44,924 nucleotides of DNA from Actinomycetales bacterium (GTDB taxonomy: Bacteria; Actinomycetota; Actinomycetes; Actinomycetales; Microbacteriaceae): assembly GCA_015654575.1 (NCBI GenBank), contig JAATGR010000084.1, positions 1-44,924 of the forward strand, given 5' to 3'. This document shows positions 1 to 44,924 of this stretch, piece by piece. The position numbers were made by a program, and so were the translations under genes. Below the pieces are notes generated by a model that was not told the origin of the DNA, did not search any database, and saw only the letters and a program-made list of their open reading frames with translations. Positions within the stretch are counted from its first letter, which is position 1. Each line of letters starts with the position of its first letter.

Positions 1-798
1 GACATCGTCATCGGCACACCCGGCCGTATTGAAGATCTGCAGAACCAGGGCAAGCTCGACCTCTCCGAGGTGCAGATCGTCGTCCTCGACGAGGCCGACC
101 ACATGAGCGAGCTCGGCTTCCTCGAACCGATGCAGCGCATCCTCCGGCTCGTCGCCGACGGTGCGCAGAAACTGCTGTTCTCGGCGACTCTCGACCGGGA
201 GGTCGCGGCGCTCGTCGACGAGTTCCTGGTCGACCCTGCCGTTTACGAGGTCGCAGGCGAGGATCAGGACTCCGGCACGATCGATCACTCGGTGCTCCTG
301 ATCGAGCAGCGGGAGAAGGCCGAGGTGCTCGACTCGCTCGTCGATCGCGACGGGAAGACGCTCGTGTTCACCCGCACGCGCGCCTACGCCGAGATGCTCG
401 CCGAGCAATTCGAGGACGCGGGTATCGCCGCGGTCGCCCTCCACGGCGATCTGAACCAGGCCAGGCGCAGCCGAAACCTGCAGCGCCTGACCGACGGCAA
501 GGTGCGTGTGCTCGTGGCCACCGATGTCGCGGCTCGCGGCATCCACGTCGACGACATTGACCTGGTCGTTCAGGCCGATCCGCCGGACGAGTACAAGACG
601 TACCTGCACCGTTCCGGGCGCACCGGCCGTGCCGGTCGTCGAGGCACCGTCGTCACGCTCATCACGCGGCAGCGGCGTCGCCGCATGACCGAGATGCTGG
701 AGCGCGCGGAGATCTCCGCACCGTTCACCGAGGTCCACCCTGGAGACGACGTGCTCGAGGAGATCACGGGCCGTCAGCCCGCTGACGTCGACGCCTGA
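1..798 (+). CDS. DEAD-box ATP-dependent RNA helicase, 3' part (5' end outside window)
   Basis: The reading frame is open from base 1, so the gene starts upstream; 265 residues are visible. The order of motifs is that of a superfamily 2 DEAD-box RNA helicase: GTPGRI (motif Ib) near residue 5, DEAD (motif II) near residue 29, SAT (motif III) near residue 59, then the second RecA-like domain with TLVFTRT, ATDVAARGIHVDD (motif V) and HRSGRTGRAGR (motif VI). Such enzymes unwind short RNA duplexes in ribosome assembly or mRNA turnover in the cytoplasm. The C-terminal tail after motif VI is short (about 50 residues) with no RNA-binding extension, which fits the RhlE-like or generic actinobacterial group better than DeaD/CsdA. 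A symmetrical hairpin follows the stop codon. The family is certain; the exact subfamily is not. Confidence 0.95.
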   Translation, partial: DIVIGTPGRIEDLQNQGKLDLSEVQIVVLDEADHMSELGFLEPMQRILRLVADGAQKLLFSATLDREVAALVDEFLVDPAVYEVAGEDQDSGTIDHSVLLIEQREKAEVLDSLVDRDGKTLVFTRTRAYAEMLAEQFEDAGIAAVALHGDLNQARRSRNLQRLTDGKVRVLVATDVAARGIHVDDIDLVVQADPPDEYKTYLHRSGRTGRAGRRGTVVTLITRQRRRRMTEMLERAEISAPFTEVHPGDDVLEEITGRQPADVDA

Positions 799-811
799 CC
801 TCCGTCCCCGC

Positions 812-863
812 CACGCAGGCCGGAATCCGTACCCGATTTCCGGGGCGGGTTCCGGCCTGCGTG
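812..863. terminator. Perfect 14-bp stem-loop between convergent genes
   Basis: Arms CACGCAGGCCGGAA (812-825) and its exact reverse complement (850-863) enclose a 24-base loop. It lies 14 bases after the helicase stop and 46 bases before the end of the convergent radical SAM gene, so it could terminate transcription from both sides. No clear T-run follows, which is common for terminators in high-GC actinobacteria. Confidence 0.6.
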
Positions 864-909
864 CATCCGCGGTGTCGTATGCGGATCGTGCCGGTGTCGG
901 CCTCGGCGC

Positions 910-1941
910 TCAGAACAGGGTCGGCTGCTGGAGCGTCAGGGTGGGTGTTCCGCCGGTGAGGGGGCGGGCACGCGCCGGCCTCTCCTCCCCGCGGGTGAGG
1001 CCGTGGGACCGCGCGAGCGGTGCGACGCGTCGGGCGAGCCATCGCCGGTAATCCCTGCGCGCCGTGGCTGCGGCGCCCGGGTACAGCGCGGCGTATGAGG
1101 ACACCAGCTCGGGATGCTCGCGCGAGAGCCACTGCAGGAACCACTGCTTCGCTCCGGGGCGCAGGTGCAGCGCGCCGTGAACCACCCCGGCCGCACCCGC
1201 TTCGGCGATCTGTCGCAGCGCATCGTCGAGGGCCGCGACGGAGTCGGTGAGATGCGGGAGGACGGGCATCAGGAACACGGTCACGCGGAAGCCCGCCTCC
1301 GTTGCGGCGCGTACCGTCTGGAGTCGGCCCTGCGCGCTCGGGGTGCCCGGTTCGATCGAGCGCTGCAGCTCATCATCGAACACGGCGATCGACATCGCGA
1401 GCGAGACGTCGACGCGTTCACGCGCCCGCTGGAGCAGGGGAAGGTCACGGCGGAGCAGCGTCCCCTTCGTGAGGATCGAGAACGGCGTCTGAGACGACGC
1501 GAGCGCCTCGATGATCCCCGGCATGAGTCGGTAACGACCCTCGGCCCGCTGATAGGGGTCGGTGTTGGTCCCGAGCGCGACGTGCTCGTGGCTCCAGGAA
1601 TCGCGCCCCAGCTCGAGGGCGAGCACATCGGCGACGTTCGTCTTCACGACGATCTGCGAGTCGAAATCGCGCCCGGCATCGAGGTCGAGATAGGTGTGCG
1701 TCTGCCGCGCGAAGCAGTAGGCGCAGGCATGGGTGCAGCCGCGATAGGGGTTCACCGTCCAGTCGAAGGGCATCGCGGATGCCCCGGGAACCCGATTCAG
1801 CGCGGACTTGCACTACACCTCGTGGAACGTGACGCCGGCGAACTCGGGGGTCGTGACCGACCGGACGAGCCCATCCAGCCGTTCCAGCCCGGGCAGCGCG
1901 TCGGCGTCCACCGCTCCGATTCGCTGCCCGTTCCACCGCAT
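910..1941 (-). pseudogene. Rv2578c-family radical SAM protein, interrupted by an in-frame amber codon
   Basis: The intact part, 910-1773, gives 287 residues beginning MPFDWTVNPYRGC and holding the 4Fe-4S motif C-x3-C-x2-C (CTHACAYC), ALGTNTDPYQRAEG and ILTKGTLLRRD, as in mycobacterial Rv2578c-type radical SAM proteins. The same frame continues upstream without a shift through CKSALNRVPGASA to a TAG at 1813-1815, and beyond that through MRWNGQRIGA...TPEFAGVTFHEV to an ATG at 1941. In relatives as I recall them, the block reads FHEV-L-CKSALN, so one base change (TTG to TAG) splits an otherwise complete 343-residue gene. The rest shows no decay. It is either a recent nonsense mutation, a sequencing error, or a site read by suppression. 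The product of 910-1773 alone would keep the cluster-binding Cys but lose about 56 N-terminal residues. The substrate of this family is not known. Confidence 0.85.
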
Positions 1942-1945
1942 GGAA

Positions 1946-1976
1946 AGAGTAGAACAAAAAGACGACTGTGAGTCAA
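1946..1976 (-). promoter_or_regulatory. Candidate promoter of the radical SAM gene
   Basis: On the minus strand TTGACT (1971-1976) is followed 19 bases later by TACTCT (1946-1951), four bases before the ATG at 1941. A 17-base spacing to TCTACT is also possible. There is no Shine-Dalgarno sequence, so the transcript would be nearly leaderless. Confidence 0.45.
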
Positions 1977-1980
1977 TAAT

Positions 1981-2002
1981 AATGGGAACATATATTCCCA
2001 TT
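1981..2002. promoter_or_regulatory. Perfect 8-6-8 palindrome in an AT-rich spacer
   Basis: AATGGGAA (1981-1988) and TTCCCATT (1995-2002) flank CATATA. It sits in an unusually AT-rich stretch (about 1948-2003) between the divergent radical SAM and M15 peptidase genes, just upstream of the candidate -35 of the former. It looks like a binding site for a dimeric regulator; no known consensus matches that I can name. Confidence 0.4.
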
Positions 2003-2060
2003 CAGTCCGAAGCCGCGGCGCTTCACAGTGGCACTCAGCGGTTGTGGTGAGAATGGAGTG

Positions 2061-3011
2061 ATGACCACACGCAGTGAGGCCCCGGGCGGCACTCGTCGGT
2101 CGTTACGGCGGGCGTCGTTGCGGCGTCGCCGTATCGGCATCCTCGCCGGCGCCGTGCTGGCGTTCGTCGTGGTCGCCATCGCCGTGCCGTCGCTGATCGT
2201 GGCCTCGATGGTGGCCGGGTCATCCGACCTCCCGCCGGGGACGGATGCGCTACCGGTGCCGGAGATCAGCCAGGTCTCGGCGGCTGCATCCATCTGCGAC
2301 GATCCGGACGTGCAGTCCGCGCTCGCGGCCGGCGACGACGAAGCCGTTGTGGTCGCGGCCGGAGGCGGGGAGGTGTTCCGCGAGGCCGTGGTCGCGGGCA
2401 CGGCCCCCTGCATCTCCCTCTCCGACGCCTCGCGCCGCTGGGTGGTGGTCAACAAGACGAGAGCGCTGGATCCCATCGACTACGCGCCGTCGTCTCTGGT
2501 GTCCTTCAGTACCGTCAGCTCCCTCAATGGGGGGAGCCTGCGGCAGGATGCGATGACGGCCCTGATCGCCCTCGCCGCGGCGTCGAAGGCAGCCGGCGCC
2601 GGCGCCATCGCCTCGCTCAGCTCCTACCGCTCCTACACGACGCAGCAGAGCACGTATTCGCAGCATGTGTCGGCCGACGGTCAGGCGAACGCCGATCTTG
2701 AGAGCGCCCGCCCCGGCTACAGCGAGCACCAGACGGGCATCGCCCTCGACCTCGTGGCCTGCAGCAGCAGCTGCGGGGGGCTCGACGACTTCGGGTCGTC
2801 AGCGCAGGGGCAATGGGTCGCAGAGCATGCGTGGGAGTACGGCTTCATCGTCCGCTACGAGGACGGCTACACCGACACCACCGGCTACAAGGCCGAGCCG
2901 TGGCACGTGCGCTTCATCGGCACGGAGCTCGCGAAGGCGTATCACGACGGCGGGTTCCACACCCTCGAGGACTTCTTCGGCCTGCCCGCCGCCCCCGACT
3001 ACACCGGCTGA
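2061..3011 (+). CDS. Membrane-anchored D-alanyl-D-alanine carboxypeptidase, M15B (VanY/DacB type)
   Basis: A 316-residue protein expected to trim D-Ala from peptidoglycan stem peptides outside the membrane. Residues 11-24 are Arg-rich and are followed by one hydrophobic segment (about 25-50), giving an N-in anchor. The C-terminal half carries the M15B signature: SSYRSYTTQQ (about 187-196), the zinc ligands of SEHQTGIALD (His223, Asp230) and EPWHVRF (Glu279, His282). I chose the ATG at 2061 rather than the in-frame GTG at 2028 because GAGAAT (2049-2054) lies six bases before it, the spacing seen at other apparently leaderless starts here; GGAG at 2055-2058 is too close for a normal ribosome-binding site. 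The stop codon is the first part of a long hairpin. The neighbouring ECF operon is convergent. Confidence 0.9.
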   Translation: MTTRSEAPGGTRRSLRRASLRRRRIGILAGAVLAFVVVAIAVPSLIVASMVAGSSDLPPGTDALPVPEISQVSAAASICDDPDVQSALAAGDDEAVVVAAGGGEVFREAVVAGTAPCISLSDASRRWVVVNKTRALDPIDYAPSSLVSFSTVSSLNGGSLRQDAMTALIALAAASKAAGAGAIASLSSYRSYTTQQSTYSQHVSADGQANADLESARPGYSEHQTGIALDLVACSSSCGGLDDFGSSAQGQWVAEHAWEYGFIVRYEDGYTDTTGYKAEPWHVRFIGTELAKAYHDGGFHTLEDFFGLPAAPDYTG

Positions 3012-3067
3012 GTGTCCACGACACGCGGGCGCGGCCGCGCCGGCATCCGCGTGTCGTGGACACTCAG
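3008..3067. repeat. Long hairpin repeat, copy A (21-bp perfect stem, 18-base loop)
   Basis: Arms 3008-3028 and 3047-3067 are exact reverse complements and share the core GAGTGTCCACGACACGCGG with a second copy at 44005-44072. Read on the minus strand, its 18-base loop begins ATG and aligns with the loop of the other copy, so the two copies lie in opposite orientation. It separates the convergent M15 peptidase and ecfT genes and may act as a bidirectional terminator, but it is a repeat family rather than a one-off hairpin. Confidence 0.8.
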
Positions 3068-3073
3068 CGGGTA

Positions 3074-3883
3074 TCAGCGGGGGAGGAAGACGACGAGCGC
3101 CGCCGCCGACACCGCCCAGGCGACCGCGACGAACACCACGTCGCGGGCGCGGAAAGGGACCAGATACCTCTCGGTGCGGTCTGGGTAGGCGCCGAAGGCC
3201 CGGGCGTCCATCGCGAGCGCGACGCGCTCCGCGTGGCGGATCGCGCCGGCCAGCAACGGCACGACGTAGCCGATCCAGCGGGTGATGCCGCGAAGCGGAC
3301 CGCGGCCGCTCCCCGATCCGCGCACCCGGTGCGCCTGCCGGATGACCTCCAGCTCATAGGCGAACCGGGGCACGAACCGGAACGCGGCGAGCGCCGTGTA
3401 GCCGATTCGGTATGGCACGCGCAGCTGCTGCACCAGCGAGCGGGCGAGGTCGGGTCCGGTCGTGCTCAGCCCCGCCACGAGGGCGAGCGCGATGATGGCA
3501 GCCAGCCGCAGAGCGGTCGCGTAGCCGGTCGCGAGGGCACCGGCGCGCAGCGTCCAGGCGCCGATCTCGAGCACCGCCGCCGTGCCGGCGACGCGCGACG
3601 GATCCGTCCACAGCGAGAACGTGAGGCCGATGACGGCCACCGCGACGGGGATCGCGAGGCCGAGCATCGCCGCCAGCCGCCGGGTGAAGCGCACCCCGAT
3701 CAGCAGCGTCGCATAGGCGAGCGCGACGAAGACCAGGGGCGTCCAGATATCACGGACCAGCACGAGCGCCACCGTCGCGGGGAGCACAGCCGCGAGCTTG
3801 GACAGCGGGTTCAGCCGGTACAGGAAGCGCAGCGCGCCGGCCGCGGGGGCCGGGGCGAACGGATCGGTCGCAGGCAGGGTCAT
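3074..3883 (-). CDS. Energy-coupling factor transporter transmembrane component (EcfT/YkoC-like)
   Basis: A 269-residue membrane protein with about five to six hydrophobic segments and a long cytoplasmic stretch containing the coupling helices. RFVPRFAYELEVIRQAHRVRG and the downstream block AERVALAMDARAFGAYPDRT match the two conserved Ala-Arg-Gly-type motifs by which EcfT docks on the ATPases. Its ATG overlaps the stop codon of the upstream ATPase gene by four bases (ATGA, 3880-3883), so translation is coupled and the proteins are made together. It should link ATP hydrolysis in the fused ATPase to toppling of the YkoE-like substrate-binding component encoded first in the operon. It is the last gene before hairpin copy A. 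Confidence 0.92.
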   Translation of the reverse strand: MTLPATDPFAPAPAAGALRFLYRLNPLSKLAAVLPATVALVLVRDIWTPLVFVALAYATLLIGVRFTRRLAAMLGLAIPVAVAVIGLTFSLWTDPSRVAGTAAVLEIGAWTLRAGALATGYATALRLAAIIALALVAGLSTTGPDLARSLVQQLRVPYRIGYTALAAFRFVPRFAYELEVIRQAHRVRGSGSGRGPLRGITRWIGYVVPLLAGAIRHAERVALAMDARAFGAYPDRTERYLVPFRARDVVFVAVAWAVSAAALVVFLPR

Positions 3884-5634
3884 GCGTCGCCGCCCGGCAG
3901 ATCGGCGAGCCGGGTGGCGCGGGCGAGCGCGGGATGCTGCGCCAGCCCAGACAGCGCTCGCCGCAGCGGCGGCAGCCGGAGTCCCGCTCGCTCGATCAGC
4001 GCGGCGTCGTCGAACACCTCGCCCGTCGTGCCGTCCGCAATGACCCGCCCGTCGGCCATCACGACGACGCGGTCGGCGTATTCGCTGACCAGCTGCATGT
4101 CGTGGGTGACGACGACCACGGTCACGCCCTCCGCGCGCAGCCCGGCGAGCAGCCGCAGCAGCTCGTCGGCCCGGGCGCGATCCTGTCCGAACGTGGGCTC
4201 GTCCAGCGCGAGCAGCGGGGCGCCGGCCACCAGCGCGGTGCCCACCGAGAGCCGTCGCTTCTGCCCGCCGGAGAGGAGGAACGGATGCTGCCCCGCCTTG
4301 TCCGCGAGTCCGAACCGATCCAGCAGGTCGTCGGCGCGGGCTCGCACGTCCTCTTCGCCGAGGCCCTGGCGGCGCAGCCCGTGCGCCGCCTCCTCGAACA
4401 CGGTGTGCGCGATGAACTGGTGTTCCGGGTTCTGGAACACGAATCCGACCATCCCCGGCAACTGGCCAGGATCCGCCCGGGCGACATCCTGGCCGCCGAT
4501 CCGCACCGTGCCGCGTGGCGGCTCGATGACGCCGGCGAGCGCGAGCAGCAGGCTCGACTTGCCGGCGCCGTTAGCACCCACGATCGCGGTGAACGAGCCC
4601 GCGGGAACGCTCAGCGACACGTCGTGCAGCACCTCGGTGCGGCCGCGTCGCAGCGTCAGTCCGGTGATGACGGCCGCCGGTTCGGCAGCCGGTCGCGGGT
4701 CGCGTTCGCTCGCGTCGGAACCCGCCGGTACCGGCGGGTGCTCGGCCAGCGCGTCGCGCAGATCGTCGGGGGTGAGCGGCAGCGGATCCAGCACGTAGCC
4801 GGCGCGCCGCAGTCGGAGAGCTGCCAGCGCCGAGGTCGGCAGCCACACGCCGAGCTCGTGCAGCTCTTCGGCGCGGTCGCGCAGCACCGACTCCGCCCGA
4901 CCGTCGGCGATCAGACGGCCGGCGGCATCGAGTACGATCACCCGGTCGACGAACCCGATCGCGGCGTCGAGATTGTGCTCGACCAGCACGATCGCGTGAT
5001 CGCCGGCGGCGACCAGATCCGCGAGGGCGCGGTAGACCTCCTCGATGCCGACCGGGTCGAGGTTCGCCGTCGGCTCGTCGAGTACGAGCAGGGGCGATCC
5101 CATCGCGAGCGCCGCAGCGATCGCGAGCCGCTGGCGTCCGCCGCCGGAGAGGACGTCGGGGTTCTCGTCCCGACGTTCCCAGAGTCCCACGCGTCGCAGC
5201 GCATGCTCGGTGCGGGCGAGCACCTCCGCCACCGGAAGCCGCAGGTTCTCGGGGCCGAACGCGACCTCGTCGAGCAGGGTGCCGGTCACCAGTTGTGCGT
5301 CCGGATCCTGGAAGACCATCGCGACGTGCGGACTCAGCTGCGCGACCGAGGCGGACGCGGTGTCCAGACCGCCCGCCTGGACGCTTCCGTGCAGTGTGGC
5401 CGGGACCGACTGCGGGATCAGCCCGTTGAGCGCGAGCGTCAGCGTGGACTTCCCCGAACCGCTCGGGCCGAGCACGAGGACGACCTCGCCGAGTCCGACC
5501 TCGAAGGACACGCCGGACGGCGTCGCCGCCTCAGCACCGTCGTGGGAGATGGACAGATCGGAGACGCGCAGCAGGGGGAGGGGGATGCCATCGGCGGACG
5601 CGGCGGCGTCGGGCGCGGAAGCGGGCACGGGCAT
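3880..5634 (-). CDS. ECF transporter ATPase with two fused ABC domains (YkoD-like)
   Basis: A 584-residue protein in which both energy-coupling ATPases (EcfA1 and EcfA2) are joined. Domain 1 has Walker A GPSGSGKST (about 56-64), signature VLSGGGRQRL and Walker B LLVLDEPTANLD. Domain 2 has GANGAGKSS (about 353-361), signature LLSGGQKRRL and LLALDEPTFGQD. In domain 1 the signature is SGGGR where SGGQ is usual, a mild asymmetry. The fusion is typical of the YkoEDC-type thiamine-precursor systems of Gram-positive bacteria. The ATG at 5634 lacks a good Shine-Dalgarno; AGAGGA lies about 20 bases upstream, so a slightly different start is possible. The 68-base gap to the S-component gene holds no clear terminator, so one transcript probably covers all three genes. 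Confidence 0.93.
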   Translation of the reverse strand: MPVPASAPDAAASADGIPLPLLRVSDLSISHDGAEAATPSGVSFEVGLGEVVLVLGPSGSGKSTLTLALNGLIPQSVPATLHGSVQAGGLDTASASVAQLSPHVAMVFQDPDAQLVTGTLLDEVAFGPENLRLPVAEVLARTEHALRRVGLWERRDENPDVLSGGGRQRLAIAAALAMGSPLLVLDEPTANLDPVGIEEVYRALADLVAAGDHAIVLVEHNLDAAIGFVDRVIVLDAAGRLIADGRAESVLRDRAEELHELGVWLPTSALAALRLRRAGYVLDPLPLTPDDLRDALAEHPPVPAGSDASERDPRPAAEPAAVITGLTLRRGRTEVLHDVSLSVPAGSFTAIVGANGAGKSSLLLALAGVIEPPRGTVRIGGQDVARADPGQLPGMVGFVFQNPEHQFIAHTVFEEAAHGLRRQGLGEEDVRARADDLLDRFGLADKAGQHPFLLSGGQKRRLSVGTALVAGAPLLALDEPTFGQDRARADELLRLLAGLRAEGVTVVVVTHDMQLVSEYADRVVVMADGRVIADGTTGEVFDDAALIERAGLRLPPLRRALSGLAQHPALARATRLADLPGGDA

Positions 5635-5702
5635 CCAGTCGAAGGGGAGCAGGTGTCCTCTAAATTAGTCGACCCTTATCGCCGGCGCGCCGAATCGCGC
5701 GG

Positions 5703-6251
5703 TCAGCGCCTGATCCGCGTGATGCCGGCGCGCGTGAGGCCGGTGCCGACTCCGAGCCCGACGGCGGTCCAGGCGACGGGGCCGACGATGAACAGCGCGA
5801 CGAAGAGGATCGCGGCCCATCCGCTCAGGCTTTCGGCGGCCAGGAACAGCCACATCGGCACGGCCAGCAGCACGCCGGTCGCCGCCGCGGAGAGGAAGAA
5901 CCGCCAGGGTTCCCAGTGCCGGTACCGGGTCAGGGCGGACACCCCCTCCTGCACGCCGCCGAAGAGCACGGCGACCATCAGGTAGCGACCCGCCATCGTC
6001 GGGACGAACGCGCACGCGACCAGCGCGGCGACGCCGTGCGTGATCAGCGCGACCCAGGGCAGGCGCAGCACCTGCTGGGCGATGACGCCCGGAAGTGCGT
6101 GGAAGCCGAGGACGAGGCCGTACAAGGGGAGGAGGCTGGTCGCCACGATGAGGTGCACCACGGTCCATCCCGCCGTGAGCAGGCCCATGGCCACTCCGAT
6201 GGCCGCGCAGGTCAGCAGGACACGTGTGGAGAGGGCGGCGGAACGGGGCAC
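5703..6251 (-). CDS. ECF transporter S component, YkoE-like (HMP/thiamine)
   Basis: A 182-residue integral membrane protein with about five to six hydrophobic segments. The block LLPLYGLVLGFHALPGV followed by LPWVALITHGVAALVACAF resembles the YkoE family (PF09819), the substrate-binding subunit for hydroxymethylpyrimidine or thiamine. The GTG at 6251 is preferred over longer in-frame starts because the minus strand reads TACGCT-GGAACC-GTG, a -10 box six bases before the start, the leaderless arrangement seen elsewhere here. It is the first gene of the operon with the fused ATPase and EcfT. I saw no TPP riboswitch (no CTGAGA plus ACC...GAACCTGAT elements) in the 110 bases upstream, and a leaderless mRNA could not carry one. 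Substrate is inferred from family only. Confidence 0.8.
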   Translation of the reverse strand: MPRSAALSTRVLLTCAAIGVAMGLLTAGWTVVHLIVATSLLPLYGLVLGFHALPGVIAQQVLRLPWVALITHGVAALVACAFVPTMAGRYLMVAVLFGGVQEGVSALTRYRHWEPWRFFLSAAATGVLLAVPMWLFLAAESLSGWAAILFVALFIVGPVAWTAVGLGVGTGLTRAGITRIRR

Positions 6252-6361
6252 GGTTCCAGCGTAACCGCCGCAACGGGCGCTGAACCCGGCTCGTCGGGAC
6301 ATCGGCCCACGGTGCGCGTCGGCGGGATGCCGAGTGCCCGGGGTGGGGCAGACTCGACAGG

Positions 6362-8992
6362 GTGAGCTCCTTCTCCGAGACCGTGCGCGCCGCGGGAGAC
6401 GACCCGGATGCCGTCTACGACGGGTTCACGGCGTGGGCGCTCGGTCGTGGGCTCACGCTGTACCCGGCGCAGGACGAGGCGGCCATCGAGCTCGTCTCGG
6501 GGGCGAACGTGATCCTGTCCACCCCGACCGGGACGGGGAAGTCGCTGGTCGCCGTCGCGGCGCACGCCGCGTCCCTCGCGCGCCGTGGCCGGAGTTACTA
6601 CACGGCCCCGATCAAGGCCCTCGTCAGCGAGAAGTTCTTCGCCCTCGTCGAGATCTTCGGCGCCGATCAGGTCGGGATGGTCACGGGTGACTCCGCGGTG
6701 AACGCGGATGCGCCGATCGTGTGCTGCACGGCCGAGATCCTCGCCAACCTCGCGCTGCGGGAGGGGGAGGACGCCGACGTGGACCTCGTCGTGATGGACG
6801 AGTTCCATTTCTACGGCGACCCCGACCGGGGCTGGGCGTGGCAGGTGCCGCTGCTGCTGTTGCCGCGGGCGCAGTTCCTGCTCATGTCGGCGACGCTGGG
6901 CGACACCGCCCAGATCTCCGCCGACCTCTCGCGTCGCACCGGGCGGCCCACCGTGGAGGTCACCGGCGTCGAACGCCCGGTGCCGTTGCTCTATTCGTAC
7001 GAGCGCCGTCCGGTGCACGAAGTCGTCGCTTCGCTCCTCGACGAGCGGGAGGCTCCGATCTACATCGTCCACTTCTCGCAGGCGGCCGCGATGGAGCGCG
7101 CCCAGGCGCTGGGCAGCATCCAGATCACCAGTCGTGCGCAGCGCGACGAGATCGCCGAGGCGATCGGCGGGTTCCGGTTCACCACCGCATTCGGGAAGAC
7201 CCTGTCTCGGCTCGTGCGCGCCGGCATCGGCGTGCACCACGCCGGGATGCTGCCCCGCTACCGTCGACTGGTCGAGACGCTCGCCCAGCGCGGGCTGCTG
7301 CGGGTGATCTGCGGCACCGACACCCTCGGTGTGGGGATCAACGTGCCGATCCGCACGGTGCTGATCACTGCGCTGAGCAAGTACGACGGCACCCGGATGC
7401 GGCAACTCACCGCACGCGAGTTCCATCAGGTCGCCGGCCGTGCCGGGCGTGCCGGTTTCGACCCGCACGGGAACGTGGTCGTCATGGCGCCGGAGTGGGA
7501 GATCGAGAACGCGGTGTCACTGGCCAAGGCCGGGGACGACGCCGCCAAGCGCAAGAAGATCGTGCGCAAGAAGGCGCCGACCGGCGTCGTCAACTGGGGG
7601 CAGGGGTCGTTCGAGCGATTGCGGGATGCCACGCCGGAACCGCTCGTCCCGCACCTGCAGCTGACGGCCGCGATGCTGTTGAACGTGATCGCTCGCGGAG
7701 GCGATGTGTTCGCCCACGTGCGCGCGCTCGTGTTCGACAATCACCAGACGCGTGCGCAACGGTATGCGCTGGCGCGGCGGGCGCTCGCGATCTTCCGCAC
7801 GCTGCGCGTCGCCGGCGTGGTCGAGGTCGGTGCCCCGGCGGGAGGGGGCGGGACGATCCGGCTCACCGTCGACCTGCAGCCGAACTTCGCGCTCAACCAG
7901 CCGCTATCACCGTTCGCGTTGGCCGCGATCGGGTTGCTCGACCCGGAGGAGGAGACCGGGCATCCGGCCGCCGACGCCCGTCCCGGTGAGAACATGAGCG
8001 GGACGGCGACGGCAGCTGAGACCGCGACCGCGACCGAGAGCACCGCAGCGGCCGCGACGCCTCGCGGCCCGCGGGGGGTCGGGACGGGCCACTACGCCCT
8101 CGACGTCGTCAGCATCATCGAGGCGACCCTCGACGACCCGCGCGCCATCCTGTCCCAGCAGGAGTTCAAGGCCCGCGGGGAGGCGGTCGCCGCGATGAAG
8201 CGCGACGGCCTCGACTACGACGACCGGATGGCGGCCCTCGAGGAGATCACCTATCCCCGGCCGCTCGCCGACCTCCTGGGGCAGGCCTTCGAGACGTTCG
8301 CCTCGGGCCAGCCCTGGGTGCGCGACTTCGAGTTGCATCCGAAGGCGGTCGTGCGTGACATGTTCGAGCAGGCGTTCTCCTTCGCCGAGTTCGTGAACTG
8401 GTACCAGCTTGGCCGCAGCGAGGGTCTCGTCCTCCGCTATCTCAGCGACGCCTACCGTGCGATTCGCCAGACCGTCCCGGCCGAGGCCCGCACCCCGGAA
8501 CTGCTCGATCTGATCGCCTGGCTCGGCGAGCTGGTGCGACAGGTCGACTCCAGCCTCGTCGACGAATGGGAGGCGCTCGTCAATCCGGCGGAGGAGGGTG
8601 CGGTCCTCGTGCCGCCTGCGCCGCCCTCAGTCGTGGCCAACCGGCGGGCGTTCACGGTGCTCGTGCGCAATGAGCTGTTCCGCCGCATCCGGCTCGCCGC
8701 GCTTCAGCGCGACGATGACCTGACCGCCCTCGACCCTGGAGTGGATTGGCCCGTCGCGCTCGACGCGTACTACGCCGAGCACACCGAGATCCTCACTGGC
8801 GCCCCGGCCCGCTCGACCGCGCTCTGCGTCATCGACGAGAAGGATGCTGCTAGCGGCATATGGCACGTGGAGCAGACGATCGACGACCCGGCGGGAGACC
8901 ACGACTGGCGCATTCGCGCCGACGTGGACCTGCTCGCGTCCGGCGAGACCGGGAGCGCCGTCCTGGTCGTCACCGAGGTCGTCCGTCTGTAG
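6362..8992 (+). CDS. DUF3516-containing Ski2-like DEAD/DEAH helicase
   Basis: An 876-residue superfamily 2 helicase. Motif I STPTGTGKS is near residue 58, motif II DEFHFYGDPDRG near residue 145, motif III MSATLG near 177, and motif VI QVAGRAGRAGFD near 357. The phrase GVGINVPIRTVLITALSKYDG is typical of Ski2/Mtr4-type RNA helicases. The C-terminal half, after a low-complexity Thr/Ala linker (about 540-565), matches the actinobacterial DUF3516 region, which pairs with this helicase core in the family. RNA processing or decay is likely but the biological role is not settled. The start is GTG at 6362, with CAGACT seven bases before it, so it is probably leaderless. It is divergent from the ECF operon. 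Confidence 0.92.
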   Translation: MSSFSETVRAAGDDPDAVYDGFTAWALGRGLTLYPAQDEAAIELVSGANVILSTPTGTGKSLVAVAAHAASLARRGRSYYTAPIKALVSEKFFALVEIFGADQVGMVTGDSAVNADAPIVCCTAEILANLALREGEDADVDLVVMDEFHFYGDPDRGWAWQVPLLLLPRAQFLLMSATLGDTAQISADLSRRTGRPTVEVTGVERPVPLLYSYERRPVHEVVASLLDEREAPIYIVHFSQAAAMERAQALGSIQITSRAQRDEIAEAIGGFRFTTAFGKTLSRLVRAGIGVHHAGMLPRYRRLVETLAQRGLLRVICGTDTLGVGINVPIRTVLITALSKYDGTRMRQLTAREFHQVAGRAGRAGFDPHGNVVVMAPEWEIENAVSLAKAGDDAAKRKKIVRKKAPTGVVNWGQGSFERLRDATPEPLVPHLQLTAAMLLNVIARGGDVFAHVRALVFDNHQTRAQRYALARRALAIFRTLRVAGVVEVGAPAGGGGTIRLTVDLQPNFALNQPLSPFALAAIGLLDPEEETGHPAADARPGENMSGTATAAETATATESTAAAATPRGPRGVGTGHYALDVVSIIEATLDDPRAILSQQEFKARGEAVAAMKRDGLDYDDRMAALEEITYPRPLADLLGQAFETFASGQPWVRDFELHPKAVVRDMFEQAFSFAEFVNWYQLGRSEGLVLRYLSDAYRAIRQTVPAEARTPELLDLIAWLGELVRQVDSSLVDEWEALVNPAEEGAVLVPPAPPSVVANRRAFTVLVRNELFRRIRLAALQRDDDLTALDPGVDWPVALDAYYAEHTEILTGAPARSTALCVIDEKDAASGIWHVEQTIDDPAGDHDWRIRADVDLLASGETGSAVLVVTEVVRL

Positions 8993-9032
8993 CGGGCTTC
9001 CCCGGGCGACGGGGATGCGCCAGGCTGTGCCC

Positions 9033-10238
9033 ATGACCGTACGACGATGCCCGGGGGTCCTGCTCGTCATCGCCGCCCTCGCTCTGACAGGCTGCACGAG
9101 CGCGGCGTCCCTGCCGGCATCGACATCGACGCCCACGAGCGCGGAGGCCGCCTACACTCCGGTGCTCGCCGAGGCGCTCGCCGAGCCGGCCATCGCGTCG
9201 TCCACCGACGGCCTCGTCCACCTCGCGTACGAGCTCGAGCTCACAAATGTGCTGAGCGAGCCCGTCACGCTCGACGCCCTGACCGTCCTCGCCGACGGCG
9301 TCACCGTGCAGACCCTGTCCGGCGATGGCCTCGCCGCGCGCATGACCGAGATCGGGAGCACCGATCCGGCGACGACGACGTTGACGGCGGGTCGGTCCGT
9401 GATCGTCTATCTGGATGTCGCCGTCGCCTCGAACGAGGTGCCCTCGACGCTCAGCCACCACCTCGACATCGCGCCGGAGACCGGGCATCCGCCCGTGTTC
9501 GACACCCCGATGTCCGAGACGGTCGCAACGCTCAGCGTCGACACCGAGGAGCCCGTCGTCGTCGGGGCTCCGCTCGCGGGAGACGGATGGTTCGACGCGA
9601 ACAGCTGCTGCGACATGACCGCACATCGGCTCGCCGTCAACCCGCTGAACGGCTCGTACTACGTGCCGGAGAGATTCGCGATCGATTTCGTGCAGCTCGA
9701 CGCGCAGGGGCGGGTGTTCGACGGAGCGGTCGACGATCTCTCCAGCTACGCATACGAGGGCGCGGAGGTGCTCGCCGTCGCCGATGCGACGGTCGTGTCG
9801 GTGACCTCGGACCGGGAGGAGCAGGTCCCCGGAGCGAACCCGGCGGGCGGGCTGACGCTCGACGAGTACGGCGGCAACTACATCGTGCTGGACATCGGCG
9901 GCGGCAACTATGCGTTCTACGCCCATCTGCAGCCCGGCAATCCGATGGGCCTGACGGTCGGGCAGACCGTCAGCAGAGGGGATGTGATCGGCTATCTCGG
10001 CAACTCGGGGAACTCCTCCGCGCCGCATCTGCACTTCCACATCATGGATTCGGCGTCGCCGCTCGCGTCCAACGGCGTGCCCTTCGTCTTCGATCAGTTC
10101 ACCCTCGCGGGGACGGTTCCGAGGTCCGGCGACGACGCCTGCGTTATGGAATCTGTCGCGTGCGAGCTTGACACCGCGGACGCCGGCGAGCGCACGGAGG
10201 AGAGCCCGCTCAACGGCGACGTGCTGGACTTCGGCTGA
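9033..10238 (+). CDS. M23-like lipoprotein with an altered first zinc-ligand motif
   Basis: A 401-residue exported protein with a lipoprotein signal: hydrophobic LLVIAALALTGC, with the lipobox Cys near residue 21. The C-terminal domain is M23-like: YAFYAHLQPG, VGQTVSRGDVIGYLGNSGNSSAPHLHFHI. The usual first metal motif H-x-G-x-D is replaced by RFAIDF, so the first zinc ligand is Arg; a nearby CCDMTAHR motif might supply a His instead. It may be an inactive or specialised member, perhaps binding peptidoglycan rather than cutting it. The ATG at 9033 is chosen because CAGGCT lies exactly six bases upstream; an in-frame ATG at 9015 is possible. It is followed 27 bases later by another lipoprotein gene. 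Confidence 0.85.
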   Translation: MTVRRCPGVLLVIAALALTGCTSAASLPASTSTPTSAEAAYTPVLAEALAEPAIASSTDGLVHLAYELELTNVLSEPVTLDALTVLADGVTVQTLSGDGLAARMTEIGSTDPATTTLTAGRSVIVYLDVAVASNEVPSTLSHHLDIAPETGHPPVFDTPMSETVATLSVDTEEPVVVGAPLAGDGWFDANSCCDMTAHRLAVNPLNGSYYVPERFAIDFVQLDAQGRVFDGAVDDLSSYAYEGAEVLAVADATVVSVTSDREEQVPGANPAGGLTLDEYGGNYIVLDIGGGNYAFYAHLQPGNPMGLTVGQTVSRGDVIGYLGNSGNSSAPHLHFHIMDSASPLASNGVPFVFDQFTLAGTVPRSGDDACVMESVACELDTADAGERTEESPLNGDVLDFG

Positions 10239-10265
10239 ACGCCGATCGCGGGGGACGATAGAGGC

Positions 10266-11435
10266 ATGGACATCGCGATGCGACTCCGCTGCGCGTCGGT
10301 GGCGCTGATCGCGGCCATGTGCGTGCTCGTCGTCGGCTGCGTCGCCGAGCCGGCTGCCCCGACGTCCGGCGCGGATCCCGCCACGTCGAGCACGACGCCC
10401 GCTCCGACTCCCGACGATCCCCTGGCGGGGATGGACCTGGCGGCGCGCGTGGCGCAGCTCTTCATGGTCGGTACCTCCGTCGACGGCGCGGACGCGGTGA
10501 CGCTGGCGGCCGTCGCCGATCCCGGCATCGGCGGTGTCTTCCTGCACGGACGTTCGGAGGCGGGGACGGCGTCGATCGCCGCGCTCGTCTCACAGTTCCA
10601 GGGGGAGCGTCCTGCGGACGCGCCGGCGCTGTGGATCGCGACCGACCAGGAGGGCGGCGACGTGCAGGTGCTCTCAGGGCCCGGATTCGATGACATGCCG
10701 ACGGCGCTCACCCAGGCTCGGGACGGATGCGATCCGATCGGGGCCGAGGCGCTGCGCTGGGGCGAGCAGTTGGCACAGGCGGGGGTCACCATGAACCTGG
10801 CGCCCGTGGCAGACATCGTCACGAGCCCATCCACCGCCTGGGACAACGCTCCGATCGGCCGGTTGAACCGCAACTACGGCTACGACGAGCCCACGGTCGT
10901 CGCCTGCGCCGGCGCCTTCGCGCAGGGGATGCGGGCAGCCGCGGTCCTGCCGACGTTCAAACACTTCCCGGGGCTGGGCCGCACCACGGACAACACCGAC
11001 AACAGCGCAGATGTCGTGGACACGCAGGTGACGGCCGACTCACCCGATGTGGACGTGTACCGGGACCTGCTCGCCCAGGGCCCCGCGGTCGTCATGATGT
11101 CGACGGCGGTCTACCAGCAGATCGATGCCTCGGCGCCGGCGGCCTTCTCCTCCGCGGTCGTGACCGGCCTGTTGCGCGACCGGCTCGGTTTCGATGGCGT
11201 CGTCATGACCGACGACCTCTCGGCGACCGCGCAGGTGGAGCAGTGGTCGCCGGGGGACCGCGCCGTCCTCGCCGTCGAGGCCGGCGTCGATGTGCTGCTC
11301 GTCTCCGCCGACTCCTCCGTGTTCGGTGAGATGTACGCCGCCGTGCTGCAGAAGGCGGAGTCCGACCCTGCATTTTCCGCACAGGTGGATGCGGCGGTCA
11401 GCCGCATCCTCGCCCTCAAAGAGCGCCTCGGCTGA
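10266..11435 (+). CDS. Glycoside hydrolase family 3 lipoprotein (beta-N-acetylhexosaminidase-like)
   Basis: A 389-residue lipoprotein (hydrophobic region then LVVGC, Cys25) followed by a Ser/Thr/Pro linker and a single GH3 N-terminal barrel, as in NagZ-type enzymes, which remove GlcNAc or related residues from wall fragments. Visible motifs are WIATDQEGG (about 123-131), FKHFPGLGRT (231-240) and GVVMTDDLSA with the expected nucleophile Asp316. The loop after KHFPG reads TTDNTDNSADVV and lacks the His of the NagZ Asp-His dyad, so specificity or mechanism may differ. GACGAT lies six bases before the ATG, so the start looks leaderless; a second ATG follows at 10278. Together with the preceding M23-like lipoprotein it suggests a cell-envelope pair. 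Confidence 0.87.
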   Translation: MDIAMRLRCASVALIAAMCVLVVGCVAEPAAPTSGADPATSSTTPAPTPDDPLAGMDLAARVAQLFMVGTSVDGADAVTLAAVADPGIGGVFLHGRSEAGTASIAALVSQFQGERPADAPALWIATDQEGGDVQVLSGPGFDDMPTALTQARDGCDPIGAEALRWGEQLAQAGVTMNLAPVADIVTSPSTAWDNAPIGRLNRNYGYDEPTVVACAGAFAQGMRAAAVLPTFKHFPGLGRTTDNTDNSADVVDTQVTADSPDVDVYRDLLAQGPAVVMMSTAVYQQIDASAPAAFSSAVVTGLLRDRLGFDGVVMTDDLSATAQVEQWSPGDRAVLAVEAGVDVLLVSADSSVFGEMYAAVLQKAESDPAFSAQVDAAVSRILALKERLG

Positions 11436-11583
11436 ATTCCCGGCCGCGGCCGATTTCTTCCGGTCCGCGATCCTTCTCCGCCTCTGCGAACGGCCTAGCG
11501 TGTGGGATGGGTGGCATGACCATCGACGGGGCCGACGCCCTCACCTGGGGCGCTCACCGCGCGAAGCGAAGAAGGAGTCTGTG

Positions 11584-12651
11584 ATGAAAGCTGCGCGATA
11601 TTACGACCGGGGGGACATCCGCATCGAGGACATCCCCGAGCCGGGTCTGGAGCCGGGCACGGTAGGCATCGACGTCGCCTACTGCGGGATCTGCGGCACC
11701 GATCTGCACGAGTACCTGGATGGGCCGATCTTCGTGCCCCCGGCCGGCCACCCGCATCCCATCTCCGGAGAGTCCGCGCCGGTCACCCTCGGCCATGAGA
11801 TGTCGGGCGTCGTCTACGCGGTGGGCGAGGGCGTGACCGATCTGAAGCCCGGGGATCACGTCGTCGTGGAGCCGTACATCCTCCGCGATGACGTGGACAC
11901 GAGCGAGGCGAACAAGGCCTATCACCTGTCGCCGGACATGAACTTCATCGGGCTGGCCGGCCGTGGCGGTGGACTCGCTGAGAAGATCGTGGTGAAACGG
12001 CGCTGGGTGCACCCGATCGGCCCTGACATCCCGCTCGACGAGGCCGCGTTGATCGAGCCCCTGTCGGTCGGTTACCACGCCTACCAGCGCTCCGGCGCCC
12101 GCAGCGGGGACTTCGCCCTGATCACCGGCGCGGGACCGATCGGCCTGCTCACCGCGGCCGTCCTGAAAGCGCAGGGGATCACGGTCGCGATCTCCGAGCC
12201 CAGCGCCCTCCGTCGGAAGAAGGCGCTCGAGACCGGCGTGGCCGCGTACGTCTTCGACCCGCGCGAGGTCGATGTCGTCGCCGAGACCAAGGCCCTCACC
12301 GGCGGTGCCGGTGCCGATGTCGCCTTCGAGTGCACCTCGGTGCAGCCGGCGCTCGACACGCTGTTCGATGCGGTCAAGCCCACCGGTGTCATCGTCGTGG
12401 TCTCCATCTGGGGGCACCCGGGGTCGCTCGACATGCAGAAGCTCGTGCTGAAGGAGGTCGACCTGCGCGGCACGATCGCGTACGTCAACTCGCATCCCGA
12501 GACCATCAAGCTCGTGCAGGCGGGCAAGGTAGACCTGAAGCCCTTCATCACCGGGAAGATCTCGCTCGACCACCTGATCGACGGGGGCTTCGACACGCTC
12601 ATCAACCACAACGAGACGGCCGTGAAGATCCTCGTCGACCCGCACCTCTGA
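11584..12651 (+). CDS. Zn-dependent 2,3-butanediol dehydrogenase-type alcohol dehydrogenase
   Basis: A 355-residue medium-chain dehydrogenase/reductase. The catalytic zinc Cys is in AYCGICGTDLHEY (about 37-43); GHEMSGVV (about 78) gives the His-Glu pair. The Rossmann motif is ITGAGPIGLLTAA near residue 180. The insertion FVPPAGHPHPISGESAPVTLGHE and the YHLSPDMNFIGLAGRGGGLAEKIVV block are characteristic of (R,R)-butanediol dehydrogenases, which interconvert acetoin and 2,3-butanediol with NAD. The structural four-Cys zinc lobe of classical alcohol dehydrogenases is absent, also as expected for this branch. AAGGAG at about 11572 is a good ribosome-binding site for the ATG at 11584. It stands alone, with no acetoin synthesis genes next to it. 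Confidence 0.9.
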   Translation: MKAARYYDRGDIRIEDIPEPGLEPGTVGIDVAYCGICGTDLHEYLDGPIFVPPAGHPHPISGESAPVTLGHEMSGVVYAVGEGVTDLKPGDHVVVEPYILRDDVDTSEANKAYHLSPDMNFIGLAGRGGGLAEKIVVKRRWVHPIGPDIPLDEAALIEPLSVGYHAYQRSGARSGDFALITGAGPIGLLTAAVLKAQGITVAISEPSALRRKKALETGVAAYVFDPREVDVVAETKALTGGAGADVAFECTSVQPALDTLFDAVKPTGVIVVVSIWGHPGSLDMQKLVLKEVDLRGTIAYVNSHPETIKLVQAGKVDLKPFITGKISLDHLIDGGFDTLINHNETAVKILVDPHL

Positions 12652-12807
12652 TCCCCGCTGCCGCTGCTCGCATGGCGCTCTTCTGCTTCTGCGTCACCGT
12701 TCTGTGCCGCGTAGGAAGGTGGCAGCAGCGCGAGCGGAGTCAGCCCGGGGTGTGCGGGGGCCGGGTGCGTGTCGGTGGATGTCCGAGCGCGTCACTACCC
12801 TGGATGG

Positions 12808-14841
12808 GTGAGCGCACCGTATCCCGACACGTGGCCCGAGCCCGGTGTCGGGTCCGGCGACGCATCGTCTGACGGAGCGCCCGACGAGTGGGCACCGCCC
12901 GCGGACTGGGTGCCGCCTGACGACTGGGCCCCAGAGGAAGACGGCTTCCTCCCGCCCCCTGAAGGGCAGGCGCCTCCCGGGCCTGCCGCCGGTTTCGCGG
13001 CAGGCCCGGCCACGCCCGTGCGCCGTGACCTGACCGGATCCGCCCCGCTCGCCGTGCTCGCCGAGGTCTACGGCTACGACGCGTTCCGCGGCGATCAGGC
13101 CGCGATCGTCGACCACGTCGTCGCCGGCGGCGACGCGATCGTGCTCATGCCCACCGGCGGCGGGAAGAGCGTGACCTATCAGGTTCCGGCGCTGGTGCGA
13201 GAGGGCACGGGGCTGGTCGTCAGTCCGCTGATCGCGCTCATGCACGATCAGGTCGACGCGCTCGTGGCCAACGGCGTCCAGGCCGGCTACCTCAACTCGA
13301 CGCAGACCGCGCCCGAACGACGGCGGACGGAGCAGCTGTTCCTCGACGGCGAGCTCGACCTTCTCTACGTCGCCCCCGAACGTCTCAACCTGCCCTCCAC
13401 CAAGGAGCTGCTGCGACGCGGCACGCTCAGCGTCATCGCCATCGACGAGGCGCACTGCGTGTCGCAGTGGGGGCACGACTTCCGCCCCGACTACCTGCAG
13501 CTCGGCGAGCTACAGGCCGATTTCCCGGGAGTGCCGCGCATGGCACTCACCGCCACCGCCACCCGCGAGACCCACCAGGAGATCGCGGAGCGGCTGCGCC
13601 TGCCTGAGGCGCGGCACTTCGTCGCGAGCTTCGACCGGCCCAACATCCAGTACCGCATCGAGCCCAAGGTCGACCCGCGCCGCCAGCTGGTGGCGTTCAT
13701 CCGCAGCCAGCCGGAGGGTGTGGCGGGCATCGTCTACGCGCTCAGCCGCAAGAGCGTGGAGCAGACGGCGGAGCACCTGCGCACCCAGGGTATCGCCGCG
13801 CTGCCGTACCACGCCGGGCTTCCGGCAGAGGTACGAGCGGCGAACCAGTCGCGGTTCCTCCGCGAGGACGGCGTCGTGATGGTCGCCACCGTGGCGTTCG
13901 GCATGGGGATCGACAAGCCCGACGTGCGCTTCGTCGCCCACATCGATCTGCCGAAGTCGGTCGAGGGCTACTACCAGGAGACCGGGCGTGCCGGCCGTGA
14001 CGGTGAACCCTCGGTCGCGTGGATGGCATACGGCCTCGGCGACGTCGTGCAGCAGCGGCGCTTCATCGACCAGTCCGACGGTGACCTGGCCCACAAGCGG
14101 CGGATGCAGCAGCACCTCGATGCGATGTTGGCCCTGTGCGAGACGGTGGGCTGCCGCCGTCAGAACCTGCTCGGCTACTTCGGACAGGAGTCCGCCCCCT
14201 GCGGCAACTGCGACACCTGTCTGATCCCGCCCGAGACCTTCGACGGGCTCGTGCCCGCGCAGAAGCTGCTGTCCACGGTCGTGCGGCTGCAGCGGGAGCG
14301 TGGCCAGGCCTTCGGCGCCGGACACCTGATCGACATCCTCCGCGGCGCCGACACCGAGCGCATCCGCCGGATGGGACACGAGCAGTTGGCGACGTACGGG
14401 ATCGGGAAGGATCTCACAGACGCCGACTGGCGTTCGGTCGTGCGTCAGCTGCTGGCCCGCGGCATCCTCGTCGCCCAGGGCGAGTACGGCACGTTGGCCC
14501 TCAGCGATCAGGCCGCCGGCGTGCTGAAGGGCGAGACCCCGGTGCCGCTGCGACGCGACGTGATGGGACGTTCCAGCACACCGCGGATGCGGAAGCCCCC
14601 GGCCTCGGCCGACGTCGCCGAGGCCGACCGCGACCTCTTCGAGGCGTTGCGGTCCTGGCGGGCCGAGACCGCGCGCGAGCAGGGCGTCCCGGCCTACATC
14701 GTCTTCGGCGACGCCACGCTGCGCGCGCTGGCCGAGCATCGACCGCAGCAGGCCTCCGAGCTTGAGGGGATCACCGGCATCGGGGCGAAGAAGCGCGAGG
14801 CGTACGGCGACGGCGTGCTCACGGTCATCGCCACGCACTGA
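12808..14841 (+). CDS. recQ: ATP-dependent DNA helicase RecQ
   Basis: A 677-residue 3'-5' DNA helicase of recombination and repair. A Pro- and acid-rich N-terminal extension (about 70 residues) precedes the RecQ core: motif I LMPTGGGKSVTY, DEAHCVSQWGHDFRPDY, TATATRETHQEI, VATVAFGMGIDKPDVRFVAH and QETGRAGRDGEP. The RQC zinc module is visible as GCRRQNLLGYFGQ with CGNCDTC, followed by a winged helix and a C-terminal HRDC domain ending GIGAKKREAYGDGVLTVI. The GTG at 12808 is favoured because TACCCT (12796-12801) lies six bases before it (leaderless pattern); an in-frame GTG at 12769 would add 13 residues. The extension lacks known motifs and may be species-specific. Confidence 0.95.
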   Translation: MSAPYPDTWPEPGVGSGDASSDGAPDEWAPPADWVPPDDWAPEEDGFLPPPEGQAPPGPAAGFAAGPATPVRRDLTGSAPLAVLAEVYGYDAFRGDQAAIVDHVVAGGDAIVLMPTGGGKSVTYQVPALVREGTGLVVSPLIALMHDQVDALVANGVQAGYLNSTQTAPERRRTEQLFLDGELDLLYVAPERLNLPSTKELLRRGTLSVIAIDEAHCVSQWGHDFRPDYLQLGELQADFPGVPRMALTATATRETHQEIAERLRLPEARHFVASFDRPNIQYRIEPKVDPRRQLVAFIRSQPEGVAGIVYALSRKSVEQTAEHLRTQGIAALPYHAGLPAEVRAANQSRFLREDGVVMVATVAFGMGIDKPDVRFVAHIDLPKSVEGYYQETGRAGRDGEPSVAWMAYGLGDVVQQRRFIDQSDGDLAHKRRMQQHLDAMLALCETVGCRRQNLLGYFGQESAPCGNCDTCLIPPETFDGLVPAQKLLSTVVRLQRERGQAFGAGHLIDILRGADTERIRRMGHEQLATYGIGKDLTDADWRSVVRQLLARGILVAQGEYGTLALSDQAAGVLKGETPVPLRRDVMGRSSTPRMRKPPASADVAEADRDLFEALRSWRAETAREQGVPAYIVFGDATLRALAEHRPQQASELEGITGIGAKKREAYGDGVLTVIATH

Positions 14842-14845
14842 CCGG

Positions 14846-16108
14846 TCATCGCCGGGGGAGCACGTCGTCCAGGTGGGCGCTCAGGTGCGCGGCGACGTCG
14901 ATGTGTTCGCGGTCGTAGAGCCACTGGATCTGCAGCCCGTCCCAGAGGGCGACCAGCCAGACCGCCTCGTGTGCGGGGTCACGGTGGGCGGGCAGGTCGC
15001 CGTCGCGTGCAGCGGCGGCGAACAGTGCGCCGAACACGTCCAGCGCTGTGTCGAAGCGCTCGCGGAAGTAATCGTGCGCCGGGTGCCGCGTCGCCGTCGC
15101 CTCGCAGCACAGGACGCTGTAGACCTCGACCAGGCCGGGCGCGCTCTCCGTGTTCGTTGTGGCGCCCCGCGGCAGGTCGCGCAGCAGCTCGGCAGCGGAT
15201 GTCGCCTGCGGCTGCCTCCGCTGAGCGATCTCGGAGTCTCGTGCGGCGAGGACCGCGCGCAGCAGGTCTTCCTTCGTCGGGTAGTGGTGGAACAGCGTCG
15301 ACTTCGAGACGCCGACCCGTTCCGCGATGGTGCGCATGCTGGTATCGGCATAGCCCGTCGCCGCGAACAGCGTCATCGCGTCCGCGACGATCTGATCGCG
15401 GCGAGCGCGACCTGCGGTGTTTCCGGCCGGCTCGGTCGCGTCGGACGCCAAGGTGCGCAGCGGCGGGATCACCCCCGATGCATCGTCGGATCCGTGGGTG
15501 ATCGCCCAGGCGTACGGGCGGGTGACGGCCTGTTGGTGCGCGTCGAGCTCGCGTACGACCTCGACGCGGTCCGGAAGGTACAGCTGCAGCACCTGTAGTC
15601 CGTCCCAGCCGGCGACCAGGCGGATGCTCTCCGCCGAGACATCCCGTCCCGTCCCGAGCCGGAAGTGCGGCCGTGTCGACCGGGCGGCCTGATCCGCGTA
15701 GGAGCGCATCTGCGCGTATCGATCCGCCATGTGCCCGTGTGCCGGATGGGTCGTGGTCGTCGCCTCTCCGGCAAGGGCGCTGAACAGGGCGAGGTATCCG
15801 GGATGCTCGGCATTGCGGCGGGCGATGTCCATCACAGTGACGGGGTTGGCGGCGTCCTCCTGCGCCTGGATCCAGAGCTGATTACCGGTCTCGAATCGCT
15901 CCACCAGCTCCCGGAGGACGTCGTCCTTCCCGGCGAAATGGCGGAGGAGCCCCGGATGGCTCATTCCGGCGGCGGTGGCGATGTCTCGCAGCGAGGTCGC
16001 CCGGTAGCCCGGATCGATGAACAGGCCGGTGGCGGCGTCGAGAATCTGCTGCCGACGGCGTTCGCCGCGTGCCGTACGTGCCGGCGCCACCCGAGTCGTT
16101 GTGGTCAT
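14846..16108 (-). CDS. Double TetR-family repressor (two complete TetR units fused)
   Basis: A 420-residue regulator with two consecutive TetR modules. Unit 1 begins RRQQILDAATGLFIDPGYRATSLRDIATAAGMSHPGLLRHFAGKDDVL (HTH about 16-62); unit 2 begins RRDQIVADAMTLFAATGYADTSMRTIAERVGVSKSTLFHHYPTKEDLL (about 232-280). Each has its own ligand-binding region with the parallel phrases WDGLQVLQLYLPDRVEVV and WDGLQIQWLYDREHIDVA, so the gene arose by duplication or fusion. The start at 16108 has AAGAGGA just upstream; a longer in-frame start at 16162 is less likely. It is divergent from an MFS-GH3 pair, and two matching 21-bp sites lie between, so it most likely represses the cassette and itself until a glycoside-derived ligand binds. 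Confidence 0.92.
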   Translation of the reverse strand: MTTTTRVAPARTARGERRRQQILDAATGLFIDPGYRATSLRDIATAAGMSHPGLLRHFAGKDDVLRELVERFETGNQLWIQAQEDAANPVTVMDIARRNAEHPGYLALFSALAGEATTTTHPAHGHMADRYAQMRSYADQAARSTRPHFRLGTGRDVSAESIRLVAGWDGLQVLQLYLPDRVEVVRELDAHQQAVTRPYAWAITHGSDDASGVIPPLRTLASDATEPAGNTAGRARRDQIVADAMTLFAATGYADTSMRTIAERVGVSKSTLFHHYPTKEDLLRAVLAARDSEIAQRRQPQATSAAELLRDLPRGATTNTESAPGLVEVYSVLCCEATATRHPAHDYFRERFDTALDVFGALFAAAARDGDLPAHRDPAHEAVWLVALWDGLQIQWLYDREHIDVAAHLSAHLDDVLPRR

Positions 16109-16157
16109 CAGATCCTCTTCGTCGAGCGTATCGCGGCGCTGCGACGGTTCAGAACCT

Positions 16158-16200
16158 ACCACTCGGTCGAGAAATGGTTACCAATCGGTCGATAATTGGT
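16158..16200. promoter_or_regulatory. Two tandem TetR-type operators overlapping the MFS promoter
   Basis: Two 21-bp sites, 16158-16178 and 16180-16200, each have ACCA and TGGT ends and share the interior TCGGTCGA. They differ at only three bases and are 22 bp apart centre to centre (two helical turns, same DNA face). The second contains a good -10 hexamer GATAAT (16191-16196) for the plus-strand transporter. Two sites match the two DNA-binding units of the adjacent double TetR. Confidence 0.75.
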
Positions 16201-16266
16201 GTAGCGTGCTGCCGACGCCGCGTCATCGTCGATGCGCGGGGGGCGTCGGACGTGAAAGGACACGAC

Positions 16267-17568
16267 ATGACAGAGCTGTCACCGAGTGCGCGCGAGGCGG
16301 TCATCGGCACTCGAGGATTCAAGGCGCCGGGGACGACCCCGTCGCGCACACCCCGCTTCTACACGCCGGGCCTGGCCGCCGTGAACTTCTGCGTCTACAT
16401 TGCCCTGCTCACCCCGGTGATGGTCTCGATGGCGTTCAAGGTCGAGCACATCTCCGCCGAAGGCGAGTCGACTGGAAACCTCGGTCTCGTGCTGGGTATC
16501 GGCGCCCTGTTCGCCCTGGTCGCCAACCCGCTCGCCGGGCGGCTCTCCGACCGCACCACCTCCCGCTTCGGCATGCGTCGGCCATGGATCCTCGGCGGTG
16601 CGATCGTGGGCCTCGGCGCTTTCGTGCTCATCGGCGCAGCGACCTCCATCTGGGTGGTGCTGATCGGGTGGTGCCTCGCGCAGACCTCGATGAACGCGCT
16701 GCTGGCCGCCGCCAACGCGACCCTGCCCGATCAGGTCCCCACCGCCCACCGGGGGAAGGTATCGGGAATCATCGGTATCACGACACCGATCGGCATCCTC
16801 GCGGGCAGCTTCCTCATGAACTTCATCTCCGACGACTTCCTGCGCTTCGTCGTTCCGGCGGTCATCTCCCTGGCGCTCGCCGTGGTGTTCGTCCTCACCC
16901 TAAAGGATCGACGTCTCGCTGAGAAGCCGGCGCAGCGCTTCACGGCCGGTCAGTTCTTCGGCTCATTCGTGTTCAACCCGGTCAAGCACCCCGACTTCGG
17001 CTGGACCTGGCTCACAAAGTTCTTCGTGATGTTCGGCTATGCCGGGATCGCCACCTACCTGCCCTACTACCTGGTCACGAACTTCGGCCTCGACGAGCAG
17101 GGAGCGATCAGCACGATCCTCATCGCGAACCTCGCCTCGATAGCGGGGATGATGATCTCCAGCCCGATCGGCGGCATCCTCTCCGACAAGATCGGAAAGC
17201 GCCGTCCGTTCGTCGCCGTCGCCGGCGTGATCATGGTCGTCGGTCTCGTTCTGCTGGCCGTCGCGCCCAGCATCCCCGTGCTCATCGTCGCGCAGGCGAT
17301 CATCGGCCTCGGCGCCGGATCGTTCCTCTCCGTCGACCTGGCACTGGCCACGCAGGTGCTGCCCAACCCCGACGACGTCGCCAAGGACCTTGGTGTCCTC
17401 AACATCGCCAATGCACTTCCGCAATCGATCGCGCCGGCCGTCGCCCCCGCGATCATCGCGGTCGGCTCGGCGACCGCCCTGGGCGGCTACACCACGTGGT
17501 ATCTGTTCGGAGCGCTCGTCGCGCTGCTCGGCGCAGTGTTCGTCTATCGCATCAAGGGAGTGAAATGA
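16267..17568 (+). CDS. MFS transporter, probably for a glycoside or sugar
   Basis: A 433-residue, 12-helix major facilitator protein in the plasma membrane. The loop between helices 2 and 3 reads GRLSDRTTSRFGMRRPWILGG, the motif A variant common in sugar/glycoside carriers, and a second copy in the C-terminal half reads GGILSDKIGKRRPFVAVAG. AAAGGA (about 16254-16259) is a good ribosome-binding site for the ATG at 16267. Its stop overlaps the ATG of the GH3 gene (17565-17568, ATGA), so uptake and hydrolysis are translationally coupled. The promoter lies within two operators for the divergent double TetR. Substrate is not readable from sequence; a beta-glycoside is the inference from the partner enzyme. 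Confidence 0.9.
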   Translation: MTELSPSAREAVIGTRGFKAPGTTPSRTPRFYTPGLAAVNFCVYIALLTPVMVSMAFKVEHISAEGESTGNLGLVLGIGALFALVANPLAGRLSDRTTSRFGMRRPWILGGAIVGLGAFVLIGAATSIWVVLIGWCLAQTSMNALLAAANATLPDQVPTAHRGKVSGIIGITTPIGILAGSFLMNFISDDFLRFVVPAVISLALAVVFVLTLKDRRLAEKPAQRFTAGQFFGSFVFNPVKHPDFGWTWLTKFFVMFGYAGIATYLPYYLVTNFGLDEQGAISTILIANLASIAGMMISSPIGGILSDKIGKRRPFVAVAGVIMVVGLVLLAVAPSIPVLIVAQAIIGLGAGSFLSVDLALATQVLPNPDDVAKDLGVLNIANALPQSIAPAVAPAIIAVGSATALGGYTTWYLFGALVALLGAVFVYRIKGVK

Positions 17569-19355
17569 CCATGTCGGACGCCGTGACCACCGCTCGACTC
17601 TGGCTCGACGTGAGCCTGCCCGTCGAGGAGCGCGTCGAGCTGCTCTTGGCGGAGATGACGGTCGAGGAGAAGGTGGGGCTCTTCTTCCACACGATGATCA
17701 TGATGGGACCCGACGGCGAGCTGTCGGAGGGCGTGTCCTCCTTCGGCGTGTCCTCGACGGAGGAGTACGTGCGCGGCCGTCACCTGAGTCATTTCAACCT
17801 GCTCGGCGTCGCGCCCAGCGCAGAAGCAATCGCCCGGTGGCACAACCGGCTGCAAGAGCTGGCCGCGACCACGCGGCTCGGCATCCCGGTGACGATCTCC
17901 ACCGACCCGCGCCATTCGTTCAGTGAGAACCCGGGCGCGGCGATGATGGCGGGGCCGTTCTCGCAGTGGCCGGAACCGCTGGGGCTGGCGGCGACGCGTG
18001 ATGCTGAGCTGGTGCGTGCCTTCGGCGACATCGCCCGGCGCGAGTATACGGCCGTCGGCATCCGCGTGGCCCTGCACCCGCAGGTCGACCTTGCGACCGA
18101 GCCGCGGTGGGCGCGGGCGCTGCAGACCTTCGGAGAGGACGCCGACCTCACGAGCGAGCTCGGCACGGCCTACGTGCGCGGCTTCCAGGGCGAGCGGCTC
18201 GGACCGGACTCGGTCGCCACGATGGTCAAGCACTTCCCCGGCGGCGGCCCCCAGAAGGACGGCGAGGATCCGCACTTCCCCTACGGCCGTGAGCAGGTGT
18301 ACCCCGGCGGCGACTTCGAACTGCACCTGAAGCCCTTCGCCGCGGTCTTCGCAGCGGGTGCGAGCCAGGTCATGCCGTACTACGGGATGCCGGTGGGCAC
18401 CGCCTACGACGAGGTCGGGTTCGGCTTCAACAAGTCGGTGCTCACCGGGCTGCTGCGCGAGCGGCTCGGCTTCGACGGCATCGTCTGCACCGACTGGGGA
18501 CTGGTGACGGACGCCGACATCTTCGGGCACACCTTCCCCGCCCGCGCCTGGGGCGTGGAGGGGCTGTCGCGGCCTGAGCGGGTCAAGAAGATCCTCGACG
18601 CGGGCGCCGACCAGCTCGGCGGTGAATCCTGCACCGACGTGCTGCTCGAGCTCGTGCAGACGGGTGCTGTCTCCGAGGAGCGCCTCGACGTCTCGGCGCG
18701 GCGGCTGCTGCGGGAGAAGTTCGTGCTGGGGCTGTTCGAGAACCCCTTCGTGGACGTCGAAGCGGCGGCGCGGATCGTCGGCGCGCCGGAGTTCCGAGCC
18801 GCTGGGTTCGCCGCGCAACAGGCCTCGATCGCGGTGCTCACGAACGGGAATGGCCCGGCCGGCGCACCGGTCCTGCCCTTCGCCCGGGGCGCGAAGCTGT
18901 ACGTCGAGGGCATCGATGCCGCGGTCGCGGGCGCGTACGGCGAGGTCGTGTCGACGCCCGCCGAGGCGGATCTCGCCATCCTGCGCATCGCGGCGCCCTA
19001 CGAGGAGCGCGGCACCGCATTCGAGAACTTCTTCCACGCGGGCTCGCTGGACTTCGCGTCGGACACCGTCGCGCATGTCGTCGAGGTCTCGGCATCCGTG
19101 CCGACCGTGGTCGATGTGTTCCTGGACCGGCCCGCGATCCTTGCTCCGGTCGCCTCCGCGGCTGCCGCTGTGACCGGCAACTGGGGCGCGAGCGCGGAGG
19201 CGCTGCTCGATGTGCTGTCGGGAGCGGTGCCCGCGCGCGGGAAGCTGCCCTTCGACGTCCCGCGGTCGATGGCCGCCGTCGAGGAGTCCCGTCCCGATGT
19301 GCCCTTCGACACCGCGGATCCGCTGTTCCGTTTCGGTCACGGCCTGGAGCTCTGA
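17565..19355 (+). CDS. Glycoside hydrolase family 3 beta-glycosidase (cytoplasmic)
   Basis: A 596-residue GH3 enzyme without signal peptide, so it acts on imported substrate. The N-terminal barrel shows LGIPVTISTDPRHSF, KHFPGGGPQKDGEDPHFPYG and the nucleophile region GIVCTDWGLVTDADIFG (Asp near residue 310). A C-terminal alpha/beta sandwich begins near 410 and ends GKLPFDVPRSMAAVEES...FRFGHGLEL. There is no fibronectin-III domain, which explains why it is shorter than typical GH3 beta-glucosidases (700 or more). The ATG at 17565 has AAGGGAG (17554-17560) upstream and overlaps the transporter stop. The pair plus the double TetR look like a compact inducible glycoside-use cassette, perhaps for plant compounds. 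The natural substrate cannot be inferred. Confidence 0.92.
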   Translation: MTMSDAVTTARLWLDVSLPVEERVELLLAEMTVEEKVGLFFHTMIMMGPDGELSEGVSSFGVSSTEEYVRGRHLSHFNLLGVAPSAEAIARWHNRLQELAATTRLGIPVTISTDPRHSFSENPGAAMMAGPFSQWPEPLGLAATRDAELVRAFGDIARREYTAVGIRVALHPQVDLATEPRWARALQTFGEDADLTSELGTAYVRGFQGERLGPDSVATMVKHFPGGGPQKDGEDPHFPYGREQVYPGGDFELHLKPFAAVFAAGASQVMPYYGMPVGTAYDEVGFGFNKSVLTGLLRERLGFDGIVCTDWGLVTDADIFGHTFPARAWGVEGLSRPERVKKILDAGADQLGGESCTDVLLELVQTGAVSEERLDVSARRLLREKFVLGLFENPFVDVEAAARIVGAPEFRAAGFAAQQASIAVLTNGNGPAGAPVLPFARGAKLYVEGIDAAVAGAYGEVVSTPAEADLAILRIAAPYEERGTAFENFFHAGSLDFASDTVAHVVEVSASVPTVVDVFLDRPAILAPVASAAAAVTGNWGASAEALLDVLSGAVPARGKLPFDVPRSMAAVEESRPDVPFDTADPLFRFGHGLEL

Positions 19356-19450
19356 CCGGGCGCCCTGCTCGCCGCGTCCGCAGTGGGTGTCATCGCCGTG
19401 ACGTGGCACATGCCCGCCGCGTGGCAAACGCGTGCCGCGTGCCCATGCCC

Positions 19451-19535
19451 GCCGCGATTCTGAGGAGATGCCGGATGCTGAGGACCGCGCATCCGGCATC
19501 GTCCTCATCTTCGAGACTCTCCTCAGAATCGCGGC
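19451..19535. repeat. Nested hairpin L, upstream of the DUF559 gene
   Basis: Outer arms 19451-19468 and 19518-19535 are exact 18-bp complements (GCCGCGATTCTGAGGAGA and its reverse complement). Inside, GATGCCGGATG (19467-19477) pairs with CATCCGGCATC (19490-19500), and GAGGAC (19480-19485) could pair with GTCCTC (19501-19506). The right arm shares the 17-mer TCTCCTCAGAATCGCGG with hairpin R at 20688-20704. The stretch 19356-19450 before it contains no gene, only a 12-base direct repeat ATGCCCGCCGCG (19410 and 19445). Confidence 0.75.
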
Positions 19536-19666
19536 GGCCGTCGCCGCTGGGACACGGTGTCCGCAGTAGGTAAAGGGCTCCTCCCCAGCCCGGAGCAAGC
19601 CTCCTTCTCTCCACAGGACGTGCGTCGGCGCATTATCGGATGCGGCATCGGAGTCATCGTGGGCGG

Positions 19667-20533
19667 GTGAACCCGACCCGAGTCTCTCCGCGCATGGCAG
19701 CGCGCGGTTCGGATGCGCTCGCCCTGACACGCGGTGAGGGAGGCGTCGTACGCACGCGCCTGCTCGCGGCGCGCGGTTGCAGTGCTCACGTGATCGCATC
19801 CGCGCTGGACGCCGGGCTGCTTCGGCGGGTGCGCAAGGGATGGGTGGCGCTCGCCGACGCAGATTCATACCTGATCGCCGCCGCGCGGGCGGGCGTCGTC
19901 CTCACCTGTGTGACCCAGGCGCAGCGCCGGGGACTGTGGGTGATCTACGACGGCGAGCCCCACGTCGGTGCGTCGCCGCATGCCGGCGGCGTGCGCGCCG
20001 AGAAGGGCCATGTGCACTGGGCGACGCCGCCGGTGCCACGGCATCCTGACCGGCTGGAGGATCCCCTCGAGAACGTGCTCGCGCTGGTCGCCGCCTGCCA
20101 GCCGTACGAGTCGGCGAAGGCGATCTGGGAGTCGGCGCTGCGCCGCGGAGACATCGAGCTGCCCGCGCTACGACGGCTTCCACTCGGGCCGGCCGCGCGG
20201 AAGCTGTGCGCCGACGTGATGCCGTGGTCCGATTCCGGCCTCGAGACGATCGTCGTGTCACGGCTGAGATGGCTACGGATTCCGATCATCCCGCAGGCGT
20301 GGATTCTCGGTCATCGCGTCGACTTCCGCATCGGCAAGCGCCTCCTGCTGCAGATCGATGGTGGCCATCACGTCGGCGCCCAGCGAGCATCGGATGTCGC
20401 GCACGACGCACTGCTCGCGCTGCACGGTTATCACGCCATCCGCATCACGTATGGACAGATCATCGATGACTGGCCGGCCGTTCAGGACCTCATCATGCGC
20501 GCGGTTGCCCAGGGACTCCACCTCGAACGCTGA
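19667..20533 (+). CDS. DUF559-type endonuclease-fold protein with AbiEi-like N-terminal winged helix
   Basis: A 288-residue protein of a family common in actinobacteria. Residues about 13-60 (ALALTRGEGGVVRTRLLAARGCSAHVIASALDAGLLRRVRKGWVAL) resemble the winged-helix N-terminus of AbiEi-type antitoxins. The C-terminal 100 residues (SGLETIVVSRLRWL...VDFRIGKRLLLQIDGGHHVGAQRASDVAHDALLALHGYHAIRITY) match the DUF559 restriction-endonuclease-like fold, with E, D and Q-x-D acidic positions in PD-(D/E)xK style. Its role is unknown; nuclease activity in defence or element maintenance is only an inference. The GTG at 19667 has CATCGT six bases upstream; ATG 19640 or 19694 are alternatives. It is flanked on both sides by related hairpins. 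Confidence 0.8.
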   Translation: MNPTRVSPRMAARGSDALALTRGEGGVVRTRLLAARGCSAHVIASALDAGLLRRVRKGWVALADADSYLIAAARAGVVLTCVTQAQRRGLWVIYDGEPHVGASPHAGGVRAEKGHVHWATPPVPRHPDRLEDPLENVLALVAACQPYESAKAIWESALRRGDIELPALRRLPLGPAARKLCADVMPWSDSGLETIVVSRLRWLRIPIIPQAWILGHRVDFRIGKRLLLQIDGGHHVGAQRASDVAHDALLALHGYHAIRITYGQIIDDWPAVQDLIMRAVAQGLHLER

Positions 20534-20625
20534 GCGGTGATGCCTCTTCGATTCCTGCGCCGCGGGTCGCCCGCGTCGAGTGCATACCCGGTGTCGGCCG
20601 CATCGAGGGCCCGGTGTGAGGCCGG

Positions 20626-20704
20626 GATGCTGAGGAGATTCACGATTCTGCGGAGGATCCACCACTGCGCCACCTCAGGATTCGATATCTCCTCAGAATC
20701 GCGG
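20626..20704. repeat. Hairpin R, downstream of the DUF559 gene
   Basis: Left arm GATGCTGAGGAGAT (20626-20639) pairs with 20687-20700 with one mismatch. The right side carries TCTCCTCAGAATCGCGG (20688-20704), identical over 17 bases to the right arm of hairpin L (19518-19534) and in the same orientation. The two hairpins therefore bracket the gene with a direct repeat about 1.17 kb apart. The unit could be a terminator or the edge of a small mobile module. Confidence 0.7.
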
Positions 20705-20942
20705 GCGGGACCGTAAGGCGCGGAGGGTAAGAGGTGGCGCAGGGGCGGGCGCGAGCCCGCACCGCATGCGGGCGGGAGGAAGAGGTGGCGGCGGGAACAG
20801 GGCGGATGTGGAGACGGCACAATCCCATGGTGCGCCGTGCGACGCGCGAACTGTGCTGCTCGAACAACCTGTTTGAGTGTCCGTTGTCAGACTTCTACCG
20901 TTCATAGTGTCTTCCTCTCCCCGAACACCGAAAGGTGACGTC
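20705..20942. other. Non-coding spacer before the acyl-CoA oxidase-like gene
   Basis: No convincing gene. It holds GC-rich sequence, a weak inverted repeat CTCGAAC/GTTTGAG (20860-20877), a possible -35 TTGTCA (20884-20889) and the AAAGG ribosome-binding site of the next gene near 20930. I could not pair the -35 with a good -10. Confidence 0.3.
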
Positions 20943-23051
20943 ATGGCCGACGCCCTCATCCGCTCGAAGAAGCCCGCCACCAGTGCGCGCACCCCGGCAG
21001 GCGGAGCCCCCACCGTGCCGCACAGCGCGGCCGAGGCGGCCGACCCGCGGATCGACGTGTCCGCGGTTACCGATCTGTTGCTGGGGACCTGGGCGCAGAC
21101 ACGGCGGCAGGCCCGCGACATGATCAAGGACCCGGCATTCTGGGAGGTGGACGGGCAGAGCGTCGCCGATCACCGCGAGCGCGTCCTCGGGCAGCTGCGG
21201 CTGCTGGTCGAGCACGGTGCCGCCGCCCGCGCCTACCCGACGGAGTACGGCGGACAGAACGACAACGGCGCCAACATCGCCGGATTCGAGGAGCTCGTCC
21301 TGGCCGACCCCAGCCTGCAGATCAAAGCGGGCGTGCAGTGGGGCCTGTTCGGCGCCGCGATCCAGCAGCTGGGGACCAAGCGCCATCACGACGCCTGGCT
21401 GAAGGATGCCGCTGAACTTCGCCTCCCCGGCGCGTTCGCCATGACCGAGACCGGGCACGGATCCGACGTGGCCGCCATTGGCACGACGGCCACGTACGAC
21501 GCGGATACCGAGGAGTTCGTCATCCACACGCCGTTCCGTGGCGCCTGGAAGGACTACCTCGGCAACGCCGCCCTGCACGGTCGCGCTGCCACCGTCTTCG
21601 CGCAGCTCATCACGGGCGGCGTCAACTACGGCGTGCACTGCTTCCTCGTCCCCCTCCGCGACGAGGACGGAGATTTCCTCGCGGGGATCGGCGGGGAGGA
21701 CGACGGCGTCAAGGGCGGGCTGAACGGCATCGACAACGGCAGGCTCCACTTCGATCACGTGCGCATCCCCCGGTTCAACCTCCTCGACCGGTACGGGCAG
21801 GTCGCTGCCGACGGCACCTATTCGAGCGACATCCCGAGCCCCGGTCGACGCTTCTTCACGATGCTCGGCGCGTTGGTGCAGGGCCGGGTGTCGCTCGACG
21901 GCGCGTCGACGACAGCGGCCGCGCTCGCCCTCAAGATTGCGGTGACCTATGCCGGTCAGCGGCGCCAGTTCGACTCCGGATCGGGCACGCCCGAGGTCGT
22001 TCTGCTCGATTACGGTAACCACCAGCGGCGGCTCATCCCGCGCATCGCGACGGCCTACGCGCAGGCGTTCGCCCACGACGAGTTCCTGCGTGCCTTCGAC
22101 GGCGTGTTCAGTGGGCGCACCGACACCCCCTCCGAGCGGGAGGATCTCGAGACCCTCGCCGCGGCGCTGAAGCCGCTCAGCACCTGGAACGCTCTCGACA
22201 CGATCCAGGAATGCCGCGAGGCGTGCGGCGGATCCGGCTTCCTCGCCGAGAACCGGCTCGTCGGCCTCCACCACGACCTCGACGTGTACGTGACCTTCGA
22301 GGGCGACAACAACATCCTGCTGCAGCTGGTCGGAAAGCGTCTTCTGGGCGATTTCTCCGGACAGTTCAAGGGCGCGAGCACGGGCCGTCTCGCCCGTTAC
22401 GTCGCCGCGCAGACCGCGGGCAAGGTGTTCCACGGTGCGGGGCTGCGCCGGCTGGGGCAGACCGTCGCCGACTTCGGGTCCACAGCCCGTTCCGTCGGAC
22501 TCGGATTGCGCGAGGAACAGCAGCACCAGCTGCTCGCCGACCGGGTGCAGCAGATGATCACGGACCTCGCGATGCGGCTGCGTCCCGCCTCGAAGCTGTC
22601 GCCGGCCGCCGCGGCTGCGCTGTTCAACGAGAACCAGGCCGAGCTGATCGATGCGGCCCGCGCCCACGGCGAACTGCTGCAGTGGGAGGCGTTCAGCGAC
22701 GCTCTGCACACGGTCGGCGACGACGGCACCCTCCGGGTGCTCACCTGGCTGCGCGATCTGTTCGGGCTCTCGCTGATCGAGAAGCACCTGGCCTGGTATC
22801 TCCTCCACGGGCGGCTCTCCGCGCAACGGGCCGCGTCCGTCTCGCGCTACGTCGATCGTCTCTGCGCGCGGCTGCGGCCCCACGCACAGGACCTCGTGGA
22901 TGCCTGGGGGTTCGAACCCGAGCATGTGCGGGCACCCATCGCCTCCGGCGCCGAATCGGCGCGTCAAGAGGAGGCCATCGCCTATTACGCGGAGCTTCGC
23001 ACCTCCGGCGCCGCCCCGGTGCCGGAGAAGAGCCTGAAGAAGAAGAGGTGA
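20943..23051 (+). CDS. Acyl-CoA dehydrogenase/oxidase family flavoprotein (acyl-CoA oxidase-like)
   Basis: A 702-residue protein, long for an acyl-CoA dehydrogenase (about 380) and close to acyl-CoA oxidases. It contains the flavin and substrate motif AMTETGHGSDVAAIGTTATYD (about 165-185), GRVSLDGASTTAAALALKIAVTYAGQRRQF, and ECREACGGSGFLAENRLVGL followed by DVYVTFEGDNNILLQLV, in which the Glu of TFEGDN is the expected catalytic base. A further 200-residue C-terminal helical domain follows, ending in a basic tail (SLKKKR). It probably carries out the first oxidation of fatty acyl-CoA beta-oxidation. AAAGG lies about 10 bases before the ATG at 20943. No beta-oxidation partners are adjacent. Confidence 0.9.
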   Translation: MADALIRSKKPATSARTPAGGAPTVPHSAAEAADPRIDVSAVTDLLLGTWAQTRRQARDMIKDPAFWEVDGQSVADHRERVLGQLRLLVEHGAAARAYPTEYGGQNDNGANIAGFEELVLADPSLQIKAGVQWGLFGAAIQQLGTKRHHDAWLKDAAELRLPGAFAMTETGHGSDVAAIGTTATYDADTEEFVIHTPFRGAWKDYLGNAALHGRAATVFAQLITGGVNYGVHCFLVPLRDEDGDFLAGIGGEDDGVKGGLNGIDNGRLHFDHVRIPRFNLLDRYGQVAADGTYSSDIPSPGRRFFTMLGALVQGRVSLDGASTTAAALALKIAVTYAGQRRQFDSGSGTPEVVLLDYGNHQRRLIPRIATAYAQAFAHDEFLRAFDGVFSGRTDTPSEREDLETLAAALKPLSTWNALDTIQECREACGGSGFLAENRLVGLHHDLDVYVTFEGDNNILLQLVGKRLLGDFSGQFKGASTGRLARYVAAQTAGKVFHGAGLRRLGQTVADFGSTARSVGLGLREEQQHQLLADRVQQMITDLAMRLRPASKLSPAAAAALFNENQAELIDAARAHGELLQWEAFSDALHTVGDDGTLRVLTWLRDLFGLSLIEKHLAWYLLHGRLSAQRAASVSRYVDRLCARLRPHAQDLVDAWGFEPEHVRAPIASGAESARQEEAIAYYAELRTSGAAPVPEKSLKKKR

Positions 23052-23080
23052 CCCCCGCGCCGCTCCCGTAGGGTGACGGG

Positions 23081-23662
23081 ATGATCGATGTCCTGACCGG
23101 GGCCGACGGCCGGAGGCGGTGCGGTTGGACCGGCGACGACCCGGACTACCTCCGCTACCACGACGAGGAGTGGGGCCGGCCACTGCACGGCGACCGCGAG
23201 CTCTTCGAGAAGCTGAGTCTGGAGGGCTTCCAGGCGGGGCTGAGCTGGATCACGATTCTGCGCAAGCGTCCCCGGTTCCGTGAGGTGTTCGCGGGGTTCG
23301 CGCCGCAGGCGGTCGCCGCGTTCGACGAGAAGGACGTCGAGCGGCTGCTGGCGGATGCCGGCATCGTGCGCCATCGGGGGAAGATCGAGGCGGTCATCGG
23401 CAACGCCCGCGTCGTCGCCGAGATGGCCGTCGGTGAACTCGACGCGCTGCTCTGGTCGTTCGCGCCGTCTCGGCGGGCCGGGCATCCGCTGTCGTTCGCC
23501 GAGGTCCCTGCGACGACGCCCGAGTCCGCCGCGATGAGCAGGGAACTGCGCCGTCGCGGATTCCGGTTCGTGGGCCCGACCACGCTCTACGCGTTGATGC
23601 AGTCCTCCGGAATGGTGGACGATCATCTCGACGGATGCTGGCGCGCCGCCTCAGCGGCGTAG
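23081..23662 (+). CDS. tag: DNA-3-methyladenine glycosylase I
   Basis: A 193-residue Tag-family base-excision glycosylase that removes 3-methyladenine from alkylated DNA. It has the zinc-binding residues of the family: RCGW near the N-terminus, YHDEEWG (about 27-33) and the C-terminal DHLDGCW (His and Cys near 183-187). The central signature LSLEGFQAGLSWITILRKRPRFREVF and FVGPTTLYALMQSSGMVDDH are typical. Length is normal. TAGGGT (23069-23074) lies exactly six bases before the ATG at 23081, so the mRNA is probably leaderless. It ends 28 bases from the convergent resolvase-like gene. Confidence 0.95.
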   Translation: MIDVLTGADGRRRCGWTGDDPDYLRYHDEEWGRPLHGDRELFEKLSLEGFQAGLSWITILRKRPRFREVFAGFAPQAVAAFDEKDVERLLADAGIVRHRGKIEAVIGNARVVAEMAVGELDALLWSFAPSRRAGHPLSFAEVPATTPESAAMSRELRRRGFRFVGPTTLYALMQSSGMVDDHLDGCWRAASAA

Positions 23663-23690
23663 GCGGTGCGGTGCGCCGCCGGGCGGGGGA

Positions 23691-24149
23691 TCAGCGTCCG
23701 GCGTCGAACAGGTGCGTTCCGCCGTGGCCGAGGACCTTCACGACGACACCGCGTCGCCGCAGTTCTGCGACGGTGCGCGTCTCCTCCTCGATGTCGCGGC
23801 CGAGCGCGTGGACGCTCGTGACCACGACGACGTCGCCGGCGGCGAGACTACCGAACAACCGGGTGAGGCGCTGCTCCCAGGTCTCCAGCGTCTCCGGCGC
23901 GGGATGGCGGAACCCGTGGATTGGCACGCCGAATCGTGCGAGCTGCTCACGCTGCTCGACGACCGACGGCATCCCGTCGCGGGTGACGACCACTCCGACG
24001 AGTCGTGCGCCGGTCGGTCGGGCGCGCCACCACTGATGGTCCTGCTCGCGGAAGCACTCCGGGCACTCGGTGGCGAGGTGAGACGGTGCCGGGACGCCGT
24101 CCGCCGCGGCAGCGCCGTCGGCCGCCGAATGTATGTGCGTCGCCGTCAT
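23691..24149 (-). CDS. Resolvase-like protein lacking the serine recombinase active site
   Basis: A 152-residue protein whose second half follows the serine resolvase N-terminal fold: LVGVVVTRDGMPSVVEQREQLARFG, then LTRLFGSLAAGDVVVVTSVHALGRDIEEETRTVAELRRRGVVVKVLG. In active enzymes the corresponding blocks read R-V-S-T-x-x-Q and R-L-D-R-L-x-R. Here the catalytic Ser and two of the Arg positions are replaced, and there is no C-terminal DNA-binding domain. The N-terminal third has a C-x2-C (ECPECF) and is otherwise unlike known domains. AGGAGGA (24155-24161) is a strong ribosome-binding site for the ATG at 24149. It lies 49 bases downstream of the antiporter gene on the same strand, so it is probably cotranscribed. 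Function is unknown; recombination is unlikely. Confidence 0.72.
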   Translation of the reverse strand: MTATHIHSAADGAAAADGVPAPSHLATECPECFREQDHQWWRARPTGARLVGVVVTRDGMPSVVEQREQLARFGVPIHGFRHPAPETLETWEQRLTRLFGSLAAGDVVVVTSVHALGRDIEEETRTVAELRRRGVVVKVLGHGGTHLFDAGR

Positions 24150-24198
24150 GATCGTCCTCCTCGTCCGTCCATTCTCGCCCATTGCGACGAGCGCCGGT

Positions 24199-25959
24199 TC
24201 AGTCCAGCATGCCGCCGGAGAGCTTGAGCTCAAGGCTGATCTGATCGGCGTCCAACCCTGCCAGCGTACGGCGCAGCAGCGCTGTGCTGTAACGCCCCGA
24301 CGCGGTGACGTCCACGAGGCGGCGGCGTTGTGCCTCGATCAGGGCCAGCCGCAGCCGTAAGAACTCCTGCGCGTTCGCGGTCGCGTTCTCATCGGGAGGC
24401 TCCAGCAGCCGACCGCTGGCGCGGCGCACGACCTCGGGATCGAACTCGTCGCCGTCGTGGCTTCGGAGCGCCGGATCGCGCAGCGCTGCCACGGCCGCCT
24501 GACGGAGTTCGTCGCGCAGCTGCTCCTCCTGCTCGTCATCGACGGTGTCGACGGCGTCCGGATCGCGGATGCCGAGCAGCCGCACGAGTGGCACCAGGGT
24601 GACGCCCTGCACCAGCAGACTCACCGTGGCCAGCATGAAGGCGATGAACACCAAGAGTGCGCGGTGGTCCGTGTCGGTCGGCAGCGTCTGGGCTGCGGCG
24701 AGCGTGACCACGCCACGCATCCCTGCCCACACGATGACCGTGCCGTGCCGCCAGCCCAGCGGCGAATCCCGGTAGTAGTCGAGGTCGGCGGTAATGCGCG
24801 CGAGCCGTTTCCGCACCCCGGACAGTCGTCTCTCTCGCCGGGCCGGGTCGGCCGGCAGGCCGAGGCTCTGCCTGCCGGGTCCGACCGGTTCGGCTGGCGG
24901 GTCTCCGCGTTCGAGCGCGTCCAGTCTGTTGCCGATGCTCTCGAGATCGATGCGGGCGAACCGCCTCGCTCTTCGCCCCTGCTGCCGGAGAAGGATGGCG
25001 ACATAGGCGCCGCGCACCACGACGATGATGCCCAGTGCGGACAGCGCGAGCCAGGTGCCGTGCCAGAGACCGTCGTGGTCCTCGAAGTTCTTCCCGACCA
25101 CGTCGCTGAGCTCGAGTCCCATCACGAGGAACACGCCGCCCTCGAGGATGAGCTCGATCGTGCGCCAGTTGAGCTTCTCGCTCAGGCGCTGCTCGGCGGT
25201 GAACCATCGGGCGGCGCTCTGACCGGTGACGATGCCCGCCACGACCGCGGCGACCAGCCCGGATCCGCCCAGAGCCTCGGTGGGGAGGTAGGCGATGAAC
25301 GGGATGACGAAGCTCAGCGCCGTGTTCGCGGCGGAGTTGGCCACCCACGCCCGCACGCGCAGGTTCACCCAGCCCACCACGGCGCCGATGACAACGGCGA
25401 TCAGCACCCCCCACAGGAATGCGCCGACCGCCATCGGGACGGAGAAGCCGGCGGCGATCGCCGCGGTCGCCGTGCGCAGGACGACCAGGGCGGTCGCGTC
25501 GTTGAGGAGGCTCTCACCTTCCAGCAGCGTGACGACGCGGGGCGAGATGCCCATGCGTTTCACGATCGAGGTGGCCACGGCATCCGTCGGGCTCAGGATC
25601 GCGCCGAGGGCGATGCCCAGGGGCAGGCTCAGGCCCGGGATCGCCCACGTGAAGAAGAAGCCGAGCGCCACCGCGCTGATCACCACCAGCAGCACCGAGA
25701 GACCGGCGATCGGGGTGAAGTCGCGACGGAACTCGACGGCCGGCAGGTTGATCGCCGAGGAATACAGCAGCGGCGGGAGGACGCCCACCAGGATCCAGTC
25801 CGGATCGATCGTGCCGAGGTTCGGGATGAACGGCGCGAGCGCCAGCAGCAACCCGATGGCGACCAAGACGAGCGGAGAGGCGATGTTCAGCCGTTTGCCG
25901 AGCGCCGTCACGATCGCGATCAGCGCAATGCCGAGGACGACGATGATCAGGTGCTCCAT
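24199..25959 (-). CDS. Na+/H+ antiporter, CPA1 family
   Basis: A 586-residue membrane protein with about 12 hydrophobic helices in the first 430 residues and a cytoplasmic tail. Motifs typical of NhaP/YjcE-like CPA1 exchangers are ALGAILSPTDAVAT and LLEGESLLNDATALVVLRTATA, the latter containing the ion-binding Asn-Asp pair. A long hydrophilic loop (about 330-400, rich in Arg) separates the last helices, and WAGMRGVVTLAAAQTLP marks a conserved late helix. It should export Na+ in exchange for protons and help pH and salt balance. I chose the ATG at 25959 rather than 26025, since the extra 22 residues are low-complexity; a GAGAG-type site precedes it. It is divergent from glutamate decarboxylase. 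Confidence 0.92.
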   Translation of the reverse strand: MEHLIIVVLGIALIAIVTALGKRLNIASPLVLVAIGLLLALAPFIPNLGTIDPDWILVGVLPPLLYSSAINLPAVEFRRDFTPIAGLSVLLVVISAVALGFFFTWAIPGLSLPLGIALGAILSPTDAVATSIVKRMGISPRVVTLLEGESLLNDATALVVLRTATAAIAAGFSVPMAVGAFLWGVLIAVVIGAVVGWVNLRVRAWVANSAANTALSFVIPFIAYLPTEALGGSGLVAAVVAGIVTGQSAARWFTAEQRLSEKLNWRTIELILEGGVFLVMGLELSDVVGKNFEDHDGLWHGTWLALSALGIIVVVRGAYVAILLRQQGRRARRFARIDLESIGNRLDALERGDPPAEPVGPGRQSLGLPADPARRERRLSGVRKRLARITADLDYYRDSPLGWRHGTVIVWAGMRGVVTLAAAQTLPTDTDHRALLVFIAFMLATVSLLVQGVTLVPLVRLLGIRDPDAVDTVDDEQEEQLRDELRQAAVAALRDPALRSHDGDEFDPEVVRRASGRLLEPPDENATANAQEFLRLRLALIEAQRRRLVDVTASGRYSTALLRRTLAGLDADQISLELKLSGGMLD

Positions 25960-26061
25960 GTGTTCCGCTCTCTCCGCCGGTCGGCTTTCGCGGGAGGGGA
26001 ATCCCGGTCCGGGCCTGGTCGGCACAGTACCGTGTGCCTATGACGGTGAGCGAACTCGACC

Positions 26062-26171
26062 GGCCCTATGGGCAGGGGAGAACCCGCTGAGTCGGAGAGT
26101 CCCCGGGCGCGAAGACGCGGGTGCCGTCTCGCCTCGCAGGGGGACCCGCGGAAGAGGGAGAGGACACGAAG
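26062..26171 (+). promoter_or_regulatory. Structured leader upstream of glutamate decarboxylase (candidate cis-regulatory RNA)
   Basis: The 110 bases before the gene can form several stems: GCCC/GGGC (26063-26066 with 26070-26073), GGGGA/TCCCC (26075-26079 with 26100-26104) and CGCGGGT/ACCCGCG (26116-26122 with 26144-26150), the last directly before the GGGAGAGGA ribosome-binding site. I do not recognise a known riboswitch. The structure could also be an ordinary GC-rich leader. Confidence 0.35.
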
Positions 26172-27533
26172 ATGGATGACGAACTCGCCACGGACATCGA
26201 ACGGCGGATGACGGAGCGTTCCCTCGCCCGGCACCGCCTCGGCGCCGAACCGATGGCCGCTCAGTCGGCTTACCGGATCGTCCACGACGAAGCCCTCCTG
26301 GACGGCAACGCGAGACTCAACCTCGCGACGTTCGTCACCACCTGGATGGACGACGAAGCCGACCGGCTCTACTCCGAGACGTTCGATAAGAACATGATCG
26401 ACAAGGACGAATATCCGTCGACAGCGGCCATCGAGGACCGCTGCTGGCGGATCCTCGCCGACCTGTGGCATGCGCCCAACGCGGAGGAGGCGATCGGCAC
26501 CTCCGCGACCGGATCCAGCGAGGCCTGCATGCTCGCCGGTCTCGCCTTCAAACGTCGCTGGCAGCATGCGCGGCGCGCCGCGGGCAAGGACGCATCCCGT
26601 CCGAACCTGGTCATGTCGGCGGCTGTGCAGGTGTGCTGGGAGAAGTTCTGCAACTACTGGGACGTGGAGATGCGGCTCGTGCCGGTCACGGCGGAGCATC
26701 CCGTTTTCGACGGTCACGGCCTCGATGCGTACGTCGATGAGAACACGATCGGCGTCGTCACGATCATGGGAGTGACGTACACCGGCGCATACGAGCCGGT
26801 GCATGAGATCTCACGGGCGCTCGATGCGATCCAGGAGGCGTCCGGCCTGGATGTGCCGATCCACGTCGACGGCGCCTCGGGCGCGATGGTCGCGCCGTTC
26901 CTGCAGCCCGACATCGAATGGGACTTCCGCCTCGAGCGCGTGCACTCGATCTCCACCTCCGGCCATAAGTACGGCGGGGTGTATCCGGGACTGGGATGGA
27001 TCGTCTGGCGCGAGAGCAGATGGCTGCCCGACGATCTCGTCCTGCGCGTCTCGTACCTCGGCGGTGACATGCCGACGTTCGCACTGAACTTCTCCCGCCC
27101 CGGCGCGCAGGTGCTGCTGCAGTACTACATGTTCCTGCGGCTCGGCGTCGCCGGATACACCGCGGTGCAGCAGGGAGCTCAGGATGTCGCGCTGTACCTC
27201 TCGCACGCCATCGGGGCGATGGCGCCGTTCCGATTGATCAGTGAGGGGCGCGACATCCCCGTGTTCGCCTGGACGATGGTCGACGGCCACACGGACAACT
27301 GGGATCTGTATCACCTGAGCGATCGCCTGCGGATGCGGGGCTGGCTGGTCCCCGCCTACCCGCTTCCCGCCGATCTGGAGCAGATCACGGTGCAGCGGAT
27401 CGTCGTGCGCCGCTACCTCTCGATGGACATGGCCGACCGGCTGCTCGCCGACATCACGGCGGAGGTGGCCTACCTCGATCGGCTCGAGGCACCCATGCCC
27501 AAGGAGGGCAGGGCGCCCTCCTTCCACCACTGA
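26172..27533 (+). CDS. gadB: Glutamate decarboxylase (PLP-dependent)
   Basis: A 453-residue group II decarboxylase that converts glutamate to GABA and CO2, using one proton, in the cytoplasm. The PLP Lys lies in STSGHKYGGVYPG (about residue 264). Other family blocks are ATGSSEACMLAGLAFKRRW, IHVDGASGAMVAPFLQPDIEWDFRL and SYLGGDMPTFALNFSRPG. Length matches bacterial GadA/GadB, and the C-terminal end (SFHH) carries the terminal His residues seen in pH-responsive GadB proteins. The ATG at 26172 follows GGGAGAGGA. No glutamate/GABA antiporter is in the window, but a Na+/H+ antiporter is divergently encoded, suggesting a shared pH or ion stress context. A structured leader precedes it. Confidence 0.95.
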   Translation: MDDELATDIERRMTERSLARHRLGAEPMAAQSAYRIVHDEALLDGNARLNLATFVTTWMDDEADRLYSETFDKNMIDKDEYPSTAAIEDRCWRILADLWHAPNAEEAIGTSATGSSEACMLAGLAFKRRWQHARRAAGKDASRPNLVMSAAVQVCWEKFCNYWDVEMRLVPVTAEHPVFDGHGLDAYVDENTIGVVTIMGVTYTGAYEPVHEISRALDAIQEASGLDVPIHVDGASGAMVAPFLQPDIEWDFRLERVHSISTSGHKYGGVYPGLGWIVWRESRWLPDDLVLRVSYLGGDMPTFALNFSRPGAQVLLQYYMFLRLGVAGYTAVQQGAQDVALYLSHAIGAMAPFRLISEGRDIPVFAWTMVDGHTDNWDLYHLSDRLRMRGWLVPAYPLPADLEQITVQRIVVRRYLSMDMADRLLADITAEVAYLDRLEAPMPKEGRAPSFHH

Positions 27534-27615
27534 TCCGCCGCACCGGCCCCGGATGTCACGGCATCGTGGCCGGACGACGGCGACGGGCCGGCGCACCGGA
27601 GCGCAACGGCGCCGG

Positions 27616-27876
27616 TCAGATGAGCGCGAGCTCGCGCAGCTTGGCCTCGACGTCGGCGTTGCTGGGCTCGACCTGGTGCGACGCGTCCGGATAGAGCACG
27701 ACCGGGATGTTCGTGCGACCGGAGATCTCGCGGGCGACCTCGGCAGCGGCCGGATCGGCCTCGAGATCGATGTATTCGTACGCCACGCCGAGCTCATCGA
27801 GCTGCGCTTTCGTGCGGCGGCAGTCACGGCACCACTCGGCGCCGAACATCTTCAGTGCGGAATCATCTGTGCTCAT
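27616..27876 (-). CDS. Glutaredoxin-like mycoredoxin
   Basis: An 86-residue thioredoxin-fold protein with the active site WCRDC (about 15-19), ALKMFGAEWCRDCRRTK at the first strand and helix, and the cis-Pro region TNIPVVLYPDASHQVEPS (about 55-72). This matches actinobacterial mycoredoxin-1-type proteins, which use mycothiol to reduce mixed disulfides in the cytoplasm. The ATG at 27876 is preceded by GGGGAG and, six bases upstream, by TACGCT (27883-27888), so it is probably a leaderless transcript. It stands alone between gadB (convergent) and the GT2-GtrA gene (divergent). Confidence 0.92.
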   Translation of the reverse strand: MSTDDSALKMFGAEWCRDCRRTKAQLDELGVAYEYIDLEADPAAAEVAREISGRTNIPVVLYPDASHQVEPSNADVEAKLRELALI

Positions 27877-28054
27877 CTCCCCAGCGTAGAAGCTGTCGGG
27901 ACGCCGTGGGCGGCGGATGTGGACGACCCACGCGTTATCTAACGGATTGCTGAGACTTGTGAGCCGAAGGGGTGTCAGCGGGGACGTACATGCCACGATG
28001 GAAATGTCGTTCGGTCCCCGAGCGCTCGTTCCATGCACGCGGAGGCGGATGCAC

Positions 28055-29200
28055 ATGCAGGTCACGGTCGTCGTGCCGACGTTCAATGAAGCCCCCAATG
28101 TTGCAGAGCTGGTCCAGCGCGTCGCGGCATCCGCCCACGGCTACGAGGTCGATGTCCTCTTCGTCGACGACTCCACCGACGACACGCCTCGCGTGATCGA
28201 GCAGGTCGCGGCATCCGCATCGGTTCCCGTGCGCGTGATCCACCGGACGAACCCGGTCGGCGGTCTGAGCGGCGCGGTCACCACAGGGCTTTCGCATGCC
28301 ACCGCCGACGTCTGTGTCGTGATGGACGGCGATCTGCAGCATCCGCCGGAGGACATCGCACGCCTGGTCACCCGCTATCGTCGCGGCGACGTCGACATGG
28401 TCGTCGCGTCCCGCTACACCGAAGACGGCCACTCCGACGGCCTGGACGGCGGATCGCGAGTGCTCGTCTCCCGCGGTTCGACAATGGTCACCAAGGCGAT
28501 GTTCCCCATCCGCTTGAAGGACGTCACCGACCCGATGACGGGCTTCTTCCTCGTGGACCGTCGCGCGATCAACCTCGAGCAGCTCAAGCCCCGCGGCTTC
28601 AAGATCCTGTTGGAGATCCTCGCCCGCGAGCCGTTGCGCGTCGCCGAGATCCCCTTCACCTTCGCCTCCCGGCATGCGGGCGAGTCGAAGGCGACCTTCG
28701 GGCAGGGGCTGAGCTTCGTCCTGCAGCTGACGGCCCTCCGGTTCGGCAAGATGTCGCTGTTCGCGCTGATCGGCGCGTTCGGCGCAGTCGCCAACCTCGC
28801 GATCGTCTGGCTGCTGTCGCATAACGGCGTCGGCAACACCATGTCGATGATCGTCGCGGCGGAGATCACGATCCTCGCGAACTTCCTGCTGCAGGAGCGC
28901 TTCGTCTTCCAGGACATGCGTGCAGAGGCATCCGGGGTCATCAACCGGTTCGCGAAGTCGTTTGCATTCAACAACGTCGAGTTGATCATCCGCATCCCGC
29001 TGACCGCCCTGATGATCTCGAGCTGGCATCTCTCCGTCGTCATCGCCACGGCGATCACCCTCATCGCCGCGTTCGTCGTGCGGTTCCTGTTCCACTCGCT
29101 CGTGGTCTACGCGCCGCGCCGCGCTGCGCGCAAGACGTCCCCGGCGTCGCGGCTGGTCGAAGAGCTCGACCGGCAGTCGTATTCCCCCGGCGAGCTCTGA
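28055..29200 (+). CDS. GT2 glycosyltransferase fused to a GtrA-like membrane domain
   Basis: A 381-residue protein. The N-terminal 230 residues are a family 2 glycosyltransferase of the polyprenol-phosphate sugar synthase type: VTVVVPTFNEAPNV, VLFVDDSTDDTP, VVMDGDLQHPPEDI (the metal-binding D-x-D region) and DPMTGFFLVDRRAI. The C-terminal 130 residues have four hydrophobic segments typical of GtrA (FALIGAFGAVANLAIVWLL onward). It should charge a polyprenyl phosphate with a sugar at the inner membrane face and may help flip it, for cell-wall glycosylation. GGAGG at 28041-28045 favours the ATG at 28055, with 28049 as the alternative. The neighbouring polysaccharide deacetylase is convergent. 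Confidence 0.9.
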   Translation: MQVTVVVPTFNEAPNVAELVQRVAASAHGYEVDVLFVDDSTDDTPRVIEQVAASASVPVRVIHRTNPVGGLSGAVTTGLSHATADVCVVMDGDLQHPPEDIARLVTRYRRGDVDMVVASRYTEDGHSDGLDGGSRVLVSRGSTMVTKAMFPIRLKDVTDPMTGFFLVDRRAINLEQLKPRGFKILLEILAREPLRVAEIPFTFASRHAGESKATFGQGLSFVLQLTALRFGKMSLFALIGAFGAVANLAIVWLLSHNGVGNTMSMIVAAEITILANFLLQERFVFQDMRAEASGVINRFAKSFAFNNVELIIRIPLTALMISSWHLSVVIATAITLIAAFVVRFLFHSLVVYAPRRAARKTSPASRLVEELDRQSYSPGEL

Positions 29201-29227
29201 GAGCACCGCGCTCGCGCGCCGCGACAG

Positions 29228-30370
29228 TCAGCCCACGCGGGAGATGAACTCGCTCAGCGTCGTCCCGTAGTTAATCCGAATGCAGGGCAGCTCGAGTTTG
29301 TTCGTGCCGGCTGTGACATATCCCTGGTTGATCGTCCGGGCCATCTCGTATCCGGCCTCGCGCAGTCCCTCCTCCGCGGTCGCACTGTAATCCCCGAAGG
29401 GGTACGCCATGACCTCCTTCGCGCCGAGGATCTGCGAGGAGATGTTCATGTCGGCGACAATCTGATCGACCGTGTCGTTGACCATCCGTCCCTTGCCGTT
29501 GGGACCGGCGTCGTGCATGTCGTTGGTGTGCGAGCGCTGCAGCACATACGTCGACGGTGACCCCTCGCTGCGCCATTTGGTGATCACGAAGGAGGTCGAC
29601 AGCAGCCGGTACGTGTCGATGATCGGCACGCCCTCCGTCAGCCAGGTGATGTCGGCGTCGTCGTCGGTGACGATGACTGACCTGTGCGGGACCCACAGCC
29701 TGCCGTCGATGAACGCGCTGAGCTCGTCCCAAGTGGGCAGATAGAACTGGTTCTGGGCCAGGTAGGACATCTGCGCGTCGAAGTCGCCGGTGTAGACGTA
29801 GTTCAGCCGGAGCGAGTTGCTCTCCCCCTCGGGCTTGGTCGTGAACTGGTGGTACATCAGGATCGGCACGCGGGAGGCCTCGGCGGTGACCTCGGGTGTG
29901 GTCTTCCAGGCGCCGTGCAGGGTGATCTGCTGACCGGTGCAGGCGACGACGTCGGCGCCGTTGACACGGTTCGGGATGTCGTACGCCGCCGCGGCTGCCG
30001 CTGTCGCGTACCAGCCGGCGAAGACCTCGCCGGCGCGGGTGGGGATCGGCAGGTAGGCGTAGAGCCGGCCCTGCGTCTGCAGCTGAGGGGCCTCGGCGAT
30101 GCCATCGCCGTCGAAGCTGACCGCACAGGCGTCGGGGTCTGTCGTGGTCGCGAGCAGCTGTTGCGCGGCGGTGCGCGGTGTCTGCGTCGGGGTCGGTGTG
30201 GCCTCGGCGGATGTCGGAGATCCGCCTGCCCCTGCGGTGGCGTGGACGACACCGACCACGCCGACCAGGCCGACCGCGAGCGCCACGACGGAGACGATCG
30301 TCGCAGTCATCCGCCGTCGGCGCCGTGTCGAGAGGCGTGTCGTCCGCCGGGCGCGCCGCGTCGGCTCCAT
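29228..30370 (-). CDS. Secreted polysaccharide deacetylase (CE4) with an InlB B-repeat-like domain
   Basis: A 380-residue exported or membrane-anchored protein. A very basic N-terminus (about 1-21) and one hydrophobic helix (about 22-45) are followed by a Thr/Pro linker. Residues about 80-158 (AVSFDGDGIAEAPQLQ, EVFAGWYATAAAAAAYD, ITLHGAWKT) resemble the Listeria-Bacteroides (InlB B) repeat, which has the pattern F-x-GWY...W. The NodB-type deacetylase follows: PILMYHQF (about 168), VIVTDDDADI (the first metal Asp pair) and VMAYPFGDYS. It probably deacetylates an extracellular glycan or peptidoglycan. The deacetylase motif TDDDAD is a variant of TFDDG. A run of G before the ATG at 30370 (GGGGGGA) serves as ribosome-binding site. 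Confidence 0.85.
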   Translation of the reverse strand: MEPTRRARRTTRLSTRRRRRMTATIVSVVALAVGLVGVVGVVHATAGAGGSPTSAEATPTPTQTPRTAAQQLLATTTDPDACAVSFDGDGIAEAPQLQTQGRLYAYLPIPTRAGEVFAGWYATAAAAAAYDIPNRVNGADVVACTGQQITLHGAWKTTPEVTAEASRVPILMYHQFTTKPEGESNSLRLNYVYTGDFDAQMSYLAQNQFYLPTWDELSAFIDGRLWVPHRSVIVTDDDADITWLTEGVPIIDTYRLLSTSFVITKWRSEGSPSTYVLQRSHTNDMHDAGPNGKGRMVNDTVDQIVADMNISSQILGAKEVMAYPFGDYSATAEEGLREAGYEMARTINQGYVTAGTNKLELPCIRINYGTTLSEFISRVG

Positions 30371-30533
30371 GTCGTCCCCCCAGGTGTGCGTCCGGCCCCC
30401 GCCGGTTCGGGTCGCGGCGTCGGCGCCGCACCGGAGTGATCATAACCGGCTGAGAGGGCGCGCACGTAGACTGATGCGGCCCCGCCGCGATGCGCGCGCC
30501 GCCGCCGCATCCTCGAGTCGAATGGACCGCGCC

Positions 30534-32228
30534 ATGTCCTCTGCCACCGATGCCTACCGTCGCGCCCGTGACCTTCTGCTGGACCGGGCGGGCGATCCTC
30601 GGGCCGCGCACGCCGAGTTCCGCTGGCCGGACGTCGGCGACCACTTCAACTGGGCCGTCGACTGGTTCGACGAGATCGCGACCGGCAATGACCGGATCGC
30701 GCTGCGCGTGCTCGAAGAGGACGGCTCCGAGGCCACACGCACCTTCGACGAGATGCGCCGGGCGTCCAATCGGGTCGCGAACTGGTTCACCTCGCTCGGC
30801 GGGCGCCGCGGCGACCTGGTCATGCTGATGATCGACAACCGGGTCGAGCTGTGGGAGACGATGCTGGCGGTCATGAAGCTCGGCGCGGTCATCCTGCCGA
30901 CCTCCATCGTGCTCGGGCCGGAAGATCTGGCCGAGCGCATCGAACGCGCCAACGTGCGCGCGGTCGTAGCGGACGGCGTCGACGCCGCCAAGTTCGACCA
31001 GCTGGAGCCGGCCCTGATCCGGGTCGTGGTCGGCGGGCACCGCGACGGGTGGAGCTCCTTCGCGGATGCGGACGCCGCTTCCGACGCCGCGCCGGGTGTC
31101 GTCGTCGACTCGACCGACGCCGCGATCGTCTACTTCACGAGCGGCACCACGTCGCGCCCGAAGATCGTCGAGCACACGCACGTCTCATATCCGGTCGGGC
31201 ATCTGAGCACGACCTACTGGATCGGGGTGCGTCCCGGTGATGTGCACATGACGATCAGCGCCCCCGGCTGGGGCAAGCACGCCTGGAGCCTGTTCTTCGC
31301 GCCGTGGATCGCCGAGGCGACCATCTTCGTCTACAACTACCGACGGTTCGACGCGGTCGCCCTGGTCGACAGGCTCGACGAGGCGGGGGTGAACACCTTC
31401 TGCGCACCCCCGACGGTGTGGCGGATGCTGATCCAGGCCGACCTCGAACGCCGGCCTAGGGCGCTGCGAGAGCTGCTGTCCGCCGGCGAGCCGCTCAACC
31501 CGGAGGTCATCGCGACGATCGAGCGCTGGTGGGGCATCCAGATCCGCGACGGCTATGGCCAGACCGAGCTGACCGCGGTGATCGGCAACACTCCGGGGGT
31601 CGCGCTGAAGCCCGGTTCGATGGGGCACGCGCTCCCCGGCGTCGACGTCATCCTGATCGACCCGCTCACCGGCGAGCACGGCGACGAGGGGGAGATCTGC
31701 CTGCCGTTGGCGCCGGTGCGTCCGCTGAGTCTAATGACCGGCTACGTCGGCGAGCCCGACCGCACCGCGGACGTGGAGCACGACGGCTATTACCATACGA
31801 GCGATGTCGCCAGCCGCGATGCGGACGGATTCCTGACCTTTGTCGGGCGCACGGACGATGTGTTCAAGGCGAGCGACTTCAAGGTGTCTCCGTTCGAGGT
31901 CGAGTCGATCCTGCTGGAACACCCGGCAGTGGCGGAGGCCGGCGTGGTGGGCGCCCCCGACGAGCTGCGCTTGAACGTCGTGAAGGCGTATGTGTCGGTG
32001 GCGGCGGGTGCCACCGCGGACGCGGCGACGGCGCGGAGCATCCTCGCCCACGCCCGCGAGCACATGCCGCCGTACATGCGTGTGCGGCGGGTGGAGTTCT
32101 TCGACTTGCCGAAGACGATCTCCGGCAAGATCCGACGGGTCGAGTTGCGCGAACGCGAGACGGCGGCGGCGGGCACGCGGATCGAGACGGAGTTCCGTGA
32201 AGCCGATTTTCCCGGCCTGAAGGGCTGA
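30534..32228 (+). CDS. Acyl-CoA synthetase (AMP-forming), medium-chain type
   Basis: A 564-residue adenylate-forming enzyme. The P-loop IVYFTSGTTSRPKIVEH is near residue 200; A5 is DGYGQTELTAVIG (about 342); A7/A8 are YYHTSDVASRDADGFLTFVGRTDDVFKASDFKVSPFEVES; the catalytic Lys of A10 is in LPKTISGKIRRVELR near the end. These features and the WGKHAWSLFFAPW block place it with acetyl/medium-chain acyl-CoA synthetases (ACSM-like). The start is uncertain: ATG 30522 and 30534 are both in frame and neither has a strong ribosome-binding site. A MarR gene follows 71 bases downstream on the same strand and may regulate it. Confidence 0.9.
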   Translation: MSSATDAYRRARDLLLDRAGDPRAAHAEFRWPDVGDHFNWAVDWFDEIATGNDRIALRVLEEDGSEATRTFDEMRRASNRVANWFTSLGGRRGDLVMLMIDNRVELWETMLAVMKLGAVILPTSIVLGPEDLAERIERANVRAVVADGVDAAKFDQLEPALIRVVVGGHRDGWSSFADADAASDAAPGVVVDSTDAAIVYFTSGTTSRPKIVEHTHVSYPVGHLSTTYWIGVRPGDVHMTISAPGWGKHAWSLFFAPWIAEATIFVYNYRRFDAVALVDRLDEAGVNTFCAPPTVWRMLIQADLERRPRALRELLSAGEPLNPEVIATIERWWGIQIRDGYGQTELTAVIGNTPGVALKPGSMGHALPGVDVILIDPLTGEHGDEGEICLPLAPVRPLSLMTGYVGEPDRTADVEHDGYYHTSDVASRDADGFLTFVGRTDDVFKASDFKVSPFEVESILLEHPAVAEAGVVGAPDELRLNVVKAYVSVAAGATADAATARSILAHAREHMPPYMRVRRVEFFDLPKTISGKIRRVELRERETAAAGTRIETEFREADFPGLKG

Positions 32229-32299
32229 CCCGGCGGTACTGTGGCGGTGGTGCGAGGTCTCCTGATCCCACCGATCGTCGGTTGGAGGAGGGGAGTCGG

Positions 32300-32833
32300 A
32301 TGCCGCATCCGCGCTCTGCGCACGAGGCGACAGCCAGCGAGGTCGAACTCGTCATCGGGGCGTGGCGTCACGAGCTCCCCGACGTCGACTTCTCGCCGCT
32401 GGAGATCTTCTCCCGGCTGCGTCGCCTCGCCTGGTCTCTTCAGGCGGAGCGTGCGCGCTCGTTCGAACGGGCGGGGCTCGAGACCTGGGAGTTCGAGATC
32501 CTGTCGAGCCTGTGCGTCGCCCCGCACGGGATGTCCACCCCGTCGGAGCTGAGCGCTCTGACCCGGACGCCGTCCGCGACGATGGCGAACCGCGCCGACC
32601 GGCTGGAGCAGCGCGGATACGTGGCCCGCCGGTGGAACCCCGATGACACGCGCAGCCGGATCGTGCGCATCACGCCTGAGGGGCGTCAGGCCGCGGAGCG
32701 TGCGATGCGCGAGCTCGTCGCGGCCGAGACGCGGATGCTGGGCGCGCTCACCGCGGGACAGCGCGAGCAGCTCGCTGAGCTGCTGCGCGTGCTCGGCGCC
32801 GAACGTGACCTCGAGAAGGTCCGGAGACCCTGA
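32300..32833 (+). CDS. MarR-family transcriptional regulator
   Basis: A 177-residue winged-helix regulator. The DNA-binding region is FEILSSLCVAPHGMSTPSELSALTRTPSATMANRADRLEQRGYVARRWNPDDTRSRIVRITPEG (about 70-135), with the wing DDTRSRIVRIT typical of MarR. N- and C-terminal helices provide dimerisation. The start at 32300 follows GGAGGAGGGGAG. It lies 71 bases after the acyl-CoA synthetase gene on the same strand, so an aromatic acid or acyl-CoA ligand is a reasonable guess, but no operator is obvious. It is convergent with the siderophore-interacting protein gene, 17 bases away. Confidence 0.9.
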   Translation: MPHPRSAHEATASEVELVIGAWRHELPDVDFSPLEIFSRLRRLAWSLQAERARSFERAGLETWEFEILSSLCVAPHGMSTPSELSALTRTPSATMANRADRLEQRGYVARRWNPDDTRSRIVRITPEGRQAAERAMRELVAAETRMLGALTAGQREQLAELLRVLGAERDLEKVRRP

Positions 32834-32850
32834 GCCGATGCCGGGGCGCG

Positions 32851-33648
32851 TTACTTCGGCTCGTGGTACTCGGCGGTGCCGCGCTTCCAGTACCCGCGGA
32901 TGGTGACCTGATCGTTCGACAGGCCCCAGCGATCCAGGAGCAGCGCGCGGCCGGGTTTCACCGCGGAGGCCTCGGCGGCGACGAAACCGAAGACGGAACC
33001 TGCCGGCCGGGCATCCGCCGGGATGCCGTTGAGCCTTGCCGCCAGTGCGGTGCCGGCGGCTGCGCCGTCGCGGTGCACGTACTCGACGCGGATCCCTGCG
33101 GGCGCCTCGACGGGGACGTCGTGCTCCGCGTCCGCCGTCTCGATCAGCACGAGGCCGGTCGCAGCAGGACCGGCGAGGGCAAGGAAGCGTCGGATCGCGG
33201 GGATCGCGGTCTCGTCCCCGGCGAGGAGCCAGGAATCGGGGCTTCCGGTCAGGACTTTCGAGCCGCGGGGTCCGCCCTGGCCGATCATCGCCCCGAGGGG
33301 TGCGGTGGCGGCCCAGGGGGCGGCGATTCCGGCATCGCCGTGCACGGCGAACTCGAGGTCCAGCCATCCTTCGTCCGCGTTCCACGCGAGCGGCGTGTAT
33401 TCGCGCGACGGCGCCTCACGGAAGCCCGCGACATCCGCGGGGTCGATCTCGCCAGCTGGGAAGAACAGGCGGATGTGGTCGTCCGAGCCGGTGGAGGCGA
33501 AGCCGGAGAGGTCCGCGCCTTCCAGCCGCACCCGCACATAACCGGGCGCGACCCATTCCCGCGATGCCAGGCGCAGGACACGGAAGCGAAGTTCGTGCCC
33601 CTCGCGCTCGAAACCGAATTCTGATCCTGATGTCACGGGAATGCTCAT
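32851..33648 (-). CDS. Siderophore-interacting protein (FAD/NAD(P)H ferric-siderophore reductase)
   Basis: A 265-residue member of the SIP family. The FAD-binding part has SREYTPLAW (R-x-Y-T/S motif, about 82-90), VHGDAGIAAPWAATAPLG and IGQGGPRG; the second half has WLLAGDETAIPAIRRFL and the C-terminal ALLLDRWGLSNDQVTIRGYWKRG, both characteristic of ViuB-type reductases. It releases iron from siderophores by reducing Fe(III) in the cytoplasm. The ATG at 33648 has no Shine-Dalgarno; TAGCCT lies exactly six bases upstream on the minus strand, so the mRNA is leaderless. The same hexamer is part of a sequence resembling half of a DtxR/IdeR box, suggesting iron repression. No siderophore uptake genes are adjacent. 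Confidence 0.93.
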   Translation of the reverse strand: MSIPVTSGSEFGFEREGHELRFRVLRLASREWVAPGYVRVRLEGADLSGFASTGSDDHIRLFFPAGEIDPADVAGFREAPSREYTPLAWNADEGWLDLEFAVHGDAGIAAPWAATAPLGAMIGQGGPRGSKVLTGSPDSWLLAGDETAIPAIRRFLALAGPAATGLVLIETADAEHDVPVEAPAGIRVEYVHRDGAAAGTALAARLNGIPADARPAGSVFGFVAAEASAVKPGRALLLDRWGLSNDQVTIRGYWKRGTAEYHEPK

Positions 33649-33667
33649 AAACGCAGGCTAACCCGGA
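33649..33667 (-). promoter_or_regulatory. Candidate -10 and degenerate DtxR/IdeR box upstream of the siderophore-interacting gene
   Basis: On the minus strand GGTTAGCCT matches the left half and centre of the actinobacterial iron-box consensus (TTAGGTTAGSCTAACCTAA); the right half is poorly matched. TAGCCT (33655-33660) doubles as the -10 for a leaderless transcript. Confidence 0.4.
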
Positions 33668-33670
33668 TCC

Positions 33671-33707
33671 CATGACGGTGAGGCGATGCAGACGCCTCAC
33701 CGTCATG
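33671..33707 (-). terminator. Strong 15-bp hairpin after the alcohol dehydrogenase gene
   Basis: CATGACGGTGAGGCG (33671-33685) and its exact reverse complement (33693-33707) surround a 7-base loop. It lies nine bases past the stop of the minus-strand alcohol dehydrogenase gene and upstream of the siderophore-interacting gene, so it should separate the two transcripts. Confidence 0.7.
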
Positions 33708-33716
33708 GTCGGTCGC

Positions 33717-34817
33717 TCAGAAGACGACGACGGGCTTGAGGACCTCGCCCGACTCGCTGTCGGCGAAGGCGGTGTTCAGCTCGTCGAAGGGGTAGGTCTT
33801 CACGAGCTTGTCGAACGGGAACGCGCCGGCGCGGTTCAGCGCGATCAGCTCGGGGATGAACAGCTGGGGCACGGAGTCGCCCTCGACGACCCAGGTGATC
33901 TTGATCGCGCGGGCCAGCGCGCTGGGCAGGTCGATGACGCCCTCGCTGCCCGCCTTCGATGCGCCGAGCGCGCCGGCATGCCCGGACGGGGCGACCGCGT
34001 CGATCATCTGGCGGAAGACGCGGGCGTTCCCGGTCGTGTCCAGCGCGGTCTGCGTGCCGCCTCCGGTGATCTCCAGAATGCGTGCGACGGCATCCTCTTT
34101 CGCGCTGTTGATGACGTGCGTGGCTCCCAGCTCGGTCGCCAGCGCCAGGCGGCCATCGTTGATGTCGACCGCGATGATCGTGCCGACGCGGCTCGCCACC
34201 GCGGCCAGGAGCGCCGAGAGTCCGACGGCGCCGGTGCCGAAGACCACGAAGCTGCCGCCCGGGCCCGGCTTGAGGACGTTGAGGACCGCGCCGGATCCGG
34301 TCTGGATGCCGCAGCCGAGCGGGCCGGCGAGCTCCAGCGGGAAGTCCTCGGGGATCTTCACGACGCTGCGCACCGAGGCGTTGACCAGCTCGGCGAACGA
34401 GGACTGGCCGAAGAAGTGCGACTTGACCGGCGAGCCGTCCGGGTAGGAGAAGGCGGTGGTGCCGTCGGGGCGGCCGCCGGCGAAGTTGTGCACGTAGAGG
34501 TTCTGGCAGTACGAAGGATGCCCGGTCAGGCACTGCGCGCAGGTGCCGCAGCTGTTCACGCTGAGGACGACGTGATCGCCGGGCTGCAGGTGGCTCACGC
34601 CGGGGCCGATCCTCTCCACGATCCCCGCGCCCTCATGGCCGAGCACGATCGGTGGCTGGGTGGGCATCCACCCGTCGCGTACGACGGCGTCGGTGTGGCA
34701 CACGCCGGTGGCGACGATGCGGACCTGCACCTCGTTCGCCTCCGGTTCCCCGATCTCCAGGTCACGGATCTGCAGCGGTTTGCCGAACTCTTCGACGACG
34801 GCGGCCTTGATGGTCAT
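33717..34817 (-). CDS. Zn-dependent alcohol dehydrogenase (aryl/benzyl-alcohol type)
   Basis: A 366-residue medium-chain dehydrogenase with both zinc sites. Catalytic zinc: GVCHTDAVVRDG (about 38) and LGHEGAGIVERIG (about 60). Structural zinc: the four-Cys lobe CGTCAQCLTGHPSYC (about 90-104). Cofactor fold: VFGTGAVGLSALLAA (about 193). The pattern and LGCGIQTGSGAVLNVLKPG resemble aryl-alcohol (benzyl alcohol) and NAD(P)-dependent dehydrogenases. AAGGAG (34824-34829) precedes the ATG at 34817. A 7-1-7 inverted repeat GCACGGC-G-GCCGTGC (34883-34897) lies upstream and may be an operator. The physiological alcohol is not known. Confidence 0.92.
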   Translation of the reverse strand: MTIKAAVVEEFGKPLQIRDLEIGEPEANEVQVRIVATGVCHTDAVVRDGWMPTQPPIVLGHEGAGIVERIGPGVSHLQPGDHVVLSVNSCGTCAQCLTGHPSYCQNLYVHNFAGGRPDGTTAFSYPDGSPVKSHFFGQSSFAELVNASVRSVVKIPEDFPLELAGPLGCGIQTGSGAVLNVLKPGPGGSFVVFGTGAVGLSALLAAVASRVGTIIAVDINDGRLALATELGATHVINSAKEDAVARILEITGGGTQTALDTTGNARVFRQMIDAVAPSGHAGALGASKAGSEGVIDLPSALARAIKITWVVEGDSVPQLFIPELIALNRAGAFPFDKLVKTYPFDELNTAFADSESGEVLKPVVVF

Positions 34818-35084
34818 TGCGTGCTCCTTGTCTTCGACGCGCCCTGAATGCCGGGCGTTATGTCCTCTGGAAGAATACGTCGGCACGGCGGCCGTGCGTC
34901 AGTCGTTCGGAGTGTTCCGCGGCGGGCTCATCCGACTCGTCCGGGGGGAGTGCGTACCCTCATGTGCGGGCTCTTCGGCCTCCTCCGGAACGGGGGTTCG
35001 TGCGGGCGTCCGTGCGGCGGGGATCCGGGGCTTTCGACGCTGTGTCCAGGGCTGTGGCCGTGCCGGGGGCCGTCTCGGGGGACG

Positions 35085-35825
35085 TCAGCGCGTGGCGTCC
35101 AGTGCGGCTGCGGCCATCCAGGGACCGGTCCACCAACTCCGCCAGCCGAGCCGGACGGGCCCGGCCACGGTCAGGCCGAGTCGGCGGAGCTCGTCGGCGA
35201 ACTCGCGGGTTCGCTGGATGTCGAAGATGATCAGACGACCGTCCGGGGCGAGGACCCGGACCGCTTCCTCGATCGCGGTACGGCGTCCCTCTGCGGTGGG
35301 CAGGTTGTGGATCGACAGGCTCGCGGTAACCAGCGCGAATCTGCCATCGTCGTAGGGCAGGCGGGTCATGTCGCCGGTATCGAAGCGGATCCGGTCGTCG
35401 ACGTCGTTCAGCGTCGCGTTGTCCGTCGCGGCTTCGCGGGAATTCCCCGATTGGTCGACGGTGCGCCAGAGGTCGATACCGGTGACTCGGACGTCGGGGA
35501 ATCGAGCCGCGATCATGATCGAGACCGCGCCGCGTCCGCAGCCGAGGTCCAGCGCCTCCTCACCGGGTCGGAGGGAGGCTCCTCGCAGCCGGCGATCCCA
35601 TATCACGAACTTGCCCCGCAGCGACGCGTACCAATAGAGGGCGGCGCCGAGCAGGTTCAGCACGGCGCACGCGGCGAAATACGCGGACAGTGCGGTCATC
35701 CACCATCCACCGTCCCAGACGGCGAACGCCACGCCGACCGCGATCGATGCGGCGGAGATGCCGATCCACAGCCACGGCACCCAGGGCGCATCGATGCCGT
35801 AGTCCCCGCGTGGCCTCGCCGGCAT
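35085..35825 (-). CDS. Membrane-anchored SAM-dependent methyltransferase
   Basis: A 246-residue protein with two N-terminal hydrophobic helices (about 15-37 and 43-67) followed by a class I methyltransferase: motif I LDLGCGRGAVSIMIA (about 93-107), VTGIDLW (acidic motif II), RFDTGDMTRLPYDDGRFALVTASLSIHNLP and the late block VRVLAPDGRLIIFDI. The helix-plus-methyltransferase design suggests a lipid or hydrophobic substrate. TATCAGGAGG provides a strong ribosome-binding site for the ATG at 35825. It is divergent from a PadR regulator across only 51 bases containing a palindrome, so it is probably the regulated target. Confidence 0.87.
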   Translation of the reverse strand: MPARPRGDYGIDAPWVPWLWIGISAASIAVGVAFAVWDGGWWMTALSAYFAACAVLNLLGAALYWYASLRGKFVIWDRRLRGASLRPGEEALDLGCGRGAVSIMIAARFPDVRVTGIDLWRTVDQSGNSREAATDNATLNDVDDRIRFDTGDMTRLPYDDGRFALVTASLSIHNLPTAEGRRTAIEEAVRVLAPDGRLIIFDIQRTREFADELRRLGLTVAGPVRLGWRSWWTGPWMAAAALDATR

Positions 35826-35845
35826 TGCGACCTCCTGATACTAAA

Positions 35846-35857
35846 GTTTGAGTAAAC
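35846..35857. promoter_or_regulatory. Candidate PadR operator
   Basis: GTTT-GAGT-AAAC is a perfect 4-4-4 palindrome within an AT-rich stretch (CTAAAGTTTGAGTAAACACT) in the 51-base gap between the divergent methyltransferase and padR genes. The position suits simultaneous control of both genes. Confidence 0.5.
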
Positions 35858-35876
35858 ACTACGACGGAGGGGCTCG

Positions 35877-36419
35877 ATGGGGAAGCAGACCACGCGGATC
35901 ATGGTGCTCGGCGCCATCTCCTATCGTCAGCCGATCAGTGGGTATGGCGTAGAGAGGGTGCTCAGCGAGTGGGCCGTCGACCGCTGGACGACCATCGCCC
36001 CGGCCTCCATCTATCAGCAACTCCGCTCTCTGCGTTCCGCCGGTCTGATTGAGCCCGTCGACGCGGGTACCGGTCGCGCCATCGACTATCGGTGCACAGA
36101 GACCGGAAAGGCGGAACTTCATCGCCTGCTGCGTGCTCTCCTCGACGAGCAGGATTTCCAGCCGCTCAGCCTCATCCCGCTCCTGCACTTCACACCGTCG
36201 CTCTCCAGGCGCGAGTTGACGGAAGGGCTTGCTCGACGAATATCCCTTATCGACCAGGCCGTGGCACACGAGACCGATGTCCTCCAACGGGCCGCGACGT
36301 CCGGGCCCTCGCACGTCACGGAGATATTCCGGCTCATCTGGCACGGCTATCGCGCCGACCGCGACTGGTGCCGGGATTTCCTGGACCGTCTCGAAGCCGA
36401 CGCGGAGGGCTCGGACTGA
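35877..36419 (+). CDS. PadR-family transcriptional regulator
   Basis: A 180-residue regulator. The N-terminal winged helix is IMVLGAISYRQPISGYGVERVLSEWAVDRWTTIAPASIYQQLRSLRSAGLIEPV (about 9-63), the PadR pattern, followed by a C-terminal helical dimer domain (about 100-175). GGAGGGG precedes the ATG. It sits back to back with the membrane methyltransferase gene and the GTTT-GAGT-AAAC palindrome lies between, so autoregulation and control of the methyltransferase are likely. It is the last intact core-like gene before the decayed accessory patch. Confidence 0.9.
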   Translation: MGKQTTRIMVLGAISYRQPISGYGVERVLSEWAVDRWTTIAPASIYQQLRSLRSAGLIEPVDAGTGRAIDYRCTETGKAELHRLLRALLDEQDFQPLSLIPLLHFTPSLSRRELTEGLARRISLIDQAVAHETDVLQRAATSGPSHVTEIFRLIWHGYRADRDWCRDFLDRLEADAEGSD

Positions 36420-36449
36420 TCGGGGCTCCGACGCTTCGGACGGGCTGAA

Positions 36450-36468
36450 AATGTACAGCGTGCACGTT
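36450..36468. promoter_or_regulatory. Imperfect inverted repeat upstream of the MerR fragment
   Basis: AATGTACAG and GTGCACGTT are separated by one base and are complementary at six of nine positions. The rest of 36420-36598 shows no gene. It could be a relic operator of the broken MerR system. Confidence 0.25.
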
Positions 36469-36598
36469 GGGTCGGGAGGACTCGGCGGTGATCCGCGTCG
36501 AGCGGACGAAGGCGGTCCCGACAACCGTTGATGCCGCGGCTGCCGTCGTCAGGGGCAGAGTTGCCGTGGACCGGGGTTCAGGGTGGAGGCCGACGGGC

Positions 36599-36727
36599 AT
36601 GAGCGCATCGGGTGAAACGATCGGTATCTCGGACGTCGCTGCGCGGCTGGGTCTGCAGGCAGACACATTGCGCTATTTCGAGCGTCGAGGCGTCGTGCCG
36701 CCGCCGGCGCGTGATGCGACCGGCCGT
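36599..36727 (+). pseudogene. MerR-family regulator, truncated after the first helix-turn-helix
   Basis: The ATG at 36599 follows GGAGG (36584-36588) at normal spacing. The translation MSASGETIGISDVAARLGLQADTLRYFERRGVVPPPARDATGR is a clean MerR N-terminus, but where relatives continue R-R-Y (recognition wing) the frame enters unrelated sequence (GVLWGG...) from about 36728. Only about 43 of an expected 110-150 residues remain. The break coincides with the left edge of an IS256-family remnant, so insertion is the likely cause. Confidence 0.7.
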
Positions 36728-37090
36728 GGCGTTCTCTGGGGTGGTGTCGTTCTCGGTTCTGGGTGTCACGTCGTTGACGTGGTGAGCCATCGTTCGATGG
36801 TCAGTGAGAACTGATCGAAGCTACTCACGGAAAGACGCAACGCACGATGGCTCTAGACAGTCTGTCCTCCTCGAGCTCCTTGGGGAACTGAAACTCACCG
36901 ACGTCACCGGCCGGATCCGGGTCGCGACCGAAACGCTCTACCAGGAGCTGATCGACGCGGAAGCTGCCGCGTTCATCGGCGCCGCCCCATTCGAACGCAC
37001 CCCGGCTCGGACGACGGTGCGGAATGGCCCGTTCGCCGAGGAGCGCCCAGACCGCCGCGTTGCCGGCCGTGAACGGGTAAAGAAGGTTCT
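36728..37090 (+). mobile_element. IS256-family transposase remnant (N-terminal part, frameshifted)
   Basis: From an ATG at 36847 the sequence encodes MALD, then after a one-base loss near 36858 continues in another frame as QSVLLELLGELKLTDVTGRIRVATETLYQELIDAEAAAFIGAAPFERT...RNG, the characteristic N-terminus of actinobacterial IS256-family transposases. Homology stops at about 37027; the DDE catalytic region and right end are missing. Sequence from about 36731 (GTTCTGGG..GACGTGG region) may be the left terminal segment; element edges are approximate. The product cannot be active. Confidence 0.72.
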
Positions 37091-37100
37091 CACAGCTCGG

Positions 37101-38311
37101 TCACCGCGCCTTCTCCCGACGGCCTGCCCGCTCAGCGAATCGGTCGAGCGCGGCGAGTACCTCATCGCTCCGCCAGAACGGTCCAAGCTGGTGCTCGGCT
37201 TTGGATCTGAGAATGCCGGCGTCCACGAGCGCTTGGAGCGGTGGGTACACGTTGGGCTGTTGAACCCCGATGGCCGCGGCGGCTGTTGTGGAGTCGATGA
37301 CGGGGCGCTGCAGGATGATGTCGATCAGGCGCCACGCATTGCTCGATCTGCGGACGTGTAGGCGGTCGTTCCATGCGGCTTTTATACTGTCCAGCTCAGC
37401 GACGAGCTCGCGAGCGTTGGCCACGGCTCGGAGCGACGCGTTCGCGAAGGCGCGGATGATGGGGGAGATGTCCCCATCGCGGTAGGCGGTGAGTGCGCGG
37501 TGGTATCCCTCGACGTCGGCGAGGAGACCTGCGGACACGGGGACGGCGACGTTACGGGTCGTGCCGCGGTAGCGCAGCATCGCCTGTGCGAGTGCGCGGC
37601 CTGTGCGTCCGTTGCCGTCGCTGAAGGGGTGGATGGTCTCGAACTGGGCGTGCGCGACCGCAACCGCGGAGAGCGCGGGGATATCTGTGCGCCGTGCAAA
37701 CGCGAGAACGTCTTCGACGAGACCGTGAACCTTCTCGTGGTGCGGTGCGACAAACTCGGCACCGCTCGGGGAGTCCGTGCGGGTGCCGACCCACACTGCG
37801 ACATCGTGCAAGACGCCGGGCGTGTGTCGGGGCTGATCCTCAAGGAGAGTCGCGTGTATGGCGAGAACGGTCGAGACGGAGAGCTCTTGTGCCAGATCGA
37901 GTGCTGTGCGCATGGCGCGGGTGTTGGCAGCGACCTCGGTGTCATTGCGGCTTCGTTTCGCGCCGAGTTCTGCGCTGAAGATCGCGCGTGCGCTGGCCGT
38001 GAGGTTTTCTATCTGTGATGATGACGCCGCCTCAGAGCGCAGGAGAACGGGGGCGAATGTCGCGATGCGGTGTCCGAGCTCGCATCGAGTCGACCGATTT
38101 CCTGGGTTGCGTCATCTGCTAGCGTGGCCGTTTCGCGGTCGGCCGTGGGGGTCAGATCGGCGATCATCGCCGGTACCGCGGCGCGGTAGCGCCGGGGGCC
38201 GGAGACTGATGGGCGTGCCTGCGTGGCTGGCTCCCATACCAGCTCCTCCGTGCTGATGGCCGGCCAGTGGAATTCGGAGGCTGGAGGGCCGCCGGAGGGC
38301 ACATTACCCAT
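37101..38311 (-). pseudogene. Fic-family (AMP transferase fold) protein with a one-base frameshift
   Basis: The C-terminal piece is open from its last in-frame ATG (37913) to 37101 and holds the Fic core HPFSDGNGRTGR (intact catalytic His and anion-binding residues) plus a C-terminal winged helix. The same frame stays open upstream through APVLLRSEAASSSQIENLTASARAI to about 38080. The true N-terminus, MGNVPSG...WEPATQARPSVSGPRRYRAAVPAMIAD...EIGRLDA, starts at 38311 in another frame. The two join by restoring one G near 38078-38083 (giving LDA-ELGHRIATF). The full protein would be about 400 residues, normal for the class with an internal S/T-x-x-x-E-type inhibitory helix (here SSSQIENL). It is either a decayed gene, a phase-variable or frameshifted one, or an assembly error. 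GGGAG lies at good distance before the 38311 ATG. Confidence 0.82.
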
Positions 38312-38328
38312 AAGGAGAACTCCCGCGA

Positions 38329-38354
38329 TTATGAGTAACTCACTCTACTCATAA
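38329..38354. promoter_or_regulatory. Perfect 9-8-9 palindrome in the fic promoter
   Basis: TTATGAGTA (38329-38337) and TACTCATAA (38346-38354) flank ACTCACTC, 18 bases upstream of the fic start. It is a probable operator; the winged helix at the C-terminus of this Fic class makes autoregulation plausible. The rest of 38355-38655 is AT-richer than the flanks and shows no recognisable gene; small frames there have no family features. Confidence 0.55.
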
Positions 38355-38655
38355 GTCTAGTCGCAATCGATTATGGCTTGATGGTTGGACTTGCAGACGG
38401 TTGTCATACGCTGCCGAAGTCGGGTGGTAGAGGCGTCCCAGCGGCTGACACCACTGACCTTGCTGACCGTCACGACCCGAGGACCCGGAGAACCGCCCCG
38501 CAGCGCCACGCGTCGCTCTGTCACACCCTCATGCCAAAATCAGGCTCAAGCGGGCGCGCCGACGCTCAACCGACCGAGCTCAAGAGGCCGACGAAAGATC
38601 GAGGCTAAGGATGGTAAATGTGTGGCCACACTGTCGGGAGTAACGTTGCGCTCTT

Positions 38656-38880
38656 ATGACTTTACGCTGGCGAGCCCGCCCATACATCGTGACTGTGCAT
38701 CCCGACGGTCATTGGTGGCATATCCAGGTCCCGGAACTCGGGACCGCTTCTCAAGTGATCACTCTGCGTGAAGTGCCTACGCAAGCGCGAGATCTCATCG
38801 CTGTCTGGTTGGATATCGATCCGAAGCGGATTCGCATCATCGTTCGGCGGCGCAGCGGAATCCGCGCTGGATGGACGTGA
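38656..38880 (+). CDS. Small HicB-like antitoxin-type protein, no partner seen
   Basis: A 74-residue protein, PYIVTVHPDGHWWHIQVPELGTASQVITLREVPTQARDLIAVWLDIDPKRIRIIV, matching the partial RNase H-like fold of HicB antitoxins (short strand, D-G-x-W-x-x-x-V-P, then a helix with A-x-x-x-I-x). It lacks a C-terminal DNA-binding domain, and I see no HicA toxin (small double-stranded RNA-binding fold) on either side. The ATG has no ribosome-binding site, and the gene lies in the decayed patch, so it may be a remnant. Stand-alone HicB-like proteins are common in actinobacteria. Confidence 0.55.
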   Translation: MTLRWRARPYIVTVHPDGHWWHIQVPELGTASQVITLREVPTQARDLIAVWLDIDPKRIRIIVRRRSGIRAGWT

Positions 38881-38997
38881 TGCGTCGAGCGCATCCGCAT
38901 TTCGAATGCCCAAGGTCAGTGGAAATGTGAGAGCAAGGAGGATTACGCAGCGATCGTGTCTGCTGTTGCCTCTCCGGCGGACCGATAGATGAACGGA

Positions 38998-39681
38998 TCA
39001 GCATGCACCAAGCTCGCAGAGGATGGCGCCGACGTTGCGTCTACCTCGTTCGGACCGTCGGTGCGTCTCGATGATGGTGAATCCGGCTGCCTCGAGCTCG
39101 GCGCTCAGCTGGTGCACCGGCCAACGGTAGGCGCGAACGACTGTGTGGTTGAAGGGCTCGATGTCGGTGCCATCGAAGTATCCGAGCAGCAGAGTCCCGC
39201 CGGGGCGAAGAACTCGCGCGAACTCGTGTAGCGGTACGCCTATTCGCGACGGTTGGTGATGGATCGTTGAGAACCAGGAGAGTATGCCGCCGAAGGAGTC
39301 GTCGGATTCGTCGATTGCGTCGATAGTGCCGACGTCGAACCTGACGGCGGGGTAGCTGGCCCGGGCCCTATCGATGAACTCCGGGATGATATCGACCCCG
39401 CGAATGTCGACGCCGCAATCATCGAGGTAGTTGGTCCAGTGACCCGGTCCGCATCCTGCGTCGAGCACCCGGCCTGATACCTTACTCGCCCACGTGTCGA
39501 CGAACTGCCTATCGCTCGGATGGACCGTGCTCATGGAACCGAGAGCGTCGGCATACTCGGCGGCACGGGCGGCGTACGCAGTCTCGGCATCGGTCGCATC
39601 AAGAGGATATCGACGTGGGCTCGGGGATCGACTCGGCCCCCGGCTTTCGAGGCCGACCGGCCCCAGACCGGCCCAAGCCAT
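38998..39681 (-). CDS. Class I SAM-dependent methyltransferase
   Basis: A 227-residue methyltransferase: motif I GRVLDAGCGPGHWTNYL (about 72-88), DIRGVDIIPEFIDRAR, FDVGTIDAIDESDDSFGGILSWFSTIHH and VLRPGGTLLLGYFDG. The start is uncertain. The ATG at 39681 is used; family members usually start close to the DATDAETAYAARAAEYADALGSM block, which here has no nearby start codon, so the N-terminus may have been altered. It is on the minus strand at the right-hand edge of the accessory patch, immediately before the tRNA cluster terminator. The substrate is unknown. Confidence 0.75.
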   Translation of the reverse strand: MAWAGLGPVGLESRGPSRSPSPRRYPLDATDAETAYAARAAEYADALGSMSTVHPSDRQFVDTWASKVSGRVLDAGCGPGHWTNYLDDCGVDIRGVDIIPEFIDRARASYPAVRFDVGTIDAIDESDDSFGGILSWFSTIHHQPSRIGVPLHEFARVLRPGGTLLLGYFDGTDIEPFNHTVVRAYRWPVHQLSAELEAAGFTIIETHRRSERGRRNVGAILCELGAC

Positions 39682-39801
39682 CAACGAGGCGTGTGAATCG
39701 GCACCCATCGGCCGCGTTTCGTCTCGCTTCGCTCGCTCAATGATTGGGGGTTCGGAGTGCCGCGCGTGTGCGGAAAAATCGCCCCTCACCAGGGCAAAGC
39801 A

Positions 39802-39835
39802 AAACCCCCGCCATGTAGAAGCTAGGCGAGGGTTT
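39802..39835 (-). terminator. Terminator of the tRNA cluster
   Basis: AAACCCCCGCC (39802-39812) pairs with GGCGAGGGTTT (39825-39835), with one mismatch and a 12-base loop, then a run of T on the transcribed (minus) strand. It lies 28 bases downstream of tRNA-Phe and is the most classical rho-independent terminator in the window. Confidence 0.7.
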
Positions 39836-39862
39836 CTGGGATGACTGTAATGATCATCCGTG

Positions 39863-39935
39863 TGGCTCCGACGGGCGTCGATCCCGTGACCTCACGATTT
39901 TCAGTCGTGCGCTCTACCAACTGAGCTACAGAGCC
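39863..39935 (-). tRNA. tRNA-Phe (GAA)
   Basis: A 73-base cloverleaf on the minus strand: acceptor GGCTCTG with CGGAGCC, D-arm GCTCAGTTGGTAGAGC, anticodon loop CTGAAAA (anticodon GAA), T-arm GGGATCGACGCCC and discriminator A. CCA is not encoded. Its 3' end faces the decayed accessory patch. Confidence 0.95.
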
Positions 39936-39937
39936 GC

Positions 39938-39991
39938 GCGGCATGTGGCATGCCGCATCCCAGACGAAAGGCCCTCTTCGAGAAAAGGGCC
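39938..39991 (-). other. tRNA spacer hairpins
   Basis: Between tRNA-Asp and tRNA-Phe, GCGGCAT (39938-39944) pairs with ATGCCGC (39950-39956), and GGCCCT (39970-39975) pairs with AGGGCC (39986-39991). They may guide processing of the tRNA transcript. Confidence 0.4.
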
Positions 39992-40003
39992 CGTCGCTCG
40001 GAG

Positions 40004-40077
40004 CGACCCTGACGGGACTTGAACCCGCGACCTCCGCCGTGACAGGGCGGCACGCTAACCAACTGCGCTACAGGGCC
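40004..40077 (-). tRNA. tRNA-Asp (GTC)
   Basis: A 74-base cloverleaf on the minus strand: acceptor GGCCCTG with CAGGGTC, anticodon loop CTGTCAC (anticodon GTC), T-loop GTTCAAGTC and discriminator G, as usual for Asp. CCA is not encoded. Confidence 0.95.
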
Positions 40078-40104
40078 ATGCTTGTTCAATTATGTCGGAA
40101 TCGG

Positions 40105-40177
40105 TGACCCCAACGGGATTCGAACCCGTGCTACCGCCGTGAAAGGGCGGCGTCCTAGGCCGCTAAACGATGGGGCC
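40105..40177 (-). tRNA. tRNA-Glu (TTC)
   Basis: A 73-base cloverleaf on the minus strand: acceptor GGCCCCA with TGGGGTC, anticodon loop CTTTCAC (anticodon TTC), T-loop GTTCGAATC and discriminator A. It is the first gene of the Glu-Asp-Phe cluster. Confidence 0.95.
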
Positions 40178-40341
40178 GAGCGAACCCGCGGGCTCACGCT
40201 TACCGACGCCCAAGCATACGTGACGGCGAAGCTATTCGCGAATCGGTGCAGCACCGGATCGCGGATGCCTCCGCGCGCCACCGGGGCTGAGCCGCGATCC
40301 GGGATGAGGATGGCCGCGGTGCTCCGCACCCATCGTTCGCG

Positions 40342-40370
40342 TTGACGCGTTGCAGATGTGACTGATGTTG
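40342..40370 (+). promoter_or_regulatory. Candidate promoter of the M23 endopeptidase gene
   Basis: TTGACG (40342-40347) is followed after 17 bases by ATGTTG (40365-40370), a weak -10, about 38 bases before the GTG start. The rest of 40178-40408 is non-coding and also holds the tRNA promoter (minus-strand TATGCT near 40215). Confidence 0.35.
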
Positions 40371-40408
40371 TTAGTGTTGTTCGAGTTACGAGACCGAAGG
40401 GTATTTCC

Positions 40409-41773
40409 GTGACGCACACCGAGACCGAGCACGCGCTCGACGCGCACGAATGCGGTTGCGCCCCGACGCCGCGCGAACGACGTCTGCTGTGGCATCCCGT
40501 CAACCGTCGCACCGCACTCGGCATGGGGGCGCTCGGCGCTATCGCGGTCGCCGGTCTCGGCGCGACATCCTTCTCCCCCGCGTACGCGATCGACGGATAC
40601 CCGTCGTGGAGCGACGTCGAAGCGGCCAAGGCGGATGAAAGCGCGAAAGCCGCCGAAGTCACCAAGATCCAGCAGATCATCGCTGACCTGCAGGCGGACG
40701 TCGCGAACAAGCAGGCCGTCGCGGACCAGAAAGCCGCCGACTTCTACGAAGCCCAGCAGGCGTTCTACGACGCGTCCCAGAAGGCGGACGACCTGCAGTC
40801 GCAGGCCGACACGCAGTCGGCGGCTGCGGTCGAGGCCGCCAACGCCGCTGGTCGGGTCGCCAGCCAGCTCTACCGCAGCGGCGGCGACGACACCGCGATG
40901 CAGCTGTTCCTCGCCGGATCCGCCGCCAGCGCCGACGATCTTCTCGCCCGGTTGGGCACGATGGACAAACTCCTCGAGCGAAACCAGGCCGTCTACGCGG
41001 CCGCGGTGAACGCCCGCAACACTGCGCAGAGCCTCAGCGATCAGGCGCAGGTCGCCCGCGACGAGCGCGACAAGCTGCAGCAGGCCGCGGACCAGGCCAT
41101 GCAGGACGCGCAGGACGCTGCGACCGCTGCGCAAGCGGCGCTTGACGAGCAGGACAACAACCTCACGACCCTGCAGGCGCAGCTCGCTGCGCTTCAGGAC
41201 ACCACCGCGAAGACCGTCGCGGACTATCAGGCCGGTGTCGAGGAAGCCAAACGTCAGGCCGCGGCCGCTGCCGCGGCGGCTGCGGCAGCCGCAGCTGCGG
41301 CAGCGGCCGCGGCGAACAGCAGCAGCAGTGCCAGCGGCGGTGGACAAGCCTCTTCCACCAGCAGCGGATGGGTGCGCCCCGCCGGCGGCTCGGAGAGCTC
41401 GGGCTACGGCGCACGCACGTCGGTGTGCGTCGCGAGCGGCTGCTCCAGCAGCTTCCACTACGGCGTCGACCTCGCCCCGGGATGCTACGCCAACATCTAT
41501 GCCGCGTACTCCGGAACCGTGAAGTATTCCGGCATGACCAGTGGCTACGGCAACTACATCAGCATCGACCACGGCGGCGGCGTCGGCACCGGATACGGTC
41601 ACGCGGCGGCCCGCTACGTCAGCACCGGACAGTATGTCACCGCGGGTCAGGTCATCGCCGCGGTCGGGAACACCGGCATCTCCACCGGCTGCCACCTGCA
41701 TTTCGAGGTGTACAGCAACTGGTCGCCGATCAACCCGACCCCGTTCATGGCCGCGCGGGGCGTCTCCGTCTGA
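40409..41773 (+). CDS. M23 peptidoglycan endopeptidase with coiled coil and polyalanine linker
   Basis: A 454-residue exported hydrolase of the NlpD/EnvC-like type. The N-terminus contains NRRTALGMGALGAIAVAGLGATSFSPAYA (about 32-60), an RR-containing signal that may be Tat-directed. A long Ala/Gln-rich coiled coil (about 70-280) follows, then 19 consecutive Ala (41258-41314), a Ser/Gly linker, and an M23 domain with canonical zinc ligands: FHYGVDLAPG (His, Asp), GYGHAA and CHLHFEVY. It cuts peptide crosslinks during growth or division. The GTG at 40409 follows GAAGGG. It is unlike the altered M23-like lipoprotein at 9033, whose first ligand is missing. A hairpin overlaps its stop. Confidence 0.92.
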   Translation: MTHTETEHALDAHECGCAPTPRERRLLWHPVNRRTALGMGALGAIAVAGLGATSFSPAYAIDGYPSWSDVEAAKADESAKAAEVTKIQQIIADLQADVANKQAVADQKAADFYEAQQAFYDASQKADDLQSQADTQSAAAVEAANAAGRVASQLYRSGGDDTAMQLFLAGSAASADDLLARLGTMDKLLERNQAVYAAAVNARNTAQSLSDQAQVARDERDKLQQAADQAMQDAQDAATAAQAALDEQDNNLTTLQAQLAALQDTTAKTVADYQAGVEEAKRQAAAAAAAAAAAAAAAAAAANSSSSASGGGQASSTSSGWVRPAGGSESSGYGARTSVCVASGCSSSFHYGVDLAPGCYANIYAAYSGTVKYSGMTSGYGNYISIDHGGGVGTGYGHAAARYVSTGQYVTAGQVIAAVGNTGISTGCHLHFEVYSNWSPINPTPFMAARGVSV

Positions 41774-41783
41774 TCCCGGAGAC
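41762..41783 (+). terminator. Hairpin overlapping the M23 stop codon
   Basis: GTCTCCG (41762-41768) and CGGAGAC (41777-41783) enclose an 8-base loop that includes the stop codon. It lies between the convergent M23 and pyrophosphatase genes. Confidence 0.4.
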
Positions 41784-41808
41784 ACAGAACCGGCAACGTC
41801 CGGAGGGG

Positions 41809-42300
41809 TCAGCCCTTGTGCTCGGTGAGACGGTCGAACGCCTCGGTCACGAGCTTCTCCGCCGTGGCGGCATCCGCCCAGTCGTCGACCTTGACCCACT
41901 TGCCGGGCTCCAGGTCCTTGTAGTGCTCGAAGAAGTGGGTGATCTCCTTCTTGGTGTATTCGGGGATGTCGTCGACGTCCTGGATGTGCGCCCATCGCGG
42001 ATCCTTCGCGAGCACTGCCACGACCTTGTCGTCGCCGCCGGCCTCGTCGCTCATCTTCAGCACGCCGACTGGTCGCACCGAGGCGCTCACACCCGGGTAG
42101 AGATCGTGGTCGAGCAGAAGGAGCACGTCGAGCGGGTCGCCGTCCTCGCCGAGCGTGTTCTCGAAGAAGCCGTAGTTGGCGGGGTATCCGAACACCGTGT
42201 AGAGGATGCGGTCCAGTGCGACACGGCCGGTCTCATGGTCGACCTCGTACTTGACGCGGCTGCCGCGGGGGATCTCGATGACGGCGTCGTATGCGCCCAT
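41809..42300 (-). CDS. ppa: Inorganic pyrophosphatase
   Basis: A 163-residue family I soluble pyrophosphatase that hydrolyses PPi to phosphate and drives biosynthesis forward. It shows IEIPRGSRVKYEVDHETGRVALDRILYTVFGYPANYGFFENTLGEDGDPLDVLLL (about 8-62), which contains the signature D-G-D-P-L-D-V, and DDKVVAVLAKDPRWAHIQDVDDIP. Length is typical of bacterial enzymes of this family. AAGGAG precedes the ATG at 42300. It is divergent from tilS and the pair is common near ftsH in actinobacteria. Confidence 0.96.
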   Translation of the reverse strand: MGAYDAVIEIPRGSRVKYEVDHETGRVALDRILYTVFGYPANYGFFENTLGEDGDPLDVLLLLDHDLYPGVSASVRPVGVLKMSDEAGGDDKVVAVLAKDPRWAHIQDVDDIPEYTKKEITHFFEHYKDLEPGKWVKVDDWADAATAEKLVTEAFDRLTEHKG

Positions 42301-42419
42301 GCCTTGCTCCTTGCTCGTTCGACGGATGCCGCGGACCAGCCTAGTGCGCGCATGTCTGAGATCACCGGGCCGGGCGGCGGTCGGTTGGTCGCGGGCCGCC
42401 TCCGGATACGGTGGGGCGC

Positions 42420-43409
42420 ATGAGTCCCTCGCTCGACCCCGCCGTCGCGGAGATCCGTCGCCACGTCCGCGAAGCGCTGGAATCGATCGAGGGAACGACC
42501 GTGATCGTCGCCCTCTCCGGTGGGGCCGACTCGCTCGCCCTCGCCGCCGCGGTCGCGTTCGAGGCGCCTGTGCTGGGTCTGCGTGCCACCGCGATCACGG
42601 TCGACCACGGACTGCAGAGCGGCTCCGCCGAGATCGCGGAGCGCGCCGCATCCGCCGCCCGCGGCCTCGGCCTCGCGGCGCGCGTGATCCGTGTCCGCGT
42701 CGGGGAATCGGGCGGCCCGGAGGCGGCAGCGCGGGAGGCCCGTTACGCCGCGCTGCGAGAGGCGTCTGTGATGGCCGATGCGGTGCCGGTACTTCTCGCC
42801 CACACCCTCGACGACCAGGCCGAGACGGTGCTGCTGGGTCTCGCGCGCGGCTCGGGCGCCACCAGTCTTGGCGGCATGTGGCCGGACCGCTCCGAGTCGG
42901 GCGTGCGGTGGCTGCGGCCACTGCTGCATGTGCGCCGGGCGACGACCCGAGCAGCCTGTTTCGCCGCGGGGCTGGATCCCTGGCAGGATCCGCACAACGC
43001 CGACCTCCGCTTCACTCGGGTCCGGGTACGCGAACGGGTACTGCCGGTGTTGGAGGCCGAGCTCGGACCTGGCATCGCGGACGCTCTCGCCCGTACGGCC
43101 GAGCAGCTGCGGGAGGATGCCGCCGCGTTCCAGGAGATGATCGAGGAGACCATCGAGGACATCGTGGAACCGGCCGAGGCCGGGATCGCCGTCTCGGTCG
43201 CGGCGCTGGCGGCGAACCCGCCCGCGCTGCGCAATCGCGTCATCCGTCTGGTCGTGGCCAGCGAGTTCCACGTCGCGCTGACCCGCTCCCAGACCATCGA
43301 GGTCGCACGCCTGGTCACCGACTGGCACGGTCAGGCGTTCATCGACCTCCCGGGGTGCCGGGCTCGCCGCGTCGCCGGTCGGATCGAGTTCACGGCGGAG
43401 CACTCCTAG
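42420..43409 (+). CDS. tilS: tRNA(Ile)-lysidine synthetase
   Basis: A 329-residue N-type ATP pyrophosphatase that adds lysine to C34 of the AUA-reading tRNA-Ile. The PP-loop SGGADSLALAAAV (about 36-48) and the downstream LLAHTLDDQAETVLLGLARGSG (about 123-144) are diagnostic; DPHNADLRFTRVRVRERVLPVLE is the conserved region that holds the tRNA. It has no long C-terminal domain, as in other actinobacterial TilS. TACGGT lies seven bases before the ATG at 42420, close to the leaderless pattern; GGTGGGG is also there as a possible ribosome-binding site. hpt follows nine bases after the stop. Confidence 0.95.
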   Translation: MSPSLDPAVAEIRRHVREALESIEGTTVIVALSGGADSLALAAAVAFEAPVLGLRATAITVDHGLQSGSAEIAERAASAARGLGLAARVIRVRVGESGGPEAAAREARYAALREASVMADAVPVLLAHTLDDQAETVLLGLARGSGATSLGGMWPDRSESGVRWLRPLLHVRRATTRAACFAAGLDPWQDPHNADLRFTRVRVRERVLPVLEAELGPGIADALARTAEQLREDAAAFQEMIEETIEDIVEPAEAGIAVSVAALAANPPALRNRVIRLVVASEFHVALTRSQTIEVARLVTDWHGQAFIDLPGCRARRVAGRIEFTAEHS

Positions 43410-43418
43410 ACTCGAGTC

Positions 43419-43970
43419 ATGCGCGCCGCCGACCTCGCCGCCGACCTTCTGGACGTGCTGGCCACCGAGGAACAGATCCACGCCAAGCTCGACGAGATCG
43501 CCGCGAAGGTCACCGCCGATTACGCCGGCAAGGATCTCGTGCTCGTCGGGGTCCTCAAAGGCGCGGTGATGGTCATGGCGGACTTCTCCCGGGCGCTACC
43601 GATCCTCGTGCCGATGGACTGGATGGCGGTCTCCTCCTACGGCACCGGTACCCGTTCCAGCGGCGTGGTGCAGATCCGCAAGGACCTCGATACTGACATC
43701 CACGACAAGCACGTGCTCATCGTCGAGGACGTCATCGACTCGGGCCTCACCCTGTCCTGGCTGCTGGACAACTTCGCCGCCCGCGGCGCTGCGTCGGTCG
43801 AGGTGTTCGCGCTGCTGCGCAAGCCGGAGGCCGCGAAGGTGCACATCGACTGCCGCTACGTCGGCTTCGACATCCCGAACGAGTTCGTCGTCGGCTACGG
43901 CCTCGACTACGCCGAGCGCTACCGGAATCTCCGCGACGTGGCCGTGCTCGCGCCCCATGTCTACAGCTGA
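43419..43970 (+). CDS. hpt: Hypoxanthine phosphoribosyltransferase
   Basis: A 183-residue purine salvage enzyme making IMP or GMP from PRPP. The PRPP-binding motif VLIVEDVIDSGLTLSWL (about 92-108) and VLVGVLKGAVMVMADFSRAL with the later KVHIDCRYVGFDIPNEFVVGYGLDYAERYRNL are standard. TAGACT (43407-43412) lies exactly six bases before the ATG at 43419, so it can be transcribed as a leaderless mRNA even though it follows tilS by nine bases; the -10 overlaps the tilS stop codon. The tilS-hpt-ftsH order is conserved in many Gram-positive bacteria. Confidence 0.96.
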   Translation: MRAADLAADLLDVLATEEQIHAKLDEIAAKVTADYAGKDLVLVGVLKGAVMVMADFSRALPILVPMDWMAVSSYGTGTRSSGVVQIRKDLDTDIHDKHVLIVEDVIDSGLTLSWLLDNFAARGAASVEVFALLRKPEAAKVHIDCRYVGFDIPNEFVVGYGLDYAERYRNLRDVAVLAPHVYS

Positions 43971-44004
43971 CCACGCTGCCGTCCCTCCCCGCCCCCTCTT
44001 TCCG

Positions 44005-44072
44005 CTTGCCGAGTGTCCACGACACGCGGATGTGGCGGCCCGCGAGCCCGCGTGTCGTGGACACTCGGCAAG
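44005..44072. repeat. Long hairpin repeat, copy B (25-bp perfect stem, 18-base loop)
   Basis: Arms 44005-44029 and 44048-44072 are exact complements. The core GAGTGTCCACGACACGCGG and 18-base loop length match copy A (3008-3067), in opposite orientation. It lies between hpt and ftsH in a 224-base spacer, so it may terminate the hpt transcript. Confidence 0.8.
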
Positions 44073-44130
44073 CAGGGAGTGTGGATTCCGCCGTGGGCGA
44101 ATGCACAGACGGGCCATAGCGGGCCCGCGC

Positions 44131-44136
44131 TACCCT
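44131..44136 (+). promoter_or_regulatory. Candidate -10 of ftsH
   Basis: TACCCT, of the same form as the -10 boxes of the leaderless genes here, lies 58 bases before the ftsH start; no clear -35. It would give ftsH an untranslated leader of about 50 bases. Confidence 0.3.
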
Positions 44137-44175
44137 GAGACGATCCGCTGCGCGCGAATCCGTCGACGAAAGGGC

Positions 44176-44190
44176 CGGGGAAAGTCCCCG
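44176..44190 (+). promoter_or_regulatory. Small hairpin just before the ftsH start codon
   Basis: CGGGGA (44176-44181) pairs with TCCCCG (44185-44190) around AAG, four bases before the ATG. It contains or hides the only purine-rich sequence near the start, so it might limit translation initiation. Confidence 0.35.
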
Positions 44191-44194
44191 CACA

Positions 44195-44924
44195 ATGGAC
44201 TTCAAGAAGATCACTCGCAATCCGCTGATCTATGTGCTGTTGATCGGGCTGCTGCTCATCGTGGGCTTCTCGCTGATCTCCAGCCTCGGGGCGGCCAAGC
44301 AGGTCACGACCCAGGAGGGGCTCACACTCCTGCAGGGGACGACCGTCTCCAAGGTCACCAACACCGACGGTGATCAGCGGGTCGACATGACGCTGTCGAC
44401 GCCGTACGACGGTGCGACCGACGTGCAGTTCTATTACGTGTCTGCCCGCGCGGACGAGGTCGTCTCCGCGATCGACGCCGCCACCCTCAGCGACGGCTAC
44501 GACGATATCGTGCCGCGGACCACCTGGTTCGACAGCGTGCTCTCGTTGCTGCTGCCGATCCTGCTGCTGGGCATCATCTTCTGGTTCCTGTTGTCGTCCG
44601 CCCAGGGCGGCGGCAGCAAGGTCATGCAGTTCGGCAAATCACGCGCCAAGCTCGTGACCAAAGAAACCCCGACCGTCACCTTCGGCGACGTCGCGGGAGC
44701 CGACGAGGCCATCGAGGAGATGCAGGAAATCAAGGACTTCCTGAAGGATCCTTCGAGGTTCCAGGCACTCGGCGCCCGCATCCCGAAGGGCGTGCTGTTG
44801 TACGGCCCTCCGGGAACCGGCAAGACCCTGCTCGCTCGCGCCGTCGCAGGCGAAGCGGGAGTGCCCTTCTACTCGATCTCCGGCTCGGACTTCGTCGAGA
44901 TGTTCGTCGGTGTCGGCGCCAGCC
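44195..44924 (+). CDS. ftsH: ATP-dependent zinc metalloprotease FtsH, 5' part (3' end outside window)
   Basis: 243 residues of the membrane-bound AAA+ protease are visible. Hydrophobic helices lie at about 8-30 and 107-127, separated by an extracytoplasmic domain. The AAA domain follows with the family entry motif [25 protein letters not shown] and Walker [23 protein letters not shown] (about 207-214), then [11 protein letters not shown], the substrate-gripping pore loop, at the end of the window. It degrades damaged or misassembled membrane and cytoplasmic proteins. It is the third gene of the tilS-hpt-ftsH block. The AAAGGG upstream is about 20 bases away, and a hairpin lies directly before the ATG. 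Confidence 0.96.

Follow-up and report, generated by a model that had tools for sequence, protein, structure and literature searches.

An in-frame amber codon in a gene that otherwise looks whole raises the question of whether the gene has been lost, wrongly called or kept in use by some unusual route. The gene considered here belongs to the window, as we call the whole stretch of 44,924 nucleotides analysed, which comes from a draft Microbacterium assembly (273 contigs, 82% complete, 2.9% contamination). On the minus strand, 1941-910 translates as MRWNGQRIGAVDADALPGLERLDGLVRSVTTPEFAGVTFHEV-stop-CKSALNRVPGASAMPFDWTVNPYRGCTHACAYCFAR...TLTLQQPTLF-stop, that is, as MRWNGQ...TFHEV-stop-CKSALNRVPGASAMPFDWT...QQPTLF, the first stop being a TAG (CTA on the plus strand) and the last a TGA at 912-910. 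The TAG (1815-1813) is codon 43 of 344, the terminal stop counted, and apart from it the gene reads as a 343-residue radical SAM protein of the Rv2578c family. An earlier note had described a TAG inside an otherwise intact radical SAM gene, and its coordinates, frame and family-like flanks all proved correct. The features of the locus are collected in Table 1.

Table 1. Features of the interrupted radical SAM gene and its upstream region (positions in the window).
Feature	Position	Strand	Description and basis
Rv2578c-family radical SAM gene (SplB-like fold)	910..1941	-	MRW start to TGA, with one TAG; frame, NF038135, Foldseek
In-frame amber TAG	1813..1815	-	Codon 43; variable column, directly following a predicted beta strand (residues 38-42)
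5' part	1816..1941	-	42 codons, family-like; would be the sole product of ordinary translation from the main start
Open frame from internal ATG (Met57)	910..1773	-	287 codons, CX3CX2C at residues 69-76; possible restart product
LexA (SOS) box-like site	1950..1965	-	TCGTCTTTTTGTTCTA; 24 bases before the start codon
-35-like TTGACT	1971..1976	-	Noted by eye next to the box, on its upstream side; TTGACA or TTGACT at this place in several orthologues

Membership of the family is clear on both sides of the stop. Read through, the frame scores 508.3 bits against NF038135, the model of the Rv2578c family (curated cut-off, 430 bits), over model positions 1-316 of 317, while the part from 1773 alone scores 437 bits with this model and 67 bits with PF04055. 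The iron-sulfur motif CX3CX2C is present as C69, C73 and C76, invariant among the 37 aligned sequences, and the 42 codons 5' of the TAG align to orthologues and contain no other stop. Like the members of the family found across Microbacterium, the window copy has the CX3CX2C motif, the start, the C terminus and the spacing of an SOS-box-like site; it differs from them by the TAG at codon 43, absent from the other members examined, and so it lacks an uninterrupted coding frame from the MRW start. It is thus an Rv2578c-family member by descent, interrupted as written. Many Microbacterium orthologues (L106; G009, G010, G011, G014, G017, G019, G047, G049, G050, G052, G053, G065, G070 and others) have an inserted segment close to the iron-sulfur cysteines, at about residue 18 of the query. 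It fits NF038136, the known form with an intein, and is lacking from the window copy.

Information about the likely role of the product was obtained from its predicted structure and from the region upstream of the gene. The model of the read-through protein, built with 37 sequences, has a mean pLDDT of 77.9 and a pTM of 0.78, and its best Foldseek matches among solved structures are spore photoproduct lyases (SplB; E 4e-07, TM about 0.51). Identity to these structures is only 16%, a search of PDB sequences found no relative of the radical SAM protein, and the likeness to SplB is one of predicted fold only. Of 94 distinct orthologous upstream regions, 75, that of the window included, have the pattern TCGN6TGTTC at a distance of 24 (23-25) bases from the start codon. 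The first half-site of the window box departs from the published tCGAAC-N4-GNNCGa (PMC9380542), and we treat it as a candidate site. The core LexA regulon of Gram-positive bacteria is reported to include a radical SAM protein (PMC7739468), and a link between SplB-like enzymes and SOS operons has been described (PMC3765255). The gene product is probably a LexA-controlled, SplB-like enzyme of the DNA-damage response, a role suggested by the predicted fold and the candidate LexA site.

Other elements of this neighbourhood deserve mention. A scan of the region for sigma-70 promoter or terminator consensus gave no match and did not list the TTGACT site, and no Rfam RNA was found near the gene. A near-perfect 22-base inverted repeat, AATGGGAACATATATTCCCATT, lies at 1981-2002, between the radical SAM gene and a divergent gene for a VanY-type carboxypeptidase; it was not seen upstream of any other orthologue, and may serve one of the flanking genes as an operator. 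Further along the window, a CbiQ-type permease, a double ABC ATPase and an ABC_cobalt-type permease are encoded at 3074-6302, and probably form an ECF transporter operon.

The TAG is a peculiarity of the window copy. At the codon-43 column none of 109 orthologous loci has a stop; these loci are mostly from Microbacterium, with some genomes fetched twice, and amount to 92 distinct sequences besides the window (107 loci were read automatically by pattern and two, L079 and L095, by eye). The earlier note had supposed that relatives have Leu at this place. Leu is indeed found in more than half of the 109 loci, but the column is variable, with Met, Ala, Gln, Thr, Val, Arg, His and Ile following, and the nearest relatives have other residues: a tree built from 93 distinct sequences places L048, with Thr (ACC), as the partner of the window, followed by L031, L003, L032 and L002, all with Ala (GCG or GCC). 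As judged from this alignment, codon 43 is a site that tolerates many residues. When the read-through protein was searched in 369 congeneric genomes, 353 gave a match, and among the matches listed none was another interrupted copy, the window copy alone having the stop. Ten of 343 good-quality congeners gave no match, which indicates that loss of the gene is tolerated. Within the window, 13 segments could be aligned to two related genomes and an internal stop occurs in the radical SAM segment alone, so that we do not regard the TAG as a chance occurrence.

Apart from the TAG, the gene has been well kept. Of the columns in which at least 97% of the other sequences agree, 135 in all, the window departs at one, which is typical, as 58 of 93 orthologues show no deviation at these columns and 24 show one. 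The C-terminal LF, invariant in the family alignment, is retained, as is the LexA-box-like site, and the view of the earlier note that there is no other decay holds, in that no other clear decay was detected. In comparison of the window gene with its nearest relatives, the 42 codons that precede the TAG have a pN of 0.09-0.19 and a pS of 0.4-0.8, and the part after Met57 has a pN of 0.16-0.21 and a pS of 0.5-0.65. Since pN is well under pS on both sides, both parts were kept for most of the branch, and consequently the TAG arose late on it or is not real. Private amino-acid changes are 32 in the window copy versus 14 in its relative G118 with G035 as outgroup (p=0.011), and 28 versus 17 with G054 (p=0.14). 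Neighbouring genes are near parity, the exception being the gene at about 12.7-14.8 kb, which gave 55 versus 30 in one of its two tests. The combined neighbour comparison with G035 is distorted by an ABC-transporter gene matching a paralogue in G118 (5 versus 97), and without that gene the neighbours give 145 versus 149; we used the single-gene test alone. Relaxed constraint is thus hinted at weakly at most by these counts, in a way that depends on the outgroup.

We think that a single-copy gene which the organism can do without has recently acquired an amber nonsense mutation, and we give this reading a probability of about 0.6. It would be an ordinary finding. Bacterial genomes hold nonsense-mutation pseudogenes, in which a dispensable gene is intact but for one premature stop; the window gene is like these, and if its base is real, nothing that we tested distinguishes it from them. 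Translation from the normal start would yield a 42-residue peptide, RF1 terminating at the TAG, and the working enzyme would be absent or made in very small amounts. That the base is real, the product lost and the loss recent is what we infer. The gene is single-copy in the draft, and a deletion disrupting Rv2578c has been reported in an outbreak strain of M. tuberculosis (PMC3031603), in line with the dispensability of an Rv2578c-type gene.

The main rival, ranked next after the nonsense mutation, is that the usual gene is intact and the TAG stems from an error in base calling or consensus, or from a minor strain variant or mixture, in a probably metagenomic draft. The earlier note had offered a fresh knock-out and an error among its possibilities, and both were right as the leading readings. 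The call rests on one base in one fragmented draft assembly of the species, and the incompleteness and contamination of that draft, together with a single substitution in a gene and promoter that show no other decay, speak for an error or variant. The contig shows no overall surplus of such errors, however, as the 12 other aligned segments are free of stops, and we consider this account possible but rather unlikely.

Two further routes would leave some working product, and both seem improbable to us. Translation could restart at the internal ATG at 1773 and give a working 287-residue protein with the iron-sulfur cysteines: this ATG is in frame, the frame that it opens exceeds the NF038135 cut-off, and in the model the barrel starts at about residue 61. 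The earlier note had raised such a restart; none of the 109 orthologues naturally starts at the equivalent MPFDW, and those checked have the upstream MRW start and the conserved N-terminal segment. A restart would drop residues 1-56, including the invariant P32, F34, H40, E41, V42, N49, V51, P52 and S55, and would remove a beta hairpin that is modelled with confidence (residues 38-50; mean pLDDT by block, 73-86). Moreover, by eye only a weak GGGG precedes this ATG, and the segment 5' of the TAG is as conserved as the rest, so that long-standing sole use of the inner start is unlikely. Still less credible is amber read-through or suppression giving the full-length protein, possibly as regulation, even though the frame has long been kept on both sides of the TAG and most residues would be tolerated in such a variable column. 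The draft encodes RF1, the reader of UAG (L155; PAT motif present), and part of RF2 at a contig end. Of the 45 tRNA genes found in it, none has a CUA anticodon, though its incompleteness may hide one. The 45th of these is a weak match (C172), unseen by ARAGORN, with by eye the anticodon CAT and not CTA. Given RF1 and the lack of a UAG-reading tRNA among those found, amber suppression, which the earlier note had raised, is unlikely; as for programmed read-through, conservation of the stop is absent both from the 109 loci and from the congeneric matches listed. The draft also has two different tRNA-Gln genes with the anticodon TTG (contigs C178 and C96; L137 and L139) and one with CTG; the two TTG genes are possibly normal or possibly a trace of assembly contamination. 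It is very doubtful that read-through at a useful rate, or use of the inner ATG, makes this a functional allele that supplies a reduced or shortened SOS-controlled repair enzyme.

In summary, a recent nonsense mutation remains our preferred reading. By itself it is a minor event, the single-base disruption of a gene that is absent from some congeners. If reads confirm the base, it would serve, on a small scale, as a natural knock-out in which to study the part played by the Rv2578c radical SAM protein in the DNA-damage response.
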